DNA of 64,000 nucleotides from Leptotrichia sp. oral taxon 847 (GTDB taxonomy: Bacteria; Fusobacteriota; Fusobacteriia; Fusobacteriales; Leptotrichiaceae). Location: contig NZ_CP014231.1 of the NCBI RefSeq assembly GCF_001553645.1, positions 930,001-994,000 of the forward strand, given 5' to 3'. The notes beneath the pieces are model-generated. The model was given only the letters and a program-made list of their open reading frames with translations, was not told the origin of the DNA and ran no database searches. A program made the position numbers and the translations under genes. Position 1 is the first letter of the stretch; every line of letters starts with the position of its first letter. Shown one piece after another: positions 1 through 64,000 of this stretch.

Positions 1-1462
1 TTTTGGTATCTTTAGAATTTTTTATTTTATCTCTATTTTGCACTCCTTCTACTTGATTATTTAAAAAATATATCCACGAAAAATGCCCTGGAAATCTAGA
101 ATTTGGCTCATCTGTTCCTATCACATTTTCATAGTATGAATACCACGCATTATCCGCTCCGGCCTTCAATAAATCTCTGTATGTTGGAAGTGAGAACTTT
201 TGTGGCGTTACAATTCTATCATCTGCCGTTGCAATAAACCAAACTGGTGTTTTTTTCATTTTTTGAATTTTTTCCTTTGTTACCCATAATTTCTTTGTTT
301 CTTTAAATTTTGAAACTGCACTATTTTCCCCGCCTGCAGAAACTTCAATATCATTTATTTTATAAGTTCCGTCAGTATTTCTCGCATATTCATAATAAGC
401 ATACGCCTCACAAATTGGTACAGCCGCTGCAAAATAGTCTGGATAATTAATTATCATATTTACTGTCATATATCCGCCGTTTGAATCTCCAGCAAGATAA
501 ATTCTTTCTGTATCAACAGAAGGATTATGTTTCACATATTCTTTAATCGTATCCATCAAAATTTGTGTATATCGTGAAATTCCACTTCCATTACCATTTG
601 TCCCGTCACCTTCATCCATCCAGTAAGTAGGCGACTGCACAGCTAGCACAAATGCCCCCTTCGTATCACTTCCACTCGTAGTAAAATATTTCTGAATTTC
701 CTCTTTTGCAAGTGCCGAAGTTTCTGTTCCCAAAATATCAATATCAGGATCATCTCCACCTTCACCTTGTCCATGAAGCCAAATAATTAATGGTTTTTTC
801 TCACCTTTTTTCAAATTTTCAGGCTCATATGCAGCCATTTCCAATTTCAAATTTTCCATCTTTTTAGTAATCGGATTTTTGTAATTTCCACTAAATGAAC
901 TTCTGTAATTAAATAATGCTGTATCATTTGAAATACGATTATTAATTACATCTTCCTTTTTATTAATCGCATAATCTTTCCTATCAACAGTAACTTTTCC
1001 ATCAATTTCTACAACATATTCTTTCGCCCATTCATTAAAAAATTTCTTAATATTATATGAAAACGGCGATCCTTCATATTTCAAAGTCTTCTGATTAAAT
1101 ACATTTTCCAATTCAAGCGTAACAATTCCAGTATCAAAGGCTTTTTCCCCCTTACCATCTGAAATATATACATTAGTTACCTTTCTCTCAACTCCATTAG
1201 TCTTGACCTTCCAATTATTTTTATCAAGCCCAGTAATTCGATAATCATCCATTTGCAAAATAATTTTACTCACGGTAGGCCCACTTTCAAAACCTTTTAC
1301 AAAAATACTGATTTTCTTTACTCCATCATAATTCGGTAATTTCACGGACTTTTCACTTACCTTCCTAAAATTTCTTGTTTTCGCATCGATCTTTTTAGCA
1401 CTATTCCCGACTACTCCAATCGCTAAGAGAAAAAATATTGCAGTCATTAAGCTTTTTTTCAT
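1..1462 (-). CDS. Secreted alpha/beta-hydrolase esterase (partial, 3' end outside window)
   Basis: The reading frame begins at ATG 1462 and stays open to the window edge, so the C-terminus is missing. A Lys-Lys-Ser start followed by a hydrophobic stretch looks like a signal peptide. Residues of about 30-130 resemble the Ig-like N-terminal domain of EstA/PHB-depolymerase-type esterases. The catalytic half shows WLHGQGEGGDD (oxyanion region), the nucleophile elbow GDSNGG, an Asp in TADDRIV and a His in FPGHFSW, so the Ser-Asp-His triad appears complete. The start lies 29 bp past the aroC stop, so it is probably co-transcribed behind aroC. It is a paralogue of the 650-residue esterase at 2764-4716. 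The natural substrate cannot be read from the sequence; hydrolysis of a carboxylic ester outside the cytoplasm is the family role. Confidence 0.8.
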   Translation of the reverse strand, partial: MKKSLMTAIFFLLAIGVVGNSAKKIDAKTRNFRKVSEKSVKLPNYDGVKKISIFVKGFESGPTVSKIILQMDDYRITGLDKNNWKVKTNGVERKVTNVYISDGKGEKAFDTGIVTLELENVFNQKTLKYEGSPFSYNIKKFFNEWAKEYVVEIDGKVTVDRKDYAINKKEDVINNRISNDTALFNYRSSFSGNYKNPITKKMENLKLEMAAYEPENLKKGEKKPLIIWLHGQGEGGDDPDIDILGTETSALAKEEIQKYFTTSGSDTKGAFVLAVQSPTYWMDEGDGTNGNGSGISRYTQILMDTIKEYVKHNPSVDTERIYLAGDSNGGYMTVNMIINYPDYFAAAVPICEAYAYYEYARNTDGTYKINDIEVSAGGENSAVSKFKETKKLWVTKEKIQKMKKTPVWFIATADDRIVTPQKFSLPTYRDLLKAGADNAWYSYYENVIGTDEPNSRFPGHFSWIYFLNNQVEGVQNRDKIKNSKDTK

Positions 1463-1491
1463 AATTTTCTCACTTTCTCTATTTTAATTTT

Positions 1492-2589
1492 TTACAATCG
1501 ATATTTCCTAGCTTCCAAAACTCTATCCAAAATTACAATCGCCGTAGCCGCCTCCAATACTGGCACTGCTCTCGGTACTATTATTGGATCATGTCTTCCA
1601 TGAACTTCCAAAATATCATTTTTCTTAGTTTCAAGATTCACAGTTTTTTGTGCTTTTTCAATTGAAGCCGTCGGTTTTATCGCCACTTTAAATGAAATTG
1701 GCATTCCAGTCGTTATTCCACCTATAATTCCACCGTTATTATTTGTAAATGATTTTATTTCTCCATTTTCATCAAAATACATCTCATCATTTGCTTCGTA
1801 CCCTGTCATTTCTGTAATTCCAAAGCCTGCCCCAAACTCTATTCCTTTTGTAGCCGGCACCGAGAAAATCATTCTCGAAAGCTCACTTTCCATTGACTCA
1901 AAATATGGATCTCCTATTCCCGCAGGAAGTCCTGTAACCATAAGTTCCACAATTCCACCAAGTGAATTTTTTTCTTCCCTAGTTTTTTCTACAGCCTTCT
2001 CAATTTTTTCCACAATTTTTTCATTCAAGACAGGCAAAGTCATATTTCTAAGTTTCTCAATATTTTCCTCTGTAATATCGCTTTCCACAAAATCTCTATC
2101 TTCAATATTCTTTACCGATTTAATATGTGCTGCAATTAAAATCCCTTGCTCCTTCAAAATCTGTTTTGCAATTGCTCCAGCAAATACCAATGAAGCCGTT
2201 ATTCTCCCTGAAAAATGTCCGCTTCCACGAATATCATTAAATCCGTTATATCTATTAAATCCGCTCCAATCTGCATGTCCCGGTCTTGGCTTTCTTTTTA
2301 ATTCGCTGTAATCCTTTGAACGCTGATTTGAATTTCTGATAATCATCGCAAGTGGTGTTCCTGTCGTTTTTTCATCAAAAAATCCACTCAAAATCTCAAA
2401 TTCATCCTTTTCCACTCTAGGTGTTGTCAATTTAGATCTTCCAGGCGCTCTTCTTCTCATTTCCTGCGAGAGAAATTCCAAATCCAGCTCCGTTCCTGCC
2501 GGAATTCCGTCAATATTTACTCCCAATGCATTTCCATGCGATTCTCCAAAAATCGAAATTTTATAATTTTTTCCAAAATTTGCTGCCAT
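1492..2589 (-). CDS. aroC: Chorismate synthase
   Basis: This enzyme converts 5-enolpyruvylshikimate-3-phosphate to chorismate, the last shikimate step, using reduced FMN. The 365-residue length is normal for bacterial AroC. Family signatures are visible: the N-terminal GESHGNALGV block, RRRAPGRSKLTTPR, the GHADWSGFNRYNGFNDIRGSGH region and the C-terminal HGRHDPIIVPRAVPVLEA block. It lies upstream of an esterase gene (29 bp gap) and downstream of aroA across two unrelated genes, in a loose minus-strand aro cluster. Nothing is missing or truncated. Confidence 0.97.
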   Translation of the reverse strand: MAANFGKNYKISIFGESHGNALGVNIDGIPAGTELDLEFLSQEMRRRAPGRSKLTTPRVEKDEFEILSGFFDEKTTGTPLAMIIRNSNQRSKDYSELKRKPRPGHADWSGFNRYNGFNDIRGSGHFSGRITASLVFAGAIAKQILKEQGILIAAHIKSVKNIEDRDFVESDITEENIEKLRNMTLPVLNEKIVEKIEKAVEKTREEKNSLGGIVELMVTGLPAGIGDPYFESMESELSRMIFSVPATKGIEFGAGFGITEMTGYEANDEMYFDENGEIKSFTNNNGGIIGGITTGMPISFKVAIKPTASIEKAQKTVNLETKKNDILEVHGRHDPIIVPRAVPVLEAATAIVILDRVLEARKYRL

Positions 2590-2763
2590 TTTCTTACTCC
2601 TTCTATTTTATACAAATCATAATAAAAAATGATTTTTATCTTTTAACAATTTTTCTTTAATATATTTTAAAATATTCCACAATACTTTAAAAATTTAATT
2701 TTTAACTTTATATCCATTTTTAATAATATCAATCTTTATTTGCAACTTTTAAGATTGAAAACT

Positions 2764-4716
2764 CTATTTTTCAGCCTTTACTAAATCTTTATAATTTTTA
2801 ACTTTTGTTTTTTCTTCTTTTGAAAGTAAATTATATAATTTACGAACCATTTCCACATATGATTTTTTCGTATATTTTTCGCCAGTTCTCTTATTCAATA
2901 CTATTTTTTCAGCGTTCGGAATATCACTTATCAATTTACTCACAATAATATAAGGTTTCCAATCTTCTGTGTAAATATCACTTTTTCCATTAGGAGTATA
3001 TTGAGCTGTGTTCAATTCAGCAGTCCCAGATCCTTTTTTAATATTTCCATTTTTATCACGACCAAGCCATTTATTTTTTAACTGTTCCACTTTTCCACGA
3101 GCTTGAGCAGTTTCCCGTCTTTGCTCAAATAGCCACTCAAAAGGATAATCTATTTGATACCCATATTTCCAAGTTGACATATGTGACCCCTTGCTAAATT
3201 CTCCCCAGTTAATTCCAGTACCTGGTTTTGTATTATCATGGGTTGTCATTTTTTTATCAATTTTATTTTGCTCTTCAACAGAAAGATAAGGATCCCATTC
3301 GTCATGAGCAATTTCAACTCCTGCAGCCTTAAAATATTCCTGAATCGTTTTCCACAAACTTGTTGCCATCAAATCATTTGAAGCTGTATGAACCAATATA
3401 TTATCATCAGAAATCATATAATACCAATTTTGATAATTCTTTTTATCAAGTCCAAATCCATTAAAACTAATCGAATCATTTTGTGGTGAACGAGCTGGCG
3501 CACCATTATTTTGAAAATCTTTATTATAATTATTAGACCATTGAGAGCCTAAAATTGCCACTCCCGCAAAAAAATTATCTCTTTGTGCCGCCATATCTAA
3601 AAGAAGCATTCCTCCCATAGATTGCCCAGTCCCATAAATACGGCTTTCATTAATATATCCTTTATATTCCTTCAAAACAGAATCCAAAAGTTCCCAAATT
3701 GCTGGATTTTCTTCACTCGAAGAAACAACATCATTAGTAGAACGACGATTTTCTTCAACTTGTGGAACAATGATTATTGCTGGATGTTTCTCTTGAAGTT
3801 CTTTACTTGCCATTTTTGCAGCCGCTTTTGTAGAAGTCAGCGAAGCCATTGGATCAGTATCATTTGCTCCTGCGTGTTCCATATGAAGTACAACCGAGAT
3901 ATTTCCTTTATTCTTTTCTAAAACTTCTTTATTTGGAATATAAATTGCATAAGGTAACTCAAAATTCTCATATTTCCCAGCATATTCACTATATGCCTTA
4001 GTTGCCTTAAATCCTCCATTTCCAATATAGTTTATTTTCCAACCACTATTTTTGTCAAATTCTGGCAAGATAATTTTATTTTTATCTGCTGTAATAATAC
4101 TCTGCTTAACTGTTTCACCTGTTGGTCTAGTTTGCTGTTTATCTTCCAAAGTATAATTTGAGATTTCTCTAGTTCCAGCAGCAATTTTCCCATTTTTCCC
4201 AGCAACTTCTCCAATTTGTTTCACACCAACCATCATTGTACTTGTATAGGATAAATTTTGTCCAGCAAGCATATAATCTGTATTCACTTCAATTATTACA
4301 TATTTTCCTTCTTTAGTGCCACCATTTTTAGAAATTTCTGGCTTATCGTTAACATAAACTTTTGTGATTTGTCCTTCATTCCCTTTCGTACCATCTCTAT
4401 CAATTTCCACAGTTTTCTCAAAGCCATCTTTTTTCTCGCTATAAATCGCATAATCTGTAATCTCATAATCATTTTTATCCACAGAATCTGACTTAATATT
4501 CTGATTATACTCAACAATAATCGCCGAAGTTTTCGCACCTTCCAAATCTACAAATCCATAAGATTTAACATTAACAATTGCATTATCAGCTAAAATTGAT
4601 TTTGATATTTTACTTTTATTCACAGTTTTTGCAACAGAAATAGTACTAAATGTCATTCCTGATAAAAATAAGACCATCAGTCCAAAATATAGTTTCTTTT
4701 TACAATTTAATTTCAT
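2764..4716 (-). CDS. Secreted esterase with Ig-like N-terminal domain
   Basis: This is a 650-residue protein from ATG 4716. An in-frame GTG lies 21 nt further upstream, but the GTGGAG ribosome site sits inside that extension, so the ATG is preferred. It starts with MKLNCKKK and a hydrophobic segment ending near ISVAK, a likely signal peptide. An Ig-like domain (about residues 35-190) precedes an alpha/beta-hydrolase domain with VVLHMEHAG, the nucleophile elbow GTGQSMGG, an Asp-rich ISDDNILVHTAS segment and a His in GSHMSTWKYGYQ. It shares this layout with the partial esterase at 1-1462, and the two flank aroC. PHB-depolymerase or feruloyl-esterase-like activity is possible; the substrate is unknown. 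Confidence 0.8.
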   Translation of the reverse strand: MKLNCKKKLYFGLMVLFLSGMTFSTISVAKTVNKSKISKSILADNAIVNVKSYGFVDLEGAKTSAIIVEYNQNIKSDSVDKNDYEITDYAIYSEKKDGFEKTVEIDRDGTKGNEGQITKVYVNDKPEISKNGGTKEGKYVIIEVNTDYMLAGQNLSYTSTMMVGVKQIGEVAGKNGKIAAGTREISNYTLEDKQQTRPTGETVKQSIITADKNKIILPEFDKNSGWKINYIGNGGFKATKAYSEYAGKYENFELPYAIYIPNKEVLEKNKGNISVVLHMEHAGANDTDPMASLTSTKAAAKMASKELQEKHPAIIIVPQVEENRRSTNDVVSSSEENPAIWELLDSVLKEYKGYINESRIYGTGQSMGGMLLLDMAAQRDNFFAGVAILGSQWSNNYNKDFQNNGAPARSPQNDSISFNGFGLDKKNYQNWYYMISDDNILVHTASNDLMATSLWKTIQEYFKAAGVEIAHDEWDPYLSVEEQNKIDKKMTTHDNTKPGTGINWGEFSKGSHMSTWKYGYQIDYPFEWLFEQRRETAQARGKVEQLKNKWLGRDKNGNIKKGSGTAELNTAQYTPNGKSDIYTEDWKPYIIVSKLISDIPNAEKIVLNKRTGEKYTKKSYVEMVRKLYNLLSKEEKTKVKNYKDLVKAEK

Positions 4717-4765
4717 AAATTTTTCTCCACTTCTCACAATACTTTTTCCACACTAACGTTTATTT

Positions 4766-5386
4766 TTACTTGTTATCATTTTTTACAACAAAATCTTTTC
4801 CATTTACCAAAACTGCCTCACTATTGCTTATTGGAAGCAAATTTAATTTATTTTCATAAATTTTTATAGTTTCTTTTGTACTTTCGACAAACGGAAATTC
4901 ATTATTATGTGGCAAAATATAAAAACCTGTAATATTCATTGCTTCATAATTATCTAAATCAGGAGCAATTTCCTTATTATCCATTATCTGATTGTATTCT
5001 ATATTTTTAGAAGTAATAATCGCTCCAGCCGATTCTCCTATATAAAACATTCCATTTGAAATTTTGTCTTTAATAGCATCTAAAATTTTTTTACGTTTTA
5101 GTTCCTGCAATAGATAAAATGTATTTCCACCTGATACATACAAAATTTTTGTATCCTTCAATATATTTTCTATTTTTTGTTTTTCTGTTTTTGAAATATC
5201 TAAAATATTTATTGAAAATCCCAATTCCAAAAATGCCTGCTTAGCTTCGTCTACATATCCTTTATAATCTTCAGTGTTTGAGGCAGTAGGAACAAACGTA
5301 ATTTCTTTTTCTGGTACATCTTTTAAAAATTCTTTCACTAAATTTTTTGTTCCTGCTAAATATGATGTCAAAAATAATTTATTCAT
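4766..5386 (-). CDS. Peptidase S51 (dipeptidase E-like) protein
   Basis: A 206-residue cytoplasmic protein with the fold signature of class I glutamine-amidotransferase-like S51 peptidases. It has YVSGGNTFYLL, the nucleophile elbow GESAGA (Ser of the G-x-S-A-G motif) and a downstream His in LPHNNEF. Dipeptidase E cleaves Asp-X dipeptides; related proteins include cyanophycinases, but the size fits the PepE/YgaJ branch. It lies 49 bp downstream of the esterase start on the same strand, with a 150-bp gap to aroA upstream. It has no signal peptide. The family call is firm; the exact peptide substrate is not. Confidence 0.82.
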   Translation of the reverse strand: MNKLFLTSYLAGTKNLVKEFLKDVPEKEITFVPTASNTEDYKGYVDEAKQAFLELGFSINILDISKTEKQKIENILKDTKILYVSGGNTFYLLQELKRKKILDAIKDKISNGMFYIGESAGAIITSKNIEYNQIMDNKEIAPDLDNYEAMNITGFYILPHNNEFPFVESTKETIKIYENKLNLLPISNSEAVLVNGKDFVVKNDNK

Positions 5387-5538
5387 ATAAATTCCCTTTC
5401 CTAACAGTTTTAATTAAATTTTACATTCGCATATTCAATTAATTCTCTATTTCTATTTTAAAAAATTTCATTTTAAATTTTACCATTTTTAACTTATTTT
5501 TCTATTACAAATAATCTTTATCTTTCTAGAAAATCTTT

Positions 5539-6831
5539 TTAACAATCTTTCTCTATTTCTCCACCCATTTTCACAAAATCATCCCAGAAATGAGGATAAG
5601 ATTTTCTGACACTTTCAGCCTCTTCCAGAATTATTTCCTTTTCGCATCTTGTTGAAGCGATTGCAAGCGACATTGCAATTCTATGATCATTCCAAGCATT
5701 TACTGTAACTCCGCCTGCAAATCCTTCTACACCTTGAATAATTAAATTGTCCCCTTCTTCAGTCACATTCGCTCCAAGTTTATTCAATTCCGTCTTTATC
5801 GAAGTTATTCTATCCGACTCCTTTATTCTAAGTCTTTCTCCATTAATAATCCTAGTTTCCCCTTCACTCAAGGCCCCTAATACCGTCAAAATCGGTGCAA
5901 TATCAGGACATTGCGAAATATCGATTACTGTTCCTTTAGTTTTAGAAGGCTTTACAATTACATAATCATCGAAAATTTCAATATTTGCACCCATTCTTTC
6001 AACAATTTCTATTATTTCCCTGTCGCCTTGCAGCGAGTTCTTATTCACATGCAGGCATTTCACTTCATTATCCTTGTTTGCAGAAATTATTCCAGCCACA
6101 ATCCAGAACGCCACTTGCGAATAATCTCCCTCAACAGTATAATCAAACGGCTTATAAATCTGATTTCCCTTTATATCGAAACTCTTATAGTCATTGTTCA
6201 CAATCTCAATTCCTGCCAGTTTCAATATTTCCAATGTCAAATCAATATATCCCTTTGACTCCAGATTTTTATTAATAGTCAACTTTGAATCCCCATCCAA
6301 GAGTGGCAAAGCATGCAAAAGTCCTGTAATAAATTGTGAACTTATATTCCCGTCAATTTCAAAATTTCCCGCCTTCAATTTTCCATTCACTGTAAGTGGC
6401 AATTTCCCATTCTCATTTTTATAAAAAATGCCCTGTTTATCAAAAATCCTATAATACGAGTCAAGCGGTCTGTCCACCAGCTTCCCCTTTCCATCGAAAA
6501 TCAGCTCATTTTCATTCGTAATTCCAATCGGTATCAAAAACCTGATTGTAGATCCCGACTCATTGCATTGCACATACTTATCCTTTGGAACAACTTTTCC
6601 GCCATTTCCGATAATTTCAAGAGCATTTTCAAAACGCTCTATTTCTGCTCCCCAGTTTTCCATAATATCCGTTGTTGTTGTAATGTCTACTGAAAACTTT
6701 AAATTATCAATTTTTGACTTCTTCCCACCTTCAGCTAATGCCGCTGCAATCACCGCTCTATGCGAATAACTTTTTGATGGTGGGATTTCTATTGTACCGT
6801 TTAAGGTGCTTGGTTTTATTTTTATTTTCAT
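5539..6831 (-). CDS. aroA: 3-phosphoshikimate 1-carboxyvinyltransferase (EPSP synthase)
   Basis: This enzyme transfers the enolpyruvyl group of PEP to shikimate-3-phosphate. The 430-residue length is normal. Visible signatures are the N-terminal PPSKSYSHRAVIAAALAEG, the NESGSTIRFLIPI segment, EGDYSQVAFW, the LRIKESDRITSIKTELNKLG block and the C-terminal WNDHRIAMSLAIAS motif with substrate-binding Asp-His-Arg. AGGAAAAAATTT precedes the ATG. It belongs to the scattered minus-strand aro genes with aroC and aroB. Confidence 0.96.
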   Translation of the reverse strand: MKIKIKPSTLNGTIEIPPSKSYSHRAVIAAALAEGGKKSKIDNLKFSVDITTTTDIMENWGAEIERFENALEIIGNGGKVVPKDKYVQCNESGSTIRFLIPIGITNENELIFDGKGKLVDRPLDSYYRIFDKQGIFYKNENGKLPLTVNGKLKAGNFEIDGNISSQFITGLLHALPLLDGDSKLTINKNLESKGYIDLTLEILKLAGIEIVNNDYKSFDIKGNQIYKPFDYTVEGDYSQVAFWIVAGIISANKDNEVKCLHVNKNSLQGDREIIEIVERMGANIEIFDDYVIVKPSKTKGTVIDISQCPDIAPILTVLGALSEGETRIINGERLRIKESDRITSIKTELNKLGANVTEEGDNLIIQGVEGFAGGVTVNAWNDHRIAMSLAIASTRCEKEIILEEAESVRKSYPHFWDDFVKMGGEIEKDC

Positions 6832-6915
6832 AAATTTTTTCCTTTCTTTTATTTTTTACTTATATTGTCTTTTTAATTGATTTATCCTTTTTTCACACAA
6901 TTTTCTTTTATTGTT

Positions 6916-7977
6916 TTAAAGTTTAAAAGAAAAACATGTCACTCCAACTATAATAGCAACTATTCCTATCCAAAAAGGTATTGCTATATATTTAAAACTA
7001 TTTTTTATAAAGTAAAATAACACACTCATTCCTAAAATAATAATTCCTGTAATCATTAAAATTTTAGAAACTATATTGTCCTGTATATGTAATATACTTG
7101 TTGTACCTATACCAAACAAAGAAAAAATCATCAAAAATATTCCCATTATTTCTAATGTTTTTTGATTAAAATTTTTGTAATTTTCTTCTAAATTCTCATA
7201 CTTTTCGATTATTTTTTCTGTTTTTTCCTCCAATTCCCTGTATTTATTTGATATTTTTTCATCAAAACCTTTATATCTTTGTTCTAGACTTTCATAAGAC
7301 TTTTTAGAAGTTTCTTCTAAAATTTCATATTCCTTTCTCATTTTTACCAAATATTCTTCTAATAAATTTTCTCTTATTTTTATTAATTCTTCACTAAATA
7401 AACTAAATACATTATCTAAACCTAATATCCATCCAAATTTTTCAGCATATTCCTTAGCACTTTCATTATCTTCTCTTTTATCTATTATATCATATATTTT
7501 TTCACTCAATTTTACAAAGACATCTATTTTATTCATTTTTTTCTTATATTTTTTTTGGAATTCAATATAATTATCTTCTTTAATTTCAATTTCTTCATAT
7601 ATAAATTTATCTATTAAATTACCTTCTTCAATCTCTGAAACCATTTTTTTTAAATATTCGTTTATATTATTTTTCAAAAAATTATTTTTATCTTTTAATT
7701 GTTGAAGAGTGTGATCATTACAGAAATCGTCAATTTGTTTTTCTACTCCGCCATCACGAAAATTTTCATAAAATTTTTCTCTTTCTTTCTCATTAATTTC
7801 TATTATTCTTTCTATTTCTTGAATAGTATTTTCATTTAATTGATAATCTTCATTAATTTTTATTTCTAAAAATTCTTTATTCTCTTCTAATATTTTATAA
7901 ATTTCATAATATTTATTTAATACTTCGTACTCATCTTTTATTTCCTGAATAGTCGTTTTTTTTATTTTTTTTGACAT
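6916..7977 (-). CDS. Coiled-coil protein with two C-terminal membrane segments
   Basis: I do not recognise a family. The second ATG (7977) is chosen because GGAG lies just before it, inside the alternative 4-residue extension. The protein is 353 residues, very rich in Glu, Lys and Ile. Residues of about 170-270 form long heptad-like stretches, and two hydrophobic segments close the C-terminus (about 275-300 and 305-350). This suggests a cytoplasmic coiled coil anchored by a C-terminal hairpin, with a short tail. It lies between aroA and a small acidic gene. There is no catalytic motif to suggest an enzyme. Confidence 0.6.
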   Translation of the reverse strand: MSKKIKKTTIQEIKDEYEVLNKYYEIYKILEENKEFLEIKINEDYQLNENTIQEIERIIEINEKEREKFYENFRDGGVEKQIDDFCNDHTLQQLKDKNNFLKNNINEYLKKMVSEIEEGNLIDKFIYEEIEIKEDNYIEFQKKYKKKMNKIDVFVKLSEKIYDIIDKREDNESAKEYAEKFGWILGLDNVFSLFSEELIKIRENLLEEYLVKMRKEYEILEETSKKSYESLEQRYKGFDEKISNKYRELEEKTEKIIEKYENLEENYKNFNQKTLEIMGIFLMIFSLFGIGTTSILHIQDNIVSKILMITGIIILGMSVLFYFIKNSFKYIAIPFWIGIVAIIVGVTCFSFKL

Positions 7978-8078
7978 AATTTTCTCCATTTTATATTTTG
8001 GTATTAATTATGAGTTTTTTACATAAATTAACTTTTTCTTAATTATTATACAATCTAAAAATATTTAAAACTAAAAAT

Positions 8079-8612
8079 TTATCCTACAATATCCGCTTCA
8101 CTGCTAAATTCCCCGCTAACATTCCCCGTTAAATCAATCCAATGCCCTGCAAAAAATACTTCATCATCATAAAAATACACCGTAAAATCTCCGTCAGAAG
8201 TTATGTTCAAACTTTCTAAATAAATTCCATTTTTAAAAACTTCTTTTGAAACTTTTTGTTCTTTTAACTCTTCCTTTTCTTTTTCCGTAAATTTAGAATT
8301 TGAATTTTTTTCAAGTATTTCTATCATTCCATCCACATCTTCCTCATCGACCGAAGAAAACCAATCTTCCGCTAACCAACGCAAATCTTCCACAATTCTA
8401 TCTCTTATTCTCTCATCCCATTCTTTTTGATTGAGATACATAATTTTAAATTGTTCAATTGCCCCTTTAACTTCTTCTACTTTTTTCTCTTCACTCCAAT
8501 TATGCCCAATTCCACCATCAAAACTCACACTTATTTTTCTCCCAAGCCACTCAACTTCAGTTTCAAAATTTTTTATTTCTCCAAAAACTTCATCTTTTAT
8601 AGCATCACTCAT
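8079..8612 (-). CDS. Small acidic protein resembling DUF2262
   Basis: A 177-residue acidic cytoplasmic protein with an excellent GGAGG ribosome site before ATG 8612. The N-terminal pattern (an EVEWLGRKISVSFD strand pair, then a helix ending in WDERIRDRIVEDL) and the C-terminal SDGDFTVYFYDDEVFFAGHWI strand cluster resemble DUF2262-type proteins. This assignment is from memory of the family and only moderately secure. Proteins of this kind are often found near polymorphic toxins, but no toxin is adjacent here. An IS200 element lies 33 bp downstream of nothing essential on the upstream side. Function unknown. Confidence 0.55.
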   Translation of the reverse strand: MSDAIKDEVFGEIKNFETEVEWLGRKISVSFDGGIGHNWSEEKKVEEVKGAIEQFKIMYLNQKEWDERIRDRIVEDLRWLAEDWFSSVDEEDVDGMIEILEKNSNSKFTEKEKEELKEQKVSKEVFKNGIYLESLNITSDGDFTVYFYDDEVFFAGHWIDLTGNVSGEFSSEADIVG

Positions 8613-8645
8613 ATTAGTCCTCCATTTTATTCTTTTTTAATCCCA

Positions 8646-9398
8646 AGTCAAGACCACCCTTCAAAAGGGTGGCTTGCTCTACGGCTATAAGCCGTCGGGT
8701 CTCCTACTTCGCCTAAAGACGATACTTGACCTTCGTTCAAGCTACTGTTGTATTTGACTCGTTGCTACCTCTTAAAGAGGTATCCGTACTACTTGCTACC
8801 CTTAAAAGGGTCTTCATATTCCTTTACACTTAATTTGTCCATCGCTATATCATGTTTCTCCTGTTCGGCTATATATTTTTTTATTGTTGCTTCATTTAAG
8901 CCTACTGTGCTTACATAATATCCTTCTGACCAGAAATGTCTGTTTCCAAATTTATATTTTAAGTTTGCATGCTTATCAAACATCATCAATGCACTTTTCC
9001 CTTTCAGATATCCCATAAAACTTGATACACTTATTTTTGGTGGTATGCTTACCAGCATATGCACGTGATCTTTCATCAGATGTCCTTCTATTATTTCAAC
9101 TCCTTTATATTCACATAATCTTCTTAAAATTTCTCCCACACTTTTTCTGTATTGACTATATACAATTTTTCGTCTATACTTAGGTGTAAATACTATATGA
9201 TACTTACACATCCATTTAGTATGAGACAGGCTATTAGTTTTATTAGCCATATAAACACCTTCCTTTCATTAATAGTAGCTTGAACAACTCTATTATAACG
9301 GAAGGTGTATTTTGTTGCAAACTTACGTTTCCGCACCCGCATAGCAGGTGGTTTTATGTTTCGCACGCTTTGCGTACTCAACTGACTAAAGTCAATAA
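8646..9398 (-). mobile_element. IS200/IS605-type insertion sequence, copy 1
   Basis: A 753-bp unit found three times in the window with the same length (also 40633-41385 and 48097-48849). The boundaries were set where the flanks of the three copies diverge. It contains only tnpA, transcribed leftwards. The 3' end (8646-8790) is full of small hairpins, including CCACCCTT/AAGGGTGG and ACGGCT/AGCCGT, as expected for subterminal structures recognised by HUH transposases. TTGAC occurs at both ends on the tnpA-sense strand. As is normal for this family, no target duplication is visible. The tnpA-proximal end abuts a terminator-like hairpin. Confidence 0.93.
8789..9250 (-). CDS. tnpA: IS200/IS605 family transposase TnpA (Y1 HUH)
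   Basis: A 153-residue single-strand DNA transposase. The HUH metal-binding motif is visible as HVHMLVSIPP, and the catalytic tyrosine is probably the Tyr in KKYIAEQEKHD. The N-terminus (SHTKWMCKYHIVFTPKYRR) is typical of the family. The encoded protein is identical in all three copies in the window, so transposition was recent and all copies are potentially active. No tnpB accompanies it. Confidence 0.95.
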   Translation of the reverse strand: MANKTNSLSHTKWMCKYHIVFTPKYRRKIVYSQYRKSVGEILRRLCEYKGVEIIEGHLMKDHVHMLVSIPPKISVSSFMGYLKGKSALMMFDKHANLKYKFGNRHFWSEGYYVSTVGLNEATIKKYIAEQEKHDIAMDKLSVKEYEDPFKGSK

Positions 9399-9399
9399 T

Positions 9400-9427
9400 A
9401 AATTCATCAGACACTGTCTGACGAATT
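9400..9427 (-). terminator. Terminator-like hairpin before IS200 copy 1
   Basis: A 13-bp inverted repeat (arms AATTCGTCAGACA and TGTCTGATGAATT with one wobble, 1-nt centre), followed on the minus strand by TTTATTATT, lies between the stop of the 178-residue membrane protein (9467) and the IS200 end (9398). The T-tract is imperfect, so termination is plausible but not certain. Its GTCAGACA/TGTCTGAC core recurs at 10829-10845. Confidence 0.5.
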
Positions 9428-9466
9428 CCATTTTTTGAATAAACTATATAAAATCTAATTTCCCTC

Positions 9467-10003
9467 TTAATTCTCCTTACTCATCTGTTTCTTTTTCTCA
9501 GCTTTTATAAAAGCAACTATAGATATAATCGCAACTAAAATTATCCAAACCCAATCTTTATATATTTCACTACTTATTTTAAAGACTCCCATCCACGAAT
9601 AAGATAAACCTTCTAAAAATGGTAATTTTTGCTCTTTTTTCAAATAATAAACTACCAAAACTACATCAACAAAGTATACTGCAATCATGGAAAAAATTGT
9701 AATTACAGGAATTCCTTTTGTAATATCCCTCATTGGCAAAGCCTCATATTTTGGATTTAGTAAATTTTCATTTTTAGCATTTGCTCCAAATTTACTTTGA
9801 CGCATAGGTTTGACAATATTTTTTCTTTCTGTCTCTGTCTTTTTAATTTTTATTCCAAATATCCAGCCAAAAAAAACTATAAAAAATATAATTATAGAAA
9901 TTATTTTATATCCTAAAAAAATCATCGAAAATCCTAAGCAAATCATAGTTGCAACAATAGAACTTAACCCTGCAAATAAAATTCCATTTAAATATCTCTT
10001 CAT
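9467..10003 (-). CDS. Hypothetical four-helix membrane protein
   Basis: An unrecognised 178-residue integral membrane protein. Hydrophobic segments lie at about residues 5-27, 30-50, 98-122 and 150-168, with a basic loop (KIKKTETERKN) after the second and a Lys-rich C-terminus. It starts 16 bp after the stop of the interrupted membrane gene at 10020, so the two are probably one transcript. No transport or enzyme motif is seen. Confidence 0.6.
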   Translation of the reverse strand: MKRYLNGILFAGLSSIVATMICLGFSMIFLGYKIISIIIFFIVFFGWIFGIKIKKTETERKNIVKPMRQSKFGANAKNENLLNPKYEALPMRDITKGIPVITIFSMIAVYFVDVVLVVYYLKKEQKLPFLEGLSYSWMGVFKISSEIYKDWVWIILVAIISIVAFIKAEKKKQMSKEN

Positions 10004-10019
10004 AAATAATCCCTTTCAT

Positions 10020-10796
10020 CTAATTTTTATTCAGCTCTTTTATTAAAAAGACTAACAGATTTTCACAGAAAATCTCCATTTCATTTCCAAAAGCTAAAAT
10101 AATATTATTATTTAAATCCTTTACAAATATCACTCCATCTGCTACACCAATTATATATTCTTCCCAGTTATATATTTCATCATCAAATGTAATATTTTCT
10201 TTCGAAACTTTTATTTTCTTTAAATTATCAAAATTCTCAATTTGCTTCTTGTCTGAGAAAAGACTGAAACTTAATTTATGTGATTTTCTAAATAGAAACT
10301 CCTCACTTCCCCCATTTTCAATCTTTTCTAATGCACTTGGATAATTCTGTTTTACAAAATCTTCCTGAAATAAATCAAAAGCATCTTTTTTATACCCCCC
10401 TGCATTGATTTTTTCCCACTTTCCTTCGTTAGATTTGAAAAAAATGGCTGTAAATGTATTTCCCACCATATATACTTCCTTCGAAAGAAAATATTGCAAA
10501 TTTTTATAATAATTTTTTTCATTTTTTCCTACGCTAAAACCATCATCATAAAAATAAATATTTGGATATTTCTTTTTATAATATGAAAACACAAAGAAAT
10601 CTACTATACCCAATATAATTAATAAAACTATAAAAATTATAACAGTGGAAACATAAAAATTTCTGCTAATTTCAACTGTAAATAATAAAACTACTCATAT
10701 ATTTAATACCAGCAAAGAAATTAAAAATTTTACCGAATTAAAAATTATTTTTAACCAGTTCGCCTTTTCCACTTTTTTAAAATTTTCCTGTAACAT
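10020..10796 (-). pseudogene. Membrane protein gene interrupted by an in-frame TGA
   Basis: ATG 10796 is preceded by AAGGAGTG at ideal spacing and opens a frame that encodes a Lys-rich start and a first hydrophobic segment (FLISLLVLNI). It then meets TGA at 10695-10697. The same frame continues without another stop through a second hydrophobic segment (VIIFIVLLIILG) and 190 further residues to 10020. The full product would be about 258 residues: two N-terminal helices and a soluble domain with mixed strands. Without readthrough only 33 residues are made; a TTG at 10613 could restart the soluble part. The family is not recognised. A sequencing error is an alternative explanation. Confidence 0.65.
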
Positions 10797-10826
10797 ATTT
10801 TTTCACTCCTTCACTATTTCAAATAG

Positions 10827-10847
10827 GTCAGACACTGTCTGACCTTT
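10827..10847. repeat. GTCAGACA inverted repeat, second occurrence
   Basis: A perfect 10-bp palindromic arm pair (AGGTCAGACA / TGTCTGACCT around one base) lies between aroB and the interrupted membrane gene. Its 8-bp core is the same as in the hairpin at 9407-9423. On the minus strand it could help end aroB transcription, although no long T-tract follows. It could also be a protein-binding palindrome. Confidence 0.5.
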
Positions 10848-10893
10848 TCAGTTTTCTCACTTAATCACTTCCATTTTTTACAATTTCAAACAC

Positions 10894-11985
10894 TTACTCA
10901 AAAATCTTTTCCGCCCCAATCTTCATAATCTCAACTTCCCCAATCTCTTTCAAAATTACAAAATTAATCCCATCACTCGTACTTTTCTTATCTCTTTTCA
11001 TAATTTCAGAAATTTCATTTTTTGGATACTCAATTTCAGTCGGCAAATTCAACGCTTTAAGCAATTTCGCAATTTTCACAGCTTCCCCTTCTTTAGTAAA
11101 CCCTTTTTTCTCTCCAATTTTCGTAATATCCACCATCCCAGCAGAAATCGCTTCTCCGTGAGAATATTTTTCATAATTCGTAAACTGCTCTATCGCATGC
11201 CCTATAGTGTGTCCAAAATTTAAAATCATTCTCAGATTTTGCTCTTTTTCGTCCTTTTCCACAACTTCTTTTTTTATTTCACAAGAGCGGTAAACAAGCT
11301 CATTCACATATTTCATCAGGTGCTCTCGCAATTTCTTCTTATAATTTTTATCATCATAGGAAATTTCTACTGTTTCCACTATTTCCACAAGTCTGTCAAA
11401 AAATTTCTTGTCATAAATGCACCCATATTTTACAATTTCCCCAAATCCATCGTAAAAATATCTATCTGTTAATGTATTTAAAAAATAATTATCAATTAAA
11501 ACAAGTTTTGGCTGATAAAACGCCCCAACAAGATTTTTCCCTTCTGGTAAATCAACTCCAACTTTTCCGCCGACACTGCTGTCAACCTGTGAAACTATTG
11601 TTGTAGGAATCTGAATAAAATTAACTCCTCTCAAAAATGAAGCTGCTGCAAACCCAGCAATATCTCCAACAACACCACCACCAAAAGCTACAACCAGGTC
11701 TTTTCTTTTAACACCAGCTTCTACCATTGCTGAATAAATTTCCGGCATAATTCCAATATGTTTATTTTTTTCTCCAGCTTTTAGTACATAAACCGTGTAA
11801 TCAAATCCATTAAACATTTTTTCATAAATATTTTTGTAAATTTCGTTCACATTCGAGTCAGTTATGACAAATAATTTTTCCCCACTATAAATTTCTTTTA
11901 TATATTTTGGAAAATCTTTCGCATAATTTTCTCCAATTAAAATATCATAAGAATTTTTTCCTAAGCCCACATTTAATTTTTTCAT
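10894..11985 (-). CDS. aroB: 3-dehydroquinate synthase
   Basis: This NAD- and metal-dependent enzyme converts DAHP to 3-dehydroquinate, the second shikimate step. The 363-residue length is normal. Signatures: AFGGGVVGDIAGFAAASFLRG (nucleotide-binding and active-site glycines), PTTIVSQVDSSVGGKVGVDL, the metal ligand region LNFGHTIGHAIE and SHGEAISAGM with its His. The neighbours tyrA and the DAHP synthase genes lie upstream on the same strand, giving the order aroF-aroF-UPF0145-tyrA-aroB along transcription. Confidence 0.97.
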   Translation of the reverse strand: MKKLNVGLGKNSYDILIGENYAKDFPKYIKEIYSGEKLFVITDSNVNEIYKNIYEKMFNGFDYTVYVLKAGEKNKHIGIMPEIYSAMVEAGVKRKDLVVAFGGGVVGDIAGFAAASFLRGVNFIQIPTTIVSQVDSSVGGKVGVDLPEGKNLVGAFYQPKLVLIDNYFLNTLTDRYFYDGFGEIVKYGCIYDKKFFDRLVEIVETVEISYDDKNYKKKLREHLMKYVNELVYRSCEIKKEVVEKDEKEQNLRMILNFGHTIGHAIEQFTNYEKYSHGEAISAGMVDITKIGEKKGFTKEGEAVKIAKLLKALNLPTEIEYPKNEISEIMKRDKKSTSDGINFVILKEIGEVEIMKIGAEKIFE

Positions 11986-12086
11986 AAAATTTTCTCCTAA
12001 ATATTATTATAAGTCAAAAGTAAAACTTTGATTACAAAAATTTTTTTGTAAAAATACCACTGTATTTTTTATTCTTTTTATATTTT

Positions 12087-12965
12087 TTAATCTATTTTTT
12101 CTCTTCTTCTAGCAGAAATTATAAACTGTTCTTTTAATGTTCCAATATCGTCATTTTTCAAAGCATCTTTTATTATATCCAATTCATCTTCAAATTGCTG
12201 TATCATTTTCAATAAATTTTCCTTGTTTCCCAAAAATAGTTCCGACCACAAATCTTCGTTAATTTTGGCAATTCTTGTCAAATCCCTATATGAATCTCCA
12301 ATAAATTTATTTGTATCATATTTTTGATTGTCGCTATTTACTAGTGAAACTGCTATTGCGTGAGTAAGCTGACTTGTAAAAGCGATTATTTCGTCATGTT
12401 CTTTAGCTGTTAAAAAACTTACACTTTTAAAGCCCATTTTTTTTATTATTTTGCTCAATAAATCCAAATTTTCTTTTTTATTTTTTTCGTCTTTTATAAG
12501 AATATAATTTGCACCTTCAAACACTCTGCTGTCTGCAAAGTCAATCCCGCGTTTTTCACGACCTGCCATTGGATGACCAAATATAAAATCAATATTTTTT
12601 TCACTTTTTTCAATAATCGGATCTATTTCTTCAATTATTTTTCCTTTAATCCCAATAACATCAGTAATAATTGCGCCATCTTTAAAATTTTCAATATTAT
12701 TTACAAAAAATGATTTGACAATATTCGGATAAAGTGTGATTACGACAAAATCCGATTTTTGCAATGGCTCTTTTGTCTTTACAAATCCTTTGGTTATAAT
12801 ATTTTTCTCTTTAGCTTTTTTCAAAGTTTTCTCGTCAATATCAATTCCATAGATAGTTTTTACGCCAATATTTTTTAAGCCTTGAGCAACTCCCCCACCA
12901 ATTACTCCAAGTCCAACTACTGTTACCGTTAAATCTTCTATATTTTTTAAATTATTTTTTATCAT
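12087..12965 (-). CDS. tyrA: Prephenate dehydrogenase
   Basis: A 292-residue NAD(P)-dependent dehydrogenase that converts prephenate to 4-hydroxyphenylpyruvate, the tyrosine branch. The Rossmann motif VVGLGVIGGG appears near residue 17, GHPMAGREKRGID carries the catalytic His region, and a helical C-terminal dimerisation domain follows (FTSQLTHAIAVSL, then DSYRDLTRIA). No ACT or chorismate-mutase domain is present, so this is the monofunctional form. It sits 20 bp downstream of a UPF0145 gene and upstream of aroB. Confidence 0.93.
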   Translation of the reverse strand: MIKNNLKNIEDLTVTVVGLGVIGGGVAQGLKNIGVKTIYGIDIDEKTLKKAKEKNIITKGFVKTKEPLQKSDFVVITLYPNIVKSFFVNNIENFKDGAIITDVIGIKGKIIEEIDPIIEKSEKNIDFIFGHPMAGREKRGIDFADSRVFEGANYILIKDEKNKKENLDLLSKIIKKMGFKSVSFLTAKEHDEIIAFTSQLTHAIAVSLVNSDNQKYDTNKFIGDSYRDLTRIAKINEDLWSELFLGNKENLLKMIQQFEDELDIIKDALKNDDIGTLKEQFIISARRREKID

Positions 12966-12985
12966 ATCTATCTCATTTCACCATT

Positions 12986-13315
12986 TTACTCTTCTATCAC
13001 AACGGCAGTACCACTGCAAGTAACCATAAGCATTCCATTATCCGCACCTAACACTTCATAATCCATTTTTACTCCAACAATAGCACTCGCTCCTATTTTT
13101 TTCGCTCTTTCTTTCATTTCCTCCAAAGCTTCTGTTCTAGCCGAAGACAATTCTTTTTCATACCCTTGGGATCGCCCCCCGAAAAAGTTTCTAAGTCCCG
13201 CTCCTAAATCTTTTAAAAAATTAACTCCTGTTATAACTTCACCAAAAACAATTCCTTTATACTCCAATATTTTTTTATCTTGAACCTTATTCGTAGTTGT
13301 TATAATCATAATCAT
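12986..13315 (-). CDS. UPF0145 (YbjQ-like) protein
   Basis: A 109-residue protein of the YbjQ/UPF0145 family, annotated in databases as putative heavy-metal binding. Typical features are the N-terminal [23 protein letters not shown] block, the [17 protein letters not shown] helix and the C-terminal [16 protein letters not shown] strand pair. Members form pentameric rings; the role is unknown. GGAG with 4-nt spacing favours the first of two close ATGs. It is embedded between aroF and tyrA (27 and 20 bp gaps), so it is likely part of that operon. Confidence 0.85.
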
Positions 13316-13342
13316 TCATCTCCATTCATCATATTTATAAAA

Positions 13343-14368
13343 TTATTTTATTTTGAAAGTTTTTCCTAAAACATTTGCAATTTTTTCCACATTTATCATC
13401 AAGTGCTCAAATACTTCTTCTTTTAACGATTGTGGTCCATCTGACAACGCTTTATCCGGCTCTGGATGAACTTCCACCATAAGTCCGTCTGCTCCCGCTG
13501 CAATTCCCGCCATTCCTAGCGGCTCAACCATCCAGTATTTTCCAGTCGAATGTGCTGAATCCACTATTATCGGTAAATGTGTCAATTTTTTTATCATTGG
13601 CACTGCGTTTAAATCTAGCACATTTCTATATGCGGTCTCGTAAGTTCTTATCCCTCTTTCACAAAGAACTACATTTTCATTTCCGCCAGCCAAAATGTAC
13701 TCTGCCGACATCAGCCATTCCTCAATAGTTGCACTCAGTCCTCTTTTCAAAAGCACTGGAATATTTGTTTTTCCCACTTCCTTTAGAAGATCAAAGTTTT
13801 GCATATTTCTTGCTCCCAATTGAATCATATCAAGATGTGGTCCAAACTCGTAAAGTTGAGAAATTGACATCACTTCACAGATTATTGGAAGCCCTGTTTC
13901 CTCTTTTGCTTTTTTCATAAGCTCTATTCCTTCCATTCCCAGACCTTGAAATGAATACGGTGATGTTCTTGGCTTAACGACTCCTCCTCTTAGCATTGTT
14001 GCCCCATATTTTTTTACTATTCTTGCGGTCGTTAAAATTTGTTTTTCATTTTCAACTGAACAAGGTCCTGCCATCATCACAAGATTATTTCCTCCAATTC
14101 CAACATCTCCCACTTTTACAATCGTGTCTTTTGGATGAAATTTTCTACTTGCCCTTTTGTACGGTTCTTGCACTCTTTGCACATCAATTACATATTCCAA
14201 AGACTGAATGTGTTTAATATCAATGGTACTAATATCTCCTACCAATCCCAAAATTGAATATTCCGCTCCAATAATCGGTTTTACTTTAACGTTATTTTCT
14301 GTTTCCAGTCTTTTTATCAATCTATCTAACACACTCTTATCAATACTTCCGTCTATTTTTATAATCAT
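13343..14368 (-). CDS. aroF: 3-deoxy-7-phosphoheptulonate synthase (type I-beta), copy 1
   Basis: DAHP synthase condenses PEP and erythrose-4-phosphate, the committed shikimate step. The 341 residues split into an N-terminal ferredoxin-like/ACT-type regulatory domain (about 1-65) and a TIM-barrel catalytic domain. Visible motifs are AGPCSVE, GGVVKPRTSPYSFQG, QLGARNMQNFDLLKEVG, LLKRGLSATIEEW, ERGIRTYE, DSAHSTGKYW and the metal-binding MVEVHPEPDKALSDG. This layout matches the tyrosine/phenylalanine-regulated Thermotoga-type enzyme. It is followed downstream by the UPF0145 gene and tyrA. It is nearly identical in the catalytic part to copy 2. Confidence 0.95.
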   Translation of the reverse strand: MIIKIDGSIDKSVLDRLIKRLETENNVKVKPIIGAEYSILGLVGDISTIDIKHIQSLEYVIDVQRVQEPYKRASRKFHPKDTIVKVGDVGIGGNNLVMMAGPCSVENEKQILTTARIVKKYGATMLRGGVVKPRTSPYSFQGLGMEGIELMKKAKEETGLPIICEVMSISQLYEFGPHLDMIQLGARNMQNFDLLKEVGKTNIPVLLKRGLSATIEEWLMSAEYILAGGNENVVLCERGIRTYETAYRNVLDLNAVPMIKKLTHLPIIVDSAHSTGKYWMVEPLGMAGIAAGADGLMVEVHPEPDKALSDGPQSLKEEVFEHLMINVEKIANVLGKTFKIK

Positions 14369-14478
14369 AAATTCACTTCCTTTTTACTTTAAATCAAATC
14401 TATCAATTCTTGTTTTATTTTTTCTTTTACATCATCCCACAAATGTTCAATTTTTACCTAAAAAAATCTTTTCAAATC

Positions 14479-15495
14479 CTACTTAAAAGTTTTTCCCAGT
14501 ACATTTGCAATTTTTTCCACATTTACCATCAAATGCTCAAATACTTCTTCTTTTAACGATTGTGGTCCATCTGACAACGCTTTATCCGGCTCTGGATGAA
14601 CTTCCACCATAAGTCCGTCTGCTCCCGCTGCAATTCCCGCCATTCCTAGTGGCTCAACCATCCAGTATTTTCCAGTCGAATGAGCTGAATCCACTATTAT
14701 CGGTAAATGTGTCAATTTTTTTATCATTGGCACTGCGTTTAAATCCAACACATTTCTATATGCGGTCTCGTAAGTTCTTATCCCTCTTTCACAAAGAACT
14801 ACATTTTCATTTCCACCAGCCAAAATGTACTCTGCTGACATCAGCCATTCCTCAATAGTTGCACTCAGTCCTCTTTTCAAAAGCACTGGAATATTTGTTT
14901 TTCCCACTTCTTTTAAAAGATCAAAGTTTTGCATATTTCTTGCCCCCAATTGAATCATATCAAGATGTGGTCCAAACTCGTAAAGTTGAGAAATTGACAT
15001 CACTTCACAGATTATTGGAAGCCCTGTTTCCTCTTTTGCTTTTTTCATAAGTTCTATTCCTGCCATTCCTAGACCTTGAAATGAATACGGTGATGTTCTT
15101 GGCTTAACGACTCCTCCTCTTAGCATTATTGCCCCATATTTTTTTACTATTCTTGCGGTCGTTAAAATTTGTTCTTCATTTTCAACTGAACAAGGTCCTG
15201 CCATCATCACAAGATTATTTCCTCCAATTTCAACATTTCCAACTTTTACAATCGTGTCTTTTGGATGAAATTTTCTACTTGCTCTTTTATACGGTTCCTG
15301 CACTCTTTGCACATCCAGTACACCATCAATTGACAAAACTCTGTTTACATCTACAACACTCGTATCCCCAACTAACCCAACTATTGTATATTCGCTTCCA
15401 TATGACAAATGTGGCTTTAAATTAAGCTCTTCCACTCTTTTCAACAATTTTTCCATATTTTCTTGTGAAACATTTGCATCTACTTTTATAATCAT
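14479..15495 (-). CDS. aroF: 3-deoxy-7-phosphoheptulonate synthase (type I-beta), copy 2
   Basis: A tandem paralogue of the DAHP synthase at 13343. It is 338 residues with the same catalytic motifs. Residues from about 62 onward differ from copy 1 at only a handful of positions (for example Asp/Asn, Thr/Ile and Glu/Ala swaps), whereas the N-terminal regulatory domain is clearly diverged (MIIKVDANVSQENMEKLL versus MIIKIDGSIDKSVLDRLI). The likely meaning is two isozymes with different effector sensitivity but a homogenised catalytic core. GGAGG precedes the ATG. A terminator-like hairpin lies 39 bp upstream of the start codon. Confidence 0.95.
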   Translation of the reverse strand: MIIKVDANVSQENMEKLLKRVEELNLKPHLSYGSEYTIVGLVGDTSVVDVNRVLSIDGVLDVQRVQEPYKRASRKFHPKDTIVKVGNVEIGGNNLVMMAGPCSVENEEQILTTARIVKKYGAIMLRGGVVKPRTSPYSFQGLGMAGIELMKKAKEETGLPIICEVMSISQLYEFGPHLDMIQLGARNMQNFDLLKEVGKTNIPVLLKRGLSATIEEWLMSAEYILAGGNENVVLCERGIRTYETAYRNVLDLNAVPMIKKLTHLPIIVDSAHSTGKYWMVEPLGMAGIAAGADGLMVEVHPEPDKALSDGPQSLKEEVFEHLMVNVEKIANVLGKTFK

Positions 15496-15533
15496 AGATT
15501 TTCCTCCATTTATTTTTTATTTATTTATAACAA

Positions 15534-15557
15534 AAAAACTCTCTTTGATAGGAGAGT
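15534..15557 (-). terminator. Intrinsic terminator upstream of aroF copy 2
   Basis: On the minus strand, ACTCTC, an 8-nt loop and GAGAGT are followed by seven T. It ends 39 bp before the aroF start codon. It either ends the short transcript predicted from 15685 or acts as an attenuator of aroF. No T-box consensus or leader peptide rich in Phe or Tyr was found next to it. Confidence 0.7.
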
Positions 15558-15685
15558 TTGTAAATCGCACTTAATATTATACAGTGAACTACTCCCACTT
15601 GTAGAAGAGGGAGCTTCTTGGGAAGTATCTGCTTTTGCTAGCCAAATATATTTACCAAGCTCTTTGGGCAGTCCCTGCCCTGACT
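15535..15685 (-). ncRNA. Candidate orphan TnpB-type guide RNA (reRNA/omegaRNA-like) transcript
   Basis: On the minus strand a TTGAAA / 17-nt / TATAAT promoter (15720-15692) is followed by a roughly 150-nt segment that ends at an intrinsic terminator (15557-15534). The segment contains GGGCAGGGACTGCCC, then AAGAAGCTCCC, a short hairpin with GGGAG, and TAGTTCAC at 15584. This last part resembles the conserved right end of IS605/IS1341-type elements, which doubles as the 3' part of the TnpB guide-RNA scaffold. About 24 nt lie between TAGTTCAC and the terminator, where a guide would sit. No tnpB gene is in the window. The assignment rests on remembered motif similarity. Confidence 0.4.
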
Positions 15686-15691
15686 ATGAAT

Positions 15692-15720
15692 ATTATACCA
15701 TATAAGAGCTGTTATTTCAA
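15692..15720 (-). promoter_or_regulatory. Sigma70-type promoter within the IS605-like relic
   Basis: TTGAAA (15720-15715) and TATAAT (15697-15692) with an exact 17-nt spacer on the minus strand. It would drive the short reRNA-like transcript and, on readthrough, aroF copy 2. This is the best promoter in the 1.1-kb stretch upstream of aroF. Confidence 0.55.
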
Positions 15721-15732
15721 GCTATATTCTGC

Positions 15733-15776
15733 AATTCATCTCCCACTTATAGAAGAAGGAGAATTCTTGCTAAATA
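15733..15776 (-). repeat. Second, degraded IS605-type right-end relic
   Basis: On the minus strand AAGAATTCTCC, CTTCTATAAG and GTGGGAG repeat the hairpin region seen at 15584-15620 with substitutions. The terminal TAGTTCAC is decayed (TGAATTGC). Two successive right-end relics suggest nested or repeated insertions that have lost their genes. Confidence 0.4.
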
Positions 15777-15910
15777 TTGTTAAAATTTATAAATTATCAA
15801 TTTTAAAAAAAATTTATTAAAAGCCAACAACTACTAAAATTATGTGAAATACACATATTTTCCTACCAAATAACTACATTTTATAATTTTTATCTCTACT
15901 TTACTTCCAA

Positions 15911-15930
15911 AATTTGCAAAAGTGCAAATT
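15911..15930. promoter_or_regulatory. Perfect palindrome, possible operator
   Basis: AATTTGCA-aaag-TGCAAATT is a perfect 8-bp inverted repeat in an otherwise featureless AT-rich stretch about 420 bp upstream of aroF copy 2. It could bind a dimeric regulator or form a small hairpin. No further support is visible. Confidence 0.3.
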
Positions 15931-16129
15931 ACACCTACTATCCTACATTTTTTTATTTTTTACCTAATTATTTTAACAAAAATATATTTAATTGTCAACT
16001 TGTGAAATTTAAACCATCGGAGTAAAATATTTACAGATAATTTTTAATTTCAATATTTTTTAATTTATTTTTGTTTACAAAATGTTATTTTGCTAAATAT
16101 AGTTTTTTATCTTTTTACATAAGGGGAAA

Positions 16130-16245
16130 GGACCGCCATTTCCCCTTATATCCCCACGCTCGTCTAAGCATTTTTTTGAAGCAAAGCCGAAACTCGCACT
16201 AAACGTGCTCAGACAGTCGTCTTTACTCCAAAAAAATCACGACAC
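16130..16245 (-). repeat. Structured intergenic repeat, inverted copy
   Basis: Read on the minus strand this segment contains GACTGTCTGAGCACG, TAGTGCGAGTTTCGG, an A-rich block and GACGAGCGTGGGG. It matches the order of blocks in the plus-strand copy at 16266-16396 and in the copy at 38328-38450. The two neighbouring copies face each other. It is more GC-rich than its surroundings and has no reading frame of note. Confidence 0.55.
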
Positions 16246-16265
16246 CTTTTGTATAATAGTAAAAT

Positions 16266-16396
16266 TTAAACCGTCGGAGCATTTTTATGTGCTGACAAAA
16301 CTGTCTGAGCACAATCAGTGCGAGTTTTTTGGCAGTGCATAAAAATGACGAAGACTAGCCGGGGTGCAGGGGTGCGGCGATGAGCACTTCTGCTTA
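16266..16396 (+). repeat. Structured intergenic repeat, copy 2
   Basis: It begins ACCGTCGGAGCATTTTTATG and contains a long imperfect hairpin: CATTTTTATGTGCTG pairs with CAGTGCATAAAAATG, and CTGTCTGAGCAC with GTGCGAG lies inside. A GACTAGCC and GC-rich tail follow. The same block order recurs at 38328-38450 and, inverted, at 16130-16245. The rest of 16397-16583 is AT-rich sequence in which I see nothing else. Confidence 0.6.
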
Positions 16397-16583
16397 AAAA
16401 AAAGAAATTATTTTAGTAACTTCGTGGGTTGAATAAAAAACTTAAACTAAAAGTTTTTATTTACACTTAAATGTTTTTCTTTGTTAATTTTTCTCAGTAA
16501 ATTAGATTTTAAGAGAACTCACGCTCATCTAAATATTTTTGCGCATCGATAATTTTAAAAAAAAGTAAAAAAAAAGGAGGAAA

Positions 16584-17300
16584 TTATCCCCCTAGATATG
16601 CTCTTTTTATTTCCGAATTTGTTAAAAGCTCTTTTCCTGTCCCTTCTAAAATTATGCTTCCTGTTTCCAAAACGTAACCTCTGTCAGCGATTGACAGAGC
16701 CATATTTGCATTTTGCTCAACTAATAAAATTGTTACATTGTCCTCTTTATTTATTTTTTTTATTATTTCAAAAATTTCCTGAACTAACAGAGGAGCAAGT
16801 CCCATTGATGGTTCATCTAACAAAAGTAACGACGGATTTGACATAAGCGCTCTTGCCATTGCAAGCATTTGCTGTTCTCCTCCACTCATAGTCCCTGCAA
16901 GTTGTTTTTTTCGCTCTGCTAATCTAGGGAATAATGAAAACATATGCTCCATATCTTTTTTTATTCCAGCTTGATCATTTCTAATAAAAGCTCCCATTTC
17001 CAAATTTTCTAAAACTGTTAGTTCTGTAAAAATTCTTCTTCCTTCTGGAACATGAGCCATGCCTTTATTTACAAGTTTATGAGCTACAGTATTTGTCGTA
17101 TTTTCTCCATTTAATGAGATTTCTCCAGATTTTATTGGAACTAATCCCGAAATTGCATGTAAAGTTGATGTTTTCCCTGCTCCATTTGCTCCAATCAAAG
17201 AAACGACTTCTCCTCTTTTTATATGAAATGAAATACTTTTTATGGCGTGAATTACACCGTAATAGACATTCAAATCATTGACTTCTAAAATATTTACCAA
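16584..17300 (-). CDS. livF: Branched-chain amino acid ABC transporter ATP-binding protein LivF
   Basis: The second ATPase of the Liv importer, coupling ATP hydrolysis to Leu/Ile/Val uptake. I start it at TTG 17300 because AAGGAGG lies 6 nt before it. This gives 238 residues beginning VNILEVNDLNVYYG, the usual LivF length; a longer frame would overlap livG needlessly. Motifs: Walker A GANGAGKTS, signature MSGGEQQMLAMARAL, Walker B LLLLDEPSMGLAP, and an H-loop region ending in VEQNANMAL. It is the last gene of livJHMGF, 16 bp after livG. The substrate class is inferred from family; related HAAT systems carry other amides or amino acids. Confidence 0.93.
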   Translation of the reverse strand: MVNILEVNDLNVYYGVIHAIKSISFHIKRGEVVSLIGANGAGKTSTLHAISGLVPIKSGEISLNGENTTNTVAHKLVNKGMAHVPEGRRIFTELTVLENLEMGAFIRNDQAGIKKDMEHMFSLFPRLAERKKQLAGTMSGGEQQMLAMARALMSNPSLLLLDEPSMGLAPLLVQEIFEIIKKINKEDNVTILLVEQNANMALSIADRGYVLETGSIILEGTGKELLTNSEIKRAYLGG

Positions 17301-17316
17301 TTTTCTCCTCCTTTCT

Positions 17317-18075
17317 TTATTCTCCCAGATACGCTGCGATAACTTCTTTATTTGACTGTATTTCACTTGGAATTCCTGAAGCTATTATTTTTCCAAAATT
17401 TAGTACATAAAGTCTCTCACAAATTCCCATAACTAAATCCATATCGTGCTCAATAAGTAAAATTGAAATTTTAAATTTATCTCTGATAAAACTTATTGTT
17501 TTCATCAATTCCTTTGTCTCATTCGGATTCATTCCCGCAGCAGGTTCATCTAATAAAAGCAATTTTGGATTTGTAGCTAGCGCTCTAGCTATTTCCAATT
17601 TTCTTTGCTGTCCATATGATAAATTTCCCGAAATGATATTAGCCATCTGTGCCATATCAAAAATATCCAATAAATCCAGCGCTTTATCTGTAACTTCTTT
17701 TTCTTCCCTCCAAAATCTTGGGAGTCTTAGTATAGCTTCAAAAGTGTTATATTTCATACTGCTGTTAAGTGCCATTTTTACATTGTCCAACACCGTCAAA
17801 TTTTTAAATAATCTAATATTCTGGAACGTTCTTGCTATTCCCAATGCAACTATTTGTGGAGTTGTTTTTTTATTAATGCTTGTTCCATTTATGGAAATAT
17901 CTCCGTCAGTCGGTTTATAAACACCTGTAAGTAAGTTAAATATTGTTGTTTTCCCAGCTCCGTTAGGTCCAATCAGCCCTATTAACTCACCTTCTTTTAT
18001 CTCGATATTAACATCGTCTACAGCTCTTAAACCACCAAAAGATATTCCTAAATCAGTCGTTTTAAGTAATGACAT
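17317..18075 (-). CDS. livG: Branched-chain amino acid ABC transporter ATP-binding protein LivG
   Basis: A 252-residue ATPase with Walker A GPNGAGKTTIFNLLTG, the LivG-typical ARTFQNIRLF Q-loop segment, signature LSYGQQRKLEIARAL, Walker B LLLLDEPAAGMNP and the H-loop IEHDMDLVMGICERLYVLNFG. The Liv ATPases pair as LivG-LivF under the LivH-LivM channel. It starts 18 bp downstream of livM on the minus strand. Length and motifs are normal. Confidence 0.95.
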   Translation of the reverse strand: MSLLKTTDLGISFGGLRAVDDVNIEIKEGELIGLIGPNGAGKTTIFNLLTGVYKPTDGDISINGTSINKKTTPQIVALGIARTFQNIRLFKNLTVLDNVKMALNSSMKYNTFEAILRLPRFWREEKEVTDKALDLLDIFDMAQMANIISGNLSYGQQRKLEIARALATNPKLLLLDEPAAGMNPNETKELMKTISFIRDKFKISILLIEHDMDLVMGICERLYVLNFGKIIASGIPSEIQSNKEVIAAYLGE

Positions 18076-18093
18076 ATCTATCTCCTAATTTCT

Positions 18094-19191
18094 TTATTTT
18101 TTTGAGTTTCTAATCTCTTTAATCCGTTGTTTCGTTTCATGGAAAGTAAATTCTTTTGTTCCAAAAATTCCTTTTGGTCTGAAAATCATTAACATAATAA
18201 GAATTATCGAATAAATTAAATATCTAAATTGTGAAAAATCTCTTAAAAATTCACTTAACACAGTTAAAATAACTGCTGCGATAACTGCTCCAGTTATACT
18301 TCCAAGTCCACCCAAAACAACCATAACCAAAATTTCTATTGAAAATAAAAATCCAAATTTATCTGGCGCTAAAATTCCGACATTATGAGCAAATAATGAA
18401 CCTCCTACTCCCGCAAAAAATGCTGAAAAAGCAAATCCATAAAGTTTTACACGATTTAATTTAATACCAATATTTTCTGCCGCAATTTCATCTTCTCTAA
18501 TTGACATAACTTCTCTACCTTTTCTTGAAGTCATCGCCATAACAACAATAATAATCGAAATTACAACAATAAAATACACATTTGAAAATGTTATAAGTCC
18601 TTGAGGAATTCCACTAAATCCTGTCGCTCCTCCAAGAAAATCCAAATTTTGAATAATATATTTTACAATTTCTCCAAACGCAAGAGTAATGATAGCAAGA
18701 TAATCTCCTCTCAAACGAAGTGTACTAGCTCCAACTAAAAATCCGAATATTGCTGCAATAATTCCGCCAAATAGTGAAACTATAAGAAGATGCAATGTTG
18801 CAGGTAAATGATAATTTACTAATATTTTTGAAATATAAGCCGCTGAATATCCACCAATTGCGATAAATCCAGCTTGTCCTAAATTAAGCTGTCCCATAAT
18901 TCCAACAGTCACATTAAGACTTACAGAAAATAATACAAAAATTAAAATAGTTATATAAATTCCACGAGTGTAGCTAAAAATATCATTTGGATCAATTGTC
19001 AAACTTAAAACTACATAAAGTAAAATAATTGAAATAACTGTTACTACATAATTTTTCAACTTAAATTTATTAAAATAATTCAAATTACCCCATTTTGACT
19101 GTCTTTGTTCTTTGTTTTTCTTTTCAACTTTATTTTTTTGCAAAGCAGTTCCTTTGTCTAAAGGTTTCTTTTCCTTTTCCTTATTTTCCAT
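18094..19191 (-). CDS. livM: Branched-chain amino acid ABC transporter permease LivM
   Basis: A 365-residue inner-membrane permease. It carries a charged, Lys-rich cytoplasmic N-terminal extension of about 45 residues before the first membrane segment. The family hallmark LNLGQAGFIAIGGYSAAY is present, along with RLRGDYLAIITLAFGEI and the C-terminal GGLGSITGAVIAAVILT ATPase-coupling region. About nine hydrophobic segments can be counted. It forms the channel with LivH. It lies 22 bp downstream of livH. Confidence 0.94.
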   Translation of the reverse strand: MENKEKEKKPLDKGTALQKNKVEKKNKEQRQSKWGNLNYFNKFKLKNYVVTVISIILLYVVLSLTIDPNDIFSYTRGIYITILIFVLFSVSLNVTVGIMGQLNLGQAGFIAIGGYSAAYISKILVNYHLPATLHLLIVSLFGGIIAAIFGFLVGASTLRLRGDYLAIITLAFGEIVKYIIQNLDFLGGATGFSGIPQGLITFSNVYFIVVISIIIVVMAMTSRKGREVMSIREDEIAAENIGIKLNRVKLYGFAFSAFFAGVGGSLFAHNVGILAPDKFGFLFSIEILVMVVLGGLGSITGAVIAAVILTVLSEFLRDFSQFRYLIYSIILIMLMIFRPKGIFGTKEFTFHETKQRIKEIRNSKK

Positions 19192-19213
19192 CTTTGTCCT
19201 CCTTTCCCTGTAA

Positions 19214-20110
19214 TTAAACTTTTTCTTTCATATTTTTTCCAAATAATCCATTTGGTTTAAAAATAAGTATCAAAATCAAAATTCCAAAGACTATTGGATT
19301 TGCCCAAGTTGTAAGAAAAGAACCTTTTACATACGCTTCCAAAAGTCCTAGTACATATCCTCCAACCATAGCTCCAGGAATACTTCCTATTCCACCAAAT
19401 ACAGCCGCAATAAATGCTTTTAATCCTGGAAGCATTCCCATATATGGCTCAATTTGTGGATAGACAATGGCATAAAGCGCTCCACCTAGTGCACCTAGCC
19501 CAGAACCGATTGCAAATGTAATAGCTATTGTTTTATTTACATTTATTCCCATAAGTTGTGCTGCTCCTGTATCTTGAGATACCGCTCTGGTTGCTTTTCC
19601 CAATTTTGTCTTTTTGATAAATAAATTTAGCGCAACCATGCAAATTATGGTTACAACGATGACAAAGATAGTTAACATACTGATTTCAACAAATCCCAAA
19701 TTTAATTTTTTACTATCTGATAAAAATCCAGGAATATATTTCTGATCAATTACTTTTGGTGTAGCTCCAAAAATGATAAGTGCGACACTCTCTAATAAAA
19801 AGCTCATTCCGATTGCTGTTATAAGTGCTGAAATTTTAGGTGCGTTTCTAAGTGGTCTGTACGCAAAAAAATCGATTACAACGCCTAAAATAGCACAAAA
19901 AATGATTGACAAAAGTATCGCAACTATTAACGGCATACCGCTTGATACTGCAATAAAAGTCAAATACGCTCCTATCATAAGTATATCTCCATGCGCAAAG
20001 TTTATAAGTTTTACAATTCCATAAACCATCGTGTATCCAAGAGCGATTAAAGCGTAGATACTCCCTGTCTGGAGACCGTTAATTGTCTGCTCAATTAAAT
20101 TTTTTAACAT
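19214..20110 (-). CDS. livH: Branched-chain amino acid ABC transporter permease LivH
   Basis: A 298-residue permease with the hallmark LINFAHGDILMIGAYL, a Gln-Asp-Thr-Gly-Ala-Ala segment (AVSQDTGAAQLMG) and the coupling loop FGGIGSIPGAMVGGYVLG. About eight membrane segments fit LivH. It is the first gene of the LivHMGF stretch and lies 131 bp downstream of livJ, with a terminator-like hairpin in between, so it is probably expressed at a lower level than the binding protein. Confidence 0.94.
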   Translation of the reverse strand: MLKNLIEQTINGLQTGSIYALIALGYTMVYGIVKLINFAHGDILMIGAYLTFIAVSSGMPLIVAILLSIIFCAILGVVIDFFAYRPLRNAPKISALITAIGMSFLLESVALIIFGATPKVIDQKYIPGFLSDSKKLNLGFVEISMLTIFVIVVTIICMVALNLFIKKTKLGKATRAVSQDTGAAQLMGINVNKTIAITFAIGSGLGALGGALYAIVYPQIEPYMGMLPGLKAFIAAVFGGIGSIPGAMVGGYVLGLLEAYVKGSFLTTWANPIVFGILILILIFKPNGLFGKNMKEKV

Positions 20111-20163
20111 TTTAAACTCCTTTAATTATAACTAATTCGATTACAATTTTTTTAATTTATAAA

Positions 20164-20212
20164 TTAAAAAAGTTCAAAATGGTATTAAGAAAATCCTAGT
20201 ACCATTGAACTT
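20164..20212 (-). terminator. Hairpin terminator between livJ and livH
   Basis: On the minus strand AAGTTCAATGGTA and TACCATTTTGAACTT form a long imperfect stem with a roughly 15-nt loop, followed by a T-run. It lies after livJ and before livH. It would let most transcripts stop after the binding-protein gene, a common way to overproduce it relative to the permease. Confidence 0.75.
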
Positions 20213-20241
20213 CAAAAAATTATTTTTATAAATTTTCTAAC

Positions 20242-21357
20242 TTAAAATTTTTCTTTTAAAGAAAGTTTTCCATCTTTTACTTCAATAAATGTAACTTTTT
20301 TTTCTGGATTTCTGTTTTTATCATATTTCAACGAACCTGTCAATAAATTATCTCCACTAAAGTTTTTGATTGCATCTCTAATCGCTTCTTTTGAAGATAA
20401 ATCTTTTACAGATTTTAGTGAAGTTTCTAAAATAGTACCTGTGTCATATCCAAGTGCTGCAAACATAATTGGATCTAGTTTATATTCAGTTTTATACGAA
20501 TTTATAAATTTTTTAGCTATTTCAGAACTGTCATCTGAAGCGAACTGACTGGCAAAAATAGCTCCATTTGCGACTTTTCCAAAGTTGGTCTGGATTCCAT
20601 CCCAACCGTCTCCTCCCATAAATTGAGAAGTTATTCCAAGATCTTTCGCTTGAGTTAAAATTAAACCTATTGTATTATAGTAGTCCGGTATAAAAATCAT
20701 ACTTGAATTATAACCTTTTACTTTTGTTAAAACTGCTTTGAAATCTTTGTCATCAGCAGTATATTTTTCTTCTTTAATTTGAATTCCTAATTTTTGAGCC
20801 TGTGCTTTAAATGCGTCAGCTAGTCCCACTGAATAATCACTTGTAGAATTAGTCAAAATGGTTACAGTATTAAATCCTTTTGATTTTGCATATTTTGCAA
20901 CAGCTTCACCCTGATAGGGATCTGTATAAGTTGTTCTAAATACAAAGTCTTTATCTTTTGTAATATCAAAAGCTGTTCCTGTAGCTGTTATCATAGGGAT
21001 TTTAGCTTGTTCAGCAAGTGGCGCAATAGCTAATGAAGGTTTTGAAATAACTTCTCCCATTAAAACATCAATTTTATCTTGCGAAACCATTTTTTTGAAA
21101 ATGTTTATAGCTTCTTGTGTATCTCCTTTACTGTCAGCTTCAACAATTTCTATTTTTTTCCCATTAATTCCGCCAGCGGCATTGATTTCCTTAACTTTTA
21201 ATTTAAATCCATTTACTGTTGCCACTCCGTATTGAGCGACATTTCCTGTAAGTGGCGCAATAACTCCGATTTTTATAACGTTTGAATCCGCCTTTTTAGA
21301 ACCGCAGCTCATTACAAATAGTGCCATCATTGACATCAAAAACAATATTTTTTTCAT
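20242..21357 (-). CDS. livJ: Branched-chain amino acid ABC transporter substrate-binding lipoprotein
   Basis: A periplasmic binding lipoprotein, 371 residues from ATG 21357. GAGGTGAG lies directly before this ATG, and the in-frame GTG at 21366 lies inside that site. The signal peptide MKKILFLMSMMALFVMSCGS ends in a lipobox with Cys as the predicted lipid anchor. The mature part shows the Leu/Ile/Val-binding fold: IKIGVIAPLTGNVAQYG, GVATVNGFKLKVKEINAAGG and the hinge-region repeats of this family. It is the first gene of the liv operon. Amino acid specificity is inferred from the operon, not from binding residues. Confidence 0.93.
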   Translation of the reverse strand: MKKILFLMSMMALFVMSCGSKKADSNVIKIGVIAPLTGNVAQYGVATVNGFKLKVKEINAAGGINGKKIEIVEADSKGDTQEAINIFKKMVSQDKIDVLMGEVISKPSLAIAPLAEQAKIPMITATGTAFDITKDKDFVFRTTYTDPYQGEAVAKYAKSKGFNTVTILTNSTSDYSVGLADAFKAQAQKLGIQIKEEKYTADDKDFKAVLTKVKGYNSSMIFIPDYYNTIGLILTQAKDLGITSQFMGGDGWDGIQTNFGKVANGAIFASQFASDDSSEIAKKFINSYKTEYKLDPIMFAALGYDTGTILETSLKSVKDLSSKEAIRDAIKNFSGDNLLTGSLKYDKNRNPEKKVTFIEVKDGKLSLKEKF

Positions 21358-21396
21358 AAATCTCACCTCGTAATTATTTCTTAAAATTTTCTCACA

Positions 21397-21435
21397 AATA
21401 TAGTTAATATTTTTTATTTAATTTTTAACTATATT
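21397..21435 (-). promoter_or_regulatory. Leader hairpin upstream of livJ
   Basis: Perfect 11-bp arms AATATAGTTAA and TTAACTATATT enclose a 17-nt AT-only loop, 40 bp before the livJ start. Upstream lie TTGACA (minus strand near 21507) and a potential 19-codon leader frame with a few Ile and Val codons. This could be a 5'-UTR control element, but the pairing is all A/T and no known riboswitch or T-box motif is seen. Confidence 0.3.
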
Positions 21436-21579
21436 AAATATTTTCCTATACCCAGGAATACTAGCCTCCTTTCTCATAAAATTTTTTAAATATCTTCCAG
21501 TTGTCAATAATTATACCATATATTATCTAAAAAATAAATTGTTATTTTTATAATCCATAAAGTAAAATATTTTAAAGGT

Positions 21580-21606
21580 AAAAAAAGGAGAAGTTTAATT
21601 CTCCCT
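21580..21606 (-). terminator. Terminator of the small membrane protein gene
   Basis: On the minus strand GGGAGAA, a 6-nt loop and TTCTCC are followed by seven T. It lies 158 bp past the stop of the 21764 gene. In the 21358-21763 gap I see only this hairpin and the livJ leader region. Confidence 0.75.
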
Positions 21607-21763
21607 TTATCTGAATAAATTTAATAAGTTTTTTTATTTATTTCTGTATTTCACAATTAATTTTGTTATTCCAAATCAATATATAAATTTTCATTTTTCA
21701 CTTATAATACTAATACGAAATTCAAATATTTGAAACAATATTATACAGAAATTCCTAATTCTT

Positions 21764-22108
21764 CTAGTGTTTTACTACATAAGCAATAGTATAAATTAAA
21801 CCTATAACCATCAACACTGCAGCAACAAGCATAAAAAATCCACTTATTATTATTGAACAAACATTCATAAAATTACGATTTTTTTGATTTTTTATGCATA
21901 AAACAGACAACACGAAAGAACATAGAATACACAAGGCATTTACTGCACCAAACATATGTGCTATTACATAATTTACCTTAAATATTGACATAATTTGACT
22001 TAAAATAGGTACTGCGCTCATAATTAATGCTATTCTGCTAGCCATTAAATGTTGTTTTTTATCTGCAAAAACATCATCGCTTAATTTTTTTATTAGTTCC
22101 ATTTTCAT
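21764..22108 (-). CDS. Small membrane protein, unrecognised
   Basis: A 114-residue protein with GAGGAAG before ATG 22108. A charged N-terminus (KKLSDDVFADKKQHLMASR) is followed by three to four hydrophobic segments covering nearly all the rest. No motif is recognised. It stands alone, divergent from the two-component system at 22316, whose response regulator might control it; that is a guess from position only. Confidence 0.55.
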   Translation of the reverse strand: MKMELIKKLSDDVFADKKQHLMASRIALIMSAVPILSQIMSIFKVNYVIAHMFGAVNALCILCSFVLSVLCIKNQKNRNFMNVCSIIISGFFMLVAAVLMVIGLIYTIAYVVKH

Positions 22109-22315
22109 AATAATCTTCCTCTCATCTATTAATTTTTTTTATATTTATTTTATATTCCCTTCCTTTCCTACACTCATATATTACCACATCAACCTTACGA
22201 TAACATTCTCTCTACTTTACATTTACCTTACTTTTTTGAAAAATAAAAAATTAAAATTAATTTATATGGTATAATAAATTATATAATTTTAAGCATCAAC
22301 GGAAGGAGAGTTGAA

Positions 22316-23020
22316 ATGATTGAAAAATATTTGACAAATAAATGTATTTTAATTGTTGATGATGAGCAGGAAATTTTAGATATGACTATATCAATTTTAG
22401 CTGATTACGGGTATAAAAATATACAGACTGCAAAAAGCGTGAAGGAAACTATGAAATACGTTGAAGAAAAACAGCCTGATTTAGCGATACTGGATGTTAT
22501 GCTTCCAGATGGGAACGGTTTTGAATTACTGGAAAAGTTGAGAAAAGCCAGTAATTATCCAGTATTATTTCTTACAGCACGTGGAGAAGATGAGGATAAA
22601 TTCAAGGGCTTTGGATTAGGGGCGGATGACTACATTGTAAAGCCTTTTTTGCCAAAAGAGCTTTTGTTTAGAATTACAGCAATTTTGCGACGAACTTACA
22701 AAAAAGAAAGTCCAATTGTAAATTTAAATGGCTGTCAAATTGATTTTTCTCGTGGAGAAATTATAAAAGATAATAAAATTATACCGTTAACTGCAAAGGA
22801 ATATGAATTATTACAGACTCTTTATCGAAACGCAGGACATATTGTAACCATAGATACATTGTGTGAAGCTGTATGGGGCGAAAATGCCTATGTCTATACA
22901 AATTCACTGATGACACATATAAGACGCATTAGAGAAAAAATTGAAATTAACCCTTCCCATCCTGTGTCATTAATAACAATGAAAGGATTAGGCTACAAAC
23001 TAATTGTGGAGGGAAAATGA
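22316..23020 (+). CDS. OmpR/PhoB-family response regulator (VanR-like)
   Basis: A 234-residue DNA-binding response regulator. The receiver domain (about 1-125) has the acidic pair in IVDDEQE, phospho-acceptor Asp60 in LAILDVMLPDG, a Thr in VLFLTARGE and the Lys of YIVKPF. The C-terminal winged helix (about 133-230) has ARREIIKDN-like strands and the LMTHIRRIREKIE recognition helix. GGAAGGAGAG precedes the ATG. Its stop codon is followed at once by the histidine kinase gene. The signal and regulon are unknown; VanR/VanS-type pairs often sense cell-wall stress. Confidence 0.93.
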   Translation: MIEKYLTNKCILIVDDEQEILDMTISILADYGYKNIQTAKSVKETMKYVEEKQPDLAILDVMLPDGNGFELLEKLRKASNYPVLFLTARGEDEDKFKGFGLGADDYIVKPFLPKELLFRITAILRRTYKKESPIVNLNGCQIDFSRGEIIKDNKIIPLTAKEYELLQTLYRNAGHIVTIDTLCEAVWGENAYVYTNSLMTHIRRIREKIEINPSHPVSLITMKGLGYKLIVEGK

Positions 23021-23021
23021 T

Positions 23022-24410
23022 ATGAAAAGCATACTAAAACTAATACGTCGTTTTATAATAACCTTAATATTAAGTTTTGTCCTACTTCTATTATTAAATA
23101 TTTTTCTATACGGATTATGGATTGTTAAATATGTGTCAAAGGAGCCTCCTATGGACTATACATTTAAAGTAGCAGGTATGTTGAAATTTGAAAATGGCAA
23201 ATACACTTTGCCTCACGAAATGACTGCTGATTTAAAAAAACAAAATATATGGGCAATCTTGATTGACAACGATTCAAAAAAAGTTATATGGCAAACAGAC
23301 AATTTACCTGATGATATTCCAAAAGAATACTCAATATCTGATATTGCCATATTTTCACATGCCTATATAAAAAACTATCCTGTTTTCACTTCCAAAGTTG
23401 AAAATAATTTACTCGTGCTAGGCTATCCTAAAAATAGTTATTGGAAATACCCAGTAGCCAACTGGAAATACGGACTTGTTAAAAATATTCCAAAATTTTT
23501 ACTTATACTTTTTTGTCTAAATATAATTTTTATATTTTTGATATACATTATTTCCAACTCTAAACTTCTAAGTTCTGTAAATCCAATAATAAAAGGCATA
23601 CAAAATTTGGATAAAGATGCGCCTGTACATATTAAAGAAAAAGGTGTTTTGTCAGAACTTGCAAAAAGTATAAACAAAACTTCTGAAATTTTGCAAAATC
23701 AAAGGGAACAATTGCGAAATAAAGACACGGCACGAGCCAACTGGATTGCAGGAGTTTCTCACGATATTCGTACTCCACTATCAATGATAATGGGCTATAC
23801 AAGCCAATTGAAAACATCTTTAAATCTATCAGATGAAACGGATAAAAAGCTTTCCGTCATTTTGAAACAAAGTGAGCGTATAAAAAATTTAATAAATGAT
23901 TTGAACCTTGCTTCAAAATTAGAATATAATATGCAGCCTTTTGAGCAGAAAAAAGAAAATCTAGTAGCAGTCGTTAGGCAAGTTGTCGTTGATTTTTTGA
24001 ATATGGATATCGATGAAAAATTTCCAATAGAGTGGAAGACGAAAAGTGATTTTGTATCTTGCTTTGCTAATATCGATAGTAATTTGATAAAACGAGCTCT
24101 AGCGAACTTAATTCAAAATAGCATCAATCACAACGAAAATGGATGTACAATTTACATATCGGTAAAAGAAGATGAAAAAAATTGCATAATTTGTGTTGAA
24201 GACAATGGAACAGGAGTTTCTGACAAAGAGCTGGAAAAGCTCAATAATGCCCCACATTATATGGTTTGTGATAAAAATACGACAGAACAGCGGCACGGTT
24301 TGGGACTTCTTATCGTAAAGCAAATTATTGATGTCCATAATGGTAAAGTTATGATGAAACATAGTGAATATGGAGGGTTTAAGGTTATTTTGAAGATTCC
24401 TAAAATTTGA
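23022..24410 (+). CDS. Membrane sensor histidine kinase (VanS-like)
   Basis: A 462-residue kinase. ATG 23022 is chosen because GGAGGG ends 8 nt before it; a TTG 18 nt upstream would place that site inside the gene. One membrane segment (about 8-34), an extracytoplasmic domain of about 120 residues and a second membrane segment (about 159-178) lead to a HAMP-like linker. The HisKA motif GVSHDIRTPLSMIMGY carries the phospho-His near residue 247. The ATPase domain has the N-box NLIQNSINHN, DNGTG and HGLGLLIVKQI. It starts one base after the response regulator stop, so the pair is translationally linked. Confidence 0.93.
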   Translation: MKSILKLIRRFIITLILSFVLLLLLNIFLYGLWIVKYVSKEPPMDYTFKVAGMLKFENGKYTLPHEMTADLKKQNIWAILIDNDSKKVIWQTDNLPDDIPKEYSISDIAIFSHAYIKNYPVFTSKVENNLLVLGYPKNSYWKYPVANWKYGLVKNIPKFLLILFCLNIIFIFLIYIISNSKLLSSVNPIIKGIQNLDKDAPVHIKEKGVLSELAKSINKTSEILQNQREQLRNKDTARANWIAGVSHDIRTPLSMIMGYTSQLKTSLNLSDETDKKLSVILKQSERIKNLINDLNLASKLEYNMQPFEQKKENLVAVVRQVVVDFLNMDIDEKFPIEWKTKSDFVSCFANIDSNLIKRALANLIQNSINHNENGCTIYISVKEDEKNCIICVEDNGTGVSDKELEKLNNAPHYMVCDKNTTEQRHGLGLLIVKQIIDVHNGKVMMKHSEYGGFKVILKIPKI

Positions 24411-24463
24411 AGAGATTTTTTTATAATCTTGTAAATAATCATATAAAACAATATAATAAATAT

Positions 24464-24570
24464 ATTTAATTTCTTGGTTTGAAGGGAGAAAAATGGAGAA
24501 AAAATATGTAATTTTTTTTAATGGTGAATATAAATATTCGCAGGAATTTATGGATAAGGAAGTATACTAA
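24464..24570 (+). pseudogene. Duplicated 5' end of thiN (truncated fragment)
   Basis: From ATG 24493 the DNA repeats the first 65 nt of thiN (26042) with one substitution, and the preceding ribosome-site region (GAAGGGAG and about 20 bp more) is also related. After ATGGATAAG the sequence diverges and a stop follows at 24568, giving a 25-codon frame. This is a broken copy of the thiN start, not an independent gene. The rest of 24411-24463 shows nothing else. Confidence 0.8.
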
Positions 24571-24615
24571 AAATATTGTTGACAAACATTGTAAAATAAT
24601 TTATAATAAGTATAC
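24561..24615 (+). promoter_or_regulatory. Consensus promoter with flanking AGTATAC repeats
   Basis: A perfect TTGACA (24579-24584), 17-nt spacer and TATAAT (24602-24607). AGTATAC occurs just before (24561) and just after (24609) the promoter. Such paired sites around a promoter fit autoregulation by the MarR-type protein encoded two genes downstream. An AAGGAGG ribosome site for the SRPBCC gene follows. Confidence 0.65.
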
Positions 24616-24638
24616 ATATAATATAAGGAGGAAATATA

Positions 24639-25046
24639 ATGGAATTTAGTTTTACTTTAAAAATCAAAGCAAAAAAAGAAGATGCGTGGGAATACTATGC
24701 AGATATTGAAAAATGGTATGATTGGGAAAAAGATTTAAAAAATATCACATTAAAAGGTGAATTTAAGACAGGTTCATATGGAACTATGGAACTTGAAGGA
24801 ATGCCCCCTATGGAATACAAGCTTACTCTTGTAAAACCTTTTGAAGAATTTTGGGATAAAACAGAAACTCCGCTTGGAGATATTCTTTTTGGTCATCAAA
24901 TAATTGATAACAACGATGGAAGCATAAATATAAAACATACTGTAATTTTAGACAGTGAAGATGAAAAGCATTTAGAATTTTTAAGCCAAGTTTTTTCAGA
25001 TGTCCCTCAATCTATATTTATTCTAAAAAATTATTTGGAAAGATAA
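24639..25046 (+). CDS. SRPBCC/START-like small protein
   Basis: A 135-residue protein of the helix-grip superfamily. The N-terminal strand MEFSFTLKIKAKKEDAWEYY, a helix, DWEKDLKNITLKGEF and the long C-terminal helix fit polyketide-cyclase-like or activator-of-Hsp90-like folds that bind small hydrophobic ligands. It is preceded by AAGGAGG and a consensus promoter, and the MarR-type gene follows within about 12 bp. The ligand or reaction is unknown. Pairing with MarR suggests response to a toxic small molecule. Confidence 0.75.
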   Translation: MEFSFTLKIKAKKEDAWEYYADIEKWYDWEKDLKNITLKGEFKTGSYGTMELEGMPPMEYKLTLVKPFEEFWDKTETPLGDILFGHQIIDNNDGSINIKHTVILDSEDEKHLEFLSQVFSDVPQSIFILKNYLER

Positions 25047-25058
25047 GGTGACTTGTGC

Positions 25059-25502
25059 TTGTTTACATCAAAATATAAAGATAATTCAGAAAAATCAACA
25101 GGATTGTTATTTATGAGGGTATACAATAAATGGCATTCTATGATAAAAAAAGAGCTAAAGAAAATGAACCTAACACACCCTCAATTTGTTGTTTTAGCTT
25201 CTCTTGCTTATTTATCGCAAAACGGCAACGAAGTCACACAAGTTATGATTTCAAAACTCTCAGGAATAGATGTTATGACAATATCTCAAATATTAAGTTT
25301 ATTGGAAAAACATAACTTTGTAAAAAGAAAAGAACATTCAAGAGATACAAGGGCTAAAGCTGTTATTTTGAACAAAAAAGGAGAAGAAATATTACAAAAA
25401 GCCGTTCCATTAGTTGAGCAAATTGATGAAAATTTTTTCGAAAAGTTAGATACTGATGAAGGACAATTTAAACATTTTCTTGTCAGATTAAATGAAGAAT
25501 AA
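25059..25502 (+). CDS. MarR-family transcriptional regulator
   Basis: A 147-residue winged-helix regulator. No ATG is well placed. I start it at TTG 25059, 7 nt after AAGGTGA; a TTG at 25053 and an ATG at 25113 are alternatives. The core reads TGLLFMRVYNKWHSMIKKELK, then LTHPQFVVLASLAYLS, the recognition region VTQVMISKLSGIDVMTISQILSLLEKHNFVKR and the wing HSRDTRAKAVILNKKGEEIL, all typical of MarR. It probably represses its own operon through the AGTATAC sites upstream. The cassette is bounded by a duplication of the thiN 5' end. Confidence 0.88.
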   Translation: MFTSKYKDNSEKSTGLLFMRVYNKWHSMIKKELKKMNLTHPQFVVLASLAYLSQNGNEVTQVMISKLSGIDVMTISQILSLLEKHNFVKRKEHSRDTRAKAVILNKKGEEILQKAVPLVEQIDENFFEKLDTDEGQFKHFLVRLNEE

Positions 25503-25594
25503 GAAATATTATTTATAATTAATGAATATGTCAAAATTATCATTTTCATTATCATATTTAAAATTCAAAAAATAAAACAATAATTTATTTCAAT

Positions 25595-25632
25595 AGGACT
25601 ATTTACACAAAAATGTTATAGTCCTTTTTTTA
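25595..25632 (+). terminator. Intrinsic terminator of the SRPBCC-marR operon
   Basis: AGGACTAT and ATAGTCCT form a perfect 8-bp stem with a 15-nt loop, followed by seven T. It lies 93 bp past the marR stop on the plus strand. Confidence 0.88.
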
Positions 25633-25741
25633 TAATTTATCAAAATATTCCTTAAAATTCTTTTTGTAAACTACATAAAATTCTTCTGTAGTTAATTCGC
25701 TCATAAATTATCCTATTTCATAAATATTATACTTTTTATTT

Positions 25742-25932
25742 TATAGTGAAACTTCTATAAAAGTGGCCTAGAAAGATAGTATAATAACATTATGGAATAT
25801 GAAAAAGATTATAAAAAAAGAATTTTAAATTTTTATGACAAAAACATTATTTCAATTCGGCATAAGCTCTGGTACGCAGTTACTTCTGTTTTATTTGATA
25901 AATTAGTTCAATTTTAAATAGGTTTTACTATA
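25742..25932. repeat. MITE-like element with TATAGT terminal inverted repeats
   Basis: The ends read TATAGTGAAACTTCTATAAAA-like inwards and match each other in inverted orientation at 17 of 21 positions, so this is a 191-bp unit with TIRs. Inside is a 41-codon frame (ATG 25792) whose first 19 residues, MEYEKDYKKRILNFYDKN, resemble the N-terminus of IS630-type transposases before the frame ends. It is likely a deletion derivative of such an element. The rest of 25633-26041 carries the thiN promoter region and a 24-codon minus-strand frame of doubtful meaning. Confidence 0.5.
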
Positions 25933-26041
25933 TTTACAGTTCACAATCTTAAAATAATAATTACAGTCACTGTCTTGTAAATAACCTGATAACGAAGTAT
26001 AATGTAAATATTATTGCATTTCTTGAACTGAAGGGAGAAAA

Positions 26042-26698
26042 ATGGAGAAAAAATATGTAATTTTTTTAAATGGTGAATATAAATATTCGCAGGAATTTAT
26101 GGATAAGTTAGTTTCGGAAAATACAGTTTGCTTTTGTGCAGATGGCGGGGCAAATTCTGCATTTAAATATGGGAAAATGCCGGAAGTGATTATTGGAGAT
26201 CTGGATTCGATTGAGAAAAAAGTTTTGGAATATTATAAAAGTAAAAATGTTTTAATAAAAAAGTTTCCAAAGGATAAGGATTTTACAGACTTTGAGTTAA
26301 TTTTGGAGGAAATCCGTAAAATTAAAAAAGATAACAATTATTTGCAACAAGTATTTGTTGTTGGTGGACTTGGGAAACGAATTGACATGACTTTGAGTAA
26401 CCTATTCATAATGGAAAAGTATAAAAATCTCGTTTTTTTGCAGGAAAATGAAGAAATTTTTTATGCAGAAAAGTCTTTTGTCCTAAAAAATAAAAAAGGA
26501 TATGAATTTTCAATCATTCCAATTAATGAAAAAATTGAAAAATTAACCTTGAAGGGCTTTAAATTTGAAACGGATAAAATTGATGTGAAAAGGGAAAGTT
26601 CCAGACTTGTGAGCAATGTTATTCTTGAAAATGAGGCTAGTGTGGAATTTGAAAACGGGAAACTGATAATTGTTTTGAAAAAAAATAACAAAAAATAA
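26042..26698 (+). CDS. thiN: Thiamine pyrophosphokinase
   Basis: This enzyme transfers pyrophosphate from ATP to thiamine, giving the cofactor TPP directly. The 218 residues show ADGGANSAFKYG, VIIGDLDSIE, FPKDKDFTDFELILEEI and the GGLGKRIDMTLSNLF motif with conserved Asp and His-equivalent positions of the family. The C-terminal part is the beta-sandwich thiamine-binding domain. AAGGGAG precedes the ATG. It is followed 19 bp later by a pseudouridine synthase gene. Its first 65 nt also occur as a broken copy at 24493. Confidence 0.92.
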   Translation: MEKKYVIFLNGEYKYSQEFMDKLVSENTVCFCADGGANSAFKYGKMPEVIIGDLDSIEKKVLEYYKSKNVLIKKFPKDKDFTDFELILEEIRKIKKDNNYLQQVFVVGGLGKRIDMTLSNLFIMEKYKNLVFLQENEEIFYAEKSFVLKNKKGYEFSIIPINEKIEKLTLKGFKFETDKIDVKRESSRLVSNVILENEASVEFENGKLIIVLKKNNKK

Positions 26699-26717
26699 AA
26701 AAGGATGTGCATAAATA

Positions 26718-27956
26718 GTGAAAAAATTTAGGATTGAAAAGGAACATCAGAGGATGAAAATCTCGCAGTATTTACGGGAAGTACAGAATTATTCGGGAAG
26801 AAGTTTGAGAAATGTGGAAGTTTTTTTGAATGGAAAGCAAGTAAGATTAACTAAGAAATTGCCGTCACACGGAAACTTGAGAGTTGTTGAGAAGAAAAAG
26901 GGGACAGATATTAAGCCCATTAAACTGCCACTTGATATTATTTTTGAAGATGAGGATATTTTGGTTGTGAATAAGGAGCCATTTTTGCTGACACATCCGA
27001 CACAGAAAAAAGCTGATTTTACACTTGCAAACGGAATTGTAAATCATTTTTTAGAGAAATATGGTGAAGTTCGAGTGCCACGATTTTACAACAGGCTCGA
27101 TATGAATACATCTGGACTAATTATTATTGCAAAAAATAGCTTTGCACAGGCATTTTTACAAAATTTTTCGATTTTTGAGAAAAAATATCTGGCGATTGTG
27201 AATGGAATTATTGATGACAAGGAAATTGCTAGAATCAACGAAGAACTTGCAAAAGATGGGGAAAAATATAAGATTCAGGATTTGGAAAAGGAAAATTTGA
27301 AACCTGAAATTGAAAAAGTTAATTTTGGAGAAATAAAAAAATATGATGAAATGGAGAAAATAGAAAACAATTCAACTATTGAAAATAAAGATAATAAAAT
27401 TGGAGAAAATACAGGTTTTAACAGTAAAAAAGAAAATAATAATTTAAGTTTGGAAAGTAAAAGTAATTTTGAAAATATAAATTTTAAAATAAATGAAAAT
27501 ATGGATTTTAACAGCAAAAATACAAAAGATAATTTAAATTTGAAAAATAAAAATGATTTTAATAATGAAATTTTGGAAAAAAATGGAATAAATAAAATAG
27601 TTATTGAAAGACGGATTTTTCGGGATGGGGATAATTTGGAAAGAATAATTGATGATCGGGGGCAATACGCAAAAACGGCTGTAAAAGTCTTGAAAACTTA
27701 TCCTGAAAAAAATGTGACATTAGTAGAATGTGAACTTTTTACAGGGAGAACACATCAAATTCGAGTTCACCTGAAATCCATCGGACACACAATCGTAGGA
27801 GACGAACTTTATGGAAATGGCTTAAATAAAGAACTTGGAATAAATAGACAATTTTTGCACGCCTACAAGGTAAAATTTACACATCCTGCAACAAAAAAGG
27901 AAGTTGAACTGGAAATACCAATGTTTGCGGATATGAAGGAATTTTTGAAAAAATAG
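26718..27956 (+). CDS. RluA/RluD-family pseudouridine synthase with low-complexity insert
   Basis: A 412-residue RNA-modifying enzyme. An N-terminal S4-like domain (about 1-60) is followed by the catalytic domain with FYNRLDMNTSGLIIIAKN (catalytic Asp128) and, far downstream, FTGRTHQIRVHLKSIGHTIVGDELYG. Between them, at about residues 180-292, lies an Asn/Lys/Glu-rich insert that contains two tandem related units, each with a FNSK core, and that standard family members lack. The target uridine (rRNA or tRNA) cannot be told. The gene directly follows thiN. Confidence 0.9.
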   Translation: MKKFRIEKEHQRMKISQYLREVQNYSGRSLRNVEVFLNGKQVRLTKKLPSHGNLRVVEKKKGTDIKPIKLPLDIIFEDEDILVVNKEPFLLTHPTQKKADFTLANGIVNHFLEKYGEVRVPRFYNRLDMNTSGLIIIAKNSFAQAFLQNFSIFEKKYLAIVNGIIDDKEIARINEELAKDGEKYKIQDLEKENLKPEIEKVNFGEIKKYDEMEKIENNSTIENKDNKIGENTGFNSKKENNNLSLESKSNFENINFKINENMDFNSKNTKDNLNLKNKNDFNNEILEKNGINKIVIERRIFRDGDNLERIIDDRGQYAKTAVKVLKTYPEKNVTLVECELFTGRTHQIRVHLKSIGHTIVGDELYGNGLNKELGINRQFLHAYKVKFTHPATKKEVELEIPMFADMKEFLKK

Positions 27957-28040
27957 AAAAATTATATTTTTTACAAAAAACTATTTTTAAAATAAGAATA
28001 AAAAATTTACAATTTAAAAAGCAAAAAGAAAGGACAAAAA

Positions 28041-29390
28041 ATGAAAAAATTTAATTTTTCGGTTGATTTGATAAATGATAATATTTTGAAGTCGCTTCTG
28101 ATTTTTTCGGTACCGATACTTGTGTCGAATATTTTTCAGCAGCTTTACAATATGGCGGATATTGCTATTGTGGGGCATACTTTGGGAGATAACTCGCTTG
28201 CGGCTATTGGGGCTTCGGCGGCTATTTTTGAGCTGATTTTTGGATTTGCGTTAGGAATCGGAAATGGGCTTAGTATGGTTACTGCTAGAAATTATGGGGC
28301 GAATAATAAGAATCTTTTGAAAAAGTCTGTAGCTGGTTCAATTGTTATTGGAATCTGGATTACTGTGGGAGTAATGATTTTATCACGGTTTATTCTTATG
28401 CCGCTGCTAAAAATTTTGCATACGCCTGAAAATATTATAAAAGAAGCATTTGAATACATAAACATAATAACAATATTTATTGGTGTCACTTTTTCATACA
28501 ACTTGTCATCAGGACTTTTGCGTGCAATCGGAAACAGTTTTATGTCGCTTGTATTTTTGGTAATTGCCTCAATTTTAAATATTTTTCTTGATATTTATTT
28601 TATAACTTCCCTTAAAATGGGAATTGGCGGAGCTGCGGTTGCAACAGTTATTGCACAGGCAATTTCAGTTATCTTGAGTATTATCTACATTTACGTAAAA
28701 GAGCCAATTTTAATACCTAGAAAAAAACATTTCAGATTTGATAAAAAATTGTACAAGGAACTGCTTGGACAGGGACTTTCTATGGGATTTATGATTGCAA
28801 TTGTTCTTATGGGAACGCTGATTTTACAGTATGCGATAAATGGGTTTGGGTACTTGATTATCGCTGGGCATACTTCGGCAAGAAAACTTATGGGATTTTG
28901 CAACATTCCGCTAACTACAATAGCACTCGCACTTGCAACTTTCGTTTCCCAAAATAAAGGTGCAAACAAAGTAGATAGAATCCGAAAAGGCGTATTTTAC
29001 GCTAATATGATGGATATAATTTTTGCAATTGGAATCACAATTTTTGTATATTTATTTTCCAAAAACATGATCCATCTGATGTCAGGTTCTGAATCTGAAA
29101 TCGTTCTCCACAACGGCTCAACCTACCTAAAAATCGCCTCTCCATTTTTCACAATACTAGGAGTTCTTCTTAACTTGCGATACGCTTTACAGGCTCTTGG
29201 AGAGAAATTAATCCCTCTTGTTTCCAGTATAATCGAATTTTTTGGAAAAATAATCTTCGTAATTTTTATCGTGCCGAAATTGGGTTATTTTGGAGTAATG
29301 ATTTGCGAGCCACTGATTTGGATTGTAATGGTGGGGCAACTGGGAATTGCGTTTTATGGGAATAGGTATGTGAAAAATTACGAGAAATAG
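28041..29390 (+). CDS. MATE family efflux transporter
   Basis: A 449-residue multidrug and toxin extrusion protein with about 12 hydrophobic segments. The N-terminal IFSVPILVSNIFQQLYNMADIAIVGHTLG motif and the matching second-half ATFVSQNKGANKVDRIRKG are characteristic. It exports cationic drugs or metabolites using a Na+ or H+ gradient. It starts 84 bp after the pseudouridine synthase and ends 12 bp before the large STAND gene, which may therefore share its transcript. Confidence 0.93.
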   Translation: MKKFNFSVDLINDNILKSLLIFSVPILVSNIFQQLYNMADIAIVGHTLGDNSLAAIGASAAIFELIFGFALGIGNGLSMVTARNYGANNKNLLKKSVAGSIVIGIWITVGVMILSRFILMPLLKILHTPENIIKEAFEYINIITIFIGVTFSYNLSSGLLRAIGNSFMSLVFLVIASILNIFLDIYFITSLKMGIGGAAVATVIAQAISVILSIIYIYVKEPILIPRKKHFRFDKKLYKELLGQGLSMGFMIAIVLMGTLILQYAINGFGYLIIAGHTSARKLMGFCNIPLTTIALALATFVSQNKGANKVDRIRKGVFYANMMDIIFAIGITIFVYLFSKNMIHLMSGSESEIVLHNGSTYLKIASPFFTILGVLLNLRYALQALGEKLIPLVSSIIEFFGKIIFVIFIVPKLGYFGVMICEPLIWIVMVGQLGIAFYGNRYVKNYEK

Positions 29391-29402
29391 AAAGGATGAA
29401 AA

Positions 29403-32400
29403 ATGAATTGGAAAATTTTTGAAGTAAAGTATGAAGGAAAAGAAACGTCTAAATTTGAAGAATTAGCATATAAACTATTCTGTTCAGAATTTGAATGTGA
29501 AACAGGAATATTCAGATACCATAATCAAACTGGTATTGAAACAGAGCCAATAAATAAAAATGGAAAAAATTATGGTTTTCAAGCTAAATATTATACTACT
29601 TCAATTAGTTCAAATAAAACTGATATTATAAATTCAATAAAAAAAGCAAAATCAAAAAATCCTGCATTAAATATAATATATTTATATCTTAACAAAGAAT
29701 TATCTGAAAGTTCTAAAATTAACCAAAAAAAACCAAGCTATCAAATGGAAATTGAAAAAGATGCTAAAAAACTGCAAATTGAAATTGTATGGAGAGTTCC
29801 AAGTAATTTAGAAATACAATTATCACTTCCAGAAAATAGGCACATTTATAATGAATTTTTTCATTTAGGAGAAATAATTGAAGATGAAAAATTAATTTCT
29901 CAGATTAAAAATTTAAACAATGAATACAAGAAACTTTTTTCTTCTTTGAAAGCAGGGTTAATAGAAAGAAAAGAAACATATGATTGTATAGAAAAAATAA
30001 AAAAAGATAATTCAATAATTATTCATGGAAAAGCAGGATATGGAAAAAGTGGTTGTACTATGGGAATAATAAATTATTGTGAAGAAAAAGAAATAGAATA
30101 CATTGCTATAAAGTTAGATAAACGTATTCCTAATGGAAATTTATCAGATTGGAGCAAAAAATTAGGTTTTCCTTTAACTATACCAGAAGTAATCAATCAA
30201 ATTTCATCTGATAAAAAAGCAGTTATTATATTAGATCAATTAGATGCTATACGATGGACAGAATCAAATTCTTATGAAGCAATTTCAATTTGTACAGAGT
30301 TGATAAATAAAGTAAAAAAATTGAATATAGACAGGGAACAAAAAATTTCTATTATTTTTGTATGTAGAACATATGATTTAGAAAATGATAATAATATCAA
30401 ATTCTTATTCAATCAAAATAATGAAAATGAATTAAAATGGAAAAAAATAGAAGTAGAAAAATTAAGCAAAGAAGATACAAAAGAACTTGTGGGAGAAAAA
30501 TATTTAAATTTTATTCCTAAATTAAAAGATTTATTAAGAATACCTAGTAATTTATATATTTGGGAACATTTAGATTTTAAAAAAGATGAGATACAGTATA
30601 ATATTACAACAACAAAGGATTTAATCAAAAAATGGTTTGAACAATTACAAGATAAAGTTATGGAATCAGGATTCATAAAAACTGAAAAAATTGAAGAAGT
30701 TAAGAATATACTGATTAGTGATTTAGAAAAAAGTGGAAAATTATATTCTCAAAAAAGAAAATTTAATAGTGTTAAGGAAGGATTAAAATATCTGAATTCT
30801 GCTGGAATGTTAAATATTCAAGAAGATAAAGTGTCATTTTTTCATCAATCAATATTTGATTATTTTATATCAGAACTAATGATAGAAAAATTTGAGGAAG
30901 GATTAGATATAATAGAAATTATCGGAGATAAAGATAAGCAAACTCCAAACAGACGTTATCAAATTCAAATGTTTTTACAAACTTTATTAGAAGAAAACAG
31001 TGAAGAGTTTCTTGATTTTGGAGAAAAGTTACTTGACAATGATGGAGTAAGATATTATATAAAAAATTTATTTTATGAAATTTTAGGTCAGGTTTCAAAA
31101 GAAGAAATAGATGAAGTTATTTCAGAATATATTATTGAAAATTGTGAAAGAGAAGATATATTTAATGAAATAATATATGGTAGGAAACAATATATTTCTA
31201 TATTGAGAGATAATCAAGTTTTAGATAAATGGTTTAATAATAATTTAAGTGAAAAAGAAAAAGTTTTCAAATTACTGCAAAGTCAGATATATTTTTATAA
31301 TAATTTTGATATCAAAGATTTTGAATTTATTCAAAAATATAGTTTTAAAAATTTGGAAGACGACAAAAAAATTATAGAAACTATTCAGAAAGATAAAATG
31401 TATAATGAGATAGATAAAATATTTGATTTGAGAATTGAATTTTATAAAAAATACCCTGAATGGATTGATAGATATATAGATATTAAGGAAATACCGAAAA
31501 AAGAAGAAAGAATGATTATATTTTTAGAGTTATGCTTATCTAAGAAGAGGGAAATTGGTATTCAAATATTAGACGAATATCAGATTCAAAATATTTTTGA
31601 GTATTTTACTCAAAATGAAATAAAAAATGAAGAATTTATATTTGAAAAACTTTTGGAGAAAGTACCTGGATATAAGTATGAAGATATAAAATATAAAAAT
31701 TGTGATTGGAATGGAAGTAATAAGAAATACACAATTGAAAGACTATGTTTAGAATTATTGAAAAGAGCAAGTATAAAGTTAGTTTTAAATAATGATTTTG
31801 ATAAATTTTATTCATATTATGAAAAATATATTGGAAAAGATTTTGTATTATTTAATGAAATTATATTACATTCTTTTGAAGTTGCTGATGTGAAGTATAG
31901 TGATAAAATAATAAAGTATATATGTGAAAATTTTGAAGAAAATAAAATTTTTGATATAACAAGTGATTCAAATGATAAATTAAAAGTATTAAAAAATATT
32001 ATAAAAAAACATTCTGAAAATTGTAATGAAGAATTATATTTAAAATTGGAAGATAAAATTTATTTTTACTGTGATCCATATTATAGAATACATTTGGAAT
32101 ACTACAGAAAAAATAAGAATAAAACTATAGTAGATTGTAATATAAAAATAAATGGTCAATTGCAGAAGGAATTATTTTCTTATCTGCCTTTAAATAGAAA
32201 AAGCAAAAAAATAGAAGATTTAGAAAAAGTATTGGAAAGAAAATTTTTAAATGATAAAATTACAAAGTTTAAAAAAGGAAATAATTTTTATGGAGGAACA
32301 GTTGTATCTCCGATAAAAAGCAAAGAAATAGGAGAAAAACAATGGTTAAAAATATTAACTAATAAAAAATTATATGATAAAAAATCACAAAAAAAAGTTG

Positions 32401-33749
32401 AAGAGGGATTTATTGAAAGTTCTTTAGAAATGTACACGATAGAATTTTCAAGAGCTGTATCAAGAAATCCACAAAAAATGATAGACTTAGTAATAAAAAA
32501 CAAAAAGGATGTATTGAAAGAATTTATAGAACCATTATTTGATGGAGTTTCGAGAAGTGAGTATTTAAACAAACTTTCACAAAAAAAATTAGAGAAATTA
32601 TTTTTAGAATTTCCTTGTGATTATAAAAGTCGAAGAGCTATTTATTTTTGTGATATTATTAGAGAAAGAAGTAATTTTAAATGGTCTAACAAAATATTAG
32701 AGCATTTAAAAGATATAGTGGTTAATCATAATGATTTTAAAAGTAGAGAATTAAACATATGGAGTTCAGGGAAAGAAAATATAAATAATATTGCCCCTGA
32801 TAGCATTTTATTAAATTCAATTAATGGTTTAAGTGGAAGTTGGACAGGTGCCGTAAGTCAAATACTAAGAAATACTCCTGAATTATTTTATGAATTTAAA
32901 GATTTTATCGAAAAAATAATACAAAATGAAAATATAATAATAAATTTTTCTGTTTTTGAGATATTAAATATAACTTGTAATATTGAAAAAGAATGGACTT
33001 TAGAAAAAGTAATAAATTTATATGAAAAGGATATTAGATTGATAAATGGATATTATTCTTCAATAATGGATAAACTATACTATTCCAAATATAAAGAAAG
33101 ATTTGTTAAAATAATAGAAAAATGTTACAATTCTCAATATAAAGACCTAATTAAAATAGGAGCAATATATATAGTAAACTCATATTTAATTTATGGTGAT
33201 TTTAAAGATAAAATAGAAAAAATTTATTTAATAGACGGAGAAAAGCTGAACTATATTTTGGAAGAATTAATAAATAAGTTTGATAGTAGTATAAAATATA
33301 ATAATGAAATAAAAGAAATAATACTAAAATTAAAAGAAAAAGAATTAAATTATTATTCTTTAGAAAAATTATTTAATCATAGAAAAATAGATTTATCAAG
33401 AGATAAGGAATTTTTATTAGAGCTTATGAAATTTAAAAATATTGATAAAATAATTCATTCTTTTTTAGAATATTTAGAGGAAAGAGCAGTTTCAATTTTA
33501 GATTATGCAGATATAATTATTAATTTATGTGAAAATATCTTAAGTAAAGATAAAAAATTATTACAATCTGAATTAATGATAATGTCAGATATTTCAAAAC
33601 TCACAGTTAAGCTATATGATGAAACTTCAAATAGTAAATTAAATAAAAATAAAGAAATAGCTATGAAATGTTTAGATTTTTGGGATATAATGTACGAAAA
33701 AGGGTTAGTATATGCAAGAGAAGCAATAAAAGAGTTGATGAATAGATAA
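29403..33749 (+). CDS. Large STAND NTPase with predicted N-terminal nuclease domain (Avs-like)
   Basis: A 1448-residue protein with a three-part layout. Residues of about 1-155 look like a PD-(D/E)XK-type nuclease: FEELAYKLF, then GIETEPI and FQAKYY (positions 44-50 and 59-64), a plausible Glu-x(n)-Gln-x-Lys catalytic set. Residues of about 190-490 form a NACHT/STAND NTPase with Walker A GKAGYGKSG (209-217), Walker B VIILDQLDAI (274-283), a sensor-like FVCRTYD and FFHQSIFDYF at the winged-helix end. About 950 Lys/Glu/Ile-rich helical residues follow with no catalytic motif, likely the ligand sensor. This architecture matches antiviral STAND (Avs) proteins, which oligomerise on phage proteins and activate the nuclease. 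A small winged-helix gene and an IS256 follow. The defence role is inferred. Confidence 0.75.
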   Translation: MNWKIFEVKYEGKETSKFEELAYKLFCSEFECETGIFRYHNQTGIETEPINKNGKNYGFQAKYYTTSISSNKTDIINSIKKAKSKNPALNIIYLYLNKELSESSKINQKKPSYQMEIEKDAKKLQIEIVWRVPSNLEIQLSLPENRHIYNEFFHLGEIIEDEKLISQIKNLNNEYKKLFSSLKAGLIERKETYDCIEKIKKDNSIIIHGKAGYGKSGCTMGIINYCEEKEIEYIAIKLDKRIPNGNLSDWSKKLGFPLTIPEVINQISSDKKAVIILDQLDAIRWTESNSYEAISICTELINKVKKLNIDREQKISIIFVCRTYDLENDNNIKFLFNQNNENELKWKKIEVEKLSKEDTKELVGEKYLNFIPKLKDLLRIPSNLYIWEHLDFKKDEIQYNITTTKDLIKKWFEQLQDKVMESGFIKTEKIEEVKNILISDLEKSGKLYSQKRKFNSVKEGLKYLNSAGMLNIQEDKVSFFHQSIFDYFISELMIEKFEEGLDIIEIIGDKDKQTPNRRYQIQMFLQTLLEENSEEFLDFGEKLLDNDGVRYYIKNLFYEILGQVSKEEIDEVISEYIIENCEREDIFNEIIYGRKQYISILRDNQVLDKWFNNNLSEKEKVFKLLQSQIYFYNNFDIKDFEFIQKYSFKNLEDDKKIIETIQKDKMYNEIDKIFDLRIEFYKKYPEWIDRYIDIKEIPKKEERMIIFLELCLSKKREIGIQILDEYQIQNIFEYFTQNEIKNEEFIFEKLLEKVPGYKYEDIKYKNCDWNGSNKKYTIERLCLELLKRASIKLVLNNDFDKFYSYYEKYIGKDFVLFNEIILHSFEVADVKYSDKIIKYICENFEENKIFDITSDSNDKLKVLKNIIKKHSENCNEELYLKLEDKIYFYCDPYYRIHLEYYRKNKNKTIVDCNIKINGQLQKELFSYLPLNRKSKKIEDLEKVLERKFLNDKITKFKKGNNFYGGTVVSPIKSKEIGEKQWLKILTNKKLYDKKSQKKVEEGFIESSLEMYTIEFSRAVSRNPQKMIDLVIKNKKDVLKEFIEPLFDGVSRSEYLNKLSQKKLEKLFLEFPCDYKSRRAIYFCDIIRERSNFKWSNKILEHLKDIVVNHNDFKSRELNIWSSGKENINNIAPDSILLNSINGLSGSWTGAVSQILRNTPELFYEFKDFIEKIIQNENIIINFSVFEILNITCNIEKEWTLEKVINLYEKDIRLINGYYSSIMDKLYYSKYKERFVKIIEKCYNSQYKDLIKIGAIYIVNSYLIYGDFKDKIEKIYLIDGEKLNYILEELINKFDSSIKYNNEIKEIILKLKEKELNYYSLEKLFNHRKIDLSRDKEFLLELMKFKNIDKIIHSFLEYLEERAVSILDYADIIINLCENILSKDKKLLQSELMIMSDISKLTVKLYDETSNSKLNKNKEIAMKCLDFWDIMYEKGLVYAREAIKELMNR

Positions 33750-33776
33750 TAAATCAAAAAAAGAAAGATTTTAGAA

Positions 33777-33992
33777 GTGCAAATTCAAAAGATAATGGAG
33801 TTTTTTGAAACTAATGATGAACTTACACGATTGGAATTAGAAAAACTTTTGAATGTAAAAGAAAGTCGTGCGAGAGATTTGTTAAGATATTTGGTGAAAA
33901 ATAATATGTTACAAAAAATAGGAGCAACTAGAAATATCAGATATATAAAGACCGTCGGAAAAAATCAATCGCAAAAACCATCGGAAAAATGA
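33777..33992 (+). CDS. Small winged-helix DNA-binding protein
   Basis: A 71-residue protein starting at GTG 33777 (or ATG 33795), 27 bp after the STAND gene. The fold pattern IMEFFETNDELTRLELEKLL, then VKESRARDLLRYLVKNNMLQKIGATRNIRYI is a MarR/HTH_24-type winged helix, like the C-terminal module of AlbA/RecG-like ATP-binding proteins. It could be a regulator of the defence gene or a stranded C-terminal domain. Its last residues come from a TCGGAAAAA-rich repeat that also occurs beyond the IS256, so the natural C-terminus may be altered. Confidence 0.55.
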   Translation: MQIQKIMEFFETNDELTRLELEKLLNVKESRARDLLRYLVKNNMLQKIGATRNIRYIKTVGKNQSQKPSEK

Positions 33993-34066
33993 TATAAACA
34001 AATTGCTTCAAATACTTAAAGATAGGGATTTTTGAGAAAATATTATTAAATTCGATTGGTAAAAAA

Positions 34067-35428
34067 GGGTGTGTAAAAATTTTTGTGTAAACCTCTAAAT
34101 AATATATGGTAAAATAACTGTATAATATTTGGAGGTTTTTGTTATGACTAAAAAGAAAATTGACAACGAAATTTTTAAAACACTGATTGAGGATTACAAT
34201 ATTAAAGATACTAATGATATTAAGGATATGCTTAAGGATTTGCTTTCGGGTACTATCCAAACCATGCTTGAAGCTGAAATTGAGCATGAACTGGGGTATG
34301 CTAAACATTCTATGAAAGATAAGACTACTTCTAATGCTAGAAATGGACATTCCAAGAAAACTGTTAGAAGTGAGTATGGCAATCTTGATTTAGATATTCC
34401 TAGAGATAGAAATGCTGAGTTTGAGCCTCAAATCATCCCTAAATATCAAAGAGAAATTACTGGCATTGAAGGACAGATTCTTTCTCTTTATGCTAAAGGA
34501 ATGAGCAATAGAGATATCGAGGACCATCTCAATAATCTTTATGGAATTGATGTTTCGCCATCTATGATCAGTAAAATTACAGATAAAATTATACCTGAAA
34601 TTAGGGAATGGCAGTCTAGACAGCTTGAGGATGTATACCCAATAGTTTTTATGGATGCTATCCATTACAGCGTAAGAAAAGATGGAGTTGTTGTTAAAAA
34701 GGCGGTATATTTAGCTATAGGAATAGATAAGGAAGGGCGAAAGGAGGTCTTAGGATTTTGGATAGGAGAAAATGAATCAAGCAAGTACTGGCTAAATGTT
34801 TTAAATGAATTAAAAAACAGAGGAGTTCAGGATATACTAATTATGTCTGTTGATAATTTAAAAGGGTTCAGCGAAGCAATATCTTCGGTGTTCCCTAAGA
34901 CAGAAATTCAAAAATGTGTGGTTCATCAAATTAGAAACAGCATAAGATACATATCTTACAAAGATGTAAGGGAATTTACATCAGACTTAAAAGAAATGTA
35001 CAATGCACCAACACTGGAACAGGCAGAGTTTAAACTGGATGAACTAGAAGAAAAATGGGGTAAAAAGTATATGGCAGTAATTAATTCCTGGAGAAGTAAC
35101 TGGAATGAGTTGACAACATACTTTAAATATGATACAAAGATAAGAAAGCTGATATATACGACAAACCCGATAGAAAGCTTAAACAGACAATTAAGAAAGT
35201 ATACGAAGACAAAATCACTTTATCCGACAGATGAAGCATTGATGAAGTCAGTATATTTAAGTTTAAAGGAAGCAACAAGGAAATGGACTGGAAGAATACC
35301 GGGCTGGGGAGAAATATATTCTCAGTTAAGTATTTATTTTGAAGGAAGGATTTAAAAACAGGATGATAAAAATACCATCCTGTACCATATATTATATTTT
35401 GAGTTTACACAAAATTCTGGACACTCTC
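34067..35428 (+). mobile_element. IS256-family insertion sequence, copy A (intact)
   Basis: A 1362-bp element with imperfect 26-nt terminal inverted repeats (20 of 26 positions match, the inner TTTTGTGTAAAC perfectly). It is flanked on both sides by GTAAAAAA (34059-34066 and 35429-35436), an 8-bp target duplication typical of the family. It contains one complete transposase gene. It is collinear and apparently identical with copy B at 53808-55169. Confidence 0.95.
34144..35355 (+). CDS. IS256-family transposase
   Basis: A 403-residue DDE transposase (mutator type) from ATG 34144, which follows TTGGAGG. Catalytic residues can be placed at VYPIVFMDAIHYSV (first Asp), ILIMSVDNLKGFSEAI (second Asp) and TTNPIESLNRQLRKYTKTK (Glu). 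The N-terminal third carries the DNA-binding helices (EIEHELGYAKHS, then NARNGHSKKT). It is complete and presumably active, identical to the copy at 53885. Confidence 0.96.
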   Translation: MTKKKIDNEIFKTLIEDYNIKDTNDIKDMLKDLLSGTIQTMLEAEIEHELGYAKHSMKDKTTSNARNGHSKKTVRSEYGNLDLDIPRDRNAEFEPQIIPKYQREITGIEGQILSLYAKGMSNRDIEDHLNNLYGIDVSPSMISKITDKIIPEIREWQSRQLEDVYPIVFMDAIHYSVRKDGVVVKKAVYLAIGIDKEGRKEVLGFWIGENESSKYWLNVLNELKNRGVQDILIMSVDNLKGFSEAISSVFPKTEIQKCVVHQIRNSIRYISYKDVREFTSDLKEMYNAPTLEQAEFKLDELEEKWGKKYMAVINSWRSNWNELTTYFKYDTKIRKLIYTTNPIESLNRQLRKYTKTKSLYPTDEALMKSVYLSLKEATRKWTGRIPGWGEIYSQLSIYFEGRI

Positions 35429-35452
35429 GTAAAAAACCGTCGGAAAAAAATC

Positions 35453-35484
35453 AAGCAACGAAAATCACTAAGAAATCGTTGCTT
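35453..35484. repeat. Hairpin after IS256 copy A
   Basis: AAGCAACGA and TCGTTGCTT form a perfect 9-bp stem with a 14-nt loop, preceded by CCGTCGGAAAAA, a motif also found at 33952 on the other side of the IS. It would be a plus-strand stop signal for the STAND-HTH transcript before the IS inserted, although no T-tract follows. Confidence 0.4.
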
Positions 35485-35518
35485 AAAAATTATTAATTAT
35501 TTTTTGTATTTTGATAAT

Positions 35519-35932
35519 TTAATTTGTTATAAGACTGCAAAGTTTTTTGTTATCTGAAATACGATATAAATCCATTTTAGGTCTATTTTTTTTATCAAAC
35601 GAATAAGATAGTTTGTAATTTGAAAAAACTTGTGTTTTGTCACTCAAGTTTGTAAAATAGATAGAATTTTCATTTTCTTTTACTTCGTAATCTAATTGTG
35701 AAAGTTCAAGCGAAACTTTTCCTGTTTTTAATGCTGCACGATTATCCAATATGCTAACTGAAATAGACGGCTTGCCGTTTTCATTCAAGAATTTTATATA
35801 AGTAAGTCCCTTAAAAGTTCTGTCAACAGAATGAGGACATCTCCAAACTTCAGAAGATATTTGGTCGATATTAGTGTCAGAAAAACTTAAACTGCAAATT
35901 AACAAAGAAAATAAAAATATAATTTTTTTCAT
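35519..35932 (-). CDS. Small secreted protein, unrecognised
   Basis: A 137-residue protein from ATG 35932, which has AGGAGTGA before it; a longer frame to 35962 would bury that site. MKKIIFLFSLLICSLSFS is a clear signal peptide. The mature protein is mostly alternating strand pattern (SVSILDNRAALKTGKVSLEL, then SIYFTNLSDKTQVF), suggesting a small beta-rich periplasmic or surface protein. It is divergent from a LysR gene 183 bp away, the usual geometry for a LysR target, so that regulator may control it. Confidence 0.6.
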   Translation of the reverse strand: MKKIIFLFSLLICSLSFSDTNIDQISSEVWRCPHSVDRTFKGLTYIKFLNENGKPSISVSILDNRAALKTGKVSLELSQLDYEVKENENSIYFTNLSDKTQVFSNYKLSYSFDKKNRPKMDLYRISDNKKLCSLITN

Positions 35933-36115
35933 AAAATCACTCCTAAATAATAAATTTTGCATATATTTTATAATATTTTTTTAGGAAAATCAATAATAAA
36001 AACTAATATTTATAATTTCACATATTTAGTATAATATAAAACAATAAAAATATCTAATATTTATAATTAACACTCAACCATTATTTTTAGTTATAATAAA
36101 AAGAAGGAGGCAAAA

Positions 36116-36997
36116 ATAGAATTAAGAGTTTTAAAATATTTTTTAGTTGTAGCAACAGAAAGAAATATTTCTAATGCGGCGAAAATTCTTTATGTTTCAC
36201 AGCCAGCACTTTCAAAGCAATTAAAAAATCTGGAAGAAGAGTTGGGTGTTATTCTTTTTAAAAGAGGGAATCGGAATATTACTTTAACAGAAGATGGTGT
36301 TTATTTTTTGACAAAAGCGAAAGAAATTTTATCATTGGTTGATACAACGGTCGCTAACTTGACACAAGAAGGTATTATTGGAGGAGAGATAAATATTGGT
36401 GCAGGTGAGAGTGCTCAAATGGGACATATTTTTAAGATTATTAATGATATGATGATTGATTATCCAAATATAAAAACAAATGTTACTAGTGGAAATGCAG
36501 ACGAAATGCTTTTAAAACTGGATAATGGAACTTTAGATTTTGCAATTACATTTGGGTTTGTGGATAAAAGTAAATATGAGCATTTGAGTTTGCCCTGGTA
36601 TGATAAATGGGGATTGCTTGTGAGAAAGGATAATTTTCTTGCAAAAAAAGACCATATTTTGTCCAAAGATTTAGAAAACATTCCTTTAATTATTTCAAAT
36701 CAAACAAATATAGATAATTTTTTAGCTGGATGGATAGGAAAAAGTATAGAAAATTTTAATGTTGTAGGTACTTATAACTTACTTTATAATGCATCATTAA
36801 TGGCAAAGAAAAATATTGGAAGTGTTCTATGTTTTGATGGAATAATAAATACGAGTGAAAGCAATTTGAAATTCATTCCATTAAAACCAGAGCTTGAAAC
36901 AGAGATGAGCATTATTTGGAAAAAAAATCAAACTTTATCAAATGTTTCAAAAAAATTTTTAGAAAATTTGAAAATATACATTTCTAATTATAACTAA
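36116..36997 (+). CDS. LysR-family transcriptional regulator (apparent ATA start)
   Basis: A LysR regulator of 293 residues. The conserved N-terminus ELRVLKYFLVVATERNISNAAKILYVSQPALSKQLKNLEEELG is encoded from 36119, and AAGGAGG lies 5 nt before the codon at 36116, which is ATA, not ATG. No other start codon exists upstream in frame, and the first in-frame TTG (36242) would remove the whole helix-turn-helix. The effector domain (about 90-293) is complete and of PBP2 type. Either ATA is used as a weak start or a start-codon mutation has reduced expression. Likely targets are the divergent secreted protein and the downstream hydrolase. Confidence 0.85.
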   Translation: MELRVLKYFLVVATERNISNAAKILYVSQPALSKQLKNLEEELGVILFKRGNRNITLTEDGVYFLTKAKEILSLVDTTVANLTQEGIIGGEINIGAGESAQMGHIFKIINDMMIDYPNIKTNVTSGNADEMLLKLDNGTLDFAITFGFVDKSKYEHLSLPWYDKWGLLVRKDNFLAKKDHILSKDLENIPLIISNQTNIDNFLAGWIGKSIENFNVVGTYNLLYNASLMAKKNIGSVLCFDGIINTSESNLKFIPLKPELETEMSIIWKKNQTLSNVSKKFLENLKIYISNYN

Positions 36998-37110
36998 AAA
37001 TTATAGTTATATATAGATTATAAGTATTTGAAATAGTAAAAAAAATGATGTACAATTCACTTGTGAAAAACGAAAGAAATAAAACATCAAAACAAAGGAA
37101 TGTGATAGCA

Positions 37111-38196
37111 ATGTTAAGAAAAAGATTATTAGTAACTGCAATATTAGGAATAACAAGTATAGGAGGAAATATTATGGCAATACCTACAATTAAACAAGTG
37201 AAAGATTCGAGTATAAAATTAGAACAAAAATGGGATAAAATTTTCCCGGAAAGTAATAAAGTTGAGCATACGAAAGTTATGTTTAAAAATCGTTATGGAA
37301 TAACTCTGGTTGGAGATTTGTATGTTCCAAAAAATATTGGAAATCAAAAACTATCCGCAATAGCAATTTCAGGTCCATTTGAAGCAGTTAAAGAGCAATC
37401 ATCAGGACTATATGCTCAAACATTGGCAGAAAGAGGATTTGTAACATTAGCGTTTGATGGTTCATATACTGGAGAAAGTGGAGGACAGCCAAGAAATGTT
37501 CCATCACCTGAAATTAACACGGAAGACTTTAGTGCGGCAGTTGACTTTTTAGGAACACAATCATTTATAGATAGAGATAAAATTGGAATTTTAGGAATTT
37601 GTGGATGGGGAGGATTTGCCTTAAATGCAGGAATTTCAGATACTCGTATTAAAGCAGTGGCAACTTCCACTATGTATGACCTGACAAGAGTTGCTGCAAA
37701 AGGTTATAACGATTCAGTTGATGCAGAAGAAAGATATAATCAGAAAAAACAATTAAATGAAGCTAGATGGACAGCTGTTGAAAATAATTATGCTGATCTA
37801 AATCCAGCCAATAATTTAAGAAAAGAACAAATTACAGCAGAAACTCCAAAATTTATTGCAGAATACTCTGATTACTACACAACAAAAAGAGGTTTCCATA
37901 AGAGAGCAGTAAATTCTAATCCTAATGGTTCCTGGACTACAACTGGAATGCTTTCATTGATTAATATGCCAATTTTACAATATGCTTCTGAAATGAGAGC
38001 ACCTACTTTAATAGTTGCTGGTGAAAATGCACATTCAAGATACTTTTCAGAAGATGCTTATAAAGCATTAGGAAATAAAAATAAAGAATTATACATTGTA
38101 AAAGGTGCAGTGCATACAGATTTATATGATGGTGGTGGAAAAAATCTAATTCCATTTGATAAATTTGAAAGTTTCTTTAAAAATAATTTGAAATAA
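37111..38196 (+). CDS. Alpha/beta hydrolase, dienelactone-hydrolase-like, exported
   Basis: A 361-residue protein from ATG 37111 (AAAGGAA upstream); a longer frame from 37045 is unlikely. The N-terminus MLRKRLLVTAILGITSIGG looks like a signal peptide. Core motifs are RYGITLVGDLYVP, a GESGGQPRN loop, the nucleophile elbow GICGWGG with Cys where most hydrolases have Ser, and a C-terminal His in KGAVHTDLYDGGG. The Cys elbow is typical of the YcjY/DLH-like branch. It follows a LysR gene by about 110 bp and is a plausible member of its regulon. Substrate unknown. Confidence 0.82.
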   Translation: MLRKRLLVTAILGITSIGGNIMAIPTIKQVKDSSIKLEQKWDKIFPESNKVEHTKVMFKNRYGITLVGDLYVPKNIGNQKLSAIAISGPFEAVKEQSSGLYAQTLAERGFVTLAFDGSYTGESGGQPRNVPSPEINTEDFSAAVDFLGTQSFIDRDKIGILGICGWGGFALNAGISDTRIKAVATSTMYDLTRVAAKGYNDSVDAEERYNQKKQLNEARWTAVENNYADLNPANNLRKEQITAETPKFIAEYSDYYTTKRGFHKRAVNSNPNGSWTTTGMLSLINMPILQYASEMRAPTLIVAGENAHSRYFSEDAYKALGNKNKELYIVKGAVHTDLYDGGGKNLIPFDKFESFFKNNLK

Positions 38197-38208
38197 AATG
38201 ATAAATTT

Positions 38209-38321
38209 ATACTAAACCCTATTTAAATAACGAATTTATAATTTTTCTAATTAAAGGATATAAACCTAATATTTTCAAATGATTAAAACATAATTTTCAC
38301 TTTTTAAACAGATTCTAGTAT
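38209..38321. repeat. MITE-like element with ATACTA ends, copy 1
   Basis: A 113-bp unit starting ATACTAAACCC and ending TAGTAT. A second, clearly related 115-bp copy is at 55335-55449. In that copy the two ends match in inverted orientation over about 16 of 20 bases, and both copies share an internal AACCTAATATTT and a TTCACTTTTTAAA block. No reading frame. It sits just past the hydrolase stop and directly before a structured repeat. Confidence 0.6.
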
Positions 38322-38327
38322 AAATTA

Positions 38328-38450
38328 ATCCGTCGGAGCATTTTTATGTGCTGGCAAAACTGTTTGAGCATAGCGAGTTTTTTGTCAGTGCGGAAAAATG
38401 TCGTAGACTAACCATAGGTTGTAGGATTTGCGGCAATGAGCAATCCTACG
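38328..38450 (+). repeat. Structured intergenic repeat, copy 3
   Basis: It starts ATCCGTCGGAGCATTTTTATG and repeats the block order of 16266-16396: GTGCTGGCAAAACTGTTTGAGC, AGCGAGTTTTTTGTCAGTGC, a GTAGACTAACC segment and GCGGCAATGAGC. The stem made by GCATTTTTATGTGCTG and CAGTGCGGAAAAATG is kept with changes on both sides. The rest of 38451-38600 is AT-rich and shows nothing further. Confidence 0.6.
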
Positions 38451-38606
38451 AAAATAAAAAAGAAAAAACATAGGATTATGAAAAAATATTTATTAATAAA
38501 ATGTCCAAAAAATAATAAAAAATAATTTAGTTGAATAATTATAAATTAATTATCAAACAACTCTATTATAAAAATTTATTTCTATTTTCAAAAAAGATTT
38601 GGTATT

Positions 38607-38637
38607 AGGCTATTGTATTTTGCAGTAGCCTTTTTTT
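38607..38637 (+). terminator. Intrinsic terminator before the 38682 gene
   Basis: AGGCTA and TAGCCT form a stem with a 13-nt loop, followed by seven T on the plus strand. It lies 410 bp past the hydrolase stop and just upstream of the promoter region of the 38682 gene, insulating it from upstream transcription. Confidence 0.75.
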
Positions 38638-38681
38638 GTTGTATAATAGTTTTATAAATTGATATTGAAGGAGAAAAAAGT

Positions 38682-39089
38682 ATGGAAAAAAATAAAAATA
38701 AATTTATGTCAAAAACAAAAAGTTTTTTAGTATTAGTTTTATTTACAGTAATTTACTTTTTCTTTCAGAAAACAATATATCCAGCATTGGCATTTTTGTT
38801 TTGGTTAATTTTTGGAATTTCGTTTAGTGTAATACTTTTTAATAGTTTGACACTTTTAAATCTTCCAGAATGGCTTACGATTTTTTTTAATATAAGTTTT
38901 TCTGTAATTGCTTTAATAATAGTACTTCGATTTATATTTTATTTAGGATATTTCTTATGTAGTGAATTTTTGAAAAAAATGAATAAAGCTGTATTAGGGA
39001 GTGTAATGATAGCAATTTTAATCTTTTTTTTGTATAAAATTTTTACAGAACCTAATGAAGATACAGCAATGTTTGCACCAACACAGTGA
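38682..39089 (+). CDS. Small membrane protein, unrecognised
   Basis: A 135-residue protein with GAAGGAG before its ATG. After a basic N-terminus (MEKNKNKFMSKTKS), four hydrophobic segments fill most of the length, and the tail (TEPNEDTAMFAPTQ) is polar. No family is recognised. It is monocistronic between a terminator and the symporter gene. Confidence 0.6.
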   Translation: MEKNKNKFMSKTKSFLVLVLFTVIYFFFQKTIYPALAFLFWLIFGISFSVILFNSLTLLNLPEWLTIFFNISFSVIALIIVLRFIFYLGYFLCSEFLKKMNKAVLGSVMIAILIFFLYKIFTEPNEDTAMFAPTQ

Positions 39090-39286
39090 AAAATGTATAT
39101 TTTCTCACATATTTTTTATACAATCAAAATGTTTTTTAGCGATAAAGTTAACGAAATATTAGATGAGTCAAATTTAAAAGAAAACAAACATATTAAAAAA
39201 ATATTTAAAAATAATAAATTTTTTCAAAATAGGTTGTAAATTTTTTCATAAAAAGTTAAAATATAAGATATATTACAAAATTTTGG

Positions 39287-39320
39287 AAAGGAGGCAGTAT
39301 TCTATACTGTTAAAAAATTT
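39287..39320 (+). promoter_or_regulatory. Hairpin between ribosome site and start codon of the symporter
   Basis: AAAGGAGG (39287-39294) is the only strong ribosome site but lies 26 nt before the ATG. Between them CAGTAT and ATACTG form a 6-bp hairpin with a 3-nt loop; looped out, the spacing becomes about 11 nt. No alternative start codon is in frame between the site and the ATG. Confidence 0.45.
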
Positions 39321-40574
39321 ATGAAAAAATTTGGCTTGACAACCAGAATTATGATTGGACTGGCACTTGGGGTTGTATTTGGGTTGATTTTGAGTCCTTT
39401 TTCACAAAACCCGTTTGTAAAAGATGTTGTTATTGATTCGGTTCTTGCATTTTTTGGGGGAATGTTTATCAATCTTATGAAAGTTATGATTGTACCGCTT
39501 GTTTCTATTTCTCTTGCGATGGGAGCAGCTTCCATTGGAGATGTAAAAAAACTTAGAAGAATTGGGACAAAAGTTTTAGGATTTTATTTTGCAACTACCG
39601 CAATTGCCGTAATTATTGGATTATTTGTGGCGAAAATTTCCCATATTGGAGAAGGAATGGTCCACGGAGAGCTTCCAAAAGGCGAATATGAAATTGCTCA
39701 TCAAAGTAAACTTATTGACGTGTTGCTTGACATGATTCCAAAAAATATCGTAAATGCAATGTCAGAAGAAAAAATGTTAGCAATAATAATATTCTTTTTA
39801 CTCTTAGGAGTTGCAATTACAGCTTTGGGAGATAAAGTTAAAAATTTAAAAACTTTACTTGAAGAAGCAAATGAACTTGTACTAAAGATGGTGGACCTTA
39901 TAATGCAAGTTGCACCGCTTGGAGTTTTTGCACTGATTTCAAAAGTAGTTGCTTCAACAGGAATAGATGTGCTTGTTAAACTAGTAGGGTTTGTTGTAGT
40001 AACATTAATAGCATTTTTAATTCATACAGGAGTTTATCAAATAATGCTTGTAAGTATGGCAAAAATGAATCCAATTAAGTTTTTCAAAAACTTTTTAAAC
40101 GTTATTTCAGTAGCATTTTCTACATCGAGCAGCAATGCGACAATTCCAGTAAATATTGAAACATTATCAGAAAAATTCGGTGTTTCAGAGGAAATTAGTT
40201 CATTTACAATACCACTGGGAGCAACAGTAAACATGGATGGAACTGCAATTATGCAAGGAGTTGCGGCAGTATTTATCGCAAACCTTTATAGTATCCATTT
40301 GGGACCAACACAATACATTGGAATTATTTTGACAGCGGTACTAGCTTCAGTCGGTACGGCAGGGGTTCCAGGAGCTGGAATGCTTATGTTGTCACTTGTG
40401 TTAAAACAAGCTGGATTGCCACTTGAAGGAATTGGAGTCGTAATTGGTGTTGATAGAATTATTGATATGTTTAGAACAGTTGTAAATATTACAGGAGACG
40501 CTGTTTGTACAATTGTTGTGGCAAAGAGTGAAAATGAAATTAGAGAAGTAAATGATAACAATTTCTCTGATTAA
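39321..40574 (+). CDS. Dicarboxylate/amino acid:cation symporter (DAACS)
   Basis: A 417-residue secondary transporter of the GltP/DctA family that takes up glutamate, aspartate or C4-dicarboxylates with Na+ or H+. Family hallmarks: SVAFSTSSSNATIPVNIE (serine-rich re-entrant loop), TIPLGATVNMDGTAIMQGVAAVF (the NMDGT motif), ASVGTAGVPGAGM and VIGVDRIIDMFRTVVNITGDA. Eight membrane segments plus two hairpins fit the sequence. The ribosome site is unusually far from the ATG, with a hairpin in between. An IS200 copy lies 58 bp past the stop. Confidence 0.94.
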   Translation: MKKFGLTTRIMIGLALGVVFGLILSPFSQNPFVKDVVIDSVLAFFGGMFINLMKVMIVPLVSISLAMGAASIGDVKKLRRIGTKVLGFYFATTAIAVIIGLFVAKISHIGEGMVHGELPKGEYEIAHQSKLIDVLLDMIPKNIVNAMSEEKMLAIIIFFLLLGVAITALGDKVKNLKTLLEEANELVLKMVDLIMQVAPLGVFALISKVVASTGIDVLVKLVGFVVVTLIAFLIHTGVYQIMLVSMAKMNPIKFFKNFLNVISVAFSTSSSNATIPVNIETLSEKFGVSEEISSFTIPLGATVNMDGTAIMQGVAAVFIANLYSIHLGPTQYIGIILTAVLASVGTAGVPGAGMLMLSLVLKQAGLPLEGIGVVIGVDRIIDMFRTVVNITGDAVCTIVVAKSENEIREVNDNNFSD

Positions 40575-40632
40575 TCTGAAATGATTTCGTAAAAAATATT
40601 TATTCAAAAAATCAATAAAAATAAAATTCAAT

Positions 40633-41385
40633 AGTCAAGACCACCCTTCAAAAGGGTGGCTTGCTCTACGGCTATAAGCCGTCGGGTCTCCTACTTCGCC
40701 TAAAGACGATACTTGACCTTCGTTCAAGCTACTGTTGTATTTGACTCGTTGCTACCTCTTAAAGAGGTATCCGTACTACTTGCTACCCTTAAAAGGGTCT
40801 TCATATTCCTTTACACTTAATTTGTCCATCGCTATATCATGTTTCTCCTGTTCGGCTATATATTTTTTTATTGTTGCTTCATTTAAGCCTACTGTGCTTA
40901 CATAATATCCTTCTGACCAGAAATGTCTGTTTCCAAATTTATATTTTAAGTTTGCATGCTTATCAAACATCATCAATGCACTTTTCCCTTTCAGATATCC
41001 CATAAAACTTGATACACTTATTTTTGGTGGTATGCTTACCAGCATATGCACGTGATCTTTCATCAGATGTCCTTCTATTATTTCAACTCCTTTATATTCA
41101 CATAATCTTCTTAAAATTTCTCCCACACTTTTTCTGTATTGACTATATACAATTTTTCGTCTATACTTAGGTGTAAATACTATATGATACTTACACATCC
41201 ATTTAGTATGAGACAGGCTATTAGTTTTATTAGCCATATAAACACCTTCCTTTCATTAATAGTAGCTTGAACAACTCTATTATAACGGAAGGTGTATTTT
41301 GTTGCAAACTTACGTTTCCGCACCCGCATAGCAGGTGGTTTTATGTTTCGCACGCTTTGCGTACTCAACTGACTAAAGTCAATAA
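40633..41385 (-). mobile_element. IS200/IS605-type insertion sequence, copy 2
   Basis: The same 753-bp unit as 8646-9398, in the same orientation. Its tnpA-proximal end (41385) lies directly after the T-tract of the terminator of the flavin reductase gene. It separates the symporter and reductase genes without breaking either. Confidence 0.94.
40776..41237 (-). CDS. tnpA: IS200/IS605 family transposase TnpA (Y1 HUH)
   Basis: A 153-residue transposase identical to the other two copies, with the HVHMLVSIPP metal site and the KKYIAEQEKHD tyrosine region. Complete. Overlapping frames around its 5' end belong to the element's left-end structure, not to genes. Confidence 0.95.
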   Translation of the reverse strand: MANKTNSLSHTKWMCKYHIVFTPKYRRKIVYSQYRKSVGEILRRLCEYKGVEIIEGHLMKDHVHMLVSIPPKISVSSFMGYLKGKSALMMFDKHANLKYKFGNRHFWSEGYYVSTVGLNEATIKKYIAEQEKHDIAMDKLSVKEYEDPFKGSK

Positions 41386-41386
41386 G

Positions 41387-41414
41387 AAAAAAGGCTGTCT
41401 TTTTCGACAACCTT
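41387..41414 (-). terminator. Terminator of the flavin reductase gene
   Basis: On the minus strand AAGGTTGTC, a 6-nt loop and GACAGCCTT (one G-T wobble) are followed by six T, 7 bp past the stop. IS200 copy 2 begins one base after the T-tract. T-runs on both strands could make it bidirectional. Confidence 0.85.
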
Positions 41415-41420
41415 CTTTTT

Positions 41421-42116
41421 TTATCCAAAATTATCAATTTTTACTTTTTTATTGTCCACGCCTTTATCTTTTAATGCTGTTCTCATTGATTTTATAAAAT
41501 CTTTAGTTCCCACGATATAATAAACATAGTTATTTAAATCTCCAACATGAGCTTCAATAAAATCTCCGTCAATTCTTTTTTGAACTCCTGTCAAAACTTT
41601 TATATATTCGTAATTATCACCAAGAGGATAATTTTCCAATTCTTTGTCATAAGTTACAATATCAGGCGTACGATTGCTGTAAAATAATTTTATTTTCCCT
41701 TCATGTTTTTCGTCTTTCAATTTTTTGAAAAATGGCAACACTGGCGCAATCCCAATTCCCGAAATTAAAAGAGCTATATTTTGATCTTTAGGAATTTCTA
41801 CTGGAATAAAGTTTCCAAGTGGTCCAAAAAGTGAAACAGGATCTCCCGTTTTAATTTCTTTATACATCTTTTTAAAATCACTTTCACTTTCACGAACTAC
41901 AAATTTTAGTACATCTTCTTTTGGATGTGAAGCAATAGATAGTGGTCTCATCATATTGTCTTTGGTTTCAAAATACGGTTCTGGAAATTTAAAATTAACA
42001 TATTGTCCCACTTCGTATTCAAATCCTTCAGGTTTTGAAACAGTCAGCTCATAAGTTTTATTTGCAACTTTTTCTCTTTTCAGAACTTTTGCCGCCCAAT
42101 CTTTTTTTATACTCAT
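41421..42116 (-). CDS. FAD/NAD(P)-binding oxidoreductase (ferredoxin reductase-like)
   Basis: A 231-residue flavoprotein of the ferredoxin-NADP reductase superfamily, from ATG 42116 preceded by GAAGGAG. The FAD-binding RPLSIAS motif, the FGPLGNFIP loop and the NAD(P)-binding SGIGIAPVLPFFKKL motif are clear. There is no Cys cluster for an iron-sulfur centre, so it is not a full PyrK or NqrF. It moves electrons between NAD(P)H and an unknown partner. It stands alone, with a terminator right after it. Confidence 0.85.
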   Translation of the reverse strand: MSIKKDWAAKVLKREKVANKTYELTVSKPEGFEYEVGQYVNFKFPEPYFETKDNMMRPLSIASHPKEDVLKFVVRESESDFKKMYKEIKTGDPVSLFGPLGNFIPVEIPKDQNIALLISGIGIAPVLPFFKKLKDEKHEGKIKLFYSNRTPDIVTYDKELENYPLGDNYEYIKVLTGVQKRIDGDFIEAHVGDLNNYVYYIVGTKDFIKSMRTALKDKGVDNKKVKIDNFG

Positions 42117-42309
42117 TTTCTCTCCTTCTATTAATATAGACAATTTTTGTTGTCCATATTTTTTTAAATTAAACTAAAATAAATATGATTACAAAATCAT
42201 ACTACTCTAAAATAATACCCTTAATTTGAGAAAAAATCAACCTTTTTTGTAACAAATGTTATTTTGTAAATAAAATACTTTTATATTAAAAATAACACTT
42301 TTATAAAAT

Positions 42310-43236
42310 TTATAATTTTAATTTTGCAAAAAATTTTTTTACAAATATTTCATAAACTATTCCGAGTAAAATACTGATAATCACTGTACTAAAAGATTTA
42401 AAAATCATTTCATCGCTAATTTTCGTAACTATTTTTAACACTAATAAATGTACTAAAAATGCGAAATATGTTGAGTTTGCAATAATTTTAACTATTTCAT
42501 TTCTATTTTTAAAATCAAATTTTATAAAAAAAGTAAAAAATGAAACTGTCATAAAAAATGTTCCAAGTGAATTTTTATCAAAAAAGTCGCTGATTCTATT
42601 TCCTGTTTTTAATAAAACATATTTTGTGGAAATTGCACTTATAAAAAATCCGATTAAATAAATTATAATTATTATAGAAAAAGGTACTTTTTTTATTTTA
42701 TTTCTATCGACCTTTATGTAATAACCCAAAATATAGTAGCCTATAAATTCTGTTATTGGAAAATGCGAAAATGGAATTCTTGGAAGATCAAATTTTATCA
42801 AATGCGGATTTAAAATACTACATAAAAACCATAAAATTAATATTATAAAAGTTTCTTTTTTAGCAAATTTCAGAACTTTTTGAAGCCAAGGTGTGATAAA
42901 GTAAAGACCCAAAATCATATAAATATACCAAAAATGTGGAGCTACAATTTCTTTTCCTTGTAATACTGGCATTATTTTTACTTTATTTACAAAAATATAA
43001 ACCACATTAAAAAATATGAAAAGTGGGAATATTCCTTTAATTCTTTTCTTAAAAAACACTGACATCTTTTCTGATTTATCCAAAAGCAAATATCCACTAA
43101 CCATTATAAATAAATTGACTCCTATAGAGATTATGCCATATAACAAAATCCATATATTTACACCGTACTGAATATTTACTGTATGAAGTAACACGATAAA
43201 AATAAAAGCTAAAATTCTGATAATATCAATAGCCAT
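42310..43236 (-). CDS. Acyltransferase 3 family membrane protein
   Basis: A 308-residue integral membrane acyltransferase (OafA/WecH type). The N-terminus AIDIIRILAFIFIVLLHTVN has the family's R-x(n)-H pattern with the catalytic His in the first membrane helix. MVSGYLLLDKSEKMSVFFKKRIKGIFP and APHFWYIYMILGLYFITPWLQ are typical later blocks. About nine to ten hydrophobic segments. Members acylate surface sugars or lipids; the acceptor is unknown. It is monocistronic, downstream of pgk across a terminator. Confidence 0.85.
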   Translation of the reverse strand: MAIDIIRILAFIFIVLLHTVNIQYGVNIWILLYGIISIGVNLFIMVSGYLLLDKSEKMSVFFKKRIKGIFPLFIFFNVVYIFVNKVKIMPVLQGKEIVAPHFWYIYMILGLYFITPWLQKVLKFAKKETFIILILWFLCSILNPHLIKFDLPRIPFSHFPITEFIGYYILGYYIKVDRNKIKKVPFSIIIIIYLIGFFISAISTKYVLLKTGNRISDFFDKNSLGTFFMTVSFFTFFIKFDFKNRNEIVKIIANSTYFAFLVHLLVLKIVTKISDEMIFKSFSTVIISILLGIVYEIFVKKFFAKLKL

Positions 43237-43261
43237 AATTCTCCTATCTAAATTTTTTAAT

Positions 43262-43305
43262 AAAAAATGACTGTTCCCAAAATAATTAATTTCAGAAACA
43301 GCCTT
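43262..43305 (-). terminator. Terminator of pgk
   Basis: On the minus strand CTGTTTC and GAACAG close a large loop, followed by ATTTTTTATT. It lies about 60 bp past the pgk stop and just upstream of the acyltransferase start. Confidence 0.6.
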
Positions 43306-43362
43306 AATTAAAATGAAAAAAATTTATATGTAATAACAAATTTTATTTTTTATCATTGCATC

Positions 43363-44565
43363 TTATTTTTCAGAAATAGCTGCCACACCTGGTAATACTT
43401 TTCCTTCTAAGTATTCCAATGAAGCTCCACCACCTGTTGAAATATGAGAGAATTTGTCAGCAAATCCCAATTGAATTGCCGCTGCCGCAGAATCTCCTCC
43501 ACCAATAATTGTTTTAGCACCTTTTAATTCAGCAATTGCTTTACATACACCAATTGTTCCTTTGGCAAAGTTAGACATTTCAAATACTCCCATAGGTCCA
43601 TTCCATACTACTGTTTTAGCGCCTTCTAATGCTTTTTTGAACAATTCTACTGACTTTTCACCTATATCTAATCCCATCCATCCATCTTCAATTTCGTCAA
43701 CTGAAACTGTTTTGAATGGTACATCGTTGCTAAATTTTTGAGCTACAACAGCATCCACTGGTAACAATAATTCAACACCTTTTGCTTTAGCTTTTTCGAT
43801 TAATGATTTAGCTAAATCTACCTTATCAGCTTCCAATAATGAAGAACCTGTGTTTTTACCCAAAGCTTTTAAGAAAGTGAACATCATTCCACCACCGATA
43901 ATTACTTTATCAGCTTTTTCTAACAAGTTATCAATAACTCCGATTTTATCAGAAACTTTTGCTCCACCTAAGATAGCTACTAATGGTCTTTCAGGATTAT
44001 CAACAGCTCCTCCAATGAATTTAATTTCTTTTTCAATTAAGAATCCAACTGCTGATTCTTTAATGTTTGATGCAATTCCTACATTTGAAGCGTGAGCTCT
44101 GTGAGCAGTTCCAAATGCATCATTTACGAATACATCTCCAAGTGATGCCCAGTATTTTCCTAATTCAGGATCATTTTTAGATTCTTTTTTACCATCCAAA
44201 TCTTCAAATCTAGTGTTTTCAAACATTAAAATTTCTCCAGGTTTCAATTCTGCAACCGCTTTTTCTAATTCAGGCCCTCTTGTTACAGGCACAAATTTAA
44301 CTGGTTTTCCTAATTTTTCCGCCAATACTTTAGCAACAGGTGCCAAAGTTTTTGAAACTTTATCTTCTTCAGTCTTAACTTTTCCTAGGTGAGAAAAAGC
44401 TATTACTGCTCCACCGTTGTCTAAAATATAATTTAATGTTGGCAGTGCCGCAGTAATTCTATTATCATTTCCAACAACTCCGTCTTTTATAGGTACGTTA
44501 AAATCAACTCTTACTAATACTTTTTTTCCTTTTACGTCTAAATCTTTTAAAGTTTTCTTAGCCAT
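43363..44565 (-). CDS. pgk: Phosphoglycerate kinase
   Basis: The glycolytic enzyme that makes ATP from 1,3-bisphosphoglycerate. The 400-residue length is normal. Signatures: [63 protein letters not shown], the [18 protein letters not shown] nucleotide region and GGGDSAAA near the C-terminus. GGAGGCAC precedes the ATG. Codons are more restricted than in neighbouring genes, as expected for high expression. It is monocistronic here; gapdh is not adjacent. Confidence 0.97.
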
Positions 44566-45047
44566 CAGTGCCTCCTAAATTTATTATACTTATTATTTTA
44601 TTTTCCACTAAAATTATATCACTCTTTAATCTAATTTTCAAGTTATTTATCACACAAAGTTTTACTTTGTCTCCATTTTTAACAGTTCCATTTTTCAAAA
44701 ACCTATTCAAACTCTTGTAATTTCTTACTTTTCTATGTCAATAGTTTAAACTTTTCTGCGTAATGTCTCATATTTAAAAATATATAAAGCGCTACACAAA
44801 TTTTCGTAAAAAATATAATTATCTCAATCTCTTTAAAAACAATGTATAGGTTAGATTTTTTGTTATCATGACTATCAAAAATGAGAAGTAAAAAAAATTT
44901 TATAAATATATCCAAAAAAATCTATTAATTATAACATATAATTTTAAATAAATTTAAAAATGTGGTAAAATATAAAAGTAAAGTTTTTATATTCCCAAAA
45001 ACACTTTACACAAATTAATGGGGGAAATTTTAAAAGAGGAGAAAAAA
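44566..45047. other. Intergenic region between pgk and recJ
   Basis: 482 bp of AT-rich sequence between divergent genes. It must hold both promoters. A TATAAA-like box follows near 44970 for recJ. I see no RNA gene, repeat or convincing small gene; a 60-codon minus-strand frame at 44733 has no ribosome site. Confidence 0.5.
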
Positions 45048-47987
45048 ATGAGAAATACTAGATGGCGTTCAAAGATTATTCCTAGTCCACGTCAGGAAAA
45101 AGAATACATAAAAAAAAGTGGAAATGATGAAAGAAAAAATTCAAAAAAAATAAAAATTAAAAGAGCAAATCAAAATGAAGCGAAAAAATTTTCGATTGAT
45201 CAAGATATTCTACAAATTCTTTATTCAAGGGGAATTGATTCAGAAGAAAAAATTAAAAAATTTCTTAATCCCAATTTAAAAGATATTGAGGATCCCTTGG
45301 GACTTTGCGATATGGAAAAAGCTGTGATTGAAATTGAAAAAGCGATTTTGAAGCAGAAAAATATTTGGATATATGGGGATTACGATGTTGATGGCATCAC
45401 TTCCACTTCAGTTTTGTATTTGGCGTTAAAAGAACTTGGAGCGGAAAATGTTAATTATTATATTCCCATTCGAGATGAGGGTTATGGGTTAAATAATGAA
45501 GCGCTAAAAAAAATAAAAGATTCAGGAGCGGATTTGATAATTACAGTTGACTGCGGAATTACCGCGTTTTCTGAAGTTGAATTTGCCAATTCAATAGATT
45601 TGCCAATAATAATTACCGATCACCACAATCTAAACGGTGGAAGAATTCCAGAAGCTCTGGCAGTTATTAATCCCAAAAGAAAGGAAAATAGTTTTTCTTT
45701 TGAGTTTTTGGCTGGAGTTGGAACTATTTTTATGGTTATGATTTCTCTTTTTGAAAGAGCTGGAAAAAAAGAAGATACCAATAAATATTTAGATTTAGTG
45801 GCAATTGGGACGGTCGCAGATATTGTTCCTCTTACAGATGAAAATAGAATTTTTACAAAATTCGGATTGGAACAATTATTTCACACAAGACATAAAGGGT
45901 TAAAATTTTTACTTTATAAATTATTTTTTTCAAATCAGCAAAATACTGAAAAAATTGAATACACAACTTATGATGTAGGATTTATAATAGCACCCGTATT
46001 TAATGCGGCAGGTAGGCTCACAGATGCAAAAATGGTTGTAAAACTTTTGATTTCAGATAATGACAGAGAAATTGAAGTAATCGTAAAAGAGCTCATCAAT
46101 AGAAACTTTGAGAGAAAAGAACTGCAAAATAAAATTGTGGAAAAAATAGAAAATAAAATTGAAAAAACCGATATTTCAAACGACTTTGTAATTGTGGATT
46201 ATTCACCTGAATATCATCACGGTGTAATTGGAATTGCAGCTTCCAAAATTGTCGATAAATACTATAAGCCTGTAATAATAATGGAAGTAAAAGAAGATGA
46301 GGGAGTTGCGGTCGGTTCATGCAGAAGTATTGCAAACTTTAATATTTTGGAAGCGCTTCAATCAATGCCAGAATTATTTTTGAAATTTGGAGGACACTCA
46401 GGTGCTGCTGGATTTACTCTTCCAATAAAAAATATTCCACTATTTCAAAAAAAAGTAAATAAATTTGCAAAAACTAAATTGACAAAAAACGATTTTGTGA
46501 AAATTATTGAAATTGACAAGCAAATTCCAATACAAAAAATTTCGTACGAATTTTTTCAACTGACAGAAAAGTTAAAACCATTTGGATTTGGAAATCCTAC
46601 GCCGACTTTCAGAACAAATAATGTTCTTTTTGAAAACATTAAATTTATTGGAGAAAATAGAAATCATATTATGCTTGATCTTAAACAAAAGGGATTTTCT
46701 AATAAAAATGCAGTTTGGTTTAATTCGGGAGAATATTTTAAAGATTTAAACAAAAATTTAATTTATGACATTGTTTTTAAATTGAAAACTGAAATGTATC
46801 AAAACAGATTTTATACAAAAGTGTATATTGAAGATGTCAAACCATCCAAAATGAAAGACGAAACTTTGCTCTATTACCATTCATTATTCAACACTTCATT
46901 CCCACTAAAATCAATTTTTTATACGAATGTTGACTGGGAAGAAGATAAAAAAATAAAAATGAAAGCAAATTTTGATCAAATAGAACTTTTTTGTGGAAGA
47001 AAAATTATAGGGCGACTGGATTACAATATCTCAAATATGCTCTTACTATTAAATAAATATTATAATTGGAAATTTTCGGTTGAAATTGAAAACATAAGAA
47101 AAACTGAAAACAACAAAATAGTTGAAATTTTGATAAAAAGAAATTACAAATTTAAGTGTTATGAGTACGAAGATGCGGGAATTTTTAAAAAAATAAAAGA
47201 TTTTTTAATTGGAAAAATGGAATATAACACTCAGACAAAGACATTGCTCGCACAAATTTTTAAACATGATAAAAACTTAATTATAAAAAATTTTTTTAAT
47301 AAAAAAGAAGAATTTAAATATGAAATGTCAGATTTCAAAATATTTTTGCTTACAATCGGAATTTATTACAAGAAAATGACTTCCAAAAAAAGTCAAATTG
47401 TAGTAAAAAGTAGAGATGATTTTGACTACAACGAGCCTTTTATCAACGAATATTTTGAAATAAATGAAAAATATGAAAATGACCATCCATTTACTGTTTT
47501 TTATGATTTCGTTCCTAAAAATATTAGTTTTTCTGACAAAAAGAAAAATAATTTGGAAACAGTTTCCGCAGAAGATGAAATTAAAGATTTGAAAAATGAA
47601 AATAACAAAAATTTTGAAATAAATGAAGAACTAAAAAAAATTAAATACAACGAAATTAAACAAATTGAATATAAAATTGAAAAAGATGAAGATGACAAAA
47701 TTAAAGAAAAATTTTGTATAATTTTAAACGACGGCGAATTTTTAAAAAGGCTAAATTTTTCAGAAAAAGAAATGGAAAGAAAAAATATTGCAGAAATTTC
47801 AACGGATATTAAAATCAAAAAAAATATTATTTTTCTTGAAAATTTATCAAAAAAAGATAGAAAAAAATTAAATCCCAAAAATATTTACATAAAATATCTG
47901 CCTTTCCAGGAAAAAATCAAATTAAAAAAATTGCTTAACGAAGGAAAAATTATTTATTCTGACTATTCAATAAATGATATTTTGTAG
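45048..47987 (+). CDS. recJ: Single-stranded-DNA-specific exonuclease RecJ (extended)
   Basis: A 979-residue protein from ATG 45048, preceded by GAGGAG; a frame from 45018 would bury that site. The catalytic DHH core has IYGDYDVDGITSTSVLYL, ITVDCGI and ITDHHNLNG. The DHHA1 domain has GGHSGAAGFTLP, and the OB-fold domain follows (FGFGNPTPTFR). It degrades single-stranded DNA 5' to 3' in recombination and mismatch repair. Standard RecJ ends near 560-580 residues. Here some 400 extra Lys/Glu/Asn-rich residues follow, of unknown function and with no recognised domain. It is a lone gene, followed by IS200 copy 3. Confidence 0.92.
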   Translation: MRNTRWRSKIIPSPRQEKEYIKKSGNDERKNSKKIKIKRANQNEAKKFSIDQDILQILYSRGIDSEEKIKKFLNPNLKDIEDPLGLCDMEKAVIEIEKAILKQKNIWIYGDYDVDGITSTSVLYLALKELGAENVNYYIPIRDEGYGLNNEALKKIKDSGADLIITVDCGITAFSEVEFANSIDLPIIITDHHNLNGGRIPEALAVINPKRKENSFSFEFLAGVGTIFMVMISLFERAGKKEDTNKYLDLVAIGTVADIVPLTDENRIFTKFGLEQLFHTRHKGLKFLLYKLFFSNQQNTEKIEYTTYDVGFIIAPVFNAAGRLTDAKMVVKLLISDNDREIEVIVKELINRNFERKELQNKIVEKIENKIEKTDISNDFVIVDYSPEYHHGVIGIAASKIVDKYYKPVIIMEVKEDEGVAVGSCRSIANFNILEALQSMPELFLKFGGHSGAAGFTLPIKNIPLFQKKVNKFAKTKLTKNDFVKIIEIDKQIPIQKISYEFFQLTEKLKPFGFGNPTPTFRTNNVLFENIKFIGENRNHIMLDLKQKGFSNKNAVWFNSGEYFKDLNKNLIYDIVFKLKTEMYQNRFYTKVYIEDVKPSKMKDETLLYYHSLFNTSFPLKSIFYTNVDWEEDKKIKMKANFDQIELFCGRKIIGRLDYNISNMLLLLNKYYNWKFSVEIENIRKTENNKIVEILIKRNYKFKCYEYEDAGIFKKIKDFLIGKMEYNTQTKTLLAQIFKHDKNLIIKNFFNKKEEFKYEMSDFKIFLLTIGIYYKKMTSKKSQIVVKSRDDFDYNEPFINEYFEINEKYENDHPFTVFYDFVPKNISFSDKKKNNLETVSAEDEIKDLKNENNKNFEINEELKKIKYNEIKQIEYKIEKDEDDKIKEKFCIILNDGEFLKRLNFSEKEMERKNIAEISTDIKIKKNIIFLENLSKKDRKKLNPKNIYIKYLPFQEKIKLKKLLNEGKIIYSDYSINDIL

Positions 47988-48096
47988 AAAATTTATAAAA
48001 AGTTAAATTAAAAAAATTTTTTAATAAATAAGTAATTTTACATAATTTAATTTGATCTTTTTACTAACTGAAATAATTAAAAAATTTAAAAGAATT

Positions 48097-48849
48097 AGTC
48101 AAGACCACCCTTCAAAAGGGTGGCTTGCTCTACGGCTATAAGCCGTCGGGTCTCCTACTTCGCCTAAAGACGATACTTGACCTTCGTTCAAGCTACTGTT
48201 GTATTTGACTCGTTGCTACCTCTTAAAGAGGTATCCGTACTACTTGCTACCCTTAAAAGGGTCTTCATATTCCTTTACACTTAATTTGTCCATCGCTATA
48301 TCATGTTTCTCCTGTTCGGCTATATATTTTTTTATTGTTGCTTCATTTAAGCCTACTGTGCTTACATAATATCCTTCTGACCAGAAATGTCTGTTTCCAA
48401 ATTTATATTTTAAGTTTGCATGCTTATCAAACATCATCAATGCACTTTTCCCTTTCAGATATCCCATAAAACTTGATACACTTATTTTTGGTGGTATGCT
48501 TACCAGCATATGCACGTGATCTTTCATCAGATGTCCTTCTATTATTTCAACTCCTTTATATTCACATAATCTTCTTAAAATTTCTCCCACACTTTTTCTG
48601 TATTGACTATATACAATTTTTCGTCTATACTTAGGTGTAAATACTATATGATACTTACACATCCATTTAGTATGAGACAGGCTATTAGTTTTATTAGCCA
48701 TATAAACACCTTCCTTTCATTAATAGTAGCTTGAACAACTCTATTATAACGGAAGGTGTATTTTGTTGCAAACTTACGTTTCCGCACCCGCATAGCAGGT
48801 GGTTTTATGTTTCGCACGCTTTGCGTACTCAACTGACTAAAGTCAATAA
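48097..48849 (-). mobile_element. IS200/IS605-type insertion sequence, copy 3
   Basis: Third copy of the 753-bp unit, same orientation as the others. Its tnpA-proximal end lies one base after the T-tract of the tgt terminator, and its other end is about 110 bp past recJ. Confidence 0.94.
48240..48701 (-). CDS. tnpA: IS200/IS605 family transposase TnpA (Y1 HUH)
   Basis: A 153-residue transposase identical to those at 8789 and 40776, with HVHMLVSIPP and KKYIAEQEKHD. Complete and presumably active. Confidence 0.95.
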   Translation of the reverse strand: MANKTNSLSHTKWMCKYHIVFTPKYRRKIVYSQYRKSVGEILRRLCEYKGVEIIEGHLMKDHVHMLVSIPPKISVSSFMGYLKGKSALMMFDKHANLKYKFGNRHFWSEGYYVSTVGLNEATIKKYIAEQEKHDIAMDKLSVKEYEDPFKGSK

Positions 48850-48850
48850 C

Positions 48851-48888
48851 AAAAAAAGAAGAATTTTTATACAAACTCTTCTTTTTTT
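48851..48888 (-). terminator. Terminator of tgt
   Basis: AAAAAAAGAAGA and TCTTCTTTTTTT form a 12-bp stem with a 14-nt loop immediately after the tgt stop. On the minus strand it ends in seven T, one base before IS200 copy 3. Confidence 0.85.
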
Positions 48889-48891
48889 ATT

Positions 48892-50091
<1,200 letters not shown>

Positions 50092-50130
50092 TTATTTTCT
50101 CCTAGTTTTCAATATTTTCTAGAAAATTCA

Positions 50131-50160
50131 AAAAAAAACAGAGAGTAAAAAACCTCTGCT
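50131..50160 (-). terminator. Terminator of rpmE2
   Basis: On the minus strand AGCAGAGG and a TCTCTG arm (five perfect pairs CAGAG/CTCTG) are followed by eight T. It lies about 20 bp after the L31 gene and before the tgt start. Confidence 0.75.
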
Positions 50161-50182
50161 TCTAATTCTCTTATAATTAAAA

Positions 50183-50425
50183 TTATAAATTATATTTTTT
50201 CTTAAATTTATCAACTCTTCCAGTTTCATCAACGAATTTAGATTTTCCAGTAAAGAATGGATGAGAAGTTGAACTTGTTGCAACTTTTATTACAGGATAT
50301 TCTTTTCCTTCAAAAGTAGTTGTTTCTTTAGAAGTTTTAGTTGATTTTGTTAAGAATTTTTCTCCATTACTTGTATCTTCAAACACTACAAAGTTGTAAG
50401 CAGGATGTAAATCTTTTTTTGCCAT
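50183..50425 (-). CDS. rpmE2: 50S ribosomal protein L31 type B
   Basis: An 80-residue ribosomal protein of the large subunit. [17 protein letters not shown] near the N-terminus, [28 protein letters not shown] at the C-terminus and the absence of all Cys identify the zinc-free type B form, which often replaces the zinc form under zinc limitation. GGAGA precedes the ATG. Single gene. Confidence 0.96.
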
Positions 50426-50690
50426 TATTTATTTTTCTCCTTTCTATGTATAACTATGATTATTTATTTTTATCATTCACATTATAATAACATATTTCTC
50501 TATGTTTTTCAAGATTTGGAAATTGATTTTTTTATTAAAGTCATGATTTTTTTATATTCCAAATAAAAAACAGAGTGAAAATTTTAAGAACGGATTTTTA
50601 ATTTTAATTTATTTTCAATTACAAAATATTATTTTACTTACCATCTAAATATTTTACTCTACCAATAACAAAATAAAATTTAATATTTTT

Positions 50691-50731
50691 GAAAAAAAGA
50701 GAAAATCGATAAAAGATTTTCTCTAAAAAAA
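50691..50731 (-). terminator. Terminator of dps (possibly bidirectional)
   Basis: AGAGAAAATC and GATTTTCTCT form a perfect 10-bp stem with a 7-nt loop, with A/T runs on both sides, 50 bp past the dps stop. The rest of 50426-50690 is AT-rich, including the rpmE2 promoter region, with nothing else seen. Confidence 0.88.
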
Positions 50732-50780
50732 TATATTAATAGATATTTTATAATTTTGTAAAATTTATTTTGTTAAAAAA

Positions 50781-51218
50781 CTATTTCAAATAAGCATTCA
50801 ACATCCATAAATCTTTTTCGTATGTACTGATATATTCATCAACTAATGCAGATGTACCGTAATCATTTTCTTCATCAGCGACTACTTTTACTTCTTTTAC
50901 TAATTTTAACATTGCTTCAAATTCTTTTATTACATCAGCAATTGCATCAGAAATAGAAATTTCTTTATTTTCAGCTTCTTTGATAGTAGAAACTGCTAAG
51001 TAGTCTTTTAATGTTCCTAAAGGACGACCACCGATTGCTAAAATTCTTTCAGCAACATCATCAATTTGTGTATTTAATCCATCATAATATTCTTCTAATT
51101 TTGCGTGAACAGAAAAGAATCCTGAACCAACTATATTCCAATGATAATTTTGAACTTTTCTGTATAACACATTTAAATTTGCTAAATAAAGATTTAATTT
51201 TTCAACTGTTTTTGACAT
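50781..51218 (-). CDS. dps: Dps/ferritin-like DNA-protection protein
   Basis: A 145-residue ferritin-like protein from ATG 51218 (GAGGAG upstream; an in-frame GTG at 51227 overlaps that site). The dinuclear iron site typical of Dps is visible: NYHWNIVGSGFFSVHAKLEEYYDGLNTQIDDVAERILAIGG is the conserved helix pair, with His, His, Asp and Glu ligands. Dps forms 12-mers that oxidise and store iron with peroxide and shield DNA. It is monocistronic with a strong terminator. It is probably stress- or iron-induced, but no operator is recognisable. Confidence 0.93.
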   Translation of the reverse strand: MSKTVEKLNLYLANLNVLYRKVQNYHWNIVGSGFFSVHAKLEEYYDGLNTQIDDVAERILAIGGRPLGTLKDYLAVSTIKEAENKEISISDAIADVIKEFEAMLKLVKEVKVVADEENDYGTSALVDEYISTYEKDLWMLNAYLK

Positions 51219-51405
51219 TTTTATCACTCCTCAAAAATTTATATCATATATATTTTTGTACTTATTACAAATTTATTTTACCACTTTTCAAGAAATTTGT
51301 CAACCCTTTTTTTCCTAATTTTTAGATTTATTTTTAAAGTTGTAAAACTACCAAAAAAATGTTACAATTTTACATAATAAAAAATTTTTTTAGAAAGGAA
51401 ATGAT

Positions 51406-52230
51406 ATGATTTTTAGCATTATAAAAGTCTTTATATTAAGTCTTGTTGAAGGACTTACTGAATTCGTACCTGTTAGCAGTACTGGGCATATGATAATTGT
51501 CGATCAGTTTTTGAAACTATCTAATAATAAAGTATTTGTTGACGCTTTTGAAATAATAATTCAGCTGGGAGCGATTCTATCAGTTGTTGTTTACTATTGG
51601 AAAAAAATATTTCCATTTGCGAAAGGTCACGCAAAACAAGAAAGTATGGATATTATTACAATGTGGATAAAAATTGTAATTGCTGTTATTCCTGCCACAA
51701 TTTTGGGATTGAAATTTAACAAGGTTATTAAAGAAAAATTTTTTAATCCAGTAACTGTTTCAATAATGCTTGTTTTTTATGGAATTTTACTTATTTGGAT
51801 TGAAACAAGAAAGAAAAAAGAAGAAAAAATAAAATCAATTAAAGAAATGACAATTCCAGTTGCACTTGGAGTTGGGCTTTTTCAATGCCTTGCGATGATT
51901 CCGGGAACTTCTCGTTCTGCTGCGACAATAATTGGTGGGGTTTTATTAGGACTAAATAGAGTTTTAGCTACAGAATTTTCATTCTTTTTAGCAATACCGA
52001 CAATGTTTGGAGCAACTTTGTTAGAAATAGTTAAGATTGGACATGTTCTTACAATGGAAGAATGGTTTTTAATTGGACTTGGATTTGTATTATCGTTTAT
52101 TTTTGCTTATGCCGTTATAAAGGTATTTATGGACTATATCAAAAAGCATGATTTTAAAGTATTTGGCTATTACCGAATTATTTTAGGAATTATTATTTTA
52201 GTTTTATTTTTCACAGGAGTGATAAAATAA
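51406..52230 (+). CDS. uppP: Undecaprenyl-diphosphate phosphatase
   Basis: A 274-residue membrane enzyme (BacA/UppP) that recycles the lipid carrier of peptidoglycan synthesis; extra dose gives bacitracin resistance. The two active-site motifs are EGLTEFVPVSSTGHMII and PGTSRSAATIIGG. About eight membrane segments are visible. AAAGGAAATG lies before the ATG. The stop is 3 bp before the hemZ start, so the two are co-transcribed. Confidence 0.95.
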   Translation: MIFSIIKVFILSLVEGLTEFVPVSSTGHMIIVDQFLKLSNNKVFVDAFEIIIQLGAILSVVVYYWKKIFPFAKGHAKQESMDIITMWIKIVIAVIPATILGLKFNKVIKEKFFNPVTVSIMLVFYGILLIWIETRKKKEEKIKSIKEMTIPVALGVGLFQCLAMIPGTSRSAATIIGGVLLGLNRVLATEFSFFLAIPTMFGATLLEIVKIGHVLTMEEWFLIGLGFVLSFIFAYAVIKVFMDYIKKHDFKVFGYYRIILGIIILVLFFTGVIK

Positions 52231-52233
52231 AAA

Positions 52234-53742
52234 ATGATTATTTCAAATATTAAAGTAAATAAAAATAAACTGGAAGAATTTGTGAGAGTTCTTTTACCCG
52301 AAGAATATGATATTTTAAAAAAAAATTCCAAAAAAAATATTTATTTTGAAATTTTTGAAAATCTAGAAAAAATTGATGTTATAGCTATTTTGACAGAAGA
52401 AAAGAATTATAAGAATGACAAAAATTCTGAAATAAAAATTGAAATTTGTGAAAATTTCAAAATTAAAAATATTAAAGAAAAAAATATATTAAAAAAGATT
52501 ACTTTTTCTTATGAAAAAATTTGTGACAAATATTTTGACCAAGCGGAAGTTATGCTAAAAACTGCTCTTTTTAAAATTTTTGAAAAAGAAGAAAATTTTA
52601 AATGGGGCACATTAATCGGTGTCAGACCTACAAAAATTGTTGGAAGATTTTTAAAAATGGGACTTTCTTATGAAAAAATTTTAGAAATTTTGAGAGATAT
52701 TTATTTAGTCAGCGATGAAAAAAGAAAGTTACTAATAAATATTGTAAAAAAACAGCAGAAATATTTCGACAAAGATACAATCGGAATTTATATTGGAATT
52801 GCCTTTTGTCCGACAAAATGCACTTACTGTTCATTTCCAGCGTATCTTCTAAAAGGAAAATATGCCGCTAGATACGACGAATATGTTAAAGATATTTACA
52901 GAGAAACTAAAGAGATTGGAAAACTTACACAAGAATTGAATTTAAAAATAAACACAATTTACATTGGTGGTGGCACTCCTTCAATTTTATCAGCCGATGA
53001 AATAAAAAAATTGCTTGATACAATAAAAGAAAACTACGATCTGAGCTATTTGAAAGAATTTACTTTTGAAGCTGGAAGAATTGACACCTTGAACCAAAAA
53101 AAACTTCAAGTTATAAAACAAGGTGGTGTGAATAAAATTAGCATTAATCCACAATCGTTTAATGAAAAGACGCTAAAACTCGTAAACAGATACCATGATA
53201 GAAAACAATTTGACAAAGTCTATAAATTAGCTAAAGAAATGGGACTTTCAATTAATATGGACTTGATTTTAGGACTTCCGAAAGAAACAACTCAAGATAT
53301 TTTATATACCTTGAACGAAGTCGCAAAATACGACGTGGAAAATTTGACAATTCATAATTTAGCGATAAAAAATGCGAGTAAACTTAACAAAGAAAATTAT
53401 GAACACCGCAACATTCTGGATTACGAAGCTATTTTTGAAAAAATTGATAAAATTACTAAAAATAAGGAACTTACGCCTTACTATATGTATCGTCAGAAAA
53501 ATAGCTTCCAGTGGGGTGAAAATTTAGGATATTCCTTAAAAAATTATGAATCCATTTACAACATTGAAATGATTGAAGAAAATAAAACGATTATTGGAAT
53601 TGGAGCTGGAGCGATTACAAAATTAATTTGGACAAATACAAATACTAAAAGAGATAACATAAAAAGGCTTGTCAATCCAAAAGATCCTCTTGTATGGATG
53701 AATGAGCTAAAAACACGGCTTAAAATAAAAAAGAAAAAATAA
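52234..53742 (+). CDS. hemZ: Radical SAM coproporphyrinogen dehydrogenase-like HemZ
   Basis: A 502-residue oxygen-independent coproporphyrinogen III oxidase-like protein. The radical SAM cluster motif is CPTKCTYCSF, followed by YIGGGTPSIL, FEAGRIDTL and NMDLILGLPKET. An N-terminal region of about 170 residues precedes the barrel, as in HemZ, not HemN. No other haem genes are nearby, so the substrate is uncertain; some HemZ/HemW relatives are haem chaperones. It directly follows uppP. The IS256 copy that borders the accessory island starts 65 bp after its stop. Confidence 0.9.
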   Translation: MIISNIKVNKNKLEEFVRVLLPEEYDILKKNSKKNIYFEIFENLEKIDVIAILTEEKNYKNDKNSEIKIEICENFKIKNIKEKNILKKITFSYEKICDKYFDQAEVMLKTALFKIFEKEENFKWGTLIGVRPTKIVGRFLKMGLSYEKILEILRDIYLVSDEKRKLLINIVKKQQKYFDKDTIGIYIGIAFCPTKCTYCSFPAYLLKGKYAARYDEYVKDIYRETKEIGKLTQELNLKINTIYIGGGTPSILSADEIKKLLDTIKENYDLSYLKEFTFEAGRIDTLNQKKLQVIKQGGVNKISINPQSFNEKTLKLVNRYHDRKQFDKVYKLAKEMGLSINMDLILGLPKETTQDILYTLNEVAKYDVENLTIHNLAIKNASKLNKENYEHRNILDYEAIFEKIDKITKNKELTPYYMYRQKNSFQWGENLGYSLKNYESIYNIEMIEENKTIIGIGAGAITKLIWTNTNTKRDNIKRLVNPKDPLVWMNELKTRLKIKKKK

Positions 53743-53807
53743 GAGAAATTTTTTTAATTGATTATAAATAAGAGAAATAATAAATTTTTTATGTGAATCA
53801 TAGAAAT

Positions 53808-55169
53808 GGGTGTGTAAAAATTTTTGTGTAAACCTCTAAATAATATATGGTAAAATAACTGTATAATATTTGGAGGTTTTTGTTATGACTAAAAAGAAAA
53901 TTGACAACGAAATTTTTAAAACACTGATTGAGGATTACAATATTAAAGATACTAATGATATTAAGGATATGCTTAAGGATTTGCTTTCGGGTACTATCCA
54001 AACCATGCTTGAAGCTGAAATTGAGCATGAACTGGGGTATGCTAAACATTCTATGAAAGATAAGACTACTTCTAATGCTAGAAATGGACATTCCAAGAAA
54101 ACTGTTAGAAGTGAGTATGGCAATCTTGATTTAGATATTCCTAGAGATAGAAATGCTGAGTTTGAGCCTCAAATCATCCCTAAATATCAAAGAGAAATTA
54201 CTGGCATTGAAGGACAGATTCTTTCTCTTTATGCTAAAGGAATGAGCAATAGAGATATCGAGGACCATCTCAATAATCTTTATGGAATTGATGTTTCGCC
54301 ATCTATGATCAGTAAAATTACAGATAAAATTATACCTGAAATTAGGGAATGGCAGTCTAGACAGCTTGAGGATGTATACCCAATAGTTTTTATGGATGCT
54401 ATCCATTACAGCGTAAGAAAAGATGGAGTTGTTGTTAAAAAGGCGGTATATTTAGCTATAGGAATAGATAAGGAAGGGCGAAAGGAGGTCTTAGGATTTT
54501 GGATAGGAGAAAATGAATCAAGCAAGTACTGGCTAAATGTTTTAAATGAATTAAAAAACAGAGGAGTTCAGGATATACTAATTATGTCTGTTGATAATTT
54601 AAAAGGGTTCAGCGAAGCAATATCTTCGGTGTTCCCTAAGACAGAAATTCAAAAATGTGTGGTTCATCAAATTAGAAACAGCATAAGATACATATCTTAC
54701 AAAGATGTAAGGGAATTTACATCAGACTTAAAAGAAATGTACAATGCACCAACACTGGAACAGGCAGAGTTTAAACTGGATGAACTAGAAGAAAAATGGG
54801 GTAAAAAGTATATGGCAGTAATTAATTCCTGGAGAAGTAACTGGAATGAGTTGACAACATACTTTAAATATGATACAAAGATAAGAAAGCTGATATATAC
54901 GACAAACCCGATAGAAAGCTTAAACAGACAATTAAGAAAGTATACGAAGACAAAATCACTTTATCCGACAGATGAAGCATTGATGAAGTCAGTATATTTA
55001 AGTTTAAAGGAAGCAACAAGGAAATGGACTGGAAGAATACCGGGCTGGGGAGAAATATATTCTCAGTTAAGTATTTATTTTGAAGGAAGGATTTAAAAAC
55101 AGGATGATAAAAATACCATCCTGTACCATATATTATATTTTGAGTTTACACAAAATTCTGGACACTCTC
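53808..55169 (+). mobile_element. IS256-family insertion sequence, copy B
   Basis: The same 1362-bp element as 34067-35428, same orientation, with both inverted repeats present. Its flanks differ (ATAGAAAT before, TTTTTGGA after), so no target duplication is visible. It marks the boundary between hemZ and the toxin island. Confidence 0.94.
53885..55096 (+). CDS. IS256-family transposase
   Basis: A 403-residue DDE transposase from ATG 53885 after TTGGAGG, identical to the copy at 34144, with the same Asp, Asp and Glu motifs. Complete. Confidence 0.96.
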   Translation: MTKKKIDNEIFKTLIEDYNIKDTNDIKDMLKDLLSGTIQTMLEAEIEHELGYAKHSMKDKTTSNARNGHSKKTVRSEYGNLDLDIPRDRNAEFEPQIIPKYQREITGIEGQILSLYAKGMSNRDIEDHLNNLYGIDVSPSMISKITDKIIPEIREWQSRQLEDVYPIVFMDAIHYSVRKDGVVVKKAVYLAIGIDKEGRKEVLGFWIGENESSKYWLNVLNELKNRGVQDILIMSVDNLKGFSEAISSVFPKTEIQKCVVHQIRNSIRYISYKDVREFTSDLKEMYNAPTLEQAEFKLDELEEKWGKKYMAVINSWRSNWNELTTYFKYDTKIRKLIYTTNPIESLNRQLRKYTKTKSLYPTDEALMKSVYLSLKEATRKWTGRIPGWGEIYSQLSIYFEGRI

Positions 55170-55193
55170 TTTTTGGAAAGATAAATAAAAAAA

Positions 55194-55327
55194 GGGAGTG
55201 TCCATTTATAATTTTAGGAATTTATATAAAAAATTTGTGCTCCCGAAGAATTTAAAAACAGGATGATAAAAATACCATCCTGTACCATAATTATATTTTG
55301 AGTTTACATAAAATTTTGGACTATCCC
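55194..55327. repeat. Miniature IS256-derived relic
   Basis: 55249-55327 repeats the last 80 bp of the IS256 element, with about a dozen changes and with the terminal repeat altered. The unit opens at 55194 with GGGAGTGTCC, which pairs with GGACTATCCC at the other end. It is thus a 134-bp, gene-less unit with terminal inverted repeats, derived from an IS256 relative, lying 24 bp beyond the full copy. Confidence 0.6.
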
Positions 55328-55334
55328 TTTTTTT

Positions 55335-55449
55335 ATACTAAACCCCATTTGAATAACGAATATATTATAAATCTTTTTAGCAGATTAAACCTAATATTTA
55401 TTTTCAAATAATTAAAACAAATATTCACTTTTTAAATGGGAAATAGTAT
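55335..55449. repeat. MITE-like element with ATACTA ends, copy 2
   Basis: A 115-bp unit related to 38209-38321. The ends ATACTAAACCCCATTT and AAATGGGAAATAGTAT match in inverted orientation with few mismatches. It lies between the IS256 relic and the stop codon of the immunity-type gene. Confidence 0.6.
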
Positions 55450-55452
55450 TAC

Positions 55453-55863
55453 TTATATTTTTTCAAACTTATTTTCATCTTCATAATATCTGCTTGCACT
55501 TTTTCTTTTATCATTTTCAACATCAAGAAGATAATAAATTCTTTTATCTTTATCATGCCAATAAATTTTTCTAACAGTTGCTTTTTTATCAGGATATTTA
55601 ATTAATTTAACTTTATCACCTATATCAAATTTTGGTTTACTTGTCAGTTCATATCCTTCTCTTTTTATTCTCATTTTTTCATTGGTTGTTAATAATTCTA
55701 CTAGTATGTATTCTTCATTCTCATCATCTCTTACACACTTTAATATTGTAGAAGTTGGATCTCCGTATGCTTTTTTTGTACTCTCAAAATCATAATATTT
55801 TAATCTTGATTCCATATAAGAACCCTTTAAAACACCATAAGTTCCTAAATAATTTTGTTTCAT
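55453..55863 (-). CDS. Putative immunity protein of the orphan toxin module
   Basis: A 136-residue soluble protein. Its ATG lies 5 bp after the stop of the orphan toxin gene, and its ribosome site AAGGAG is inside the last toxin codons, so the two are translationally coupled. The C-terminal half (FDIGDKVKLIKYP, then ATVRKIYWHDKDKRIYYLLDVENDKRKSASRYYEDE) reads as a small beta-barrel with a conserved-looking WHDKDKRIYYLL strand. It resembles small accessory proteins found after polymorphic toxins; I cannot name the family securely. The immunity role rests on position. Confidence 0.55.
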   Translation of the reverse strand: MKQNYLGTYGVLKGSYMESRLKYYDFESTKKAYGDPTSTILKCVRDDENEEYILVELLTTNEKMRIKREGYELTSKPKFDIGDKVKLIKYPDKKATVRKIYWHDKDKRIYYLLDVENDKRKSASRYYEDENKFEKI

Positions 55864-55868
55864 TTATT

Positions 55869-56780
55869 TCACTCCTTTTCATAGGGAACAAATCCCTCAA
55901 ATTTTCTATCATAATATTTATCTGGGACTTTATTTAAAAATAATTTTTCAACTTTACCTAATGAACTTGAATCAGGTCTAAAATGTCCACTGGCATTATC
56001 CACTTTGATTATTTTCTCACCTTGAATAGTTACAATTCCAGCACCTTGTACTTTAGGTTCAAAACCTCCTATTAGAGTTGGGTGAGGCAATCCTTTTCCT
56101 GCTTCAACACCAGAAACCTGTCCAATTGCGCGATTTCCAATTATAATATTATTATTGGCATCTACAACATACATGTATAATCCGTTTAACGAACCTTTTT
56201 TCCCACCTGTTCCTAAATAATTTGTATTATTTATATAATTTGTTATATTCTGTGCTGTTGGATTCTTCACATATCCAGTTTCATTTGGTCTAAAAGTATA
56301 TCTTCCCTTATCTAATTCATGCATTTCAGGAACAACACTGTATAATTTAGATGAACTAGAAGATATGAGTTCTTTCCTTTTATTTCCAGTTTCAATATAA
56401 GGAGTCTTATACTTAGTATTAAAATTCCACTCATTACCTCTACCTAATGTATAATTACCCTCAGAATTTTTTACTGCTGTTCTTGGAATTTCTGGTTTAA
56501 ATTTCCAATTTGATTTTTCAGAATTTAATGTGTAACTTTTTTCCCCTGTAGATCTATGTGAATTATTTAAACTGCTATGAGTCCTATTATTAATATTTCC
56601 TATAGATTCAGATCCTTCTTCAAGAACTGTCGCTCCTTTTCTTGTAGCTCTACTCTCTGTGGTTGTTGTTCGTGTAACAGGATTCTTGGGTTTAAAAGTG
56701 TTAATAACTGCTCCTGCACCCTTAGATGCACCTTTTCTTATTCCAGAAGCCAAATATGATCCTCCAAGATAACCTGCCAT
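55869..56780 (-). pseudogene. Orphan CdiA-type toxin C-terminal module (5'-truncated)
   Basis: A 303-codon frame with no good ribosome site at its first ATG. The frame continues upstream another 21 codons to a stop at 56844-56846 without a start, so it is the 3' part of a longer gene. A Gly-rich hydrophobic segment (AGYLGGSYLASGIRKG) and a Ser/Asn-rich linker lead to a C-terminal domain of about 130 residues with GNRAIG, LPHPTLIGG, QGAGIVTIQGEKIIKVDNAS and GHFRP, a pattern seen at the ends of polymorphic toxins. The toxin activity is not known to me. It is coupled to the 55453 gene. It could be silent and serve as a donor for recombination with the main cdiA. Confidence 0.6.
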
Positions 56781-56846
56781 TGTTCCTAAAATTTTAGCTC
56801 CGGATTCTTTTTTGATAATGACAAATGAATTTGAGGTAAAAAATTA

Positions 56847-56884
56847 TTGACAAAAATTTAAAAAGTAGTATAATGGTATTACCA
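56847..56884 (+). promoter_or_regulatory. Promoter and operator of the RelBE-like module
   Basis: TTGACA (56847-56852), 16-nt spacer and TATAAT (56869-56874), followed directly by TGGTA-T-TACCA (56874-56884), a palindrome over the start of transcription. This fits autorepression by the antitoxin or the antitoxin-toxin complex. Confidence 0.7.
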
Positions 56885-56912
56885 AAAAAATAAAATATAA
56901 GGAGTGAGTATT

Positions 56913-57128
56913 ATGGCTTCTATAAGTTTAAAAGTGTCTGATATGGAAAAAAAATTTTTGCAAAGTATGGCACAATTTGAAGGTGTTACATTGTCAGAGT
57001 TAATAAAATCAAAAGTGTTTGACTCATTGGAAGATGAATATGATGCCAAAATAGCAGATTTAAGATTATCAGAATATGAAAGCTATTTGAAAAATGGAGG
57101 AGAAGTTTTAAAATGGGAAGAACTGTAA
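56913..57128 (+). CDS. RelB/DUF6290-type antitoxin
   Basis: A 71-residue protein from ATG 56913 with AAGGAG 8 nt upstream; an in-frame GTG at 56904 overlaps that site. The start ASISLKVSDMEKKFLQSMAQFEGVTLSELIKSKV is a ribbon-helix-helix DNA-binding domain, and the acidic tail ending EVLKWEEL is the toxin-wrapping segment. It overlaps the toxin gene by 16 nt. It neutralises the RelE-like toxin and probably represses the promoter through the TGGTATTACCA site. Confidence 0.88.
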   Translation: MASISLKVSDMEKKFLQSMAQFEGVTLSELIKSKVFDSLEDEYDAKIADLRLSEYESYLKNGGEVLKWEEL

Positions 57129-57385
57129 AATATAAAATAATCCCAACTCCACATTTCGTAAAAGATTTTAGCAAACTAGATGAATTTGTAAAAAAGAGAA
57201 TAAAAATTTATTTAGAAAATATTGCAAAAGATCCACGCAGTAAAGGAAAAATATTGAAAGCAAATAGAAAAGGACAATGGAGATACAGAATAGGAAATTA
57301 CAGAGTTATTGTAAATATTCAAGATGAAAATTTAGTAGTGTTAGCATTAGAAGTAGGGCATAGAAAAAATATTTATAATAGTTGA
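57113..57385 (+). CDS. RelE/ParE-family toxin
   Basis: A 90-residue basic protein. The family pattern is clear: VKYKIIPTPHFVKDFSKLDEFVKKRIKIYLE, then GQWRYRIGNYRVIVNI and LALEVGHRKNIY, with the Arg and C-terminal His/Tyr positions used by RelE-type mRNA interferases on the ribosome. Its start overlaps the antitoxin gene. A terminator follows within 6 bp. The pair forms a compact type II toxin-antitoxin cassette, opposite in strand to the surrounding toxin genes. Confidence 0.9.
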   Translation: MGRTVKYKIIPTPHFVKDFSKLDEFVKKRIKIYLENIAKDPRSKGKILKANRKGQWRYRIGNYRVIVNIQDENLVVLALEVGHRKNIYNS

Positions 57386-57390
57386 TACTG

Positions 57391-57431
57391 AGGCTGTTTT
57401 ATAAAGTTAGTTTTATAAAATAGCCTTTTTT
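57391..57431 (+). terminator. Terminator of the RelBE-like module
   Basis: AGGCT-g-TTTTATAAA and TTTATAAAA-t-AGCCT form a long stem with a short loop, ending in six T on the plus strand, directly behind the toxin gene. Confidence 0.85.
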
Positions 57432-57517
57432 GTTATTGATTTATAATATTAAAAAGTACCAAAGTAATAAAAAATTGTAATCTAAATAAATGCAAGTATT
57501 TAACATTTTTGAACTTT

Positions 57518-58444
57518 TTATATCACATATTTTCTAAACCAGTTCTCAAAATGTTCCATACTGTTAAAAGCAAACTCCTGCTCATAAAAGTCATCAACAT
57601 TCTGAATTTTAACCACTACCATTCCATTCTTTTGTTCATTTATTGACTTTATTGTCAAAGTGTTAAACATTCCAGTTACTCCGTCCATCATTCTGACTTT
57701 TCTGTGAATGAAAAAGTCGGCAGGTGTTTTAATTTCTTTTTTCTCTTCCTTAATTTCTCTGGACTGTGGTTCTTCTTTCAGAAATGTAAAAATGAAGCCT
57801 GACACGGCAGGACGTCCTCTTCCTTTTGTGTTATACGTTTTCTGAATTTTTAATCCATACTTTTCTTTAAGCTCCTTTTGTATTGGCTTTAAGACTTTTA
57901 CATCAATATCACACATTCGATAATTTACAGGAATGTCCATTAACCTTTTGAACTCATCTAAATTAACGCTCCAAAAGCCTGTACTTCTAAACTGCTTCAT
58001 TCTTCTGTAAAACTCTTTGGTGTAACTTGACTTTAATCTGACAAACTCTTCCAGTTCAAATCTTGTCCAATTGCCAGGTTCAAACTCATTTAGTAAAAAT
58101 TTAAACCTTTCACTTACTGCAATTGTCAAATTTTGTGTTTTTGTATTTATTACAAATTCCTGAAAAAGAGCAAACTGAATTATAAGCTCTTCTGATTGAA
58201 AAGTGTAATTTAATGCAAGCAGCTTTTTATTAACATTCATTATTGTTTTTGAAAATTCTTTTATTGTCATATTTTTTTCAAGCCTTATAAGTTTTTTTAA
58301 CTCATTAAATGAAAAATTTAAAATTTTAGTTCCATTATCCCTTACTTTATGAAGAATTGTCATTAATAAATTTAATTCTTCAGCTGTAAATTTTCTAAGT
58401 TCCTGATTATTAAAATCATTTTTATATTTTACAATTTCATTCAT
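57518..58444 (-). CDS. Plasmid replication initiator protein (Rep_3 / RepB family)
   Basis: A 308-residue initiator with two winged-helix domains. N-terminal NNQELRKFTAEELNLLMTIL, the central VSERFKFLLNEF, then GNWTRFELEEFVRLKSSYTKEFYRRMKQFRSTGFW and the second-domain LKPIQKELKEKYGL are typical of Rep_3 proteins that bind iterons and melt the origin. The C-terminal 80 residues are an extra tail. It is a sign of an integrated or recombined plasmid. Three iteron-like repeats lie upstream at 58537-58729. No partition or mobilisation gene is seen. Confidence 0.88.
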   Translation of the reverse strand: MNEIVKYKNDFNNQELRKFTAEELNLLMTILHKVRDNGTKILNFSFNELKKLIRLEKNMTIKEFSKTIMNVNKKLLALNYTFQSEELIIQFALFQEFVINTKTQNLTIAVSERFKFLLNEFEPGNWTRFELEEFVRLKSSYTKEFYRRMKQFRSTGFWSVNLDEFKRLMDIPVNYRMCDIDVKVLKPIQKELKEKYGLKIQKTYNTKGRGRPAVSGFIFTFLKEEPQSREIKEEKKEIKTPADFFIHRKVRMMDGVTGMFNTLTIKSINEQKNGMVVVKIQNVDDFYEQEFAFNSMEHFENWFRKYVI

Positions 58445-58536
58445 TTGACATCATCTCCAATCATAGCCATTATATCATATAAAATATATTTTAACAACTA
58501 TATTTAAAGTCGGTGTTTTTATTGTTCAGAAATACT

Positions 58537-58729
58537 CCCCAAAAGTTGTCTTTATTTTCCCAAAAAGTTGTTTTTTAACACATTCAGCTCCTTTATTTAT
58601 CGCTGTTTGCGAGTACCTAAAAAGGTATTATAAAAGATATATATAAAATAGGTATAATAAAAAGGAACTAATTTAATAAATTAAACAAATATTTTTATAA
58701 AATTTATTGGGTAAAAAGTTGTTTTAAAA
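58537..58729. repeat. Iteron-like AAAAGTTGT repeats upstream of rep
   Basis: CCCCAAAAGTTGTC (58537), CCCAAAAAGTTGTTTT (58559) and GGGTAAAAAGTTGTTTT (58709) share a core, all in the same direction. Between them are an AT-rich stretch and two AGGTAT segments (58630-58670 region). This arrangement resembles an iteron origin next to a Rep_3 gene, although three copies at uneven spacing is fewer than typical. Confidence 0.45.
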
Positions 58730-58798
58730 ATTCAAATTATATGTAATATAAAAAAAATAACCGCTGTCTTTTACAACAACGATTATTTAAAAATTTTT

Positions 58799-58921
58799 CT
58801 AGTCTTTTACATTTCGCACTGGATTTTCAGATAATTTTTGGTTTTCAATTTTTTTATCAAGTATTTTCTGATTATCTTTTTGTACAACATCAACTACTGG
58901 CTGTGGTTGATGTATCGTAAC
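58799..58921 (-). pseudogene. Decayed C-terminal gene fragment
   Basis: A 40-codon frame without a start codon, bounded upstream by an in-frame TAG (58922-58924). It encodes IHQPQPVVDVVQKDNQK, then ILDKKIENQKLSENPVRN. It has a Lys/Asn/Gln-rich, coiled-coil-like character and looks like the tail of a lost gene. The origin is unknown. In the rest of 58445-59005 I see only the iteron-like repeats. Confidence 0.35.
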
Positions 58922-59005
58922 CTAATTTTTGTAAACATTTTTAAAAGCATTTACAATTTATATAAGTCCTTAAGTATATTCCAGAATTCTCAAAATAAGA
59001 ATTTT

Positions 59006-59707
59006 TTAAAACAATAAGTATATTTTTATCTTTTTGTTCTTTTTCAGCAATATATCTTCTATAAGTTTGTTAGCCATTAATCCAGCTTCTTGATAGTCTA
59101 TTCCTTGGACAAAATTGTAGGAGTTATTAAAAATTAATACATACTCTTTTTTATTTGAAAAATTGATATTTTTATCTATTCTTTTTATAAATTCGTCTGC
59201 TAATTCATTTTGTTTTAAATCCATAATAAAAATATTTTTATTTTCTTCTAATTTAAATATTTTATCTTCATTTGACATATCGTCTCTTATAATCTTGCTA
59301 TTAAAAATTTTTGTCATATTATCAAATACAAGATAAATTTCCAAATTTAATTTATTGCTCCACCATTGCATAAGTGCTATTAAGTATTGATAGCTAATCC
59401 CCCTATCTATTTCACTCATAATTAATTTTGAATTATCGTAAATTATTACAACATTTGCTTCTTTGTCTCCAAATAATTTTTTTACTATATGTTCAGATTC
59501 CATAGCAGCATCTCTAAAAGAATACCAATCATACCCGTATAAATGTTTATAATCATATATAATATCAATTTCATCCATTATTGCTATACAAAAATCATTT
59601 ATATTTTTTATTTTTTCACTATCTAATTCTATAACCCATTTACCTTCTAAATTTTTATACAATTTTTTTTGTTGTTCCTGATTTATTATGGTTAAACTAC
59701 TCCCCAT
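59006..59707 (-). CDS. Putative immunity-type protein, unrecognised
   Basis: A 233-residue soluble acidic protein. The first half (GKWVIELDSEKIKNINDFCIAIMDEI, then YGYDWYSFRDAA and NVVIIYDNSKLI) has a helix-strand order loosely like barstar-type inhibitors; this is weak. The second half (KLNLEIYLVFDNMTK, then NKKEYVLIFNNSYNFVQGIDYQEAGLMANKLIEDILLKK) repeats a similar strand-helix pattern, so the gene may be an internal duplication. The position, behind decayed cdiA sequence and the active immunity gene, suggests an orphan immunity gene. No toxin is attached. Confidence 0.5.
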   Translation of the reverse strand: MGSSLTIINQEQQKKLYKNLEGKWVIELDSEKIKNINDFCIAIMDEIDIIYDYKHLYGYDWYSFRDAAMESEHIVKKLFGDKEANVVIIYDNSKLIMSEIDRGISYQYLIALMQWWSNKLNLEIYLVFDNMTKIFNSKIIRDDMSNEDKIFKLEENKNIFIMDLKQNELADEFIKRIDKNINFSNKKEYVLIFNNSYNFVQGIDYQEAGLMANKLIEDILLKKNKKIKIYLLF

Positions 59708-59828
59708 TATTGCTACCCTTCTTTCTTTGTTACTTAGTATTTATTTGTTCAGGTTTAATTTCTTTAAAAGTCTTATAATGATCATCTGTATAATATGTAT
59801 TATCTCACAACATTTGTCCAAGATTTTG

Positions 59829-59930
59829 GGTACACTCCAATATCCTATTGTCGCTCCGGTATTTATTCCCATACTTGAACTATTTGAGCTATAATTATTA
59901 TGCAATTCTACAGTTTCTGAAGTAGCAACT
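59829..59930 (-). pseudogene. Decayed cdiA repeat-region fragment
   Basis: Read on the minus strand this encodes ETVELHNNYSSNSSSMGINT then GATIGY, which aligns with EAVELHNSSSSRSSNFGISTGATIGY in the intact cdiA (around 63045-63120); the DNA is also clearly related. The frame then breaks. It is a relic of a second cdiA copy or of a displaced cassette. The remainder of 59708-60009 includes a hairpin (AGTAGCA/TGCTACT arms, 59920-59960) and nothing else. Confidence 0.6.
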
Positions 59931-60009
59931 TATTGAAAAATTTTAAATAAAGCTGCTACTTTACTAAATATTTTTTTACTTCATAGATGGAAATTTTGAG
60001 ACTTTATTA

Positions 60010-60903
60010 TCATTTTTTTATTACTGAAATTGTATTCAAAATCGCCGCTTTTATATTCAAATTATCCTCCCCTTTTAATTGCTCTTCCAAATCAGGCAAC
60101 GCTTCAAAAAGCCCTTTTATTCCCAAAAATCTAATTAAATTTGCTTTATCATATATATTATTCGTCAATTTTATATATTTTAAAATAATAGGCACTATTA
60201 TTCTATCTTTTTCCGTCATATGAATTAATTCATAAACTGTTTTTAAATTATAATTTACATTTTTCAATTCTTCCAACATTTGATCTTCAAATTCCATTTC
60301 GGTATCATAATTTCTTTTAGCAGAAATTTTTTTACCATTTATTACTACAAGATCTAATTTTTGTTCCACAATTTCTCTTCTCTCAAACATTATTTCTATA
60401 AATTTTAAAACTTCTTCTTCAAAAAGTTTCTTTGAGATATAATAAACACCTTTTCTGTTTTTAAATTCTTTATCACTTTCCCATGTAATTTCAATTTTGT
60501 TTCCTGTTACAGAAAAAAAAACTCTTGGATATATTTCTCCACTCGCTTGAGGTAATTGATGATTGTATGCCCACTCGTACAAAAGCCAAAATTCCGTGCT
60601 ATCTAAATTAAACGCTACATCTTTATAAAGTTCATTAGCTTTCTTTACTAATTCGATTGCAGTATCTTTTCTGTCCTTTTTTATTTTCAATTCTTTATCT
60701 GGAAAAGGCTCATTTAAGATTTTATCCAGTTTATCTTTAAGTAAATATGCTGTGAAATATATATCTCCCAATTTATCATATTTATATTTTTCATTTTTTA
60801 ATTCACATAAATCTTTCCCATCTACATAAAATTTCAAAATATAACTTTCATACGAAATCTCTGGGAAGTATTCAAAATCAAAATAAAATTTTATATTTTT
60901 CAT
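60010..60903 (-). CDS. Immunity protein of the CdiA-like toxin (predicted)
   Basis: A 297-residue cytoplasmic protein from ATG 60903, which follows AAAGGAG; an upstream ATG at 60927 overlaps the toxin stop. The N-terminal 190 residues are mixed alpha/beta (IKFYFDFEYFPEISYESYIL, then DSTEFWLLYEWAYNHQ, EIYPRVFFSVTGNKIEITWES). The last 80 read as HEAT-like helical pairs (DRIIVPIILKYIKLTNNIYDKANLIRFLG, then ALPDLEEQLKGEDNLNIKAAILNTI). The start is 14 bp after the cdiA stop, and the gene order cdiA-cdiI is conserved in such loci. It should bind and block the cognate C-terminal toxin domain. DUF5984-like similarity is possible but unverified. Confidence 0.65.
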   Translation of the reverse strand: MKNIKFYFDFEYFPEISYESYILKFYVDGKDLCELKNEKYKYDKLGDIYFTAYLLKDKLDKILNEPFPDKELKIKKDRKDTAIELVKKANELYKDVAFNLDSTEFWLLYEWAYNHQLPQASGEIYPRVFFSVTGNKIEITWESDKEFKNRKGVYYISKKLFEEEVLKFIEIMFERREIVEQKLDLVVINGKKISAKRNYDTEMEFEDQMLEELKNVNYNLKTVYELIHMTEKDRIIVPIILKYIKLTNNIYDKANLIRFLGIKGLFEALPDLEEQLKGEDNLNIKAAILNTISVIKK

Positions 60904-60917
60904 TTTTAAACTCTCCT

Positions 60918-63900
60918 TTAATGCCATTTATTATATTGTGCTTTTGTTATAACACCATCTTTTAGCATTTGTTTTAATACATCTGGTGGAACTTGTTGAC
61001 TTTTTATTTGTTTATCCGTTAGTTCATACGCGTGCCATTCATTATTAGTGCCAGTTGGTTGAAATTTTATCATTTTCCCTTTATATATAGCAAACCTCTG
61101 TTTTTTGGTCGCCGAATTATAAGAATGATTTTTTAATAAATCATTACCTGTTTTAATATCAGGAATTGAATCGGGACTTGCATTTGGAGGCATTTTAGGT
61201 CCTTTATGTTTTGGGGATGGTTTATATTCTCCATTAAAGTGCCCTCTTCTTACAATCATTTCTGTTGAAGGTTTAGAAGAATTCCCTTTATTTTTAATTT
61301 TAGCTTCTTTAGCCTGTTTTTCAAATTTAGTAACTTCATCTGACTTCAATGCTATTTTTGAACCATCTGATAATACTACTCCTTGAGTAACTCTTTCTCC
61401 ATTAGTAACTTTGCTTATTTTTCCTGTTTTTCTTGTTGAAGTTATAACTTTTATTACTCTTTTTAATTTTTTCTTATTTTTTATTATTTTATCTGCTACT
61501 TTTATTATTTTACCTGTTGCTTTTACTCCTTTAACTGTTGCTTTTGCACCTGGAATTATTCCCATCACTCTTGAAAATAGGTCAATTTTTTCACCAGTTA
61601 CTAAATCTCTCCCCGTTATTCCTTCAGCTATACCTTTTGCTGTTCCAACATAAGGTACGGAATCTAGAAGAGTACTTGTAATTTCTTTTCCTTTTCCATT
61701 TCCCACATTTTCTCCAAAATCAATTCCAGAATAGTCAATCCCATCAGATTTATGAATTATTAACTTGTCAGCATCATCTTTATATTTTTCTTGGAAATAT
61801 TCATTAGTTGCTCTTCCTGTACTTTCAAGTCCTTTTTCTTCAGTTCCTGTTTCTATTTGTCTTCCTTCAACTCCATTTATAATATGGCTTCCTTCTTCTG
61901 CAATTACTCCAATAAGTCCTGTTTTTGTTTGATTTTCCTCAGCATTTTCATTGATAAATATTGTTTTTTCACCTGTTTTTTTATTTATATAAGCTGTTCC
62001 AGCCTTTGGTTTTCCATTTTCATCAATTAATTGACTAGCATGTTCAGGTGTTGTAAAAATTACTCTTACATTTTTATATCCCAAATCAGAGTAAGCCTCT
62101 TCAAAGGCACTTGCTATTTCTTTTCTTGTTTGTGCAACTTTCAATCTCTCTCCAGCAATATTATTGACTGTTTCAGAAAGTCTAGTTTCTCTCAACTGTC
62201 CAAAGAAATTTCTGTTGTCATCTCCTGGGTCATGAATTGAATTATCAAGTGCCTTTGTAACATCCTTTATTTCATCTTTAGCCTTATTCAAATCTTCTTT
62301 CAACTTACCAGGATTAGTAGCATACTCAATAGTCTGGCTCTCAATATTAACATTCGTAGAATGATGTTCATCTTTTGTAACTTCATTAGCTTTTGTAATA
62401 TCCCTATTTATTGGACTTCCAGAAGCTTCTCCTATTTCTACATTTCCAACTACCGTATTTCTAGTTACTCCCTGTTTATCTCTATCATCTTGATTAAATC
62501 CAATATTTGTAACTCTAGGAGATTTTCCTAATGAAGTCCCTACTGAAATTCCTGTTGTTGTCATTGTATCGTAGTTTTGAATATCATGCCCAACATACTT
62601 ATCAACTTTAAATGTAGTACCATTTTCACTCTGTTTTCCAATAATAGCTCCAGTATTTTCAACTGTTCCAACATGAAGATTACTTCCCTCTCCAACAATA
62701 AAGCTGCTTTGATTATCTACAAATGCTCTACTTCCGCTTGTTCTGCTTCCATTTACATTTAAAGAACTAGGAACTCCATTTGCACTTATTCCTACACTTG
62801 CTCCGCTTGATCTTCCAGTTGTCGTGCTTGTGTTCTGTCTGCTTTCTACAACCAGCTTGCCGATATTACCTGTAACTTTTCCGCCTTCCTGGTTAAATCC
62901 TGAAAGTGTCATTGTACCAGTATTATTGTGAACTTCATTTACATTTTGAAAATTACCATTTTGATAAATAGTTTCAGTTGTATTCAAATTACTTCTATTT
63001 GCAGAAACACTTCCACCATTTCCAGTAATCTGTGTTCCGTAGCCATATCCAATTGTCGCTCCCGTACTTATTCCAAAGTTTGAACTTCTTGAACTGCTGC
63101 TGTTATGAAGTTCCACTGCTTCCTTCCGAATATTTTTAACATTGTTGTAGATAAATGTTCCGCCTTGTGCCTGTGTCCCCTGATAAGTTATGTTGTTTAC
63201 ATTGTTGTAGGTAATGCTAGAATTTTCATTCATTGGTTTCATTGTCGTAACTACAGCACTTTCATTGTGGGAGTTGTTACTGTTTTTAGAAGTAGAATAT
63301 CCTGCATTTACTCCAATATTTGCATAAAAGTTATTGTTTGCACTCGCATTTCTTACTTCACTTTGACTTAAATTTCCTGTGTGATAAGCCTGTCTTGTCC
63401 CTTGATTCCCTGCAAGTCCTGAAACCATTCCAGTTCCTGCATTTACTCCAGCTACAAGTCCACCTATCGTATCTCCTCTTCTAACTTGCTTTACAGCTCC
63501 AGCTGCTTGTTCCACTCTATCTTTTATTGGACTATTTATTCCAATTGACACACCAAAATTACTGCTTCTTGAAGTAGTTTTTACATCTCTTGTATCAATT
63601 CTTGCACCATATTTTACATCACCATTATTAATCTGAATATTTCCATACTCAAAATTTGTTGCCGTAATTTCTGCTCCGTTATTTAGCACACTTCCATCGC
63701 CAATTCTTAAATTTGATTTGGCATTTATCGTATCTTTTTCATCATAGGTGCTGCTTGACTTTCCATAATTTAATGAAGCCGTTCCGTGACTAATTCCTGC
63801 ACTAAATCCTCTGGATGTATTTTTTTCATAAAAACTATTATGTAATTCTCTCGAATCTGTTGTCAATTTTCCGCCAACAAAGGTATTTTCACCTAAATCA

Positions 63901-64000
63901 ATGTTACTTCCGATTCCTGTCAAGTTTCCTTCGATTCTTGCTCCACTAAGCTGTAAATTTCCTGCAACATTTTCTTCCTGATGAGATTTTATGTATGTAC
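60918..64000 (-). CDS. CdiA/filamentous-haemagglutinin-like toxin protein, C-terminal part
   Basis: The frame runs from a stop at 60918 through the window edge, so only the last 1027 residues are visible; a TTG near 63923 is not the true start. The visible part consists of Asn/Ser/Gly-rich haemagglutinin-type beta-helix repeats (EAVELHNSSSSRSSNFGIS, repeated SRSSNFG-like units), then a segment with VIAEEGSHIING, then GRDLVTGEKIDLFSRVMG, a pretoxin TG-type motif. A Lys-rich linker leads to the variable toxin end: RFAIYKGKMIKFQPTGTNN, then WHAYELT and VPPDVLKQMLKDGVI. It is exported by a two-partner CdiB-type pore (not in window) and delivers the toxin tip to neighbouring cells. The toxin activity is unknown. 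Confidence 0.88.
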   Translation of the reverse strand, partial: TYIKSHQEENVAGNLQLSGARIEGNLTGIGSNIDLGENTFVGGKLTTDSRELHNSFYEKNTSRGFSAGISHGTASLNYGKSSSTYDEKDTINAKSNLRIGDGSVLNNGAEITATNFEYGNIQINNGDVKYGARIDTRDVKTTSRSSNFGVSIGINSPIKDRVEQAAGAVKQVRRGDTIGGLVAGVNAGTGMVSGLAGNQGTRQAYHTGNLSQSEVRNASANNNFYANIGVNAGYSTSKNSNNSHNESAVVTTMKPMNENSSITYNNVNNITYQGTQAQGGTFIYNNVKNIRKEAVELHNSSSSRSSNFGISTGATIGYGYGTQITGNGGSVSANRSNLNTTETIYQNGNFQNVNEVHNNTGTMTLSGFNQEGGKVTGNIGKLVVESRQNTSTTTGRSSGASVGISANGVPSSLNVNGSRTSGSRAFVDNQSSFIVGEGSNLHVGTVENTGAIIGKQSENGTTFKVDKYVGHDIQNYDTMTTTGISVGTSLGKSPRVTNIGFNQDDRDKQGVTRNTVVGNVEIGEASGSPINRDITKANEVTKDEHHSTNVNIESQTIEYATNPGKLKEDLNKAKDEIKDVTKALDNSIHDPGDDNRNFFGQLRETRLSETVNNIAGERLKVAQTRKEIASAFEEAYSDLGYKNVRVIFTTPEHASQLIDENGKPKAGTAYINKKTGEKTIFINENAEENQTKTGLIGVIAEEGSHIINGVEGRQIETGTEEKGLESTGRATNEYFQEKYKDDADKLIIHKSDGIDYSGIDFGENVGNGKGKEITSTLLDSVPYVGTAKGIAEGITGRDLVTGEKIDLFSRVMGIIPGAKATVKGVKATGKIIKVADKIIKNKKKLKRVIKVITSTRKTGKISKVTNGERVTQGVVLSDGSKIALKSDEVTKFEKQAKEAKIKNKGNSSKPSTEMIVRRGHFNGEYKPSPKHKGPKMPPNASPDSIPDIKTGNDLLKNHSYNSATKKQRFAIYKGKMIKFQPTGTNNEWHAYELTDKQIKSQQVPPDVLKQMLKDGVITKAQYNKWH

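Follow-up and report, generated by a model that had tools for sequence, protein, structure and literature searches.

Short elements without genes, termed PATEs, have been described among the relatives of IS605. The part of the source used here (PMC7290912) gives Halanaerobium hydrogeniformans as an example and portrays such elements as bearing an IS605 left and right end and as presumably mobilised in trans. Within the same part of that source, the PATE-like element of H. hydrogeniformans comprises only the left-end hairpin, the last 58 nt of tnpB and the right end. A second point of reference is the reRNA of ISDra2, an RNA derived from the right end that uses the flank as its guide and whose TAM lies in the flank of the left end (PMC8612924). 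ISDra2 TnpB can use an reRNA provided on a second plasmid; the natural target of TnpB has been proposed to be the donor joint, composed of the TAM and the flank (PMC8612924). The 369-aa TnpB of ISAam1 has TTTAA as its TAM (PMC12433972), and within plasmids the TnpB of IS200/IS605 elements works as a gene drive, according to a preprint (PMC11870625).

The subject of the present analysis is a 196-bp feature located upstream of aroF in Leptotrichia sp. oral taxon 847, within the 64,000-nucleotide stretch of DNA that was analysed as a whole (the window). It is close to certain that this feature represents a complete, gene-less and non-autonomous IS200/IS605 element with an omegaRNA. Its parts (Table 1) are arranged in the order left-end hairpin, promoter, omegaRNA scaffold just past the -10 box, right end (...TTCAC) and flanking guide DNA. 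According to the list of open reading frames neither a tnpA nor a tnpB frame is present inside the 196 bp, and in sequence comparisons both end hairpins matched those of autonomous IS605-type elements. The first-pass annotation had named a TTGAAA-17-TATAAT promoter, a hairpin, an IS605-type right end, about 24 nt taken as a possible guide and a terminator, and these sequences are indeed found on the minus strand, the 24 nt (15583-15560) separating the right end from the terminator stem. The interval assigned to them (15535-15720) was too short at one side, however, for the left end reaches 15779 and the TTTAA target occupies 15784-15780.

Table 1. Features of the mini-element and its surroundings (positions in the window)
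Feature	Position	Strand	Details or basis
TTTAA target site, predicted TnpB TAM	15780-15784	-	precedes all mini-copies; empty sites
Whole mini-element, 196 bp	15584-15779	-	98% identical copy elsewhere, copies in the genus, empty sites
Left end	15731-15779	-	hairpin CTCC(TTCTTCTATAAGT)GGGAG at 15761-15740, ends GATGAATTGC; also in autonomous elements
Promoter TTGAAA-17-TATAAT	15692-15720	-	-35 15720-15715, -10 15697-15692; hexamers as in the left end of tnpA-carrying relatives
omegaRNA (reRNA) scaffold, ~100 nt	15584-15683	-	stems 15680-15666, 15659-15617, 15614-15591
GGGCAGGGACTGCCC hairpin	15680-15666	-	seen in sequence
Right-end hairpin GCTCCC...GGGAGT and terminal AGTTCAC	15584-15614	-	common to mini and full elements
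AAGAAGCTCCC...GGGAGTAGTTCAC right end of IS605 type	up to 15584	-	seen in sequence
Predicted guide TGTATAATATTAAGTG (~16 nt at the start of the flank)	15568-15583	-	position by analogy with the ISDra2 reRNA (PMC8612924)
Host intrinsic terminator	15529-15559	-	stem 15559-15536 and T run before aroF; outside the element
aroF-like DAHP synthase gene, 338 aa	14479-15495	-	open reading frame; name from the first-pass annotation and by sequence reading
aroF leader promoter-like TTGACA-17-TAAAAT	15970-15998	-	upstream of the insertion
Unoccupied site of a mini-element carried here by sisters G006 and G009	43295-43313	-	empty-site comparison

A search of the same genome revealed, at G000:C1:315536, a further copy that has 98% identity across this unit and is embedded in other flanks, and a diverged third one at 1098359, so that this genome harbours three mini-copies in all. 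Full-length mini-copies, at least 29 of them (counts in the genus are lower bounds, scoring having been limited to 40 candidates per genome), were seen in five of 13 congeneric genomes. Since the unit recurs in this way, both at 98% identity with different flanks and across the five genomes, it is not a chance assembly of motifs. The 29 listed copies occupy 27 places, the shared positions being those of L075/L094 and L079/L081. Every one of them is preceded by TTTAA and begins with C, and nearly all end in GTTCAC. Three sites that are filled in the sister genome G006 are unoccupied in the genome of the window; here TTTAA (once TTCAA) is joined straight to the guide-side flank and the C is missing. 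One of the three is the site at 43295-43313 of the window. Insertion is thus precise and causes no target duplication, and the C after TTTAA is the first base of the element. The presence of near-identical copies at differing sites implies past movement of the mini-elements.

In a pattern search the exact mini pattern was limited to the host genus, and minis were seen only in genomes that also bear full elements. G035, a genome of another family, contained two copies (L241 and L242) of an independent mini-element. This one measures about 300 bp and has a left end, an omegaRNA and, by eye, a promoter-like TTGCCT-17-TATACT. Another observation concerned fusions of left and right ends, about 48 bp long, between TTTAA and TTCAC (TTTAA-C..hairpin..GTTCAC), of which 16 copies occurred in seven genomes (L283 and L288 among them). 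They resemble scars left behind by recombination in IS605 elements, similar in kind to solo LTRs, and were set aside as proof of what TnpA requires.

The mini-elements differ from full elements in the position of the promoter. In full elements TTGAAA-17-TATAAT or TTGAAA-17-TACAAT is found 8-20 nt past the left-end hairpin, ahead of tnpA or tnpB. In the minis the omegaRNA scaffold and the right end follow immediately upon the family's putative left-end promoter, and by its sequence the mini-element is a PATE/MITE-like derivative of a full element that arose by internal deletion. A promoter scoring at least 9/12 adjoins the scaffold in 27 of 29 minis, as opposed to none of 62 full (tnpB-type) elements (Fisher p ~4e-21, a value which overstates independence because the copies are related). 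The -10 box of the minis mostly lies 8-10 nt before the scaffold, and in two copies (L087 and L097) parts of the promoter have been deleted. The interval containing the promoter is 77% identical between subfamilies A and B and only about 40% identical between A and C; promoter-like hexamers and their spacing persist throughout.

It could be argued that the mini-elements are plain PATEs or MITEs, in which the omegaRNA part is kept only for the role of the right end in transposition, the promoter has passively remained from the left end and no functional guide is made. The promoter hexamers of the minis do match the left end of full elements, and IS605 remnants of the PATE kind have been presented as capable of being moved by a transposase acting in trans (PMC7290912). 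Nevertheless, we regard this explanation as rather unlikely. Subfamilies A, B and C agree in the hexamers, the 17-nt spacing and the distance of 8-10 nt to the scaffold despite divergence in the remainder of the interval, and paired changes have occurred in stems 1 and 2, distant from the tip.

Folding of the scaffold gave three stems at -30.9 kcal/mol with a z of -1.7, which is a modest signal when taken alone. In 28 sequences 98% of the pair cells contained standard pairs and three pairs had changed on both sides, covariation being limited because the alignment is close. Distant relatives from other genera contributed further paired changes, namely TATGTG/CACATA in L193 and TAGTTG/CAACTA in L195. 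A covariance-model search for omegaRNA, as proposed in the first-pass annotation, gave a divided answer: Rfam contained no family that reached the threshold for the scaffold, whereas a model built here scored the scaffold of the window with 125.4 bits and detected it or its relatives in 38 of the 96 genomes from the order, the 38 belonging to 11 of 27 genera. The best score in Rfam belonged to RF02841 (Ref70, an Enterococcus sRNA; 24.7 bits, E 0.012, below threshold). This match covered the full length of Ref70, equivalent to omegaRNA plus guide (window 15686-15572, minus strand), and Ref70 may itself be an IS605-type omegaRNA. HPnc0580 of H. pylori is a weaker case similar to Ref70. Membership among the omegaRNAs of TnpB is compatible with the absence of a fitting curated Rfam family. 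Between the mini and the tnpB-carrying elements of the same genome the scaffold shows about 91-95% identity, and its conservation could in part be due to the right-end needs of TnpA or to exchange with full elements.

The earlier statement that no tnpB is near holds for the locus but not for the genome, where three longer elements share the ends and the omegaRNA part with the mini and each adjoin a tnpB gene. One of them carries tnpA and tnpB, the other two tnpB only; full relatives sharing both ends measure about 1745 bp if they contain both genes and about 1370-1400 bp if they contain tnpB alone. The genome therefore does encode TnpB-type proteins that match the scaffold. All three are 365 aa long with intact RuvC motifs (GLDFS/VVEDLN/IDRDYNA; D/E/D kept), and among natural proteins of solved structure ISDra2 TnpB is the one closest to them (E 1e-61). 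Because the D, E and D motifs are retained, a nuclease-dead partner of the TldR type, which had been considered previously, is not needed. TnpA is a Y1 transposase (Y1_Tnp) whose gene belongs to L098 of the same genome, and a single tnpA copy was seen. Six other TnpBs of this genome (416-429 aa) fall into a different group. A 475-aa protein encoded at L039 (G000:C1:755664) showed a weak match to OrfB_IS605 and none in a TNB-domain search; it is a divergent TnpB-like protein.

These findings bear on the initial interpretation of the feature as an orphan, a scaffold retained and perhaps domesticated. Its core is supported: the feature does contain a guide-RNA scaffold of TnpB type, has a promoter to itself and lacks an adjoining tnpB, so that any action would necessarily be in trans. 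The terms orphan and domesticated, in contrast, are unsupported because the genome possesses three matching tnpB genes and one tnpA; what had been taken for a retained scaffold proves to be a mini-transposon that is intact, having both its ends, inserting precisely and occurring in many copies. That the aroF copy is a domesticated guide RNA, kept there to direct TnpB or a repressor of the TldR type in trans against a target in the host or in foreign DNA, is hardly credible. Its own promoter and the lack of an adjacent tnpB could be taken in that sense. However, the guide is merely flanking DNA, for which neither another match nor a second TTTAA-flanked target was found in the same genome, the sites differ among species, the sisters have an aroF leader without the element, and, judged by their motifs, the matching TnpBs have not lost the nuclease.

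The surroundings of the insertion were compared with those in the sister genomes G006 and G009. The aroF-like gene is the second of a tandem pair with a closely similar DAHP-synthase-like gene (13343-14368), and in both sisters, too, there is a second match near aroF. In G006 and G009 the element is missing from the aroF leader, which ends in the same terminator as here and also has a promoter resembling the one in the window. Hence the terminator is host DNA, and its previous assignment to the feature was mistaken. The element has inserted between the leader promoter and this terminator. At the insertion about 80 bp of the leader differ from the sisters, which is why the aroF copy has no clean empty site. 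The leader itself (15998-15495, minus strand) is long, about 475 nt including the element, with promoter and terminator conserved in the sisters. It looks like an attenuator, and a comparison with Rfam yielded no family at threshold. At 16034-16311 of the window lies a dispersed intergenic repeat of about 275 bp with internal inverted repeats, unrelated to the mini-element and represented by at least about 40 near-full-length matches of 89-96% identity in the same genome.

Its location between leader promoter and terminator raises the question of whether the insertion acts mainly in cis, as a new promoter or leader for aroF, and has been retained for that reason. We consider this very improbable, since the 28 other listed copies reside at unrelated places and the host terminator separates the promoter of the element from aroF. 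Among 28 minis, 9 had a sense terminator within 90 nt; the figures for comparison were 4 among 61 full elements and 2 among the 73 TTTAAC sites that the window contains. As the test was made only after the association had been noticed, it is no more than suggestive; it would be in keeping with a selective cost of read-through when the promoter is active.

In our opinion the mini-element is likely to function as a guide in trans. Our preferred explanation, which we hold to be probable, is that the TnpA of its relatives moves the mini, that the mini supplies in trans a guide with which TnpB is loaded, and that cutting of empty sites preserves the element. In this process the TnpA of full-length relatives would mobilise the mini-element in trans. 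Transcription from the mini promoter would yield an RNA that begins at the scaffold start or just before it, passes through the guide of about 16 nt and runs into the host terminator, and this RNA would load TnpB encoded elsewhere in the genome. The complex would spare the occupied site, where the guide is preceded by TTCAC and not by TTTAA. After excision, or in a sister allele, it would cut TTTAA plus guide at the empty site. Repair would then restore the element, which would thereby be preserved. Given that TnpB takes a separate reRNA and that the donor joint is its proposed target, a promoter-driven omegaRNA should protect a gene-less element in trans likewise.

Possibly, then, the mini-element is a guide-only parasite of TnpB. 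More tentatively, and with slightly less than even confidence, we propose a class of guide-only transposons. Its members would lack genes, devote a promoter to the guide of their insertion site, and be protected and spread by the TnpB of their relatives. The class would have arisen at least twice in the order, with selection favouring transcripts that reach a host terminator. If the guides work in trans, RNA-guided transposon protection would be a shared good open to gene-less elements, and a genome might contain many site-specific guides served by few TnpB proteins. The mini offers a direct test of whether TnpB serves solely the element that encodes it or every element in which the scaffold is the same. 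It would also be a natural, compact and promoter-driven guide cassette for TnpB of about 150 nt.

In the literature searched, of which the coverage of TnpB and transposition was partial and in which an earlier report may have escaped notice, we found no description of a promoter-driven gene-less IS605 element with a guide RNA. Stand-alone omegaRNAs acting in trans, from guide loci away from the nuclease gene, have been reported for IscB, an HNH system. TldR, according to the part of its description used here (PMC13418256), is an RNA-guided transcription factor derived from TnpB and likewise employs a TnpB-type guide RNA; the TnpBs matching the mini-element differ in having kept the nuclease motifs. 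The TnpB of ISAam1 has a TAM with the letters of the target site here and is similar in size to these proteins; unlike the mini-element, it has been used as a genome editor with its own tnpB (PMC12433972). The reRNA of ISDra2 corresponds to the 3' end of tnpB plus the right end, whereas the RNA of the mini is predicted to be promoter-driven and apart from tnpB. The mini-element is a promoter-bearing variant of the known PATEs, from which it is distinguished by forming a multi-copy family and by the placement of the left-end promoter 5' of an intact omegaRNA.

Follow-up and report, generated by a model that had tools for sequence, protein, structure and literature searches.

The gene at 29403-33749 on the plus strand of the window (i.e., the whole 64,000-nucleotide stretch of DNA that was analysed) encodes a 1448-residue STAND receptor that is, as judged from its sequence relationships, a chimera, in which an Avs4-type nuclease is fused to the NTPase and sensor of a separate family. 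It is very likely an anti-phage receptor, Avs-like in its build, that was made by effector exchange: an Avs4-type effector carried on a switch and sensor that belong to a different receptor family, in a chromosomal slot shared with anti-phage genes, is probably a recombined phage alarm.

The receptor gene

The reading frame begins with an ATG located 12 bases downstream of the MATE gene and preceded by a GAAAGGA-type site (a plausible ribosome-binding site), and is fully open, with the NTPase motifs and invariant nuclease residues retained. Its G+C content is 21.5% versus 29.1% for the window, and no second copy was found in the 2.19-Mb single-contig genome. The gene comprises three parts, all on the plus strand: the effector (29403-29885, about residues 1-161), the STAND NTPase with a winged helix (29898-30842, about residues 166-480) and the C-terminal sensor (30843-33746, residues 481-1448), a predicted solenoid of HEAT/ARM-like type that includes a small beta insertion. 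According to PMC12931631, STAND proteins carry the effector at the N-terminus, the NTPase in the centre and the sensor at the C-terminus. The GIETEP...GFQAKYY stretch spans residues 44-64, the Walker A motif GKAGYGKSG residues 209-217 (including K215) and the Walker B motif VIILDQLDAI residues 274-283, and about 970 mostly helical residues lie downstream of the Walker motifs. This confirms the ORF and motifs of the preliminary description, which had reported a 1448-residue protein with a nuclease-like N-terminus, both Walker motifs and a long helical part. The ORF is more than a chance open frame, since the nuclease matches EcAvs4 (E 7e-34) and, for the NTPase and the sensor, nine relatives gave matches with E-values no higher than 2e-62.

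An Avs4-type nuclease effector

The effector segment shows 38% identity to EcAvs4 in segment-wise BLASTP, and the PADLOC Avs4 profile matches residues 1-554 of the window protein (hmmscan, E 9.8e-57). The NCBIfam Avs4 profile scores 240.8 bits over residues 2-550 only, missing its cut-off of 1500 bits, while EcAvs4, taken as a control, is matched by the PADLOC Avs4 model over residues 1-1587 with 2361.8 bits. That both profiles reach into the NTPase, to about residue 550, is as expected of distant STAND relatives. A phmmer search of the PDB gave a single match, EcAvs4 8dgf (E 1.5e-25, residues 2-222), an entry titled 'Avs4 bound to phage PhiV-1 portal'. E19, N41, Q42, E46, Q60 and K62 are among the residues invariant in the three sequences of alignment A3 (window protein, EcAvs4 and a Moraxella plasmid protein); they include Q60 and K62, which had already been singled out as key residues, and E46, Q60 and K62 make up an E...QxK motif that we take to be the catalytic motif of Mrr/PD-(D/E)XK nucleases, Mrr being our presumptive name. 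Nuclease activity of the effector is predicted from this homology and motif.

The domain matches agree with the earlier view of an Avs-like STAND protein with a nuclease effector. The N-terminus had also been regarded as new, being unlike DUF4297/Cap4, and hence as the mark of an undescribed Avs subtype; the PADLOC and 8dgf matches identify it instead as the Avs4 nuclease, so that this reason falls, while the combination of domains is indeed undescribed within the literature searched, outside which lay preprints and most subscription papers.

When the effector was compared by BLASTP with proteins having the same sensor family, the best E-value was only 0.6. Among plasmids the effector occurs in 35 records (31 Escherichia, 3 Salmonella and 1 Moraxella), and none was found in the viral contigs scanned. 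The Avs4 profile at E 0.001 matches in 50 of the 98 genomes of the phylum; among the matches listed, those outside the window genome are all short and nearly all over the P-loop region.

NTPase and sensor of a separate family

The NTPase (residues 186-480) is 45-49% identical and the sensor 33-39% identical to those of nine relatives (G035 and eight loci; BLASTP), with two far relatives, EP7 and L030, at 19-26%. Walker A and Walker B are kept in the 19 rows of the NTPase alignment A4. By contrast, EcAvs4 gives no BLASTP match to the window NTPase at E 10, and its best match to the window sensor has an E-value of 4.8. The sensor profile A2 was built from the window protein and 20 of 25 loci (24 from the genome collection, one from a viral contig), leaving out near copies (L021, L032), broken frames (L025, L029) and an altered C-terminus (L026); near copies among the 24 loci are L009/L010/L021 and L013/L015. 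Comparison of this 21-row profile with the EcAvs4 sensor, for which the Avs4 side was a single sequence, yielded an hhalign probability of 0.9%, and the profile did not retrieve 8dgf at E 10.

The sensor is covered by no PADLOC or NCBIfam model: residues 551-1448 are matched by no PADLOC model at E 1, and this comparison, made with models, includes those of Avs1, Avs2, Avs3 and Avs5. One of six relatives (L030) has weak Avs2 matches confined to the P-loop (E 0.009 and 0.024). PADLOC PDC-M54A matches only the NTPase in the window protein (5.8e-10) and, in four of the six relatives, an additional HEAT stretch of 57-82 residues (E 4e-6 to 0.014). At the level of sequence comparison, the sensor is thus not recognisably that of Avs4.

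Predicted structure

The AlphaFold2 model of the sensor (pLDDT 81.6, pTM 0.53) consists mainly of helices; a small beta insertion lies close to model residues 486-527. Its matches are generic HEAT/ARM proteins (Foldseek best E 4e-6, TM about 0.2; VIA-align best Z 14.4, rmsd 13.7). Neither Avs3 (8dgc) nor Avs4 (8dgf) is present among the best 50 matches listed for this model by Foldseek and VIA-align. Sensor profiles match PDB sequences weakly, the best being PI4KA (E 0.0036 over about 90 positions), and a 3-row sensor profile weakly matches the phage capsid protein MCP1 (0.028). The sensor is predicted, from the model, to be a HEAT-type solenoid.

In the model of nuclease and NTPase together the NTPase part is good, with NLRP9 as best VIA-align match (Z 19.8, rmsd 4.1, 305 residues; Avs4 Z 14.8) and Z-scores of 17-20 for the aligned NTPase folds of NLRP9, NLRP3, NLRC4 and NOD2; Walker A, Walker B, a winged helix and an NLR-like fold characterize it as a STAND NTPase. 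The effector part has pLDDT mostly under 50, and its fold model is unusable because homologous rows are absent for the effector.

The NTPase profile finds PDB 9n00 (E 5e-13), and a profile of Cap4-type proteins finds it at 1.7e-28, the sensor stretch aligning only weakly; phmmer with L030 alone did not retrieve it. PDB 9n00, 9n01 and 9yix, a 1523-aa 'AAA family ATPase', are the sole solved match (E 0.01) to Cap4-type proteins of the sensor family, and our literature search found no paper on these entries.

A genuine but diverged Avs4 with phage portal as its trigger, its sensor having drifted past recognition, would share the same effector, would be aligned by the NCBIfam and PADLOC profiles to residues 550-554, and would agree with Avs4 being the best Foldseek match of the nuclease and NTPase model (E 6e-12). 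We regard it as highly improbable, because the NTPase and sensor group with a family whose effectors are different (33-49% identity) and because of the BLASTP, hhalign and NCBIfam results; drift does not explain why only the effector resembles Avs4. A full-length Avs4 is ruled out by the NCBIfam score, BLASTP and hhalign.

Distribution of the sensor family and its effectors

The sensor is present in two of the 98 phylum genomes, the window genome and G035, and at 24 loci of the genome-collection scan, mostly from Lachnospiraceae and other Bacillota (mainly gut), with all 968 sensor residues matched at 33-39% identity in 20 of them. The N-terminus is Cap4-like in 22 of the 24 loci (four with a broken frame, L019, L024, L025 and L029, and one cut by a contig end), a presumptive label that is based on a common motif and a sub-threshold match to Pfam PF14130 (E 0.029, in L030 only among five proteins scanned). 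L016 is truncated and adjoins a recombinase-like gene. At L017:4528-8886, from a Sporosarcina MAG, the sensor family is joined to an N-terminal domain that is helical, unrelated and about 180 residues long; the start codon is uncertain.

The G035 protein has a trypsin-like protease effector (Trypsin_2 E 0.0013, sub-threshold; LmuA 1.2e-23), with an MBL hydrolase gene upstream (LmuA 2.2e-77, Avs1a 6.9e-36). The combination of Avs4 nuclease with the window NTPase and sensor is found in one of the 98 phylum genomes and in none of the 24 sensor loci. In a survey of the class with A2 at E 0.001, 9 of 391 genomes were matched; three were set aside (G176, G461 and G228, with matches of 76-78 residues, E 3e-5 to 3e-4, in an unrelated-looking cluster), and the other six, which include the genome of L012 (G098) and apparently that of L015 (G171), all have a Cap4-like N-terminus. 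The sensor was seen in one plasmid record only (EP7) and in one putative viral contig, the same in two scans, and no matches were found in phage records.

On a Moraxella osloensis plasmid (AP031474.1, L134:5986-9732), an Avs4-type nuclease is fused to a PD-Lambda-4_A backbone (PD-Lambda-4_A 5.6e-127, Avs4 2.3e-67), a second natural effector swap.

Ten neighbouring proteins, chosen by eye at five loci of relatives, were scanned, and restriction genes adjoin three of these loci: L026 has a type I methyltransferase (4.5e-194) and a specificity gene (6.5e-89), L030 has a restriction gene of type I (E 0), and near L011 there is one of type IV (2.6e-102). Among the scanned neighbours they were absent at L015, near which there is a weak RT-protease match (9e-15), and at L020, where no such match was obtained.

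Phylogeny of the receptor backbone

The phylogeny of NTPase and sensor (24 rows, midpoint root) places the window protein and the protease-bearing G035 protein as sisters (96/95), nested within a group of 12 (94/92, just below the mark of the tool) and then within a group of 20 (100/100). The other rows of these groups bear Cap4, save L017 and the truncated L016, and so do the outer rows. This nesting among Cap4-bearing rows indicates that the older effector was probably Cap4-like and has since been replaced. The four effector labels require three changes on the tree, the minimum possible, but shuffled labels need equally few, so that the label count is uninformative by itself. The tree contains long branches (L030, L031, G138 and EP7) and rows of uneven composition, that of the window protein included. 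The long window branch without any stop suggests, by inference, maintained selection.

A variable chromosomal slot

The receptor gene lies in a slot (28041-35962; loci L069-L080 elsewhere) whose contents vary across the 13 genomes of the genus. Its left border is a MATE gene (28041-29390, plus strand; MatE 2e-45) and its right border a small exported-protein gene (35519-35962, minus strand), each with a match in all 13 genomes, close in the case of the MATE gene, which is split in G072 and has an internal stop in G069; the right-border gene is broken in G071. Defence-system matches are strongest in G071 (AbiP2 reverse transcriptase 9.2e-176 plus AbiJ_NTD3 5.5e-49) and G072 (Dodola; DolA 3.2e-66, DolB 8.5e-129), then in G076 (a GmrSD_N protein, 2.8e-31; HEC-06 7.1e-45), the models matched by a kinase in G078 (mad6 1.9e-26) and by AlbA genes being broad. 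The slot of G070 holds an SLFN_AlbA_2 gene and a small membrane-protein-like ORF, and those of G073, G074 and G075 an AlbA remnant together with two genes named by eye, one nitronate-monooxygenase-like and the other for an HxlR-like regulator; G079 is rearranged, with transposase-like ORFs and an AlbA remnant, and G077 and G080 are empty. No integrase-like ORF was seen in the slot by eye. In G069 there is a 492-aa gene (L074:380-1858), a candidate defence gene, in which the stretch EIDIY...IVECKG is PD-(D/E)XK-like and for which the PADLOC match is weak (7.8e-5).

The slot is a hotspot of the genus, with defence genes counted in this one slot across 13 genomes. The defence occupants in sister genomes, together with the restriction genes near relatives, make the earlier assignment of the receptor as a defence gene very probably correct. 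Against this stand the occurrence of the architecture in one genome and the fact that 3 of 12 sister slots hold metabolic-looking genes and an AlbA remnant, with one rearranged and two empty.

STAND proteins also serve other roles, and the window protein could be a switch acting against plasmids or in stress rather than against phage. We consider this very improbable, given that its effector is common to Avs4 and a PD-Lambda-4_A-type protein, that the slot has several defence occupants and that restriction genes lie near three of the five relatives scanned.

Downstream DNA and integrity of the locus

Downstream of the receptor stop there is one extra TAA, followed in frame by codons of an SLFN_AlbA_2 gene. 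The segment 33751-34066 (plus strand) is the 3' remnant of this older gene, 98.1% identical to L069:1857-2172 of the sister genome G070, where the intact counterpart occupies the same slot (484 aa; SLFN_AlbA_2 2.3e-22, HATPase_c_4 7.3e-23), and lies outside the receptor system. The 71-aa ORF at 33777-33992, previously taken for a companion winged-helix gene, is part of this remnant, its GTG at 33777 being an internal codon since the frame is that of SLFN_AlbA_2; a companion HTH regulator is thereby ruled out. As the remnant matches the end of the SLFN_AlbA_2 gene, the receptor appears to have replaced most of the older gene.

An IS256-family element follows at 34067-35428 (plus strand; NF033543 3.4e-132; ends read from the sequence), flanked by an 8-bp target duplication, GTAAAAAA, at 34059-34066 and 35429-35436. 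A second copy at 53801-55169 is 99.85% identical, which suggests recent transposition. The IS said to accompany the receptor is thus present, but as a separate insertion; the duplication and the second copy rule it out as a part of the system. Further along, a 1001-aa protein (60918-63923, minus strand) with a haemagglutinin repeat and a Pre-toxin TG domain (Pfam 6.4e-16 and 5.1e-9) resembles a segment of a toxin gene of the contact-dependent or polymorphic type.

The nearby IS256 insertion, the low G+C content, the restriction to a single genome and the four broken frames among 24 related loci would be compatible with a defence gene that has lost its function, either a misfit chimera or a decaying copy. 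The open frame with its start signal, the retained motifs and invariant residues and the long branch without a stop make this a remote prospect.

Proposed mode of action

Given the observed anatomy, motifs, family relations and locus, a course of action can be proposed for the anti-phage receptor, in which binding, assembly, cleavage and cell death are modelled on the Avs proteins that have been studied. In the uninfected cell the receptor would be held off; upon infection a phage protein would bind the solenoid, and ATP binding would lead to subunit assembly, bringing the nuclease domains together. The nuclease would then cut DNA, phage production would stop and the cell would probably die. 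Since the trigger is expected to go with the sensor, and the window sensor is not recognisably that of Avs4, portal is not the default guess.

More tentatively, and with somewhat less than an even chance in our estimation, the NTPase-sensor block may be a portable detector whose target is neither portal nor terminase but another phage protein, driving interchangeable weapons (a Cap4-like nuclease, a protease with an MBL partner, the Avs4 nuclease and possibly one more). On this view the Avs4 nuclease, in turn, would be a portable weapon of at least three detectors, and receptors would be rebuilt in nature through swaps at a single linker around residue 165.

Comparison with known systems

Effector exchange among STAND receptors is a generally accepted idea. 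The added interest here lies in exchange in both directions, the sensor occurring with other effectors and the effector on other backbones, together with the hotspot. A single sensor that occurs with three plainly distinct weapons, and a single weapon that occurs on three backbones, constitute a natural domain swap, with which one may ask if the trigger goes with the sensor and if ATP-driven assembly alone fires unrelated effectors. The detector family lies outside the PADLOC Avs models, and the compact single-slot hotspot is a source for further systems, e.g., the 492-aa PD-(D/E)XK-like gene of G069.

The window protein resembles Avs4 in its N-terminal nuclease, which is homologous and shares the invariant residues, in its three-part order and in its STAND NTPase fold, and differs in an NTPase and sensor unmatched by BLASTP, a sensor also unmatched by hhalign, and a score below the NCBIfam Avs4 cut-off. 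With the Cap4-like-STAND-HEAT family, found mainly in gut Bacillota, it shares NTPase and sensor from end to end, whereas that family carries a Cap4-like effector in nearly all its loci in place of the Avs4 nuclease; we found no family name for it, and its closest references are a partial PADLOC PDC-M54A match and the distant solved relative 9n00. The STAND protein with an MBL hydrolase and a trypsin-like protease in the same phylum (G035, L005), a layout that we presume to be like AVAST type 1, is sister in the tree and has the same sensor family, but differs in the protease effector and MBL partner. Finally, the PD-Lambda-4_A protein of the Moraxella plasmid has the same nuclease type as the window protein, in contrast with its other NTPase and sensor.
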